Shown piece by piece: positions 1 to 38,851 of a stretch of DNA of 38,851 nt. Below the pieces are notes generated by a model, which saw only the letters and a list, made by a program, of their open reading frames with translations, made no database searches and had not been told where the DNA came from. Origin of the DNA: Snowella sp. (GTDB lineage Bacteria; Cyanobacteriota; Cyanobacteriia; Cyanobacteriales; Microcystaceae); the NCBI GenBank assembly GCA_003249095.1, contig QBMS01000028.1, positions 1 to 38,851 of the forward strand, in the 5' to 3' direction. Within the stretch, counting starts at the first letter, position 1; every line of letters starts with the position of its first letter. A program made the translations under genes and the position numbers.

Positions 1-209
1 GTATTATACGTTTCTGAATATAGTGACTCACATTTTTGACAGATAAATATTTTTCTCTCTCCATTATTTTTCGTTTTGTAATGAGAATGAATTTTCACTT
101 CCTCGCTGTGACAATGAGGACAGTCTCGTTTAAATAATTCTTTTTCTTTCCCATTGCAAAATATAGAATCATTAAACTCTTGGATTGGCTTTATCTTTTG
201 GATTGACAT
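1..209 (-). CDS. Transposase-like protein, N-terminal zinc-ribbon part (cut by window edge)
   Basis: This open frame begins at an ATG (207-209, minus strand) and runs off the left edge, giving 69 residues. A strong ribosome binding site (AAAGGAGAG) lies about 6 nt upstream, which supports the start. The visible part has a zinc-ribbon pattern: CPHC near residue 30, then CQKC followed by a YSET-like motif near the cut. That arrangement (CxxC, basic linker, CxxC, F/Y-S-E-T) is typical of the N-terminal zinc-binding region of IS1/IS1595-like transposases found in cyanobacteria. The catalytic domain would lie outside the window, so the family is inferred. It could instead be another zinc-ribbon DNA-binding protein. 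Confidence 0.5.
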   Translation of the reverse strand, partial: MSIQKIKPIQEFNDSIFCNGKEKELFKRDCPHCHSEEVKIHSHYKTKNNGERKIFICQKCESLYSETYN

Positions 210-381
210 ACTCTCTCTCCTTTTTTTACCGATTTATTTATAGTATTATTACCCTTAACACCCCTGTAAAGTTATAACCATTACTTCCAAGCTTATATTT
301 GCTTCTTTGTTTCTCTAATCCTTTGCCCAGTAATCCTTTCTGCCTTTAATCAGGCTGAACCATTGCCGTAAATTATTGGTA

Positions 382-1743
382 TTAATTTAATTTATCGACT
401 TTGAGGTGATCGCTAGTTAATTTTTGTTCAAAATAATATTGATACAATCGACAACTAATGGTTGCCCTGTTTTCTCGGAATTCAATTAGCCCTAAACTCT
501 CTAATTGATAGGCGATCGCGGAATCAATATCCAACGGTTTTCGTCCCAAGAGTATTTCTCTGAGCGGATCTAATAGGAGAGGATTGCGTTGCAGGATAAA
601 AAGCAGAGCTTTCAAATAATCCTGATACACATAGAGTACACTCCCTGATAATGTCTCTAATTCGTCTAGGGAAATTTGATTCGTTAGTAAATAATAAAAC
701 GCCAATCTAACCAGATAGGGATGACCATTCACCACTTCCAAAAGAATCTGGGCATTATTTTTTCCCCTTTCCCCAATCCAATCCAATTCATAACGATTCG
801 CTAAATCTTGGATTTGTTCGACAGTAAACGGTAAAATTTCTAAGGGTAATCCCACATTAAAAGGAGATTGATTCGGATCTAGGGGAACAAAATTTTTGAT
901 TGAATTCACAATTATTAAACGCAATTTTTTCCATACCCGTAGCTCCTTAGATTGTTCATGCCAAAAACGTAGTAAGGATGAAAATTCATGGAGAATCAGA
1001 TTTTGATTAAATATTTTATTAAACTCATTAAACGCTAACACGACTGGTCGATGAATAGAAGGCAAGATATACTCTTGAAAATACTGGGTACAATTGACCT
1101 TACTCCCTAAAAGATCATCCCAATACTCATCTATTCGATTTGGTAACTTTAATTGACGAGTAACATTAACACAAAACCAGCGTAGAAATTTATCCAGATC
1201 TTGAAAAAGAACATTATCTATCGTTTTAAGATCAATGCTGACTGTCAGATAATTGACTTGCTCGGCTTGGTTGAGAATACGGATTAGTAAAGAGCTTTTG
1301 CCCATTTTGAGAGGGGCATGAATACAGGTGACACTGCCCGATTTACGAATTTCATAGTATGCCAACTCTTCGAGGGGGGGACGCTCGACATAAAAGCGAC
1401 AGTCAATAGCGATCGGACTTCCAGGAAACTCAAAAATATCATTTTCATCTGTCGCTTTAAAATCAATTAATCGATTATTGTCAAGGGTTAATATTTCAGA
1501 CTCTTCACTATCAAACTTCAACCGTAAATTATTTTTTGTAATAACTTGACCAGAGATGATCGAGAGGTCATTCCATATTTCAGTGGCAAGAGTTTTAAGA
1601 TAGGATTCATGATAATAGAACTTATCTGCCATATCCGTATAGGTATGACCTTTCCAGGCACTCCGTAAAATTTTTTCTTTTAAAGGGGTTAGTTGCATTC
1701 TCCTTCGAGAATTCATCAAGTCAATTAATTCTTCTATATTCAT
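382..1743 (-). CDS. vMAP-type HTH / AAA-like (AAA_35) ATPase
   Basis: The product is a 453-residue soluble protein. Residues 1-80 match the helix-turn-helix domain found at the N terminus of cyanobacterial vWA-MoxR-associated proteins (start MNIEELIDLM; LTPLKEKILRSAWKG; a YTDMADKF-like helix). The AAA-like domain follows from about residue 105, with a Walker A loop APLKMGKSS containing K149. The Walker B position reads LAFNEFN (N239, E240), whereas relatives usually read LALDEVD, so the magnesium-coordinating Asp is replaced by Asn. The C terminus (about 290-450) is a helical, winged-helix-like region. Such ATPases are common in cyanobacteria and are linked by domain studies to signalling and biological-conflict systems. 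No vWA or MoxR partner is present here, so its role is unknown. Confidence 0.75.
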   Translation of the reverse strand: MNIEELIDLMNSRRRMQLTPLKEKILRSAWKGHTYTDMADKFYYHESYLKTLATEIWNDLSIISGQVITKNNLRLKFDSEESEILTLDNNRLIDFKATDENDIFEFPGSPIAIDCRFYVERPPLEELAYYEIRKSGSVTCIHAPLKMGKSSLLIRILNQAEQVNYLTVSIDLKTIDNVLFQDLDKFLRWFCVNVTRQLKLPNRIDEYWDDLLGSKVNCTQYFQEYILPSIHRPVVLAFNEFNKIFNQNLILHEFSSLLRFWHEQSKELRVWKKLRLIIVNSIKNFVPLDPNQSPFNVGLPLEILPFTVEQIQDLANRYELDWIGERGKNNAQILLEVVNGHPYLVRLAFYYLLTNQISLDELETLSGSVLYVYQDYLKALLFILQRNPLLLDPLREILLGRKPLDIDSAIAYQLESLGLIEFRENRATISCRLYQYYFEQKLTSDHLKVDKLN

Positions 1744-2003
1744 GATTTGGATTATTAATAGTGGTATTAAAAAATTGGAATTTTTATAAGATAAATTCCT
1801 AAAAAATTAAATTTAGAATCTAATTTATTCATTAATTTATATCGAATTTTCCACCAAATGATTCACCGTTAAAATAGTTTCAGTTCTGATTAGTATTGAC
1901 ATTATTGAGTGCTGTAAAACTAAATGCTTAAGCTGATTGAACAGTGAAAAGTGGACTTCCTAAAGAAGACAGTAAGCTGTTCATTATCTAAAACGCATAC
2001 AGG

Positions 2004-2023
2004 CAAGGGGCTTAAGCCCCTTG
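2004..2023. repeat. 20-bp perfect palindrome
   Basis: The sequence CAAGGGGCTT followed by its exact reverse complement forms a 20-bp palindrome with no loop. It lies 18 bp before the repeated motif at 2042-2060. It could be part of a MITE or IS end, or a cruciform-prone interspersed repeat. No T tract follows, so it does not look like a simple terminator. Confidence 0.6.
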
Positions 2024-2041
2024 TTACAAGACTTTCGGAAA

Positions 2042-2060
2042 AATCATTATGCAATCTAAA
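2042..2060. repeat. Interspersed repeat, copy 1 (19 bp, exact match at 21645-21663)
   Basis: The 19 bases AATCATTATGCAATCTAAA are identical at 2042-2060 and 21645-21663. In both copies TGACA follows after four differing or partly matching bases. A weaker version (TTATGCAACTTAAA) lies at 2350-2363. The pattern suggests the conserved end of a dispersed IS or MITE; no intact transposase accompanies either copy. Confidence 0.55.
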
Positions 2061-2526
2061 TTCGTGACAACTTAGAGTAATCCCTATGAGCAAATTTGAC
2101 TTAGACATGACAGTGATTTTGCTATTGTTGTAAGAATTTTAGGTATACAAGGGGCAATTTTTCTCCTTGGCTAAGCTTATATTAAATCGTTGTTAACTTT
2201 AAGTTCGGTCTTCTAATGATGATTCTACAATTTGTCAAGGTTTATGACGGTAAGGAATTTAATGCCCAAAAACCTTACCTAAAAAGCTTGAAATAATTTT
2301 GTTTTTGTGCTAAAGACTAGCGGCATTGTTGAATGAGAGCATGACACCGTTATGCAACTTAAATGTGCGACTGCCTATTAACTAGATATGGCAAAACGAT
2401 AATATTTTTAAAAATTTTGTATTCGTGTGCAATTTGGATTTTTTGGTGGTATCATGATTTTGAAATGTCATGTTGCTTGCTCACTGAATCCTATTTATTG
2501 CTTTAATTTATGTTTTTTATCAATCT

Positions 2527-3819
2527 ATGGCGACTTATCAATGCAAGCAATGTGGCAAGCAATTTAGTTTATCCGTGAAGGCGAAGGATTGTCAGTTCTG
2601 TGGGGGAAGTCAACTCACTTTCAAGGGAAGACAATCGGCGGGAGCTAATTTTATGCTCAATGCTACTTCCTCTTCTCCCCAGCGAAAAAATACCCAAAGG
2701 AGCGCGATCGCTCAAAACCCTACCCCTGTTTATTCAACGAAGGCAGGAAGACCAACACAGGCGGAGGTAGCCGTTTTGCCTGCTCGCCCCCGTGAATTCT
2801 CTTTTCAAAAGAAAAAAGCTTGGAGTTCCCCCGTATCAGCTAATTTTTGGGAAGTGTTTGATTTCGTGCAAATCGGTGGGATTTTTCTGTTTCTGTTGCT
2901 CGTTCTGGGCGGGTTTGCTGGAGGGTTATATTGGTTAGCCAATTTGAAATTTGACACAAAGGAATTTCAAAAGGTGGCGATTAATAATGACTTAAAGAGT
3001 CCACAAAAATGGATGGTTTCTCCTGGAGCGAGTATTCGTTCAAATAACTTGGATCATCCCCATTCCTCGACCAAGACTGAGCATTTTTCTTTGCTAAAAA
3101 ATGAACAATTTAAGGATGTGGATGTCTCTAATGAGGTCGCGATCGCCAATCCGTCTGCCGATTTATCCGTTGGCATTGCGACCAGAGTAAATGGCGAAAA
3201 AAATCAAAATTTTTATTATTTAAGGATTCAGCCCGATGGTTCCTTTGCGATGGGTAAACACAGCAGTGATGCTTGGGACGATAAACTTGCCTGGCGCAAA
3301 AATTCGGCGATCGCCCCTGACGGAAAAGTTAACCGTTTGAGAATCGTTTCTAAAGATAATTTAATTATGGGTTTTGTTAACGATAAAAAAGTTGGAAGCT
3401 TTGAAGATTCAGATTATTTTTCAGGAAAAGTTGCTCTCATTTCCCATCAAGACAAGGGATCAAATAGCATGGTAAATTTTAGTAATGTTTTAATTAAGGA
3501 AAGAGAAATTAGTTCTTCGTCCAATGCTCAAATGAAACCCTCTTTCCAAGAAGCTATTAAACAACATTACCAAAATCTAGAAAATAGTCAGGAACATAAA
3601 TCATTTAATTTTGTTCACAATGTCGAGATTTTTGATCAAAATATTCTCAAGGAGTCTGATGATAACGCTCAGGTTAAGGTTGGTCTGCGTTATTCCCTTA
3701 AAAATGGAGAAACAATCTGTGAAAGTCGAGTGATTAATTTAGTATTTAATCCTAAAGCTAATCGTTGGGATGTCAAAAAATCTGAAAATATTCGTCCTGA
3801 ACCCACCTGCAAACTTTAA
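2527..3819 (+). CDS. Zinc-ribbon, single-pass membrane protein with LamG/GH16-like and NTF2-like regions
   Basis: I do not recognise a named gene. The 430-residue product starts with a zinc ribbon (C6xxC9 ... C22xxC25), followed by a low-complexity Ser/Pro/Gln linker to about residue 105. One hydrophobic helix spans about residues 115-138. The next region (about 145-335) resembles the beta-sandwich 3-keto-disaccharide-hydrolase/LamG-like fold, with no visible catalytic motif. The last 90 residues resemble NTF2/IMS-type tails that follow membrane proteins in cyanobacteria. The likely topology is a cytosolic zinc ribbon with a periplasmic or lumenal sandwich domain. The gene stands alone, 130 bp before the hydrolase gene. 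Assignment of the two C-terminal domains is by general pattern only. Confidence 0.6.
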   Translation: MATYQCKQCGKQFSLSVKAKDCQFCGGSQLTFKGRQSAGANFMLNATSSSPQRKNTQRSAIAQNPTPVYSTKAGRPTQAEVAVLPARPREFSFQKKKAWSSPVSANFWEVFDFVQIGGIFLFLLLVLGGFAGGLYWLANLKFDTKEFQKVAINNDLKSPQKWMVSPGASIRSNNLDHPHSSTKTEHFSLLKNEQFKDVDVSNEVAIANPSADLSVGIATRVNGEKNQNFYYLRIQPDGSFAMGKHSSDAWDDKLAWRKNSAIAPDGKVNRLRIVSKDNLIMGFVNDKKVGSFEDSDYFSGKVALISHQDKGSNSMVNFSNVLIKEREISSSSNAQMKPSFQEAIKQHYQNLENSQEHKSFNFVHNVEIFDQNILKESDDNAQVKVGLRYSLKNGETICESRVINLVFNPKANRWDVKKSENIRPEPTCKL

Positions 3820-3952
3820 TTTTGTCATGATTTTTTCTTTATTCCTGATGAACTAAAGATTGAATTTTGTCGATATTTTTTATGTGATTATTGGTGTAAG
3901 TGGTAAGATAACGTTGTTCTTCCATCTTTACCGATAGGCGTGAAAATAACCA

Positions 3953-5629
3953 ATGGCTAAAATTCAGGATCTGCGTCCTAAACCCCGAAAAATAATTTCA
4001 CTATTACTAGGGGTCTGTACTGCTTGTTTAGCGTCCGTTCCAGTTCACGCTAACCAAAAAATCTTTTTTACCTACGATCCCATTAACGTTTCTCTACGGG
4101 TTGACTCCTTAGAACTATTTGCAACACAAGGCAAAATCAATAAGAATCTAGCGTTTTATCTGCAATTCGCAAGCCCAGAACAACAAAAAGCCTTCCGAGA
4201 AGCATTGACGAAAAAAGTCCCTTTGTCCCCTGTGGTGATCTCGCGTTTTTTTAATACCGCCATTGGCGAAGATATCCTCACCCGTTTGGGAAGAGGCATT
4301 ACTATCCAAGGGGGCAGAAATGGTAAATACGCCCTGCGAGCCGCTTTTGTTCAAGCTGCTGCCGAACCTGAAGGGTTTTCTTTACTGAATGTACTGAAAA
4401 AATTGCCGACGGATATGCAGCTTCAGGGAGAACTTTTGTTAGGATTTGCCAAGGAAGCCAGTATTTTCATTGACGCAACGGAAACTTTGATCAGTGAGTT
4501 TCGCAAGCTGACGGCCGAAGAAGCGGCAACCGATCCCCGTGTAGATTATGCTAAGTTGCCCGATCTTCGTCAAGCTGGCCCCTATAAAGTCACGAAACAG
4601 GTCTGGAATTTAACGGATACGAGTAGAAACCGCACTTTATATGCCGATGTCTATATCCCCCAGACCCAGGGCGGTAGAATGCCTGTGGTCGTTTTTTCTC
4701 ATGGATTGGCTTCTCGACCTGAGGATTACGCCCAGGGCCTTGAACGCTTGGCTTCCTATGGTTTTCTGATAGCGGCTCCCCAACATCCTGGCAGTGATAG
4801 CATTTGGGCCAAGGAAGTGTTGGAGGGTTATCATCGTGAAGCCTTTGATCTGAATGACTTTATCAATCGACCGAAAGATATTAGTTTTATGATTGATGAA
4901 TTGGAACGGCGCAATGCTTCCCAATTCCAAAACAGGTTAGATCTACAGAATGTGGGGATAGGCGGTCATTCTTTCGGGGGCTATACGGCTTTGGCGATCG
5001 CGGGGGCAGAAATTGATTTTAATCATCTGAAACAAGAGTGCGATCGACTGTATAGTGGCATTAACGTCGCTCTGTTATTAGAATGTCGCGCCCTAGATTT
5101 ACCGAGACAAACCTATAATTTTCGAGATAAACGGGTGACAGCAGTATTTGCGGCTAATCCTGTCAATCGCGGCATTTTTGGGCCAAAAGGCCTCAGTAAA
5201 ATTACGATTCCTATTATGCTCGGTTCGGGGAGTTATGACCCCGCGACTCCGCCCGCTTTGGAACAGGCAAGTTCTTTTACTTGGTTAGGCAGTCCTCAGA
5301 AATATTGGGCGATGGTAGAAGGTCAGGCCCATGTCAATTTTTCCGAATTAGATGCGGGTTTGAGTAAAAGTATTGAATCTCTGACCCACTTGACCTTACC
5401 AAGTCAGGATCTGATCATAGATTATGCTTCTTCTATTCAAATTCCTTTTTTTGAAGTTTATCTGAATCAAAATGAAAAGTTTCGTCCCTATTTACAATCA
5501 GCCTATGCGGAGTATCTCAGTCAGGGCAAAGAGTTTAAATTGGATTTCATTAGTCAGGCTTCTGTTCCCAAGTTAATTGAGGCCATTGAACAATTTCAAC
5601 GGGAACATGGTAAGTTTTCTGCTAAGTAA
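3953..5629 (+). CDS. Secreted DUF1400 alpha/beta hydrolase
   Basis: The product is a 558-residue exported hydrolase. A signal peptide covers about residues 1-33, with a positively charged start, the hydrophobic stretch IISLLLGVCTACLA and a VHA-N cleavage site. Residues about 35-170 match the DUF1400 domain that precedes alpha/beta hydrolases in cyanobacteria. The hydrolase domain has an oxyanion-type loop VVFSHGLAS, the nucleophile elbow GHSFGG with Ser340, a likely acid Asp429 and a likely base His460 (GQAHVNF). The triad is therefore complete. The family is related to PAF-acetylhydrolase/dienelactone-hydrolase-like esterases; the substrate is unknown. The length is normal for the family and the gene appears monocistronic. 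Confidence 0.85.
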   Translation: MAKIQDLRPKPRKIISLLLGVCTACLASVPVHANQKIFFTYDPINVSLRVDSLELFATQGKINKNLAFYLQFASPEQQKAFREALTKKVPLSPVVISRFFNTAIGEDILTRLGRGITIQGGRNGKYALRAAFVQAAAEPEGFSLLNVLKKLPTDMQLQGELLLGFAKEASIFIDATETLISEFRKLTAEEAATDPRVDYAKLPDLRQAGPYKVTKQVWNLTDTSRNRTLYADVYIPQTQGGRMPVVVFSHGLASRPEDYAQGLERLASYGFLIAAPQHPGSDSIWAKEVLEGYHREAFDLNDFINRPKDISFMIDELERRNASQFQNRLDLQNVGIGGHSFGGYTALAIAGAEIDFNHLKQECDRLYSGINVALLLECRALDLPRQTYNFRDKRVTAVFAANPVNRGIFGPKGLSKITIPIMLGSGSYDPATPPALEQASSFTWLGSPQKYWAMVEGQAHVNFSELDAGLSKSIESLTHLTLPSQDLIIDYASSIQIPFFEVYLNQNEKFRPYLQSAYAEYLSQGKEFKLDFISQASVPKLIEAIEQFQREHGKFSAK

Positions 5630-5644
5630 TTATCTTAATCATGT

Positions 5645-5704
5645 AAAAGCGATCGCAATTTGTTTTTCAAGTTATATTGAATCTCTCAAAGCGCGATCGT
5701 TTTT
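5645..5704 (+). terminator. Possible weak terminator after the DUF1400 hydrolase
   Basis: AAAAGCGATCGC (5645-5656) can pair with GCGATCGTTTTT (5693-5704) across a loop of roughly 36 nt, with one bulge, ending in a T run. The arms consist largely of HIP1-like sequence, which is common in this genome, so the pairing may be fortuitous. Confidence 0.25.
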
Positions 5705-5786
5705 ATGTTTTTCTAATTTGTGAAAAAAGAACTCATTATTTTTAAATTACTCAAATTATTAACCTAATGCCATCATTATCATTTTG

Positions 5787-6254
5787 TTAGTAAGGTAGCC
5801 AGTCATCATCTAATGCTTGCTCTAATGTGAAAAAAGACTTTTCTGGAATAGACTTAGCATCCAACCCACTTGCATTTAAAAAGAGCTTTCTCCCATTTAG
5901 ATATTCCTTAACGAAACAGTCCTGTAAAAAAGACCATAAACTGGGACTTGATTCTAATTCTCTTTGAATAGCAATCCGAAAATTATTAACTTCTCGACTC
6001 CAACCTCTCAAACAATAATCCCTTTCTGATTCCCAATATCGAATTTTTAGTAAATGCTCACAAAGCCGCATTAAATAACTGGAAATTGCATTTCTTTCCC
6101 TTCTACCCAAACTTTCTACCTCTTCAATCAGATTGTCTAAATCTAGGTTGCCGAAATCCTGCGATCGCAATTTTTGCGCAGTTTCTGCCAACCAAAGTTG
6201 ATAATCGCTTTGGTATAGATGGCTTGCCTGTTCTATCGTTAGCATATTCGTCAT
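5787..6254 (-). CDS. DUF29 family protein
   Basis: This is a 155-residue DUF29 protein, a family that is very abundant in cyanobacteria and has no established function. Family features are the N-terminal LYxxDYxLWLxxTxxxLR segment, then LDxxNLIEEVESLGRRE, then the helical core with LLKIRYW and a C-terminal tail rich in Asp and aromatic residues. I chose the ATG at 6254 (MTNMLTIEQ). The frame stays open upstream to 6350, but that extension encodes a non-family hydrophobic stretch and almost reaches hemJ. The gene lies 97 bp downstream of hemJ on the same strand and may be cotranscribed with it. No catalytic motif is visible. Confidence 0.8.
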   Translation of the reverse strand: MTNMLTIEQASHLYQSDYQLWLAETAQKLRSQDFGNLDLDNLIEEVESLGRRERNAISSYLMRLCEHLLKIRYWESERDYCLRGWSREVNNFRIAIQRELESSPSLWSFLQDCFVKEYLNGRKLFLNASGLDAKSIPEKSFFTLEQALDDDWLPY

Positions 6255-6351
6255 GATCGGTAGATAGAAAAAAGTAATGAAATTCAAGTCGAGAAGAATA
6301 ACGGCAGATTGCAGATTACAAAAAACCAATATTGCCAAACTCACCAACAAG

Positions 6352-6912
6352 CTATTCTTGTAAACTCAATTTTTCTTGATCCTTGCGGCGTTTCTTGGCA
6401 TAAAGTTGGATAGAAGCCACCATTGAAATAACCAGAGCCACAATCAACCAAGTCGTTGCATCTAGGGGCAAATTATTCTTAAACACAGCCAGTAAGACAA
6501 TAACCACTAACAGAATGGTGGGAGCTTCATTCAACGCCCGAAATTGTTGCCCACTCCATTGGCATTCTCCCTTAGGCAACTGCTTCATAATTCGTCCACA
6601 GTAAAAATGATAGACCAACAATAAGCCAACAAAGGTTAACTTGATGTGCAACCAACCTGATTTTAAAATTTCTGGTTCCGTCGAAATTAGACCGATCGCC
6701 ATTGCCACCGTTACGATCATGCCTGGGGTGGTAATGATCCCATATAGCCGTTTTTCCATCAATTCATACTGCTTTTTCAGGATAGATTGGGCGGGTTCTG
6801 GCTCTTGATTGGCTTCCGCGTGATAAACAAATAATCGCACCAGATAAAATAAGCCCGCAAACCAAACGACAACCCCGATGAGGTGAAAGGCTTTAAACCA
6901 GTAATAGGCCAT
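6352..6912 (-). CDS. hemJ: Protoporphyrinogen IX oxidase HemJ
   Basis: HemJ oxidises protoporphyrinogen IX to protoporphyrin IX in the shared haem and chlorophyll pathway and is the usual form in cyanobacteria. The 186-residue product matches the family in length and layout: a helix starting WFKAFHLIGVVVWFAG with the conserved H10, a second segment LYGIITTPGMIVTVAMAIGL, the W-LHIKL motif, the RALNEAP motif and a final hydrophobic helix with a basic tail. Four or five membrane helices are apparent. The start ATG (6910-6912) lacks a strong Shine-Dalgarno, which is common in cyanobacteria. The DUF29 gene follows downstream on the same strand. Confidence 0.93.
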   Translation of the reverse strand: MAYYWFKAFHLIGVVVWFAGLFYLVRLFVYHAEANQEPEPAQSILKKQYELMEKRLYGIITTPGMIVTVAMAIGLISTEPEILKSGWLHIKLTFVGLLLVYHFYCGRIMKQLPKGECQWSGQQFRALNEAPTILLVVIVLLAVFKNNLPLDATTWLIVALVISMVASIQLYAKKRRKDQEKLSLQE

Positions 6913-7310
6913 AACAGTAATTTTTTTGTCTCTTTTGTCTCGTCACATCTATCCTAGTGAGTTTATCGATTTACGGTAACGTTACGCGATGTTCTCAATA
7001 AAAATTTAAGGAAATTTTCAAAGATGGATGAATTATTTCCAGTTCTAGGCTAAAATTTCATCAAAAATCAGGATTTTCAGAAAAATTGCTCGGTAATTGA
7101 AGATTTTCTTAATTTAAGATTTACCTTGTTCAAGGATAATGAGATTCTTGCCAGTCTTTTCACTGCTTTCAAATAAAAGTCCAAGAAAATCCGAATTATT
7201 ACACGCTTCCTTCATTGTTGGCCGTATCCTATGAGTACATCCAGTCTAAATTAACGCTTTAAAAAAAAATTTGTTGTCCGTCCACTATTTTATTTTAAGG
7301 ATATTAAAAG
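6913..7310. other. 398-bp divergent intergenic region between hemJ and the antiporter
   Basis: This AT-rich spacer separates the divergent hemJ and antiporter genes, so it must hold both promoters. I see no gene, RNA or clear operator in it. An AAGGAT ribosome binding site lies just before the antiporter start at 7311. Confidence 0.5.
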
Positions 7311-9464
7311 ATGCATCTTGAGCCGATCGTTCTGGTTTTGATTCAAATTGTGATTGTTATTGGCTTCTCTCGGTTAATGGGGGCAGCTTGTCGTCAAATT
7401 CAGCAACCCTTAGTGATAGGCGAAATTATTGCAGGAATTTTGTTAGGGCCTTCTCTATTGGGATTAGTTGCCCCCGATTTTAAGCTTTGGCTTTTTCCCG
7501 TTGAAACCTTGCCTTACCTCAATATTTTGTCTCAAATTGGCTTGATTTTCTTCATGTTTTTAATCGGCTTAGAGCTTAATCCTAAATATTTGTCGGGACA
7601 ATTAGAAACTGCTATTTTGACTTCCCACGTTAGCATTTTAGTCCCTTTTTCTTTGGGCAGTATTTTAGCTCTCTTACTTTATCCTTTGGTCTCTAATGCG
7701 GATGTTTCTTTCACGGCTTTTGCCCTCTTTTTGGGGGCGGCTATGTCTATCACGGCTTTTCCCGTATTAGCACGCATTATTACCGAAAATAATTTACAAG
7801 GCACAAAATTAGGAACGTTGGCATTGACCTGTGCGGCGGTCGATGATGTGACGGCCTGGTGTTTATTGGCTCTGGCGATCGCGGTGGCTCGAACGGGGAC
7901 AATTACAGGAGCATTTCCTACTATTATTTTGGCGATCGGCTATATTGCTCTGATGGTGACCTTCGGCAGAAAACTCCTACAAAAATTGCTCATACATTAT
8001 AAACGGACTGGTCGATTAACCCAGTTAACCCTAGCGGGAATTTATATGGGAATTGTCATTTCAGCCATCACTACCGAATTAATTGGGATTCACTTTATTT
8101 TTGGGGCATTTTTACTCGGTGCAGTCATGCCTAAAAATGCGGGATTAGTAAAAGAATTAGCCGAAAAAACTGAAGATTTTGTTCTGATTTTTTTACTCCC
8201 CATTTTCTTTGCCTATAGCGGGCTGAGAACAGAAATTGGTTTATTAAATCGTCCCGAATTGTGGTTACTGTGTGGAGCAGTTTTAATGGTTGCAATTATC
8301 GGAAAATATGTGGGAACCTATGTTGCGGTCAGGGTCTCAGGAGTTAGTAATCGCGATGCTTCGGCCCTCGGTTGGTTAATGAATACTCGCGGTTTAACGG
8401 AATTAATTGTCCTCAATATTGGCTTGAGTTTGGGAGTCATTACCCCTTTATTATTTACGATGTTGGTCATCATGGCGTTAGTCACAACTTTTATGACTTC
8501 GCCCCTCTTGGAATGGACGTATCCCAAGGATAAAATTCGGCTTGATATTGTGGAGCAAGAAACCCCTGAATTAGAAACAGAATCAACGGTGCCAATTTAT
8601 CGGGTTTTGGTTCCTGTTGCTAACCCTTTGACCCAAAAAGGTTTATTGAATTTAGCGATCGCGATCGCAGGAAACGGGCCTGCCATTGTTCATCCCTTAA
8701 CTCTAATTGAATTTCAAGAAAATTATCAATTTCAAACCACTCCCGATCAAACCAATCGTTTAATTAAACAACGAAGAGATGCCTTAGAAAATTTAATTGA
8801 AACCCTAGAGCCGCCTGAAATTCGTCAGAATATTTATCCCATTGTCACCTCCGCCCATGATATCGCCATAGAAACCGTCCAAATTGCGATCGCCGATAAA
8901 GCCGATTTAATTATTATGGGTTGGCATCGTTCTGCTTTTGTGGATAATCGTTTAGGGGGAAGAGTCGGCAAAATTTTGAATCATTCTCCCGTTGATGTAG
9001 CTGTATTTGTGAATAAACAAAAACAACAATTGAATTCCCTATTAGTTGCCTACGCTGATAATATTCATGATGATTTAGGCTTTTCTTTAGCCTTAAGAAT
9101 GCTATTTAATAATACTGATCGCTACCTGAAAGTTTTACGCTTTAATAGCCTGAGTCCTAACAGTGAAGAATCCAGTTATGAATTTCAAAAAATGCTAGAA
9201 ATCTTACCCGAAGCGGTCAGATCACGCATTGAAATTGTTCAACTAAAAGATGCTGAACCGATTAAGGCGGTAGTGGAAGCCTCTAGAGAGGTGGATTTAA
9301 CAATTGCAGGAACCAGTCGAACCTGGGGAATTGAGCGACAAACGTTAGGTCGTTATACCGATGAATTGGCCCAAGATTGTCATTCCTCTTTATTAATTAC
9401 TCGCCGTTATTCTCGTGTGATTAGTCACCTAGCGTCCCTTATTCAAAAAGCTCCTGCCAGTTGA
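7311..9464 (+). CDS. CPA2 cation/proton antiporter with C-terminal universal-stress-like domains
   Basis: The 717-residue product has an N-terminal Na+/H+ exchanger domain of the CPA2 (KefB/NapA-like) family, about residues 1-405, with roughly twelve membrane helices. Visible family features are GEIIAGILLGPSLLG in helix 2 and the ion-binding pair D178-D179 in AAVDDVTAW. The cytosolic part (about 430-705) reads as two universal-stress-protein-like repeats (start YRVLVPVANP; later LLVAYADN and DLTIAGTSRTWG); there is no TrkA-N domain. It would exchange Na+ or K+ for protons in the plasma or thylakoid membrane. Ion specificity cannot be read from the sequence. The start is backed by AAGGAT 9 nt upstream. 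Confidence 0.88.
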   Translation: MHLEPIVLVLIQIVIVIGFSRLMGAACRQIQQPLVIGEIIAGILLGPSLLGLVAPDFKLWLFPVETLPYLNILSQIGLIFFMFLIGLELNPKYLSGQLETAILTSHVSILVPFSLGSILALLLYPLVSNADVSFTAFALFLGAAMSITAFPVLARIITENNLQGTKLGTLALTCAAVDDVTAWCLLALAIAVARTGTITGAFPTIILAIGYIALMVTFGRKLLQKLLIHYKRTGRLTQLTLAGIYMGIVISAITTELIGIHFIFGAFLLGAVMPKNAGLVKELAEKTEDFVLIFLLPIFFAYSGLRTEIGLLNRPELWLLCGAVLMVAIIGKYVGTYVAVRVSGVSNRDASALGWLMNTRGLTELIVLNIGLSLGVITPLLFTMLVIMALVTTFMTSPLLEWTYPKDKIRLDIVEQETPELETESTVPIYRVLVPVANPLTQKGLLNLAIAIAGNGPAIVHPLTLIEFQENYQFQTTPDQTNRLIKQRRDALENLIETLEPPEIRQNIYPIVTSAHDIAIETVQIAIADKADLIIMGWHRSAFVDNRLGGRVGKILNHSPVDVAVFVNKQKQQLNSLLVAYADNIHDDLGFSLALRMLFNNTDRYLKVLRFNSLSPNSEESSYEFQKMLEILPEAVRSRIEIVQLKDAEPIKAVVEASREVDLTIAGTSRTWGIERQTLGRYTDELAQDCHSSLLITRRYSRVISHLASLIQKAPAS

Positions 9465-9494
9465 TTTTTTTAGACTAAAAATTAGGTCAAATTT

Positions 9495-9992
9495 ATGGGT
9501 CATTTTAATCACAAAAGTCTCACGTTCTATGGTGTCATGATCGGCTCTGTGCTTGTTTTATTTAAGATCGTGAGTGTCTATGGTGAAAGTTCTCTCAAGG
9601 CTCCCCCCAATATTGCTGGAAATTATCTCTTGGAAAACGAAAATTTACCCGATTGCTTAAAGTCTGAAAAGCTGAGTTTAGCGATCGCCCAATCAGGTAT
9701 TTATCTCACGGGAAGATTAACCACTCAAAACCAAACGATCAAGCTCAATGGACTATTGGATAATGCCAGTTCTGATCCAGCTTCTAGGCGATCGCAGCCT
9801 TTTTCCCTAGTGGGTAAAACCGAGCAGTTGGGGGACTGTCCCCAGCCCGCAGACAATGCTTCCTCAACAATCCAACTTCAAACTCAATTTCAGAACAAAC
9901 GCCTCGTTGGTCAAATGCAGTGGTCAAATCTCAAGCTCAACTTCACGGGAACTCATCAAAACCTACCCGACAAAGAAGAATCAACTCACTAG
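9495..9992 (+). CDS. Small exported protein of unknown function
   Basis: The gene is not recognised. The 165-residue product has a hydrophobic N-terminal segment (about 10-30, FYGVMIGSVLVLFKIVSVYG) that should act as a signal peptide or anchor. A short domain follows with two cysteines (DCLKSEK near 53 and GDCPQPA near 114) that could form a disulphide in the periplasm. The repeated pattern of short strands (SGIYLTGRL, TIKLNGLL, KRLVGQMQW, LKLNFTGTH) suggests a small beta-rich fold. It starts 30 bp after the antiporter on the same strand, so the two are probably cotranscribed and may be functionally linked. Confidence 0.6.
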   Translation: MGHFNHKSLTFYGVMIGSVLVLFKIVSVYGESSLKAPPNIAGNYLLENENLPDCLKSEKLSLAIAQSGIYLTGRLTTQNQTIKLNGLLDNASSDPASRRSQPFSLVGKTEQLGDCPQPADNASSTIQLQTQFQNKRLVGQMQWSNLKLNFTGTHQNLPDKEESTH

Positions 9993-10123
9993 GACATTTC
10001 AACGGCTAACCTTCACTAACACCTTTAATAAAACTGTGCCAATCCTGAAAGTGTCACAATGCCCATATCTAACTTTTGAGAAGCTTGTTATGTTTTAGTG
10101 GTGTGTGAGGAGTAAGATTAAAT

Positions 10124-10182
10124 AAAGGAAAAGTCAGAAGGGTCGAAACACGGAAAGACTCCTTTACACTTTTCCTTTTTTT
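10124..10182 (+). terminator. Long hairpin with T tract after the antiporter/secreted-protein pair
   Basis: AAAGGAAAAGT (10124-10134) pairs perfectly with ACTTTTCCTTT (10168-10178). The inner segments AAGGGTC and GACTCCTT extend the stem with one bulge, and T residues follow to 10182. On the plus strand this is a good intrinsic-terminator candidate for the genes ending at 9992. The minus strand lacks an equally good T tract. Confidence 0.55.
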
Positions 10183-10274
10183 CAATTTAAGGGATTTTAT
10201 TAAAGTTTTTGACCGTTACTCATCAGAATATTGGTGACCTTTTAAGTTATTCTGAGCAAAACTAAGCCATTCAC

Positions 10275-10772
10275 TTACCAGCCTCTCGTTCCCATTCCTC
10301 CTTTGAAGGGGCCAACAATATTTTTAGTAATCCATCCACCATAAAAGTCTCCCGCTTGGGCTGTCACTCTTTCCTCATCGACATAACAGGCATCCACTCG
10401 GCTGGGATAAAAAGCAAGATAATTTTTTAACACCGCAAAATAATCCGTCGGATTGGGGTAATACCACGCCGCATTAATACTTTTTTCTTCCCCCACCGCG
10501 ATCGTGTAGTAATGGGCGATTCCCTTCCATTCACAGTAGGATTGATGGGAACTGGGCTGAATATAGCTCATATCCACATCTTCAGGCGGAATATAGTACA
10601 CAGGGGGATGACTGGTTTCGAGGATGCGTTGACTACGAACGCTATCGGCGATCGTGATGTCCCGAAAAACGACTTGAATACGTTTATTTGATGGCTCAAT
10701 GCGGGGCGGGCGGGGATAATCCCAGACGGATTCTTGGCCTGGTTCAGGTTGGATAGGCTGAGGAAAAATCAT
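10275..10772 (-). CDS. DUF427 domain protein
   Basis: The 165-residue product matches the DUF427 family: a short N-terminal Pro-rich segment (ESVWDYPRPPRIE), IQVVFRDITIADS, ETSHPPVYYIPPEDV, the core SYCEWKGIAHYY and the YPNPTDYF...ISF-like beta turn near AFYPSRVDACYVDEERV. The C terminus ends with GGWITKNIVGPFKGGMGTRGW, typical of the cyanobacterial version. DUF427 proteins are small, soluble and beta-rich, and their biochemical function is not established. The gene is isolated between the hairpin at 10124-10182 and the histidine kinase gene. Confidence 0.85.
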   Translation of the reverse strand: MIFPQPIQPEPGQESVWDYPRPPRIEPSNKRIQVVFRDITIADSVRSQRILETSHPPVYYIPPEDVDMSYIQPSSHQSYCEWKGIAHYYTIAVGEEKSINAAWYYPNPTDYFAVLKNYLAFYPSRVDACYVDEERVTAQAGDFYGGWITKNIVGPFKGGMGTRGW

Positions 10773-10908
10773 TTTTTTGTAAGATCAATTGAACAATACA
10801 GCATTTTGTCCCTAAATCCCGTACAAGGTAAGGACATAATATTATTATGTCCCTACAAAAATTTGTTCGTGACCATAATGCAATTTGCTGTAAAAAGCTA
10901 TTGTAACG

Positions 10909-13275
10909 TTAATGCGGGTCTGATTTTTTTTGCATTTGACGAGGTAACCTAACGGTAAAAGTAGAACCCAGATTGACTTCGCTCTCAATTTCAAGAGTGC
11001 CTCTATGGAGTTCAATGTATCTTTTAACAATATTTAAACCCAATCCTGTTCCAGGAATATTTTCCACATTAGAGGCACGATGAAAGGACTCGCAAATATT
11101 AACCAGATCTTTTTGGGGAATTCCGATGCCGCGATCGCTAATCTTAAAGATAATTTCAGATTGAGACAACTCAATTACACATTCAATCGGGCTATTTTCT
11201 TTTGAATATTTAACTGCATTATTTAACAAGTTAGATAAGATGTGATAAAGAATCTTAGGATCGCCATTAATTTGCTTTCCGAGTCCGAATTCATCTACCA
11301 AAGATACCATGATTTGATTTTTATTTTCTGAGTTAGATAAAACATCTTCAACAACTTCATGACAAAAGCCCTCGATATTTAATGATTGTAATTCAAGGGT
11401 TATTTTGTCAGAGGTCAGACGGCTTAGGACTAAAACATCTTCGATCATCTCTTTCAGTCTTAATGCAGATTTTAAAACTTTATTAAGATTATCAAATCTC
11501 TTCTCTTCTGATAATTTTTGGTAATACTTAATGATAAATTCTGTGTTCCCTAAAATTACCGTTAAGGGAGTCCGAAATTCGTGGGAGGCCACGTCAATAA
11601 ATTGAGTTTTAAGTTCATTCAGTTCCCGTTCTTTAATAAGAGCGTTTTGCATTTCTAGTTCTGCTTTTTTGCGCTCACTAATATCCCGAAAGATTCCTTG
11701 AATATATTGGCGACCATTGTATTCAATCATACTTCCCGTAATATCCACGGGAATGGTATTACCGTCTTTACAGACAATTGTTGTATTTAATAATTGTCCA
11801 GTACGGTTATTAACGATTCGTTGAAAAGATTCTTTAGTAGTATTAGACTCTTCTAAGGTATGGAGATCGGAGATTTTTAATTTAACCATTTCTGCTTTAC
11901 TATAGCCGAATAGTTGAATTGCTTTTTGATTAGCCTCGACCAAATTTCCCTGAATATCAGCAATTAAAATAGCATCACTGGCTTGATCTAACAAGTGTTG
12001 GTAACGAGCTTCACTTTTTCGTACCGCTTGTGTCCTTTCTTCTACCCTGAGTTCCAAGTCTTGATTGAGTATTTGCAAGTCATTTTCGGCCTGTTTCCGA
12101 ACGGTAATATCTTCACAAATACAGAGTAAATATTCCGGTTCGTCATTGTTAGCAAACAGGGGAACCTTAATGGTATGGAGGTAAATTGTTCCTTGTTTTG
12201 GAGATTCGATCTGTTCTTCGGCAATGTCAATGATTTTTTTACTGTTGACTGCTTCTCGATCCTGGGACTCATAAAGTTCAGCGTACTCTTTTGAATAAAT
12301 TTCATGGATATTTTTTCCTAAAACTTGGTCTGAGGGGATTGCAAAAATTGTTTCACAAGTGTGATTCCAAAGAATTATTTGACCAAATTTTTCGGGAGAA
12401 ACATCTTTGACAAAAAGGGCGACGGGTAAATAGTCCAAAAGTTTTTGGAGAAATTCTTGGGCATTTTGTAACTCTTTAGTCCGCTCTTTTACTCGTTGCT
12501 CTAATTCTGCGGTTAAGGTTTGGGTTTCATTAAATTTTTGCTGGAGTGTTTTAGCTAAAAAACCAATTTCATCATCGTAAACAAGAGAAATATTTAAAGG
12601 GCTGGTTCCAGAATTTTCGGCGATCGCAGATTGAATGCTTTGTAGCGGCAATAAAACACGTTTTCTCAAAACGAAAATCGTTCCCCCCAAGACAAATAGA
12701 ACTCCCGCAAAAGAAAGTCCTAATGTCCAGAAAAAATTGAGATTATTTTCTTTGTGAATCGGTTCAATATCTAAGACAATCAAAATTTGACCAAAAAATC
12801 TTTTTTCATGAAACAACGAGTTATTAAAAGGCAAAATTTGCACAAAAACTGAGTGGCCATTCTGCTCGATCGGCATATTGAGCTTTAATCCTTTTTGCCT
12901 ACTTTTTTGAATCTGTGATTCCATTTTTATCCGCTTCGTTGTCCAGAGCATTTTGGCGCGGCGATCATTAGGGCTACTGGTCAAAATTTGTCCCGTCGGA
13001 CTAATAATTTCGATTTGAATAACCCCTGGTAAGGTTGCATAATTTTGAACCACCCGTTTTAATAAAACAGGTTGCTGGGATTCGATCAGTCCCTCGGTGG
13101 CAAATTCAATTCCCCGTGAAATCGTGTTTGCTCGTTGTTGAATTTCTTGTTCTAAAAGCTTTTGAGAAAAATAACTATGGGCAAAAAGAAGCGCGAGTGA
13201 AGCAATACTGAGAGTTGCTCCTAGAGAAAAGAAAAGATAACGAGAGATTTGAGATTTTATGGGATTATGTTCCAT
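10909..13275 (-). CDS. Membrane PAS-containing sensor histidine kinase
   Basis: The 788-residue sensor kinase has a first helix at about 13-33, a periplasmic sensor region (about 35-178), and a second helix at about 180-203. HAMP-like and coiled-coil segments, then two PAS domains (about 275-395 and 425-540), come next. The HisKA domain carries phosphoacceptor H565 in ASHEFRTPLT, and the HATPase domain has an N box (NLLNNAVKYS), G1 (DRGIGIP) and G2 (GTGLGLNIV). No response regulator gene lies nearby. Its start overlaps the end of the upstream substrate-binding-protein gene by 19 bp, so the two are almost certainly translated from one message. The natural inference is that the binding protein delivers the periplasmic signal. 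Confidence 0.9.
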   Translation of the reverse strand: MEHNPIKSQISRYLFFSLGATLSIASLALLFAHSYFSQKLLEQEIQQRANTISRGIEFATEGLIESQQPVLLKRVVQNYATLPGVIQIEIISPTGQILTSSPNDRRAKMLWTTKRIKMESQIQKSRQKGLKLNMPIEQNGHSVFVQILPFNNSLFHEKRFFGQILIVLDIEPIHKENNLNFFWTLGLSFAGVLFVLGGTIFVLRKRVLLPLQSIQSAIAENSGTSPLNISLVYDDEIGFLAKTLQQKFNETQTLTAELEQRVKERTKELQNAQEFLQKLLDYLPVALFVKDVSPEKFGQIILWNHTCETIFAIPSDQVLGKNIHEIYSKEYAELYESQDREAVNSKKIIDIAEEQIESPKQGTIYLHTIKVPLFANNDEPEYLLCICEDITVRKQAENDLQILNQDLELRVEERTQAVRKSEARYQHLLDQASDAILIADIQGNLVEANQKAIQLFGYSKAEMVKLKISDLHTLEESNTTKESFQRIVNNRTGQLLNTTIVCKDGNTIPVDITGSMIEYNGRQYIQGIFRDISERKKAELEMQNALIKERELNELKTQFIDVASHEFRTPLTVILGNTEFIIKYYQKLSEEKRFDNLNKVLKSALRLKEMIEDVLVLSRLTSDKITLELQSLNIEGFCHEVVEDVLSNSENKNQIMVSLVDEFGLGKQINGDPKILYHILSNLLNNAVKYSKENSPIECVIELSQSEIIFKISDRGIGIPQKDLVNICESFHRASNVENIPGTGLGLNIVKRYIELHRGTLEIESEVNLGSTFTVRLPRQMQKKSDPH

Positions 13276-14279
13276 TGATCGAGTTTAGAATTAAGGAAGT
13301 CAGAGGGAATTATAATAGAAGAATAAATGCCTTGTGCATGGTTATTTTGTATTAAGAGATCATTGGTTTGAGATAATACAAGATTGATACCTTGAGGTTG
13401 ACCAAGCATTTGACGATTAAGGGCAATATTTCCAGGCTTTAAGCCTGCATAACTTTCGAGCAAACTGTCACGGGGCTGACCTAATTCTTTTTCTAAAAAT
13501 TGAAAAATAATTTTGGGTTCTTGTTTTAAAATTGCCATTGTATCAAACCAAGCCCAGATAAACTGACTAAAAGCCGCCTTTTTCTCTTGAAAAGTCTGGT
13601 TTGTCGTCGCCAATATATCTACCACAAGACTGTCTTGATCTTTCGTTGTATAAACTATTGATCCTTGAATTTCCTTGGCAATTTCACTTAACAGGGGTTG
13701 CCACATCACAGCGGCATCAATTTTGTTGTTTCGGAGTTCATTAGCGGCTATTTCATTAGAAATATCGACCATCTTAATAACTCTTGGCGAAATTTCGTGG
13801 AGTTTAAGGGCTTCTAATAAAATAAGCTCATTAACTGTACCTAATTTAACGCCAACTCGTTTACCTGGGAGATCTTCCATTGATTTCAGAGGAGAGCGGG
13901 CTACTATGCCGTCAGAACCATGAGACACATTAGTGACAAGCAAAATCACAGGTTGGACAGAAGTAACGCTTGTACTCATTAAATCCCAAATGGTCGAAAA
14001 AGTGGCATCTAGTGAGCCGTGTAACATAGCTCTGGTGGCATCTTGCAAATTTACAAATTCAATCAAATCAATTTGCAGTCCCCGTTTTTCCATGATTCCT
14101 GTTTTCTGGGCATAGAGCGCGATCGCGTAGCCAATCCAATCATTAATCCCAATGCGTAGAGTGGTAATTTGGTTGGTAGGTTGGCAACCCCAATGAGCCA
14201 AGGCAAGACCCGTTCCCATCACCATGTTGGAAAGAAATGTTCTGCGTCGGATTGTTCCATTTTGCCTATGTTCTTGCAT
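13257..14279 (-). CDS. Tat-type periplasmic substrate-binding protein (SsuA/NMT1-like)
   Basis: The 340-residue product is a type 2 periplasmic binding protein of the NMT1/SsuA (nitrate/sulfonate/thiamine-precursor) class. Family features are TLRIGINDWIGYA after the leader, an AMLHGSLDATFSTIWD segment, LPGKRVGVKLGT, and the second-lobe signature NELRNNKIDAAVMWQP. The N terminus has a twin-arginine motif RRRTFLS (11-17), a hydrophobic stretch and Cys32. The residue at -3 before Cys32 is His, so a lipobox is doubtful. No permease or ATPase gene is near. The gene overlaps the downstream histidine kinase, which suggests a sensory rather than a transport role. The ligand is unknown. Confidence 0.85.
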   Translation of the reverse strand: MQEHRQNGTIRRRTFLSNMVMGTGLALAHWGCQPTNQITTLRIGINDWIGYAIALYAQKTGIMEKRGLQIDLIEFVNLQDATRAMLHGSLDATFSTIWDLMSTSVTSVQPVILLVTNVSHGSDGIVARSPLKSMEDLPGKRVGVKLGTVNELILLEALKLHEISPRVIKMVDISNEIAANELRNNKIDAAVMWQPLLSEIAKEIQGSIVYTTKDQDSLVVDILATTNQTFQEKKAAFSQFIWAWFDTMAILKQEPKIIFQFLEKELGQPRDSLLESYAGLKPGNIALNRQMLGQPQGINLVLSQTNDLLIQNNHAQGIYSSIIIPSDFLNSKLDQWNIIP

Positions 14280-14363
14280 CTTGATAAAGCTGTAAGATTC
14301 TAAATAATGAATGTCTAAATTAAAATTAAGTAAATAATAGTCTTTTTTGAAGCCAAGAATTTG

Positions 14364-14369
14364 TATAAT
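14364..14369 (+). promoter_or_regulatory. Possible -10 element upstream of gyrB
   Basis: A perfect TATAAT lies 185 bp before the chosen gyrB start. The -35 region is poor (T-rich, no TTGACA at 16-18 bp spacing). Being AT-rich sequence, it may be chance. A second candidate with a TGn extension (TGTTAGAAT, 14484-14492) lies closer to the gene. Confidence 0.25.
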
Positions 14370-14475
14370 TTAATAGATTGGGATTGAGACTTAAGTGACA
14401 TTAAAAACAGAATCAAAAACCCAGACTCGACCCCATAATAAAAATCGCTTCAGATTATGTTCAGTGAGTCTTTAA

Positions 14476-18129
<3,654 letters not shown>

Positions 18130-18299
18130 AATTCAAGCAAAGGGAGCGCGTCCAAGGTGAGACCAGGGGATCATTGCCCACCAAAACTTATCTTGAGCGA
18201 TTCGCTTCCCTAAAGCTCAAAACTTGCTATAGTTAAGCAGATAATTTGTGAATAAATCAGCCCATAGCTACCGATTACCGATTAAAAGGATACCGAAAG

Positions 18300-19262
18300 A
18301 TGCGAATCTTAGCACTTGTTCCTGGGGGAATTGGCGATCAACTCCTCTTCTTTCCCACCCTGGAGAGCCTCAAAAAACAATATCCACAAGCAGCGATCGA
18401 TGTGATCGTAGAGCCTCGCGCTAAATCAGCCTATCGGGTTTGTCCCTACGTCCATGAAGTTCTCTTGTTTGATTTTAAAGACCGCAATGGATTGGCCGAT
18501 TACCTTAATCTGCTTGGCATTATCCGCGATCGCGAATATGATGCGGCCCTGAGCTTGGGGACAGACTGGGCGATTGGGCTGTTGCTTTGGTTGAATGGTA
18601 TCCCCAAACGAGTCGCTTATCAAACGGGCAAATCCTATTTTTTATCCGATCCCGTTCCTCTCAATATGGATCAATACGAAGCCTTTCTTTACCATGATCT
18701 AGTCAAAGGCTTTGGCATCAAAACCCCCTGTCCCCCTCTCAAAGTTGCCGTTCCTAAAGAGGATATCCAGTGGGCTGAAGCAGAACAAAACCGCCTAGAT
18801 TTAAAGGAAAATGGCTATATTCTGATTCATGATGGATTAAATAAACAGTCTCGTATCGAAGGGTTGGATCGAATTTATCCCGTGGAACAATGGCAAACGA
18901 TTATTGACGATATTCAACAAAAACAGCCCAAACTTTCCATTGTGTTACTGCAAGGCCCCGATGATGCCGAATGGATCGCGGAAATGCGCGAAAATCACGC
19001 CAATCTTAAAATTGTTCAATGCCCTGATATTGGTAAACTTGCTGCGATGATTGCGGGAGCGAACTTAATGCTTTGTACGGATAGCGCACCCATGCACCTG
19101 TCGATCGCCGTAGGAACCTATACCATTGCCCTGTTTGGCCCCACCCAAGTCAGCAAATCTCTGCCGCCTAATCAGGATCGATTTGTTGGTCTCCAATCTC
19201 CGAGCCTTAAAATTGCCGATATCAAACCCGCAACGATTTTAGAACAGGTGTGGCGTGGCTAA
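18300..19262 (+). CDS. Glycosyltransferase family 9 protein (heptosyltransferase-like)
   Basis: The 320-residue product belongs to glycosyltransferase family 9, which transfers heptose or related sugars onto lipopolysaccharide core or other envelope glycans from nucleotide sugars. Family features are the start MRILALVPGGIGDQLLFFPTL, the mid-protein ILIHDGLNKQSRIEGLDRIYP segment, and the C-terminal donor-site region IAGANLMLCTDSAPMHLSIAVGTYTIALFGPT with the conserved D-SAPMH. The start ATG at 18300 is preceded by AAGGAT. It ends 38 bp before the ilvA start, so the two could share a transcript although their functions differ. The acceptor is unknown. Confidence 0.85.
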   Translation: MRILALVPGGIGDQLLFFPTLESLKKQYPQAAIDVIVEPRAKSAYRVCPYVHEVLLFDFKDRNGLADYLNLLGIIRDREYDAALSLGTDWAIGLLLWLNGIPKRVAYQTGKSYFLSDPVPLNMDQYEAFLYHDLVKGFGIKTPCPPLKVAVPKEDIQWAEAEQNRLDLKENGYILIHDGLNKQSRIEGLDRIYPVEQWQTIIDDIQQKQPKLSIVLLQGPDDAEWIAEMRENHANLKIVQCPDIGKLAAMIAGANLMLCTDSAPMHLSIAVGTYTIALFGPTQVSKSLPPNQDRFVGLQSPSLKIADIKPATILEQVWRG

Positions 19263-19300
19263 AATAAAGATTGAGTGGCTATTTGCATCACCAAAAAATC

Positions 19301-20821
19301 ATGTCTTCCGATTATCTTGAACGTATTTTAAAAGCCCGTGTTTATGATGTAGCCAAGGAAACCCCCTTAGATTATGCCCCCAACTTGTCGGCCCGCCTTA
19401 ATAATCGGGTTTTTTTGAAACGAGAGGATCTGCAATCGGTCTTTTCCTTTAAATTACGGGGAGCCTACAACAAAATGGCTCAATTACCGCCAGAATTGCT
19501 CAAAAAAGGGGTGATCGCCGCTTCTGCGGGAAATCATGCCCAGGGAGTTGCCCTCGGTGCTTCTAAGTTGGGGACGCGATCGCTGATTGTCATGCCCACA
19601 ACGACTCCCCAGGTAAAAATTGATGCGGTCAAATTACGGGGCGGAGAAGTTGTCCTTCACGGCGAAACCTTTGATGATGCCTATGCCTATGCTCGCCAAT
19701 TAGAAGCCGAAAAGGGTTTGACTTTTGTGCATCCCTTTAATGATCCCGATGTGATTGCGGGTCAGGGAACTATTGGCATGGAAATTCTGCGCCAGTACCA
19801 AAAACCCATTCATGCCATTTTTGTGGCGATCGGCGGTGGTGGTTTAATTTCAGGCATTGCTTGTTACGTGAAGCGGTTATATCCCGATATTAAAATTATT
19901 GGTGTGGAACCCATTGATGCCGATGCCATGTCCCAATCCCTCAAAGCAGGTCATCGGGTGAAACTTGCTCAGGTCGGTCTGTTTGCCGATGGGGTGGCCG
20001 TTAGGGAAGTGGGGGATGAAACCTTTCGATTATGTCAGCAATATGTGGATGAAGTGATTTTAGTCGGGACAGATGATACCTGTGCGGCCATTAAGGATGT
20101 TTTTGAAGATACTCGTTCGATTTTGGAGCCTGCTGGGGCCTTGGCGATCGCGGGACTCAAAGCCTATGTGGAACGGGAAAACATTACGGAAGAAACCTTA
20201 ATTGCGATCGCCTGTGGTGCAAACATGAACTTTGATCGGTTGCGATTCGTGTCAGAACGGGCCGAGTATGGAGAACGACGAGAAGCGATTTTTGCGGTTA
20301 AAATTCCCGAAAAACAAGGCAGTTTACGCAAATTTTGTGAATGTTTAGGGCAAAATAATCTGACGGAATTTAGTTATCGCATTGCTGATCGCACGGAAGC
20401 CCATATTTTCGTCGGGTTACAGATTCAAGACCGCAGTGATGCTAGCCGCATGGTAGAAATCTTTGAAAAAAACGGGTTCCAAACTCTTGATCTCACCGAT
20501 GATGAACTGACCAAACTCCATCTTCGTCACATGGTCGGTGGGCGATCGCAATTAGCGAGTCATGAATTGCTCTATCGATTTGAATTTCCCGAACGGCCTG
20601 GCGCGTTGATGAAATTTCTCCAATGTATGAGTCCCGACTGGAATATCAGCCTTTTCCACTATCGCAATCACGGAGCCGATTACGGACGGATCGTGGTAGG
20701 AATGCAGGTTCCTCCCGATGAAATGGAAGAATGGCAAGCTTTTCTGGATACCTTGGGCTATCCTTACTGTAATGAAAGCGAGAACCCTGCCTATAAATTA
20801 TTTTTAGGATCGTCTGATTAG
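19301..20821 (+). CDS. ilvA: Threonine deaminase (threonine ammonia-lyase), biosynthetic
   Basis: IlvA converts threonine to 2-oxobutanoate and ammonia, the first committed step of isoleucine synthesis, using pyridoxal phosphate. From ATG 19301 the product is 506 residues. The PLP lysine is K51 in SFKLRGAYN; SAGNHAQGVA and GGGGLISG (phosphate-binding loop) follow. The C-terminal third contains two ACT-like regulatory domains (REAIFAVKIPEKQGSLRKF and LLYRFEFPERPGALMKFL), as in the allosteric, isoleucine-inhibited enzyme. The frame extends to a TTG at 19271, but that adds ten residues without family support. Codon use is like its neighbours. Confidence 0.95.
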   Translation: MSSDYLERILKARVYDVAKETPLDYAPNLSARLNNRVFLKREDLQSVFSFKLRGAYNKMAQLPPELLKKGVIAASAGNHAQGVALGASKLGTRSLIVMPTTTPQVKIDAVKLRGGEVVLHGETFDDAYAYARQLEAEKGLTFVHPFNDPDVIAGQGTIGMEILRQYQKPIHAIFVAIGGGGLISGIACYVKRLYPDIKIIGVEPIDADAMSQSLKAGHRVKLAQVGLFADGVAVREVGDETFRLCQQYVDEVILVGTDDTCAAIKDVFEDTRSILEPAGALAIAGLKAYVERENITEETLIAIACGANMNFDRLRFVSERAEYGERREAIFAVKIPEKQGSLRKFCECLGQNNLTEFSYRIADRTEAHIFVGLQIQDRSDASRMVEIFEKNGFQTLDLTDDELTKLHLRHMVGGRSQLASHELLYRFEFPERPGALMKFLQCMSPDWNISLFHYRNHGADYGRIVVGMQVPPDEMEEWQAFLDTLGYPYCNESENPAYKLFLGSSD

Positions 20822-20834
20822 TTTAAAGGCTAAT

Positions 20835-21308
20835 TTAGGAGATTTCTAGGAATTTTGATGATATCCCCCACCTGTTTCTACAGGTTTGTTTGCTTAACCG
20901 TAACTGAGTTCCGTTGGCATTCCATTGAACTTGATCAAAAACCTGATGAAGAATACATAAGCCCCTTCCATTTTCCGATTCTTCGGGGGGAAGTAAGGCG
21001 GTGGGACAGTTAGCATGAAGTTCGCAAGTGCATTTTGGGGTAAAACCGTCTCCTTGGTCTGAGATAACCCAGGAATAGCCCGATTTAGAAACTAAAAAAC
21101 TGACAACAACCGATTTACTGGGATCAAGTTTATTTCCGTGTTTAGCGGCATTAACGAGGGCTTCTTGTAAACCTAACCGAATTTCGTATCGAATTTCAGA
21201 GGGAATATTGGCTAGGAGTAAATCTAGGACGGGACAAAGATAAAGGGTGGAATTGAAGCTTAAAGTACTCCAGCTTCGCTTAGTGGGAGGCAGTGAAATA
21301 GAGATCAC
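20835..21308 (-). CDS. Anti-sigma regulatory factor, RsbW-like serine kinase
   Basis: The 157-residue product has the GHKL ATPase fold used by anti-sigma factors/serine kinases such as RsbW and SpoIIAB. Motifs are the N box LQEALVNAAKHGN, the G1 box ISDQGDGF and the G2 box ENGRGLCIL. A short cysteine-rich loop (CTCELHANC) sits between G1 and G2. The start is a GTG (21306-21308) with GAGGAA 6-7 nt upstream, which decides it. It would normally bind a sigma factor or phosphorylate an anti-anti-sigma partner; no STAS partner or PP2C phosphatase is encoded here. It converges on ilvA with only 13 bp between the stops. Confidence 0.85.
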   Translation of the reverse strand: MISISLPPTKRSWSTLSFNSTLYLCPVLDLLLANIPSEIRYEIRLGLQEALVNAAKHGNKLDPSKSVVVSFLVSKSGYSWVISDQGDGFTPKCTCELHANCPTALLPPEESENGRGLCILHQVFDQVQWNANGTQLRLSKQTCRNRWGISSKFLEIS

Positions 21309-21801
21309 ACGCTTTTCCTCGTAAGATAGTTTTCAGTAAAGCTTTGTACAGAATGAAACGTTTTTCGACGATTATGCTTGATGATAGCTTGGATAAATTC
21401 CCTGGGTGTTTTTTCTTAAGGGTTACATAGAGTTTAGTTAATCAAGTCACTTTGTCATTATAACGGATTTTTCCCATAGGTCTCTACACAATGATAGAGG
21501 TCAAAGATAAAGTTATCTGCTAGTAGCTACTCGAAAATCACAGCTTATCAATGGAGAGATGAGATGAGCAGAGCCGTAATGAAAATTAGTAATGAGAGGG
21601 CGTTTGAAAAGGCTCACAGGTAGGGGAGTTTATGCCAGCAACAGAATCATTATGCAATCTAAAGGGTTGACAGCGTATTGATCAATTTGCTCAATGATTG
21701 TCAGAGGTATTTTGAAACTAGATTTGAGCGTAAGGGTTCAATCGCTGAATTTGGTGTTCAATTCTGCTTTAGTCTTAAAGAGTCGAGTTTCTTTTCGAGA
21801 T
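21309..21801. other. 493-bp intergenic region with a dispersed repeat
   Basis: No gene is convincing. It carries the second copy of the 19-bp motif (21645-21663) and a TTGACA at 21667-21672 without a clear -10 partner. A short inverted pair CTCTA/TAGAG lies near 21481-21500. In-frame codons extend upstream from 21802 to an ATG at 21694, but that stretch lacks family similarity. Confidence 0.45.
21645..21663. repeat. Interspersed repeat, copy 2 (same 19 bp as 2042-2060)
   Basis: AATCATTATGCAATCTAAA is identical to copy 1, and in both copies TGACA occurs a few bases later. It lies upstream of the AI-2E family permease and may mark a decayed mobile element that also disturbed the spacing of this promoter region. 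Confidence 0.55.
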
Positions 21802-22863
21802 ATGGATAAACAAAACTCAAACACAGAAAATTTTTGGGAATATTGGAACAATTCTCGATTAACCCGCTATTTATTGTTGTTTGCTTCTGCCTGGGTCACG
21901 ATTCTACTAATTAATTATTTCTACAGTACGATCGCCCTATTTACCGCCGCAGGGATTTTTGCCGCCTTGTTAAATTATCCTGTGGTTTGGTTGTCGCGCT
22001 ATATTCCCAGGGGATTGGCGATCGCGATCACCTTTATGGTCGCCCTAGCCTTAATGTTGGGCTTGGTCACAGGTATTGGACTCCAGGCAATTAGTCAGGG
22101 TCAGGGTTTAGTCAGTCATCTCAAGGATGCACTCAAACAACAAGATTTACTGCCCTATCAGGATTTTTTGGAACGTTTGGATATCGGCAAAGTGATTGAT
22201 AAATTACAAACGGGTTTAGCGTCGGGTTTAGGCATTTTACAAGGAATTTTTTCTAGTGTGTTTGCGGGGATTTTTGGCGCAGTGATTAGCCTCTATATGC
22301 TGATTGACGGGGACAAACTTTGGCAATCTTGTCTCAAATTAGTTCCCAGTGCTTCCCGCGATCGCTTTGCCCAGATTTTTCGGCAGAGTTTTTTGGGATT
22401 TATACGGGGACAAATTATCCTAATGGTGTTTTTGTCCATCGCCATTTTCTTTGTGTTTACGGTTTTGGGTGTCAATTATTCGCTAATCTTTGCGATTATT
22501 GTGGGCGTACTCGATGCGATTCCTGGCATTGGTGCGACCCTCGGTGTTTTAATTGTGACGTTATTAGTTTTTACTTCCCAGGGAACGGCGATCGCGATAA
22601 AAGTCATTATTAGTTCTATCATATTGCAACAAATTCAAGATAATCTTATTCGTCCCAAAGTGATGGGAAATGCTCTAGAATTAAACCCTGTTATTCTCTT
22701 TTTGGCCCTCTTTATCGGGGAACAAGTGGCAGGATTATTGGGGGTTTTTCTCTCTATTCCTATTGCGGGTATGATTGCCATTTGGATGGGATTACTACAG
22801 GAAGAAAAAAACCTATTAGAAGAAAAAACTGAAGTATTATCTGAACCCTTAGAAAAACCTTAA
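21802..22863 (+). CDS. AI-2E family permease (PerM/YdiK-like)
   Basis: The 353-residue product, counted from ATG 21802 (MDKQNSNTENFWEYW), belongs to the AI-2E transporter/PerM family of membrane proteins. It shows an N-terminal pair of helices (LLLFASAWVTILLINYF, LFTAAGIFAALLNYPVVWL), a central amphipathic stretch (about 110-175), and the C-terminal helical block with FLGFIRGQIILM, GVLDAIPGIGATLG and the conserved D-NLIRPKVMG motif. Some members export autoinducer-2 or act as Na+(Li+)/H+ exchangers, but most cyanobacterial members are uncharacterised. An upstream in-frame ATG (21694) adds 36 residues unlike the family. The next gene follows after 33 bp and is probably cotranscribed. Confidence 0.85.
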   Translation: MDKQNSNTENFWEYWNNSRLTRYLLLFASAWVTILLINYFYSTIALFTAAGIFAALLNYPVVWLSRYIPRGLAIAITFMVALALMLGLVTGIGLQAISQGQGLVSHLKDALKQQDLLPYQDFLERLDIGKVIDKLQTGLASGLGILQGIFSSVFAGIFGAVISLYMLIDGDKLWQSCLKLVPSASRDRFAQIFRQSFLGFIRGQIILMVFLSIAIFFVFTVLGVNYSLIFAIIVGVLDAIPGIGATLGVLIVTLLVFTSQGTAIAIKVIISSIILQQIQDNLIRPKVMGNALELNPVILFLALFIGEQVAGLLGVFLSIPIAGMIAIWMGLLQEEKNLLEEKTEVLSEPLEKP

Positions 22864-22896
22864 TTCATTAAACTTATCCCTAAATATTTTGCCTTT

Positions 22897-25698
22897 ATGT
22901 TGATCAAAATATCCGAACAAAAAATGCACTGGGTTCGCTGGGTTTTAACAAGCGGCTGGTTATTACTCATCGCCTCTCTTTTATATGATCCCTGGACATC
23001 AGCCCTGACTGAACCCGATCACCCTTGGAGTCCCCTACGCCTTACGGATGTCTGTATCAAAGTACAAGGCAAATGTTTACCCCAAGAACCCTATGCTGTG
23101 GGAGCAACGCTTTTTTGGGGAGCAGTTGTTCCATCGGGAATATTTATTTTGTTAGTGTTTGGCCATGAATTGTGGCGACGGATTTGCCCTTTATCTTTCC
23201 TCTCTCAAATTCCCCGCGCCCTCGGTTGGCAACGACAATTTAAACAGGAAAATCAAAAGACAGGAAAAATACGTTATGAATTAGCAAAAGTTAAGGCTGA
23301 TTCCTGGCTGGGAAAAAACTATTCCTATCTTCAATTTGGTTGGTTATTTGTAGGATTGTGTGGACGAATTTTATTTTTTAATGCCGATCGCCTGATGTTG
23401 GCGTTGTGGATCTTATTTGCGATCGCGGCGGCCATTTTTGTCGGTTATTTCTATGGCGGAAAATCCTGGTGTCAGTATTTTTGCCCAATGGCTCCTGTCC
23501 AGACTATTTTTAGTGAACCCAGGGGGTTATTAGGCAGCAAACCCCATTTGAGCGACGAAAAAATTAGCCAATCCATGTGTCGCACTGTTCTACCCGATAA
23601 AACCGAACAAAGTGCCTGTGTTGCTTGTCAAAGTCCTTGTTTTGACATTGATTCAGAACGAGCCTATTGGGAGGGATTAAATAAACCTGAAAAATCCTTT
23701 GTGCGTTACGGTTATGTGGGTTTAGTGATCGGCTATTTTCTTTATTATTATTTATACGCAGGAAACTGGGATTATTACTTTTCAGGGATTTGGAATCGTG
23801 ATCCTAATCAACTGGCTTCCTTGATGAATCCTGGTCTTTATCTTTTTGGGCAAGCGATTAATATTCCTAAGCTCTTGGCAGTACCTTTGGTATTAGGAAG
23901 CTTTACGGCGATCGCGATTATTTTAGGACGAGCCATTGAAGCCCAGGCACAATCCTATTTTCAAGAGCATTTTAAAATTAAACCTGAAATTATTCGCCAT
24001 CGTTTGTTTGCCATTTGTACCTTTTTGATTTTTGATTTCTTTTTCCTTTTTGCAGGTCGTCCGCTCCTTCTGTTACTCCCTATTTGGGTTCAGTACGTTT
24101 TTGATCTGAGTCTGGTGTTTCTCAGTACATTATGGTTACAAAAAAACTGGAATCAAAGTCGAGAAATTTACTCCCGCGAAAGTTTAGCCCTTCGTTTACG
24201 CAAACAATTGGAGAAATTACAACTTGATGTTTCCCAATTTCTCGAAGGCCGTTCTCTCAAGGATCTCAAGCCCAATGAAATCTATGTATTAGCAAAAGTT
24301 CTGATCGGCTTTAATCGCGAAAGACAACATCAAGTTTATAAAGGTGTGGTTAAAGAATCCTTAGAAGAGGGGTATGTGAATAGTGCCAGTAGCCTAGAAG
24401 TCCTAAAACAAATGCGACAAGAATTGGGGATTAGTAACGATGAACACCGCGAAGTATTAGAGGAATTAGGCATTGAAGATCCTGAATTACTCAACCCGAA
24501 TCGTCAATGGAGCTTAGAAAATCAAGTCCGTTTAAACGGTTATCAAAAATCCTTAGAACGAATCTTGAGACTACAACAATTATCTTCGGAAGGAACCCTT
24601 GAATTATCTCCCCAAGACTCAGCTAAAATGCGTTCTCTCAGTCGGGAATATTTAATTACAGCTCAGGAAGAAGACTCGATTTTAGCAGGGCTTTCTCCTA
24701 ATACAGATAGTTTGGCAAAAGCGGATTTTTTACTGGCTCGATTAGTTGAATTAGCTGATCGCGATCGCGCCTTAGAGCAACCGAGTCTCCAAGAACATCA
24801 AGCTGTCGTAAAAATATTAAAAGAGACTATCAAACACAAACAAATATTGATTGTTCAAAACCTGTTAGCAATCCTGAAGACTCGGCAAAATGAACCGAAT
24901 ACGTTAGGAATAATACAGTCGATTAAACAACTTATCCCTGGGATTTTATTACAACTTTTGGAAGGTGAAAATTCACAAGAGCAATGGAGTCCAGAAATTG
25001 TTAATCTTCTTACTCAAAAAGAAGCAAATCCTGATAATTTTTCGAGGGAATATTCGACCCAAGAAATAGTCAGTCACCTAGAAATTTTCTTGGAAAATGA
25101 CAATTCCTTGATTCAATGCACTGCTCTTTATCTCATCGCCCAACTCGATTTAACTAAGTCCCAGGCGATCGCCCGTCATTTAACCCCAGACTCTCCCATT
25201 CCTCTAGTTCAAGAAACCCTAGAAAAAATTCTTTCGGTGACAACGCCTCCTGCTCTCTCGATTTTTTCTGCACTAGAAAAATTGGTTTATTTGTTTAATA
25301 GTGATTTCTTTGCCCAAATGCAAACGGGAACCCTGATGGACTTGGGCGATCGCGCTGAGATCAGGATTTACACCAAAGATCAAGCCATCACAGAAGCGGG
25401 GGATACCTGTCGGGAATTGTTATTGCTAATTGAGGGAGAAGCCAAAATTTACTACCATTTGGCAGATGAGGTTCGGATTGAAAGTCTTTATGCGGGACAA
25501 GTCTTGGATGAATTAGAAGTTTTGGGCCACAGCAATTTAGAAAATACGATCCTTGCCGATAGTGAAAATACTCGCATTTTAGCGGTTTCAGTGGATGCTT
25601 TTGATGATTTTCTGGCTCAAGATCCTGACTTTGCTCGTCGCGTTCTAGAACTCGAAAGTCAACAACTCCAAAAATTAACGCGATCGCGAAAAATTTAG
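22897..25698 (+). CDS. Multi-helix membrane protein with Cys motifs and a C-terminal cyclic-nucleotide-binding-like domain
   Basis: I do not know a name for this 933-residue protein. The N-terminal half is a polytopic membrane domain resembling the NapH/NosR-type polyferredoxin group. It has CP motifs at C97-P98 and C192xxxC196-P197, then a soluble cluster C228 ... C241xxC244xxxC248 that could bind an iron-sulphur cluster. About six to nine helices are present up to residue about 410. A long helical region (about 420-790) follows, and a cNMP-binding-like beta-roll occupies about 800-925, although its phosphate-binding cassette is weak. This suggests membrane electron transfer gated by a ligand. 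Start alternatives are M1 and M10. A partial duplicate of its 3' end lies at 34007-34034. Confidence 0.7.
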   Translation: MLIKISEQKMHWVRWVLTSGWLLLIASLLYDPWTSALTEPDHPWSPLRLTDVCIKVQGKCLPQEPYAVGATLFWGAVVPSGIFILLVFGHELWRRICPLSFLSQIPRALGWQRQFKQENQKTGKIRYELAKVKADSWLGKNYSYLQFGWLFVGLCGRILFFNADRLMLALWILFAIAAAIFVGYFYGGKSWCQYFCPMAPVQTIFSEPRGLLGSKPHLSDEKISQSMCRTVLPDKTEQSACVACQSPCFDIDSERAYWEGLNKPEKSFVRYGYVGLVIGYFLYYYLYAGNWDYYFSGIWNRDPNQLASLMNPGLYLFGQAINIPKLLAVPLVLGSFTAIAIILGRAIEAQAQSYFQEHFKIKPEIIRHRLFAICTFLIFDFFFLFAGRPLLLLLPIWVQYVFDLSLVFLSTLWLQKNWNQSREIYSRESLALRLRKQLEKLQLDVSQFLEGRSLKDLKPNEIYVLAKVLIGFNRERQHQVYKGVVKESLEEGYVNSASSLEVLKQMRQELGISNDEHREVLEELGIEDPELLNPNRQWSLENQVRLNGYQKSLERILRLQQLSSEGTLELSPQDSAKMRSLSREYLITAQEEDSILAGLSPNTDSLAKADFLLARLVELADRDRALEQPSLQEHQAVVKILKETIKHKQILIVQNLLAILKTRQNEPNTLGIIQSIKQLIPGILLQLLEGENSQEQWSPEIVNLLTQKEANPDNFSREYSTQEIVSHLEIFLENDNSLIQCTALYLIAQLDLTKSQAIARHLTPDSPIPLVQETLEKILSVTTPPALSIFSALEKLVYLFNSDFFAQMQTGTLMDLGDRAEIRIYTKDQAITEAGDTCRELLLLIEGEAKIYYHLADEVRIESLYAGQVLDELEVLGHSNLENTILADSENTRILAVSVDAFDDFLAQDPDFARRVLELESQQLQKLTRSRKI
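25663..25690. repeat. 28-bp direct repeat, copy 1 (inside 3' end of the membrane protein gene)
   Basis: These 28 bases, encoding the tail QLQKLTRSR, recur exactly and in the same orientation at 34007-34034. Weaker similarity continues upstream of both copies (an ESQ codon run). The copies bracket the 25.7-34.0 kb block of TPR, HNH and CHAT genes. Confidence 0.85.
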
Positions 25699-25747
25699 AT
25701 TTATGCAAGATGTTTAGTCAATCTTTCTTACAAAATTTGGAGTTCCA

Positions 25748-27052
25748 ATGTCTTCTGCCGAGTCTTCACTTCTAGATACTGCTTTGAGCGATTATGAATC
25801 CGTGCTGAATAGTTGGCAAAATAGCGAAACGCCTAATAGCGAGCAGGCCGTCAATATCTTAACAGCCAGAGATAAAGTTCAAAAAGCTTTAGGGGCTGAA
25901 AACCAAGTAACAGCAAATCTTTTAGAAAGATTAGTGGTATTAGACAATAAACTCCAAGAAAATGCGGCTTTAATCGCCCAAGTTTTAGATTTAGCGACCT
26001 ATCGCAATTCTCTTTCTGTCACGACCCAAGATTGGTGGTGGAATCTAGATTCGACGGTTGAATCTGACTCCTCCGACAAATTTGCTTGGTTATGGAAGGG
26101 GGCAAGGCTGAGCGTATGGACAATGAATTTAGGTTTATTGGGAACTTTAGCAACTCGCTTTTTTAGCGGTGCTTCTGGATTAACAGAGGTATTAACCATT
26201 GCCTTGCCAAGTATTTTAGTTTTATTGCAGGCGAATAATGAATTAACTTCTTCGGGTCAAGAAGGGTTTAACCGACTGTTCAATCGCCTCAAAATACCGC
26301 CCCATCTATACGAGCAGGCAAAATTTATTCCTACGGCTTCTTTATTTGCCTTTTTACTGATGATTTGGTTTCTACAACCGCAGTTTTCTCAAGAAATTAA
26401 TCGAGAAGGCCGTCGAGCAGAAGAAAAAGGTCAGTTAACGAATGCAGAGCAAAATTATTTAAAAGCGATCGCCTTAAATAATAATAATTTGGATGCGACG
26501 TATAATCTAGGAAATCTTTATGAGGAATTGCAAAATTTTGATAATGCCCTTAAGTATTACATCATTGCGGCTAAGGGAGGTGTTCCCGATGCTTACAATA
26601 ACCTAGCGCGTCTATATATTTTGCAAAATAAATACTCAGAGGCTGTTCTGTTATTAAAAGATGGTTTGGCACTGATGGCGCAAAAAGAACAATCAGAAGG
26701 AAATGTATCCAATGACTTAAATGCTGTTAAATATAGTATATTCAAAAATTTAGGCTGGGCAAAATTTAAGCAAGCAAACTATCAAGAAGCTCAGGGATTT
26801 TTAGATACGGCGATCGGCATTGCTAGTGTTCCAGAAATTCAGTCCTATATCCTCAATCCAGGAGCCGCTAATTGTCTTCTAGCCCAAGTCCTAGAGGCAC
26901 AAAAATTGCCTGGAGCAGTTGAACAGTGGCGACAATGCTATGATTTAATCAACAAGCGGTTAGCAGCCAGAGATGTTCGTAACGCTGAGGAGGAAACCTG
27001 GTTTTCCCTCGCTAAACAAAAATTAAATCTCGAAAAAAAATCTACTCCATGA
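25748..27052 (+). CDS. Membrane protein with C-terminal TPR repeats
   Basis: The 434-residue product has a soluble helical N terminus (1-110). Hydrophobic segments lie at about 120-140, 145-165 and 197-215, and TPR-type repeats occupy about 222-425 (AEEKGQLTNAEQNYLKAIALN, NLGNLYEELQNFDNALKYY and further copies). The TPRs should lie on one side of the membrane as a docking surface. The start has GGAG five nt upstream. Its stop overlaps the next start in an ATGA, so translation of the two is coupled. The pair probably acts together, perhaps with the exported CHAT protein further down. No enzymatic motif is seen. Confidence 0.75.
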   Translation: MSSAESSLLDTALSDYESVLNSWQNSETPNSEQAVNILTARDKVQKALGAENQVTANLLERLVVLDNKLQENAALIAQVLDLATYRNSLSVTTQDWWWNLDSTVESDSSDKFAWLWKGARLSVWTMNLGLLGTLATRFFSGASGLTEVLTIALPSILVLLQANNELTSSGQEGFNRLFNRLKIPPHLYEQAKFIPTASLFAFLLMIWFLQPQFSQEINREGRRAEEKGQLTNAEQNYLKAIALNNNNLDATYNLGNLYEELQNFDNALKYYIIAAKGGVPDAYNNLARLYILQNKYSEAVLLLKDGLALMAQKEQSEGNVSNDLNAVKYSIFKNLGWAKFKQANYQEAQGFLDTAIGIASVPEIQSYILNPGAANCLLAQVLEAQKLPGAVEQWRQCYDLINKRLAARDVRNAEEETWFSLAKQKLNLEKKSTP

Positions 27053-28140
27053 TACCCAAAAAACAGTTAGTCACATCCGTACTGATCACAGGGGTAATAG
27101 TCATCGGTTCGTCTGAATTAAGTTTAGGCGAATCAATGGGCGTTAATATTTTGATCATTAACAAGGGCGAAGTCAAGGTTAAGAAGGAAAACTGGAAAGC
27201 CTTCCAAAAAGCCAGTACTGGTTCGCTTTTGCGTCCCAATGATTATTTACAAATGGGTTCAAATGCCTCTGCGTTCCTCCTGTGTAGTAATACGGAACGA
27301 TGGCAACCCACTGCGGGTAAACAATTTAGAGTCTCTGAGGGGTGTCCAAGAGGAACCGCTTCCCGTCCTCGCACTGTTGACCTCAGCCAAACCCGTAGCC
27401 CAAATGGGCTGATTCCTTACGTTATCAGTCCCCGCAATACGGATCTTTTGAGCGATCGCCCTTTGTTGAAGTGGAATCCTGTGTCAGGGGCAACTCGTTA
27501 TCAGGTGCAGTTAGAAGGTGGCGGCTTAGATTGGCAAACGGAAACTAAGGAGACCCAGGTACTTTATGGGGGGCAAGAACCCTTAAAGTCTGGAGTGAAG
27601 TACTTGTTAACGGTAACAACGGATAAGGGGGTCTCGTCTAAGCAGGAAGTGGGAGCCAATTTGATGTTTGGGCTGATGGCCACGGAGAAGGCAAAGGTTG
27701 TTGAGGAGGAGGCGACGAATCTGAAAAAACAGGGTTTGTCCCCAGAAGTGGAAACCTTGTCCCTAGCCTATCTCTATGAAGGGAATAACCTCAAGGCAGA
27801 GGCGATCGCCCTTTTACAGCCTCTGAGTCAACAGAAAAGCCAAAATCGGGTGGTTTATAGTTTATTGGGGGATTTGTTGTTACAGACGGGTTTAAATCAA
27901 CAGGCCCAGCAGGCTTATCAACAGGCTTTATCCCTTGCCCAAAAATCGGGCGATCAAGAGGGAGAAGCAGAAGCTCAATCGGGGTTAGGAGAGGCCAGTT
28001 TTGGACTAGGGAAGAAGGAGGAGGCTCTTTCTTGGTTGAAAAAGGCTCAGGCTAGTTACGGTGTTTTGGGGGATGAGTCCCAGGCGCAGCTATTGACACA
28101 ACGGATCGAGGAAATTCAAAAACGGTTAAAAAACAGTTAA
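27049..28140 (+). CDS. Exported FecR-like / TPR protein
   Basis: The 363-residue product begins with a signal peptide (about 1-28, KKQLVTSVLITGVIVIGSSELSLG). A FecR-like beta domain (about 30-105, with KGEVKVKKENWKAF and a cysteine pair C78/C97) follows, then an Ig/fibronectin-like segment (about 125-205, LLKWNPVSGATRYQVQLEGG). TPR-type helices (about 210-360) end the protein. Proteins with this layout commonly lie beside TPR-CHAT genes in cyanobacteria. Translation is coupled to the upstream membrane TPR gene by a 4-bp ATGA overlap. The likely site of action is the periplasm. Its role is unknown; scaffold or ligand sensing are possibilities. Confidence 0.75.
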   Translation: MIPKKQLVTSVLITGVIVIGSSELSLGESMGVNILIINKGEVKVKKENWKAFQKASTGSLLRPNDYLQMGSNASAFLLCSNTERWQPTAGKQFRVSEGCPRGTASRPRTVDLSQTRSPNGLIPYVISPRNTDLLSDRPLLKWNPVSGATRYQVQLEGGGLDWQTETKETQVLYGGQEPLKSGVKYLLTVTTDKGVSSKQEVGANLMFGLMATEKAKVVEEEATNLKKQGLSPEVETLSLAYLYEGNNLKAEAIALLQPLSQQKSQNRVVYSLLGDLLLQTGLNQQAQQAYQQALSLAQKSGDQEGEAEAQSGLGEASFGLGKKEEALSWLKKAQASYGVLGDESQAQLLTQRIEEIQKRLKNS

Positions 28141-28190
28141 AGATTATTTTTCTCCTTTCAAAAGGCTAATGCGTACAAACACTTGTTTTG

Positions 28191-28412
28191 CCCCCCCAGC
28201 CCCCCAAGTTTGGGGTAGGGCTGATTCATTCTCCAGTCTGATTCCTTTTTTTTATGTCTTCAATCGCTTATGGGGCAAGCAAAGCAAGGTATTTTAAAAA
28301 ATTTTCAGATATTTATTCTGAGAAATCGCCTGAAAACGTTGCCAGATAAGCTTTTAATTGAATGACAGTTGTGAGAATGAAACAGCCCTACCAAGTTTGG
28401 GGGGAGTTCGGA
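28191..28412. repeat. MITE-like element with about 40-bp imperfect terminal inverted repeats
   Basis: The left arm (28191-28233) contains CCCCCCAAGTTTGGGGTAGG and then GCTGATTCATTCTC. The right arm (28373-28412) is its reverse complement with few changes, GAGAATGAAACAGCCCTACC matching 19 of 20 positions. The interior (about 140 bp) has no gene. The size and arms fit a non-autonomous transposon, although C/G-rich hairpin repeats of this type are also scattered in cyanobacterial genomes. No target duplication was identified. Confidence 0.6.
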
Positions 28413-28430
28413 GAGTATCAGGGTTTCAAG

Positions 28431-28448
28431 TCCCCCAGAATTGGGGGA
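28431..28448. repeat. C/G-rich interspersed hairpin
   Basis: TCCCCCAGAATTGGGGGA forms a stem of C/G runs around a short AT centre and is followed by TTTAGGGGGC. This C5...G5 motif is a familiar interspersed repeat in filamentous and colonial cyanobacteria. It does not look like a terminator because no T tract follows. Confidence 0.5.
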
Positions 28449-28599
28449 TTTAGGGGGCGATTTTCAAAACTACGGGCTTCAATTTAGACGCGGTATATGT
28501 TGGAAAAATTCAATACTTTTACGCCAATGTGTGTGAATTATATCTAAACGCTGTAAGTTTTTATTTCAAGCACCTTTTGATTCGGAATGATTAAACAAA

Positions 28600-28986
28600 A
28601 TGACTGAAACTGTCACCTTGGAACTGCCTGAAGCCTTAGCCCAACAAGCCAAGCAAATTGCAACACTCACCCATAGACGGCTGGAAGAAATCTTGGTCGA
28701 GTGGATTGATTTTGCGATCGCTGAACTCCCTATCGAATCTTTGTCAGATAATCAGATTTTAGCTCTCTGTGATCTCCAGATGGAAGCCGCACAACAAGAG
28801 ATATTTAGCAGTCTGTTAGCCCAAAATCGAGAAGGAGAACTTAATGAAGCTGGTGTTAGCCGACTAGATGCGCTGATGCAAGTTTATCGGCGGGGTTTAA
28901 TTCATAAAGCTCGTGCTTTAAAAGTGGCTGTTGAACGGGGTTTACGCCCTGCTCTGAGTGATGGCACGTCCCTATATCCCAATTGA
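28600..28986 (+). CDS. Small antitoxin-like protein upstream of an HNH nuclease
   Basis: The 128-residue product is not a named gene. Its N terminus (TVTLELPEALAQQAKQIA) has the strand-helix pattern of ribbon-helix-helix DNA-binding proteins, as in many antitoxins. The rest is helical and ends in RRGLIHKARALKVAVERGLRPAL. The gene overlaps the following HNH gene by 26 bp, so they are surely translated together. Such small proteins commonly precede HNH nucleases in cyanobacteria, which suggests an antitoxin or immunity role. No experimental evidence is known to me. The start ATG follows an AT-rich leader with no clear Shine-Dalgarno. Confidence 0.65.
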   Translation: MTETVTLELPEALAQQAKQIATLTHRRLEEILVEWIDFAIAELPIESLSDNQILALCDLQMEAAQQEIFSSLLAQNREGELNEAGVSRLDALMQVYRRGLIHKARALKVAVERGLRPALSDGTSLYPN

Positions 28987-29392
28987 AGTTGAGCGTCGGG
29001 TTCGTGCCAATGCTCATTATCGCTGCGGTTATTGTTTGAGTCCTCAGCATTTGGTGATGGCTCGTTTGGAGATTGAACACATCATTCCGCTTGCCAAAAA
29101 AGGGAGCAGTGATGAGTCTAATTTATGGTTGGCTTGTCCTTTGTGTAATCGTTACAAAAGCGACAAAATGACGGGTATTGACCCTGAAACTGGTGAAAGA
29201 GTCCCACTTTTTAATCCAGCGACTCAAATTTGGTCTAAACACTTCCGATGGGCTGAAGACGGTATTATTATTGTTGGGTTGACATCCATTGGTAGAGCAA
29301 CTGTTTCTGCACTTCATCTGAGTGATGATGCAGATGCTTTGATAGTTCGTAGCTATTGGGTGCAAGCAGGCTGGCGTCCTCCGAGTGATTAG
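28961..29392 (+). CDS. HNH endonuclease
   Basis: The 143-residue product is a compact HNH nuclease. From ATG 28961 it reads MARPYIPIEVERRVRANA; then the zinc pair CGYC, the catalytic core EIEHIIPLAKKG (His of the HNH), DESNLWLACPLC (Asn and second Cys pair) and NRYKSD. All expected residues are present. A GTG three bases upstream (28958) is an alternative start. The gene overlaps the small upstream gene by 26 bp. The C-terminal half, about 70 residues, is a domain common to the cyanobacterial version. The target is unknown: DNA cleavage as a toxin, as part of a mobile element or as a housekeeping nuclease are all possible. Confidence 0.85.
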   Translation: MARPYIPIEVERRVRANAHYRCGYCLSPQHLVMARLEIEHIIPLAKKGSSDESNLWLACPLCNRYKSDKMTGIDPETGERVPLFNPATQIWSKHFRWAEDGIIIVGLTSIGRATVSALHLSDDADALIVRSYWVQAGWRPPSD

Positions 29393-29413
29393 GCAAAATT
29401 TACGGGCTTTTTT

Positions 29414-30253
29414 ATGAAGTTTAACTTCCCTCCTGCTCCTATGACTTATTCTTCTAAAGTTTTGATAGTTGGCACTTTGTTGCTGACGGGCGGTTTATTT
29501 CCCCTCGTAATGGCAAAAGAAGCGGTTATTGCCCAAACAACTGTTGCTCAATCCGACAATCGCGCTGATGTGCAGAAACTGAAGGTGGGTAAGGTAACTC
29601 CTGCCACGATTGAGGGAGATCAGAAGCAGTCTTACGTTATTCCAATGGAGAAGGGTCAATATCTGGAGTTGATTGTTGAGCAAAAAAATGTTGATGTGAT
29701 CGTCACTCTTTTTGATCCTCAAGGTCAGCAAGTTTTGGAAATGGACTATACGGGAAGGAGTGGGGAGTTAGTCCTGGCTATAGCGGAACGAACGGGTAAT
29801 TATCGCTTGCAAGTGCGCCGTTTTGAACATGATATTTTGCGAGGGGATTATCGAGTCAGATTAGTCGCACTCAAAGCAGCAAGCCAGAATGAGCAAGAAA
29901 AAGTGAGTGCTTATCGTAAAGCACATAAAGCTTTCTTAGAAGGAATCGCTTTATTGAAAACGGGCAAGCCTGAGTCCTTACCACAGGTATTGGAGAAATT
30001 GAAGGAAGCTCTCAGTAATTATCAAGCAATAGAACAGCCTTCGATAGTAGGAATGGTGCTGATTAACATGGGTGATGTTTATATCGCTTTAAAGGATTAT
30101 CCTAGAGCCTTAGAATCGTATCAACAAGCATTAGCTTTAATAAAGGGGGAGGAGAGCTTATTGGCGAAGCTTTTGCTTTACAGGGAATGGGAACGGTCTA
30201 TTTTTCTCAAGGAGATCAGGAAAAGGCAAGTGATTTTTTGCAACAGGCGTTAA
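29414..30253 (+). CDS. Exported TPR-CHAT protein, N-terminal part (frame broken near 30145)
   Basis: The 279-residue frame has a signal peptide (about 1-40, LIVGTLLLTGGLFPLVMA, then AQTT). A PPC-like beta domain (about 50-155, VGKVTPATIEGDQKQSYVIPM ... GNYRLQVRRF) follows, then the first TPR (about 200-245). After residue 243 the frame changes: the next TPR sequence continues in the -1 frame, and this frame ends 33 codons later with non-family residues (KLLLYREWERSIFLKEIRKR). The slip point has five G residues; six would restore a continuous gene of about 1510 residues through 33945. So this is either a frameshift mutation, a sequence error, or programmed -1 frameshifting. ATG 29441 is an alternative start. 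The leader makes the gene product periplasmic. Confidence 0.8.
   Translation: MKFNFPPAPMTYSSKVLIVGTLLLTGGLFPLVMAKEAVIAQTTVAQSDNRADVQKLKVGKVTPATIEGDQKQSYVIPMEKGQYLELIVEQKNVDVIVTLFDPQGQQVLEMDYTGRSGELVLAIAERTGNYRLQVRRFEHDILRGDYRVRLVALKAASQNEQEKVSAYRKAHKAFLEGIALLKTGKPESLPQVLEKLKEALSNYQAIEQPSIVGMVLINMGDVYIALKDYPRALESYQQALALIKGEESLLAKLLLYREWERSIFLKEIRKRQVIFCNRR
30142..30171 (+). other. Candidate -1 slippery site with downstream hairpin
   Basis: In the first frame the codons read ATA AAG GGG GAG, so 30142-30148 fits the X XXY YYZ heptamer A AAG GGG. Slippage by -1 gives AAA GGG and then the TPR frame used by the downstream part. A weak 5-bp hairpin (AGCTT 30155-30159 with AAGCT 30167-30171) starts 7 nt after it. 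The match may be coincidence because a G-run deletion produces the same picture. Confidence 0.35.
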
Positions 30254-33200
30254 CAGTCTGGCAAAAGATGCCTGAACGCCTAGATGCAAGGGAAACACTT
30301 AGAATTTTAGCGATTGTTTATGGGAACTTAAAGAAGTATCCAGAGGCATTAGTAACTTTTGAAAAGATTTTGATCTTGGATCGAAAGCTGGGAGATCGCG
30401 GTGGAGAGGCCGCTACTCTCCATCGTATTGGTGGTGTCTATAACGCATTAGGAGACAACAAAAAGGCATTGGACTACTATAGCCAAGCTTTACCTTTATT
30501 CAAAGCAGTCAGAGATCGTAATGGAGAAGCTACTATTCTCAATAATATTGCTGCTACCTATGAAGCATTAGGAGAAAAACAGAAGGCATTAGATTACTAC
30601 AGCCAAAGCCAAGCTTTAGTACCACTGGCTCAAGTGACAACTGCTCAAGCTAATTCCTCAACTCAATCGCAACAGCTTTTCGATGAGGGGATGAAATTAT
30701 ACAAACAAGGATCAGCCGAATCCCGACGACAAGCTATCACTAAATTGGAAGCAGCTTTACCTTTATTGCGTAAAGAGGGAAATAAATCCTTAGAAGCAGC
30801 TACTTTAGATTGGCTCGGAGGTGTCTATAATGATTTAGGAGAAAAACAGAAAGCTTTGGATTACTTCAACCAAGCTTTACCCTTAAGAAAAGTAGTAGGA
30901 GATCGCGGTGGAGAAGCCGCTACCCTTACGAATATTGGTGCTGTCTATAACGATTTAGGAGAAAAACAGAAAGCTTTGGACTACTATAGCCAAGCTTTAC
31001 CGTTAAGGAAAGTAGTAGGTGATCGTGGTGGAGAAGCGGCTACCCTCCATAATATTGGTGCTGTCTATAATGATTTAGGAGAAAAACAGAAAGCTTTGGA
31101 TTACTATAGCCAAGCTTTACCCTTAAGAAAAATAGTAAGTGATCGCGGTGGAGAAGCCTTTACTCTCAATAGTATTGGTAGTGTCTATAACGATTTAGGA
31201 GAAAAACAAAAGGCTTTGGATTACTACAGCCAAGCTTTACCTTTATCAAAAGCACTAGGCGATCGTAGGGGAGAAGCCGTTACTCTCCATAATATTGGTG
31301 CTGTCTATAATGATTTAGGAGAAAAACAGAAGGCATTGGATTACTATAGCCAAGCTTTACCCTTATCGAAAGCAGTAGGTGATCGCAAGGTAGAAGCTAC
31401 TATTCTCAATGGTATTGGTGTCGTCTATGGTGCTTTAGGAGAAAAACAGAAGGCTTTGGATTATTTCAGCCAAGCTTTACCGTTGTGGATAGCAGTAGGC
31501 GATCGCGGTGGAGAAGCTACTACCCTCAATAATATTGGTTTTGTCTATTCTGATTTAGGAGAACAACAGAAGGCATTGGAATACTACAGCCAAGCTTTAC
31601 TTTTATACAAAGCAGTAGGCGATCTCGGTGGAGAAGCCCCTACCCTCAATAATATTGGTCGTGTTTATAATGATTTAGGGGAACAACAGAAGGCATTGGA
31701 ATACTACAGCCAAGCTTTACCCTTATCCAAAGCAGTAGGCGATTTCGGTGGAGAAGCCACTATTCTCAATAATATTGGTGGTGTTTATAATGATTTAGGA
31801 GAACAACAGAAGGCATTGGACTACTTCAGCCAAGCTTTACCCTTATGGAAAGCAGTAGGCGATCGCAGTGGAGAAGCTCGTACTCTCGGTAATATTGGTG
31901 GTGTCTATAACGCATTAGAAGAAAAACAGAAGGCTTTGGAATACTTAAACCAAGCTTTACCCTTATCCAAAGCAGTAGGCGATTTCGGTGGAGAAGCTAC
32001 TATTCTCAGTCATATTGGTCGTGTTTATTATGATTTAGGAGAAAAACAGAAGGCTTTGGATTACTACAGCCAAGCTTTAATCTTATACAAAGCATTAGGT
32101 GATCGCGGTAGAGAAGCTAATACTCTCGGTAATATTGGTGGTGTCTATCACGTATTAGGAGAAAAACAGAAGGCTTTGGAATACTTAAACCAAGCTTTAC
32201 CATTAACAAAAGTAGTAAGCGATCGCAGGGTCGAAGCCGCTACCCTCGGTAATATCGCCTCTTTAGAAACAGATAGAGGTAACTTGCAAGCGGCATTAAC
32301 TCCCATTCAAGACTCCATTGCTATTCTTGAGGATTTACGCACTAAAATCATTAGCCCCGAACTCCGCCAAACCTTCTTTGCTACTGTACAGGATTATTAT
32401 CAATTCTATATTGATCTCTTGATGACACTTCATCAACAAAATCCCTCCCAAGGTTATGACCAGCAAGCCTTTAATGTCAGCGAACGTTCCCATGCACGAA
32501 CCCTTTTAGAACTCCTGACCGAAGCCAAAGCGAATATTAAAGAAGGCATTAATCCCCAACTCCTAGCCAAGGAAACAGAGCTACAGAATCAACTCGATAC
32601 CGTTGAAAAACAACGACTAGAAATTTATAACAAACCTAACAGCACTGACGAACAAAAAAATGCCATTAACCAACGTCAGAAAACGCTCATCACTCAATAC
32701 CAAGACCTGCAAAACGAAATCCGTGCTAAAAGTCCCAAATACGCCGCCCTTAAATATCCCCAACCTCTGACCCTAGACCAAGTCCAACAGCAAATTCTCG
32801 ATCCTGACACCGCCCTTCTGCAATACTCCGTTGGCAAAGAAAAAAGCTACCTCTGGATCATTACCAAAGACGGATTCACCTCCCACATTCTCCCCGCCCA
32901 AAAAGAAATTGAAACCGCCACACGAGAACTCCTGAATGCCATCCAATACGGCAAAGATGACACAGCCAATATCAGCCAAGCCGCTAACCAACTCAGTCAA
33001 CTTGTCCTCACTCCCGCCGCTAAACTGAATCAAAAACGCTTGATTATCGTTCCCGATGGCGTACTGAGTTACGTCCCCTTCTCTACCCTCACCCTCAACA
33101 ACCAACCCCTGATTAACCAACATGAACTGGTTAACCTGCCCTCCAGTTCCAGTATTGCCCTGATTCGCCAAGAAACCCAAAACCGCAAACCCGCCCCCAA

Positions 33201-33945
33201 AGCCCTGGCGATCCTTGCCGATCCCATTTTCAGTGCAGACGATCCACGCCTCAAAACTCCTCAAAAACAACCCATTTCCCCAAGCAACCCCGACCTTAAC
33301 CAATTAGCTATCAACCGTGTCACAAAAACCCTTAAAAAAAGCCGTGCAGTAGGAAACAATAACCAATTTACGAGACTGCCTGGCACTCGCCAAGAAGCCC
33401 AAGCCATCCTCGCGCTACTTCCCAAAACCGAAACCATCGTCGCCTTCGATGACCAAGCCAACCTTAATTTGGCCATCAATCCTCAACTCAGCCAGTATCG
33501 CATCCTTCATCTAGCGACTCACGGCGTTTTTAATGGAGAAGAACCCACCGATTCTGGTATCATTCTCTCCTTAGTGGATGCCAAAGGAACACCGATCAAT
33601 GGCTTCCTACGTCTTAACGAAATCTTTAACCTTAATCTACCTGCGGAATTAGTGGTGCTAAGTGCCTGCGAAACTGGCTTAGGTCAAGAAATCAAAGGAG
33701 AGGGTCTAGTAGGACTGACCAGGGGCTTTATGTATGCAGGGACACCAAGAGTATTAGTTAGCCTCTGGCAAGTAGATGACCAAGCAACGGCGGAATTGAT
33801 GACCCGATTTTATAAGTTAATTTTAGAGAAGAAACTTCCCCCCGCCCAAGCCCTACGGGAAGCGCAATTGCAAATGCAAAACGAAACTGAGTGGAAATCG
33901 CCCTACTACTGGTCAGCCTTTATTCTTCAGGGGGAATGGCGTTAA
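30187..33945 (+). CDS. TPR-CHAT caspase-like protease, main part (downstream of the frameshift)
   Basis: The 1252-residue frame continues the gene above. Residues about 1-695 are TPR repeats, followed by a helical linker (about 700-860, KANIKEGINPQLLAKETELQ) and the CHAT peptidase domain (about 870-1252). The CHAT dyad is intact: His1112 in HLATHGVF and Cys1161 in LSACETGLG, with the domain end YYWSAFILQGEWR. CHAT proteins are caspase-superfamily proteases or scaffolds, and some act in anti-phage or death responses. Residues about 146-200 (LAQVTTAQANSSTQSQQLFDEG) look like the post-signal start of another such protein, suggesting a fusion of two paralogues. The ATG at 30187 lacks a well-spaced ribosome binding site, so independent translation would give a cytosolic form without the leader. 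Confidence 0.88.
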   Translation: MGTVYFSQGDQEKASDFLQQALTVWQKMPERLDARETLRILAIVYGNLKKYPEALVTFEKILILDRKLGDRGGEAATLHRIGGVYNALGDNKKALDYYSQALPLFKAVRDRNGEATILNNIAATYEALGEKQKALDYYSQSQALVPLAQVTTAQANSSTQSQQLFDEGMKLYKQGSAESRRQAITKLEAALPLLRKEGNKSLEAATLDWLGGVYNDLGEKQKALDYFNQALPLRKVVGDRGGEAATLTNIGAVYNDLGEKQKALDYYSQALPLRKVVGDRGGEAATLHNIGAVYNDLGEKQKALDYYSQALPLRKIVSDRGGEAFTLNSIGSVYNDLGEKQKALDYYSQALPLSKALGDRRGEAVTLHNIGAVYNDLGEKQKALDYYSQALPLSKAVGDRKVEATILNGIGVVYGALGEKQKALDYFSQALPLWIAVGDRGGEATTLNNIGFVYSDLGEQQKALEYYSQALLLYKAVGDLGGEAPTLNNIGRVYNDLGEQQKALEYYSQALPLSKAVGDFGGEATILNNIGGVYNDLGEQQKALDYFSQALPLWKAVGDRSGEARTLGNIGGVYNALEEKQKALEYLNQALPLSKAVGDFGGEATILSHIGRVYYDLGEKQKALDYYSQALILYKALGDRGREANTLGNIGGVYHVLGEKQKALEYLNQALPLTKVVSDRRVEAATLGNIASLETDRGNLQAALTPIQDSIAILEDLRTKIISPELRQTFFATVQDYYQFYIDLLMTLHQQNPSQGYDQQAFNVSERSHARTLLELLTEAKANIKEGINPQLLAKETELQNQLDTVEKQRLEIYNKPNSTDEQKNAINQRQKTLITQYQDLQNEIRAKSPKYAALKYPQPLTLDQVQQQILDPDTALLQYSVGKEKSYLWIITKDGFTSHILPAQKEIETATRELLNAIQYGKDDTANISQAANQLSQLVLTPAAKLNQKRLIIVPDGVLSYVPFSTLTLNNQPLINQHELVNLPSSSSIALIRQETQNRKPAPKALAILADPIFSADDPRLKTPQKQPISPSNPDLNQLAINRVTKTLKKSRAVGNNNQFTRLPGTRQEAQAILALLPKTETIVAFDDQANLNLAINPQLSQYRILHLATHGVFNGEEPTDSGIILSLVDAKGTPINGFLRLNEIFNLNLPAELVVLSACETGLGQEIKGEGLVGLTRGFMYAGTPRVLVSLWQVDDQATAELMTRFYKLILEKKLPPAQALREAQLQMQNETEWKSPYYWSAFILQGEWR
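30781..32260 (+). repeat. Tandem TPR-coding array with an exact 120-bp period
   Basis: About twelve consecutive 120-bp units without length change code for 40-residue TPR copies. Each contains forms of GEKQKALDYYSQALPL and GDRGGEA. The units differ mostly at variable positions while long stretches are identical. The array invites slippage and gene conversion, so unit number should vary among strains. Two further units (about 30393-30630) precede the paralogue-like insertion. Confidence 0.92.
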
Positions 33946-33967
33946 ATCCAATGGGTGTGAGCTTTAG

Positions 33968-34060
33968 TTGATAGGCCGTTATTTAACCCCAGAATCTCAA
34001 GTTCCCCAACTCCAAAAATTAACGCGATCGCGAAGAACATCATTATCAACTAGACTTTAA
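33968..34060 (+). pseudogene. Remnant resembling the 3' end of the 22897-25698 gene
   Basis: A 30-codon open frame encodes RYLTPESQVPQLQKLTRSR followed by a short different tail and a stop. It includes the 28-bp segment identical to 25663-25690, in the same reading frame as in the parent gene. Its earlier part also resembles the parent's C-terminal half (ARHLTPDSPIPLVQ), as if an internal piece had been lost. I read it as the tail of a decayed paralogue. It has no start signals. Confidence 0.55.
34007..34034. repeat. 28-bp direct repeat, copy 2
   Basis: This stretch is identical to 25663-25690, same orientation, 8344 bp apart. It sits 61 bp after the CHAT gene stop, inside the remnant frame. 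The centre of both copies contains the HIP1-like CGCGATCGCG. Confidence 0.85.
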
Positions 34061-34080
34061 CCCTGAATTGTTGATATTTT

Positions 34081-34755
34081 TCAGGATTCCTGTTCTTTTT
34101 GTTGCCGCACCAAATCCACACCGCGAGAAGTTCCAATACGGGTTGCCCCTGCTTCAATTAAGGCGATCGCCTGTTCTAGGCTACGAATTCCGCCCGAAGC
34201 CTTGATGCCGACCCGACCTTTCGCGATTTTTTTGAGTAAAGCCACATCTTCCACCGTTGCACCGCCTGACCAGCCCGTACTGGTTTTCAGGTAACTTGCC
34301 CCTGCATCCAGACAAATTTCGGCGGCCAGTTGTTTTTCCGTTTCCGTGAGCAGAGACATTTCTAGAATCGTTTTTACTGTTTGTCCTGTTTCTTCACAAA
34401 TTTGGGCAATTTCTTGGTAAATTTCTTCGGTTTTACCTTCCTTTAACCAACCTAAATTAATCATCACATCCAGTTCTGTTGCACCATTTTCTACGGCTTC
34501 CTGGGCTTCGTATAATTTAACCGCCGAAGTCGTTGCCCCTGTGGGAAACCCAATGACGCTACAAACCTGAATTCGTTTATTTCTGACCAATTCAACGGCC
34601 TGATGAACAAAAGTAGGATAAACGCAAACAGTAGGAAACCCGTATTGATCCGCCTGATTACAATATTTTGCTAACTGTTCGGTGGTTGCTAGGGGATCGA
34701 GCAAGGAATGATCGATATAGTCCGCAATGTCAATATCCGTATTAGGTCTAGCCAT
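34081..34755 (-). CDS. deoC: Deoxyribose-phosphate aldolase
   Basis: DeoC cleaves 2-deoxyribose 5-phosphate to acetaldehyde and glyceraldehyde 3-phosphate, in deoxynucleoside catabolism. The 224-residue product is of normal length. The Schiff-base lysine is K157 in [10 protein letters not shown]96 (ELDVMIN) and K185 (GIKASGG) complete the catalytic set, and SVIGFPTG and [10 protein letters not shown] form phosphate-binding parts. A GGAG ribosome binding site lies about 9 nt before the ATG. It starts 26 bp after the stop of the PucC-like gene on the same strand, so the two are likely cotranscribed; no metabolic link is obvious. Confidence 0.95.
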
Positions 34756-34781
34756 TCTGATTTCTCCAATTAATTTCTAGT

Positions 34782-36257
34782 TTAACCGTCTAGTTCATTT
34801 TCCATAATCTTGGCGATCGCGGATTTGGCATTATCTTGAAATTCTTTGATATTCACCCGCTCCAGGATAATCACCGCAAAAATTAGCCCAAAAGCTTGCA
34901 AAACAAAAACCATTCCGTAGGCAAACACAGGATTGGTAAAGAGAATTTTTCCTAAATTGAGAATAACACCGCCCAATACGGTTGCTAATCCCCTAGACAT
35001 CGCTTGAGCGAGTCCCCAGGCTCCGATAAAGGTTCCAGCCGTTTCTGCCGCCGTCAGGTCTAACATCAAATTGGTTGCGCCTGCGGTGAGGATGCCCGAC
35101 GCTAACCCGAAAAAGAGTAAGCCCGATTTCAATAAACTTTGACTCGCGGTGAATCCTGCCAAAATAATCAAAATTAAGCAAGCGGCGGCCAATAATGCCC
35201 CCAATTTAGTGGTTCTTTTTTTGCCTAAACGGGGAATAACTAAAAAGCCTGTGGTTCCAATCCCAAAAAGGGTTCCTGTCCCAAAAAAAGCATTAAGTTT
35301 AGTGGTTTCTGAAATGCACATCCCAAAAACTTCTCCGCCGTAGGGTTCCATCACCGCATCTTGCATAAATAGACTAAGGGTCAACACCAACAAAAAACTA
35401 AAAAAGAAACCAGTTTGACGACTAGCCGTTAAGACTTTGAGCGCATGACCGAAGGTAATTTGGTCTTCTCTCGGATGACTTATCGTTTCTGCATTGATTC
35501 GGCGACTAAAGCGAGAATATTTCTTTTCCACGCCCCAGGTAGAAACAAAACCCAGGAGTAAAACCAAGGACGGCATCAAAATAAAAACAGGGTTAACAGT
35601 CTTTTGCAGGAGGGCGATATCGGTAATTTTTTTGGTCTGAGTCGGGTCATAACTAAGGATGGCATCACCGCAAATATCGGGACTATTGAGGAGTTTGGAA
35701 CCTACGATCGCGCCTAAGACAATTCCCACCATCAACATTGACCAGACAATACTGACGAGTTGGGAACGGTTATCTTCATCGGAGACATCGACCAACAAGG
35801 CTGCAAAGGGGGTTGAACTGGCACTCAAGGCCAGACCGTAACCCGCAAACACCATCGCTAAAACCAATGCCCAGCCGTAGGTTACGACACTCCAGCCCGT
35901 TGCCTGTAGGCTTAGTCCCAGTTGCCAAACGACTTGTAAGGCGAGAAACGAAATTAAGGTGAATAGAACTGCGCCAATCCAAATAAAGCCACTGCGATGA
36001 TAACCAAAGAGTTTTTTGCTATCGGACATCTGCCCAAACCAAACCCGACTAGGACTGACGAACTGATACATGGCGATCGCGCCTGCGGCAATGCCAGGGA
36101 GGACGATTAATTCATCGATCATGATGCGGTTGAGTACGCCGAGGGTCAGGAGGGACATGATACCTAATCCCATTTGGAAAAGTCCTAAGCGAAACATGGT
36201 CAGGAGTTTGAGTTTGGGTGGATTGGTGATAGGGGAGGATAAATCGGCGATCGTCAT
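34782..36257 (-). CDS. PucC-like BCD-family MFS transporter
   Basis: The 491-residue product is a major-facilitator protein of the bacteriochlorophyll-delivery (BCD/PucC) family, with about twelve membrane helices. Family signatures are the opening LLTMFRLGLFQMGLGIMSLL, VLNRIMIDELIVLPGIAAG, SPSRVWFGQMSD and the helix-4 region YGLALSASSTPFAALLVDVSDEDNRSQLVS. In purple bacteria relatives are needed for light-harvesting complex assembly; in cyanobacteria the family is linked to chlorophyll delivery or light-harvesting protein biogenesis, but this member's cargo is unproven. It lies just upstream of deoC. The ATG at 36255-36257 begins MTIADLSSP. Confidence 0.88.
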   Translation of the reverse strand: MTIADLSSPITNPPKLKLLTMFRLGLFQMGLGIMSLLTLGVLNRIMIDELIVLPGIAAGAIAMYQFVSPSRVWFGQMSDSKKLFGYHRSGFIWIGAVLFTLISFLALQVVWQLGLSLQATGWSVVTYGWALVLAMVFAGYGLALSASSTPFAALLVDVSDEDNRSQLVSIVWSMLMVGIVLGAIVGSKLLNSPDICGDAILSYDPTQTKKITDIALLQKTVNPVFILMPSLVLLLGFVSTWGVEKKYSRFSRRINAETISHPREDQITFGHALKVLTASRQTGFFFSFLLVLTLSLFMQDAVMEPYGGEVFGMCISETTKLNAFFGTGTLFGIGTTGFLVIPRLGKKRTTKLGALLAAACLILIILAGFTASQSLLKSGLLFFGLASGILTAGATNLMLDLTAAETAGTFIGAWGLAQAMSRGLATVLGGVILNLGKILFTNPVFAYGMVFVLQAFGLIFAVIILERVNIKEFQDNAKSAIAKIMENELDG

Positions 36258-36409
36258 GGCACGAAAATTATGTTTTGGGATAAATGTATTGATAATTGAC
36301 TATTATAATAGACTGATCAAAGTAAAATATAAGTTGGTAATAACAAGAAAATATTAATTATTATTTGTCAAAATTATCACCATTAAAAGAGAAAAATTAG
36401 ATTTTTATT

Positions 36410-37240
36410 TTAATAGCCTAAGATGAATTCAAAATTAGTGTCAAAAGCACATTTAATAGCTTCTGAAAACTTTTCTTCTGGAGAAATAGATTGATTAATA
36501 CGGATTGTAATCTGATCAATTTCTTCGATTAACTCCGCAATTAATTCTGTAATTTCTAAGTTTTGATTAGTGTCATTTAATACATTGAGTAAATCCTGTA
36601 AACGCTTACAGTTTTTCTGCTCTTTTTGAAGTTTAATCAGTTTATTTTTTCTACTTTCTTTAAGAGCCTTGCGATTTAACTGCAATAACTCAATGGTAGC
36701 TTTGCCTCTACCTTCTTCGTCAATCCCAATAGCAAATTCTCCCTGAAATTTAATGAAGTCTGAAGGATTTTCTTTTCCTGAATCGATCAAAATTGGTTTT
36801 TCTTTGTTTAAATCTGCCTGATGATTTTTAGCCCGATCTTCAGGATTATAAAGAGGAAACAGATCATTTTTATGCTTTTGATTACAAGTTTTACAAGCCA
36901 GATAAAGATTATCCCATTCGTAGGCTAACCAATAATATCCTGGCCATTGTCGAGGTTGACCAGGGAATTGCCGATAGGCTTGCTTGGGTCGAAAATGTTC
37001 TATATCTCCATTTTCATAAATTTTACATTCACAGTAGCAACATTTGGCATTTTGGGATTGAATAAGAGTCTCTTTAACATCTGAATGCCCATAAATCTTA
37101 CTATCAAAATTAATTTTTTTCTTTGTTTTTTTGGGATTTTTGAGATTATCACTATAAGCAATACAGTGAGAGATACACCTTTTCTTGCCATCAATGATGA
37201 GGTTTTCAGGAGCTTGTTCAGGTTTGTTAATACGAATCAC
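36410..37240 (-). CDS. ptuB: Septu system HNH nuclease PtuB
   Basis: The 276-residue product matches the TIGR02646 HNH group that forms the effector of Septu systems. Visible core: zinc pair C67/C70 (KCCYC), H82 in DIEHFRPK, the YYWLAYEWDNL segment with N111, second zinc pair C116/C119 and H123 in CNQKHKNDLFPLYNP. The rest is a helical C-terminal region. In known Septu systems PtuB cuts nucleic acid when its ATPase partner PtuA is triggered by infection. The start is a GTG that overlaps the ptuA stop (GTGA), so translation is coupled. No reverse transcriptase is beside it, so it is a stand-alone Septu rather than a retron. Confidence 0.82.
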   Translation of the reverse strand: MIRINKPEQAPENLIIDGKKRCISHCIAYSDNLKNPKKTKKKINFDSKIYGHSDVKETLIQSQNAKCCYCECKIYENGDIEHFRPKQAYRQFPGQPRQWPGYYWLAYEWDNLYLACKTCNQKHKNDLFPLYNPEDRAKNHQADLNKEKPILIDSGKENPSDFIKFQGEFAIGIDEEGRGKATIELLQLNRKALKESRKNKLIKLQKEQKNCKRLQDLLNVLNDTNQNLEITELIAELIEEIDQITIRINQSISPEEKFSEAIKCAFDTNFEFILGY

Positions 37241-38676
37241 GGTTTTTCTTGTTGTTCTAATAATTTAGCCGCACGACGAATAATATCCATTGCTCGAATA
37301 TCTTCTGGGGTTTCTCCTGTTGGTAAATCGCCAATCTCCTCTGCTATTGCGTTCAATCTTGCTTTATCTTCTTGGGTTAAATGCGATTTAGTTAAAATTA
37401 TTTCTCGTTCTTCTAACAAGGGATCAAGTTTAGCTGAACGTCCTGAAGGGAGATCAAAAACGGTAGTTAAAATTTGATCGACTCGCCAATTATCAATGAT
37501 TTCGGGATTATTATCAATCACTACGCGATCGCCTTCCCGACGGAGTAAAACAATATTGGCATTCTGAGAGGCTTGAACAACGAGGGGACTATGGGCCGTC
37601 ACAATAAATTGGGTATTCGGAAAACGTTCTGTTAGGAAGCTCATGATCGTTCGTTGCCATTTGGGATGGAGATGAAGATCAATTTCATCAACTAAAACAA
37701 TCGCAGGTTCAGACAAGGGATCATCACTTTTTGGATAACGTTCTAACATTCGAGCTGCTAAATCTACCATCCAAGCAATAACACTTCGATATCCTAAACT
37801 AAGATTTGATAAAGAAACCCATCCATAATGAGTATGAAATTCGGCTGTAGGTCTTGGCATTTCATCTGTTGGTGGAGCAATACGAATACTATCAACATCC
37901 TTATGAACATCAGGTAAAAGTTTTATCAATATCTCTTTAACTAAATTAAATCGTCTTTGAAATTGATTATTTTCAGGTTGAGAACGAACTGCTGCATAAT
38001 CTGTTTGAAGTAACCACTCTTCCGCATTGATTAAATCAGCATTATCTGAAAATAAAGTTGAAGTTCTATCAGATGATAAGAATTCGGAGAGAGAAGTGTT
38101 TCCCATTTTCCGATTAGCACCGTAGCCATAGCACTTTAATTCAAATAGATTTTTTTTACAAGGTGAAGCACTTCTTTCAGTTGATGAAGAAGGATTTATT
38201 AAAAATTGTAGTAATTTTTTTTCTGTTTGACTATTTATAATATCAGGTGATAAATTTTTAAAATCATTTAGATTTAGAGAAGCTCCATATATTAAATGAG
38301 CATTAATTTTTACTTTTGATTGATAGAGTAGAGTTCCCAGTTCTTCATCAGACAAAAAATAAAATAAAGGAAGCATCATCTGATCTCTACTCAGTGTCCC
38401 CGAAGTATAATCAGGAACCCTTCTTGCAAAATACGGTTCAATATACGGTTCCATTCTTGCTAAACAACGAAGTAAAGTTGTTTTTCCTACACCATTATCT
38501 CCCAAAATAACAGTCCATTGAGCAGGATTACCATTTTGATCAGATAAATCTAAAACTTGCCTGTCCTTAAAACAAAAAACATTCTCAACTTCTAAACTCG
38601 TAAAGTAGGCAATAGGCATTTTATTCGATTCTTCGACTACTTGGGTCTTTTTTGAAGTTCTTGCCATAACCGTCAT
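37237..38676 (-). CDS. ptuA: Septu system ATPase PtuA
   Basis: From ATG 38676 the product is 479 residues, an ABC-like/SMC-like AAA ATPase. Counting from the later ATG 38667, Walker A is LGDNGVGKTTLL (55-66), the signature-like segment is SLGYRSVIAWMVD, Walker B is IVLVDEIDLHLHP (D327, E328) and the H-loop is VTAHSPL. The C terminus (about 400-476) is a helical region typical of PtuA that should contact PtuB. Starts at 38679 (GTG), 38676 and 38667 are all possible, and none has a strong ribosome binding site. PtuA senses infection and holds PtuB in complex. It lies immediately beside a transposase gene, consistent with defence-gene mobility. Confidence 0.82.
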   Translation of the reverse strand: MTVMARTSKKTQVVEESNKMPIAYFTSLEVENVFCFKDRQVLDLSDQNGNPAQWTVILGDNGVGKTTLLRCLARMEPYIEPYFARRVPDYTSGTLSRDQMMLPLFYFLSDEELGTLLYQSKVKINAHLIYGASLNLNDFKNLSPDIINSQTEKKLLQFLINPSSSTERSASPCKKNLFELKCYGYGANRKMGNTSLSEFLSSDRTSTLFSDNADLINAEEWLLQTDYAAVRSQPENNQFQRRFNLVKEILIKLLPDVHKDVDSIRIAPPTDEMPRPTAEFHTHYGWVSLSNLSLGYRSVIAWMVDLAARMLERYPKSDDPLSEPAIVLVDEIDLHLHPKWQRTIMSFLTERFPNTQFIVTAHSPLVVQASQNANIVLLRREGDRVVIDNNPEIIDNWRVDQILTTVFDLPSGRSAKLDPLLEEREIILTKSHLTQEDKARLNAIAEEIGDLPTGETPEDIRAMDIIRRAAKLLEQQEKP

Positions 38677-38767
38677 CACAAATCTAAAACAATAGATTAC
38701 AGCAAATTTCGTTCAAACCCGCTATAAGTATGGTAACATGAAAAAAACTTAAAGAAATTAATGAGAT

Positions 38768-38851
38768 ATGGCAGCATATTCGCTAGATTTACGCCAAAGA
38801 ATACTAACGGCATGGCAAAACCAAGAAAATACTCAAAGAGGTTTAGCAAAA
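38768..38851 (+). CDS. IS630-family transposase, N-terminal part (cut by window edge)
   Basis: Only 28 codons are present. The start MAAYSLDLRQRILTAWQ followed by TQRGLAK is the typical first helix-turn-helix of IS630-family transposases of cyanobacteria (consensus YSLDLRQKIV, then QRxLAK). The catalytic DDE domain would lie beyond the right edge. It is divergent from ptuA, with 91 bp between the starts. The terminal repeat of the element was not identified. Confidence 0.75.
   Translation, partial: MAAYSLDLRQRILTAWQNQENTQRGLAK

Follow-up and report, generated by a model that had tools for sequence, protein, structure and literature searches.

The 38,851-nt stretch of Snowella sp. DNA analysed here (the window) carries a gene pair that is very probably a two-part sensor, in which a substrate-binding protein (SBP) of the transport type serves a signalling kinase rather than a membrane pump. 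More specifically, we consider it likely that the two genes encode a membrane receptor: the SBP would bind a ligand and dock on the kinase, and the kinase would signal. SBP-dependent kinases are already known, and the system in the window is a variant of them. A two-part receptor was the proposal of the initial annotation; we infer the same, with good support from the conserved pairing of the genes in many cyanobacterial genomes and a Thiomargarita MAG, from co-variation between the SBP and the receptor domain that exceeds that of either with the kinase core, from the exchange of outputs and of partners, and from a Cache-fold model of the receptor domain.

The SBP gene (13257..14279, minus strand) encodes a 340-aa protein of the NMT1/SsuA type, as judged by Pfam NMT1 and a structure model. 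The gene downstream (10909..13275, minus strand) encodes a 788-aa sensor histidine kinase with Pfam HisKA, HATPase_c, and PAS matches. The SBP stop and the kinase start lie in a 19-bp overlap (13257..13275, minus strand), a junction read directly from the sequence. The pair, with its two-helix kinase and its overlap, is thus as first described. The same holds for the reported absence of transporter and regulator genes nearby: the 25 window ORFs scanned include neither a permease nor an ATPase of the ABC type, and no response regulator. The window has 30 ORFs of 100 aa or more, 23 of which were scanned with Pfam and two more with NCBIfam only; outside the scan lie an ORF at 14506, presumably gyrB-like from its sequence, and four ORFs that overlap larger ones. 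Elsewhere in the window, a lone HATPase_c_2 protein is found at 20835-21308. Promoter and terminator searches of the window gave 12 and 4 hits, against 11.0 and 3.0 in shuffled sequences, and are uninformative. A second SBP-kinase pair was seen in the same genome.

The SBP matches the Pfam family of NMT1/THI5-like periplasmic binding proteins (NMT1, PF09084) with 57.5 bits, above the 20.5-bit cut-off, and scores below the cut-off of the NCBIfam aliphatic sulfonate SBP subfamily (SsuA_fam, TIGR01728; 109 against 163.5 bits). The top PDB match of its model (pLDDT 93) is TauA (6ssy). In TauA, the sulfonate is coordinated by Gln30, Gly61, and Gly79 (PMC6906117). These residues are not kept in the relatives of the SBP, referred to here as the clade, according to an alignment of 42 chosen sequences (that of the window, six from the relatives' genome regions, and 35 from public loci). 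The Gln30 position is occupied by W48 in the window SBP and by W in 40/42 or F in 2/42 clade SBPs; the Gly61 position by L78, with Q in 26/42 and G in 2/42; and the Gly79 position by T96, with S in 17, P in 11, T in 8, A in 4, and N in 2 of the 42. As to the ligand range originally read from the fold, the fold fits TauA/SsuA/Thi5, but the sulfonate side of the TauA pocket is not kept. The pocket-side residues D123, W193, and D221 are invariant (42/42). D123 and D221 occupy the positions of the TauA amine-coordinating residues Glu106 and Asp205, yet they are also kept in 11/11 and 9/11 distant NMT1 SBPs (a control of 22 loci, of which 11 yielded an ORF), so they are not diagnostic. Since most of the distant SBPs keep the Asp205 equivalent too, its invariance in the clade was dropped as evidence for taurine.

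Residues 1–32 of the SBP (14184..14279, minus strand) read as an export or anchor region, with a twin arginine, a hydrophobic helix (predicted at residues 8–30), and Cys32. The twin-arginine stretch (MQEHRQNGTIRRRTFLSNM...AHWGC), which we take to be a Tat motif, agrees with the earlier suggestion of Tat export for this one protein. As a defining feature of the system, Tat export was rejected: even a loose twin-arginine pattern matches only 5/71 clade SBPs, whereas a lipobox-like Cys is found in 69/71. From these counts, membrane tethering looks like a feature common to the clade, as far as sequence can tell.

The kinase has two transmembrane helices, assigned from the sequence together with the model (helices 5–65 and 171–220). 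All its features lie on the minus strand. Helix 1 spans about residues 11–33 (13177..13245), a hydrophobic stretch coinciding with a model helix, with approximate boundaries. It is followed by a periplasmic receptor domain, about residues 34–185 with boundaries read from the model (12721..13176), which is single-Cache-like and is the proposed docking site of the SBP. Helix 2, about residues 186–207 (12655..12720), is likewise a hydrophobic stretch, in model helix 171–220, and leads into a HAMP-like segment, although HAMP has no Pfam match in the window kinase. The order is then a first PAS domain (residues 281–394, 12094..12435; PAS_4), a second (residues 424–534, 11674..12006; PAS and PAS_9), and, both by Pfam, the HisKA dimerisation/phosphoacceptor domain (residues 556–622, 11410..11610) and the HATPase_c catalytic domain (residues 671–780, 10936..11265). 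His565 and the N/G-box positions are almost invariant. In its model (pLDDT 90), the receptor domain has a single Cache fold, with WalK as the nearest relative in structure. It matches the extracellular sensor domains of WalK, CitA, DctB, and LuxQ with Z scores of 9.7 to 15.0, the best being that of WalK (4ywz; Z 15.0, rmsd 2.7, 135 aligned residues, 17% identity); LuxQ (3c30) gives Z 10.0. Pfam detects Cache weakly, through two families with one member each among 69 receptors. The receptor-domain set comprises 54 domains, 50 of which are the non-redundant part of 65.

The same pair was sought in other genomes and was found. At 70 public loci, 64 of 71 clade SBPs lie directly upstream, on the same strand, of a receptor that shares the N-terminal arrangement (TM-periplasmic-TM-HAMP-like), and 51 of these 64 downstream pairs overlap. 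One additional pair, in the Thiomargarita MAG, is divergently arranged. In nine relatives' genomes, the pairing is kept at 10 of 12 clade places outside the window. The flanking genes turn over (the largest cluster holds 9/46 upstream and 14/48 downstream genes), and it is the persistence of the pairing while the flanks change that places it beyond chance. The SBP clade occurs in 14 of 386 genomes of the phylum, and the receptor domain is present in all 14. A receptor profile, built from SBP-adjacent receptors, finds 50 places in 47 of 388 genomes of the order. By hand count, an intact NMT1-type SBP is directly upstream at 39 (including L175, whose SBP ends at the contig end), a PhnD-type SBP at three, and an SBP remnant at two, while three have none and three are receptor fragments. 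For five of the 71 clade SBPs, the neighbourhood holds no receptor. Unpaired SBPs or receptors may act independently or may be decaying. Apart from REC/HK genes, the relatives' flanks hold no conserved outer neighbour that hints at the ligand; of the 36 next genes, 35 were scanned, one with X in its sequence being left out, and in 15 of these 35 cases a REC-domain gene comes next at a distance of no more than 300 bp. The search for SBP-kinase fusions gave no functional one. The sole chimeric ORF (L114, 465 aa) joins a partial SBP to a receptor domain with no kinase and was rejected as a working fusion; we read it as a deletion or assembly product. In a literature search mostly confined to sources other than subscription journals, no publication on NMT1-type SBPs paired with sensors in cyanobacteria was found among the matches listed.

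The co-variation set held 66 pairs including that of the window, 64 with a kinase core, and 52 after removal of near-duplicates. Over the 52 non-redundant pairs, SBP and receptor domain correlate with a Spearman coefficient of 0.783 (maximum of 999 permutations, 0.31), against 0.401 for SBP and kinase core and 0.332 for receptor domain and kinase core, despite the one polypeptide shared by the last two; mirror-tree correlations are favoured by shared ancestry, and the kinase distances are closer to saturation (mean identity 0.36). The outputs behind the same receptor domain are swapped among kinase, hybrid kinase, and GGDEF-EAL: the 69 receptors include 67 with HATPase, 63 with HisKA, 20 with REC, and one with GGDEF plus EAL (L038/L081). 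The input is exchanged as well. Three genomes, all from one genus, have a PhnD-type SBP (PF12974, 1.5e-64 and 7.1e-66) beside the receptor instead of an NMT1-type one.

These data bear on a different role for the SBP, as the binding protein of an ABC importer encoded elsewhere, which would share an operon, perhaps incidentally, with a kinase controlling uptake of the same nutrient and would have no need of direct contact with it. The fold is that of a transport SBP, and three clade SBPs, found in two genomes, are orphans at a distance from any receptor. Distant homologues do belong to complete ABC operons, recognised with Pfam for L209, in the same genome, and by eye for L045 and L047. The arrangement that speaks against a dedicated receptor, namely relatives in ABC operons with the kinase elsewhere, was found only among such homologues, at about 23–28% identity, as at G000:C171 with a permease and an ATPase alongside. 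Among the neighbours listed, inspected by eye and partly with Pfam, no clade SBP was seen inside an ABC operon. The co-variation of the SBP with the receptor domain and not with the kinase core, and the adjacency of the same domain to a PhnD-type SBP, also argue against an importer role, and we regard it as improbable.

We give still less credence to a ligand-free SBP, that is, a regulatory lipoprotein that has lost small-molecule binding and tunes the kinase mechanically, as YycH and YycI tune WalK. The closest receptor fold is indeed that of WalK, a kinase with protein partners, and the Gln and Gly that contact the sulfonate in TauA are not kept; however, the invariance of D123, W193, and D221 is what a working pocket would be expected to show, even though D123 and D221 are common in distant SBPs too. 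It is similarly very unlikely that the kinase's Cache domain senses the ligand itself with the SBP as a passenger: Cache domains often bind ligands themselves and some receptors have no SBP neighbour, but the pairing is conserved and the two parts co-vary, and in one genus another SBP class adjoins the receptor in place of the NMT1 SBP.

In the two-gene receptor that we favour, a lipid anchor or a signal anchor would keep the exported SBP on the outer side of the inner membrane, where it would close on a small ligand. The SBP would dock on the kinase, a dimer, at its Cache-like domain in the periplasm. The signal would pass from the receptor domain through helix 2 and the HAMP-like linker to the PAS-HisKA-HATPase portion, altering autophosphorylation in one direction or the other, and phosphate would be transferred to a response regulator encoded elsewhere.

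Several known systems resemble the proposed receptor in part. In LuxP-LuxQ, the SBP docks on the Cache-type periplasmic domains of the kinase; LuxQ has two such domains and LuxP is a sugar-type SBP, whereas the window pair has a single Cache-like domain and an NMT1-type SBP. WalK (YycG) differs as a Gram-positive cell-wall kinase, and we know of no SBP partner for it. As in SBP-dependent, three-component kinase systems, the SBP gene adjoins a two-TM kinase gene and the arrangement is conserved in relatives; the response regulator in the operon is absent among the scanned window ORFs. A 2022 study puts the number of SBP-activated sensor kinases characterised until then at about ten (PMC9602780). 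CuaDSR of Ruminiclostridium cellulolyticum resembles the window pair in that its SBP gene immediately precedes the gene of a two-TM kinase, and its SBP is a lipoprotein, like those proposed for the clade; there, the SBP binds the external domain of the kinase in two-hybrid tests (PMC10384115). The differences are a sugar SBP, a Firmicute host, a response regulator in the operon, and a transporter operon next door (PMC10384115). AioX-AioS and ArrX also use a transport-fold binding protein for signalling only; they are oxyanion sensors, and AioX and ArrX are PhnD-like, as is the receptor's alternative partner here, while the window SBP is NMT1/SsuA-type (PMC5908839). In the NspS-MbaA polyamine receptor, a c-di-GMP enzyme is reportedly under the control of an SBP, an arrangement that the GGDEF-EAL relative would share; the SBP there is a polyamine SBP and the receptor is a different one. 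Adjacency of an sbp gene and a kinase gene does not always mean a link between them, since AgtS bound neither AgtB nor PA0602 (PMC11113362).

Unexpectedly, distant NMT1 SBPs adjoin unrelated dCache receptors, in arrays of up to four SBPs. The dCache profile was seeded with five receptors chosen for their adjacent SBPs; two of these seeds are among the 13 cases counted, and the count among non-seeds is 9/11. Taking both classes together, it is tempting to propose, at a little under even odds, that cyanobacterial transport-type SBPs are interchangeable plug-in modules for ligand sensing. A single Cache receptor domain would take an NMT1- or a PhnD-type SBP, and a second, dCache class would take from one to four NMT1-type SBPs in a row, or else an SBP_bac_1 protein; these input parts would feed histidine kinases, hybrid kinases, diguanylate cyclases, and a SpoIIE-type phosphatase alike.

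The pair belongs to a conserved cyanobacterial family in which ligand-binding, receptor, and output parts can be separated by evolution alone. The family lends itself to swap experiments and opens a way to an extracellular signal of cyanobacteria that form blooms and mats. If the SBPs of an array do feed a single receptor, its kinase would have a simple means of sensing several ligands.

The 340-residue substrate-binding protein (SBP) is encoded at 13257..14279 on the minus strand and is of the NMT1 type, matching PF09084 at 57.5 bits (Pfam) and scoring under the cut-off of the SsuA subfamily. At 10909..13275 on the same strand lies the gene for a histidine kinase of 788 residues with two PAS stretches, HisKA and HATPase_c (Pfam). 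These ORF coordinates confirm the 19-bp overlap reported in the initial annotation, and its remark on missing neighbors also holds, as a scan of 25 of the window's 30 ORFs turned up neither an ABC permease or ATPase nor a response regulator. The pair is flanked by a DUF427 gene and a divergent gyrB-like gene, the latter named from sequence only, and contig C158, which makes up the window, belongs to a 4.6-Mb genome. The GyrB-like ORF (14506-18129; 1207 residues) has an apparent large in-frame insertion, by eye a putative intein, and 25748-33945 encodes a series of TPR proteins, the last a 1252-residue TPR-CHAT protein.

The pair recurs in other genomes. Searching the genomes of 98 relatives yielded 12 close SBP homologues beyond the window (at least 189 bits, 30-42% identity), separated by a clear gap from the remaining homologues at 99 bits or less. 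For 10 of the 12, the next same-strand gene encodes a membrane protein with an N-terminal match to the first 255 residues of the window kinase; the two exceptions are paralogues within one genome (L039), one of them near a contig end. A scan of a collection of 84,980 species gave 70 loci, nearly all cyanobacterial, holding 71 SBPs of this clade, and the receptor is directly downstream of 64/71. In a Thiomargarita MAG, the two genes are divergent and 54 bp apart (1/71), and the one fused gene in these loci is a broken SBP-receptor chimera (1/71). The five SBPs with no receptor beside them are two copies in Prochloron didemni, one in Xenococcus sp. PCC 7305 and two less closely related ones in Campylobacterota; the Prochloron and Xenococcus genomes also carry an intact pair (L091, L054). 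A Ser/Thr protein kinase gene lies about 240 bp after the orphan Xenococcus SBP (L069:4368-7718), which may be chance. The genes overlap in 51 of the 64 downstream pairs, by 13 bp in 44 when counted from the first start codon; if the second is taken, many pairs show an ATGA or TTGA junction. The flanking genes are not conserved, the largest upstream cluster holding 9/46 genes and the largest downstream cluster 14/48. The cluster members that were read resemble signalling genes, and a REC domain is present in 15 of 35 scanned next genes of relatives.

The association also appears when the search starts with the receptor. A profile built from the receptor domain matches 19 of 386 genomes of the phylum, and these include all 14 in which the SBP clade was found by scoring at most the five best candidates per genome. 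In 388 genomes of the order, the profile matches 50 places in 47 genomes, which by hand count comprise 39 with an intact NMT1-type SBP directly upstream, three with a divergent PhnD-type SBP alongside, two with an SBP remnant, three with no SBP and three receptor fragments. Each of three further phylum genomes has a second receptor copy without an intact SBP, one of them beside a C-terminal SBP remnant. The PhnD-type, phosphonate-binding-like partners (L184, L185, L188; genomes G490, G467, G277) belong to the three matched genomes of one genus; two were assigned through PF12974 (1.5e-64 and 7.1e-66, Pfam) and the third by a phmmer match. In that genus, then, another SBP class occupies the place of the NMT1-type protein; overall, the SBP seems to be lost earlier than the receptor.

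Among 52 non-redundant pairs, the SBP and receptor-domain distances correlate with a Spearman coefficient of 0.783 (the largest of 999 permutations gave 0.31), as against 0.401 for SBP and kinase core and 0.332 for receptor domain and kinase core, despite the latter two sharing one polypeptide; all these values are raised by common descent, and divergence is greater in the kinase cores. Outputs vary: the domains found in 69 receptors are HATPase_c (67), HisKA (63), REC (20) and GGDEF plus EAL (1), the last from a relative in which an SBP and receptor domain of the window type would drive a GGDEF-EAL protein, not a kinase (L038:4581-8172/L081). The higher SBP-receptor correlation, taken with these varied outputs, indicates that SBP and receptor domain behave as a single unit whose output is exchanged.

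The receptor model (pLDDT 89.7) places a single Cache-like domain between two long helices. Its best match is WalK (integrative model, Z 16.1; crystal 4ywz, Z 15.0, rmsd 2.7, 135 aligned), followed by TlpQ, CitA and others, with LuxQ at Z 10.0. Likeness of fold does not amount to likeness of function, but WalK and LuxQ are kinases with protein partners, and for WalK a title on WalK-YycH agrees. The SBP model (pLDDT 93.1) matches TauA (E 2.7e-19), SsuA and Thi5. Ligand contacts of TauA, as given in PMC6906117, were mapped onto 42 clade SBPs by aligning these with the sequences of E. coli TauA and SsuA. Glu106, Trp176 and Asp205 correspond to D123, W193 and D221, each kept in 42/42. Conservation does not extend to Gln30, Gly61 and Gly79 on the sulfonate side, the Gln30 position (W48) being Trp in 40/42. 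Because W48, D123 and D221 mostly occur in 11 distant SBPs too, we limit our reading of the pocket to two statements: a plain alkanesulfonate lacks good support, and it is plausible that the ligand bears a cationic or hydrogen-donating group.

Close to its N-terminus the window SBP carries RRRTFL, and Tat export had been put forward for this protein. As a general feature this fails: a loosely defined twin-arginine pattern is present in just 5/71 clade SBPs, versus a Cys shortly before the mature core in 69/71, and the two exceptions (L081, L117) resemble uncleaved anchors. We infer that the common property would be membrane tethering, not Tat folding.

The wider set of NMT1 SBPs does not consist of transporter components alone. 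At L210:2151-5987 (contig G000:C44) of the window's own genome, an SBP sharing 21% identity with the window SBP is followed after 33 bp by a hybrid kinase with HAMP, PAS, HisKA, HATPase and REC, and no similarity was found between the N-termini of this kinase and the window kinase. Another distant SBP of that genome is inside an ABC operon (L209); the genome has eight PF13379 matches in total, and the contexts of three of these were read. In other cyanobacteria, distant NMT1 SBPs immediately precede dCache-HAMP receptors whose output is GGDEF, SpoIIE, a kinase or a hybrid kinase (L203, L204, L205, L206, L207, L224-L232), singly or in tandems of two (L205, L230), three (L207) or four (L206). 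A search with a profile of this dCache receptor matched 13 of 367 genomes, with NMT1 SBPs upstream of 11/13 (9/11 without the profile's own seeds). One of the other two has no SBP; the other, a hybrid kinase matching the profile more weakly than the rest, has about 10 bp upstream of it an SBP_bac_1 protein whose N-terminus carries a twin-Arg and a Cys (L234:858-5099, G082:C128).

Our literature search found no description of this SBP-receptor family. SBP-activated receptors are already an accepted class: PMC9602780 calls the mechanism general and widespread, lists its targets as kinases, chemoreceptors, c-di-GMP enzymes and Ser/Thr kinases, and puts the characterized SBP-kinase cases at about ten. 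Of the systems compared, CuaDSR (PMC10384115) is the closest in gene layout, and AioX (PMC5908839) in the use of a transport fold for sensing alone; a cautionary case is a neighboring SBP and kinase that do not bind (PMC11113362). The two-part receptor of the initial annotation stands as to layout and conservation (64/71), by which the pair appears to fit this class with putative binding, and SBP and kinase likely work like a three-component sensor.
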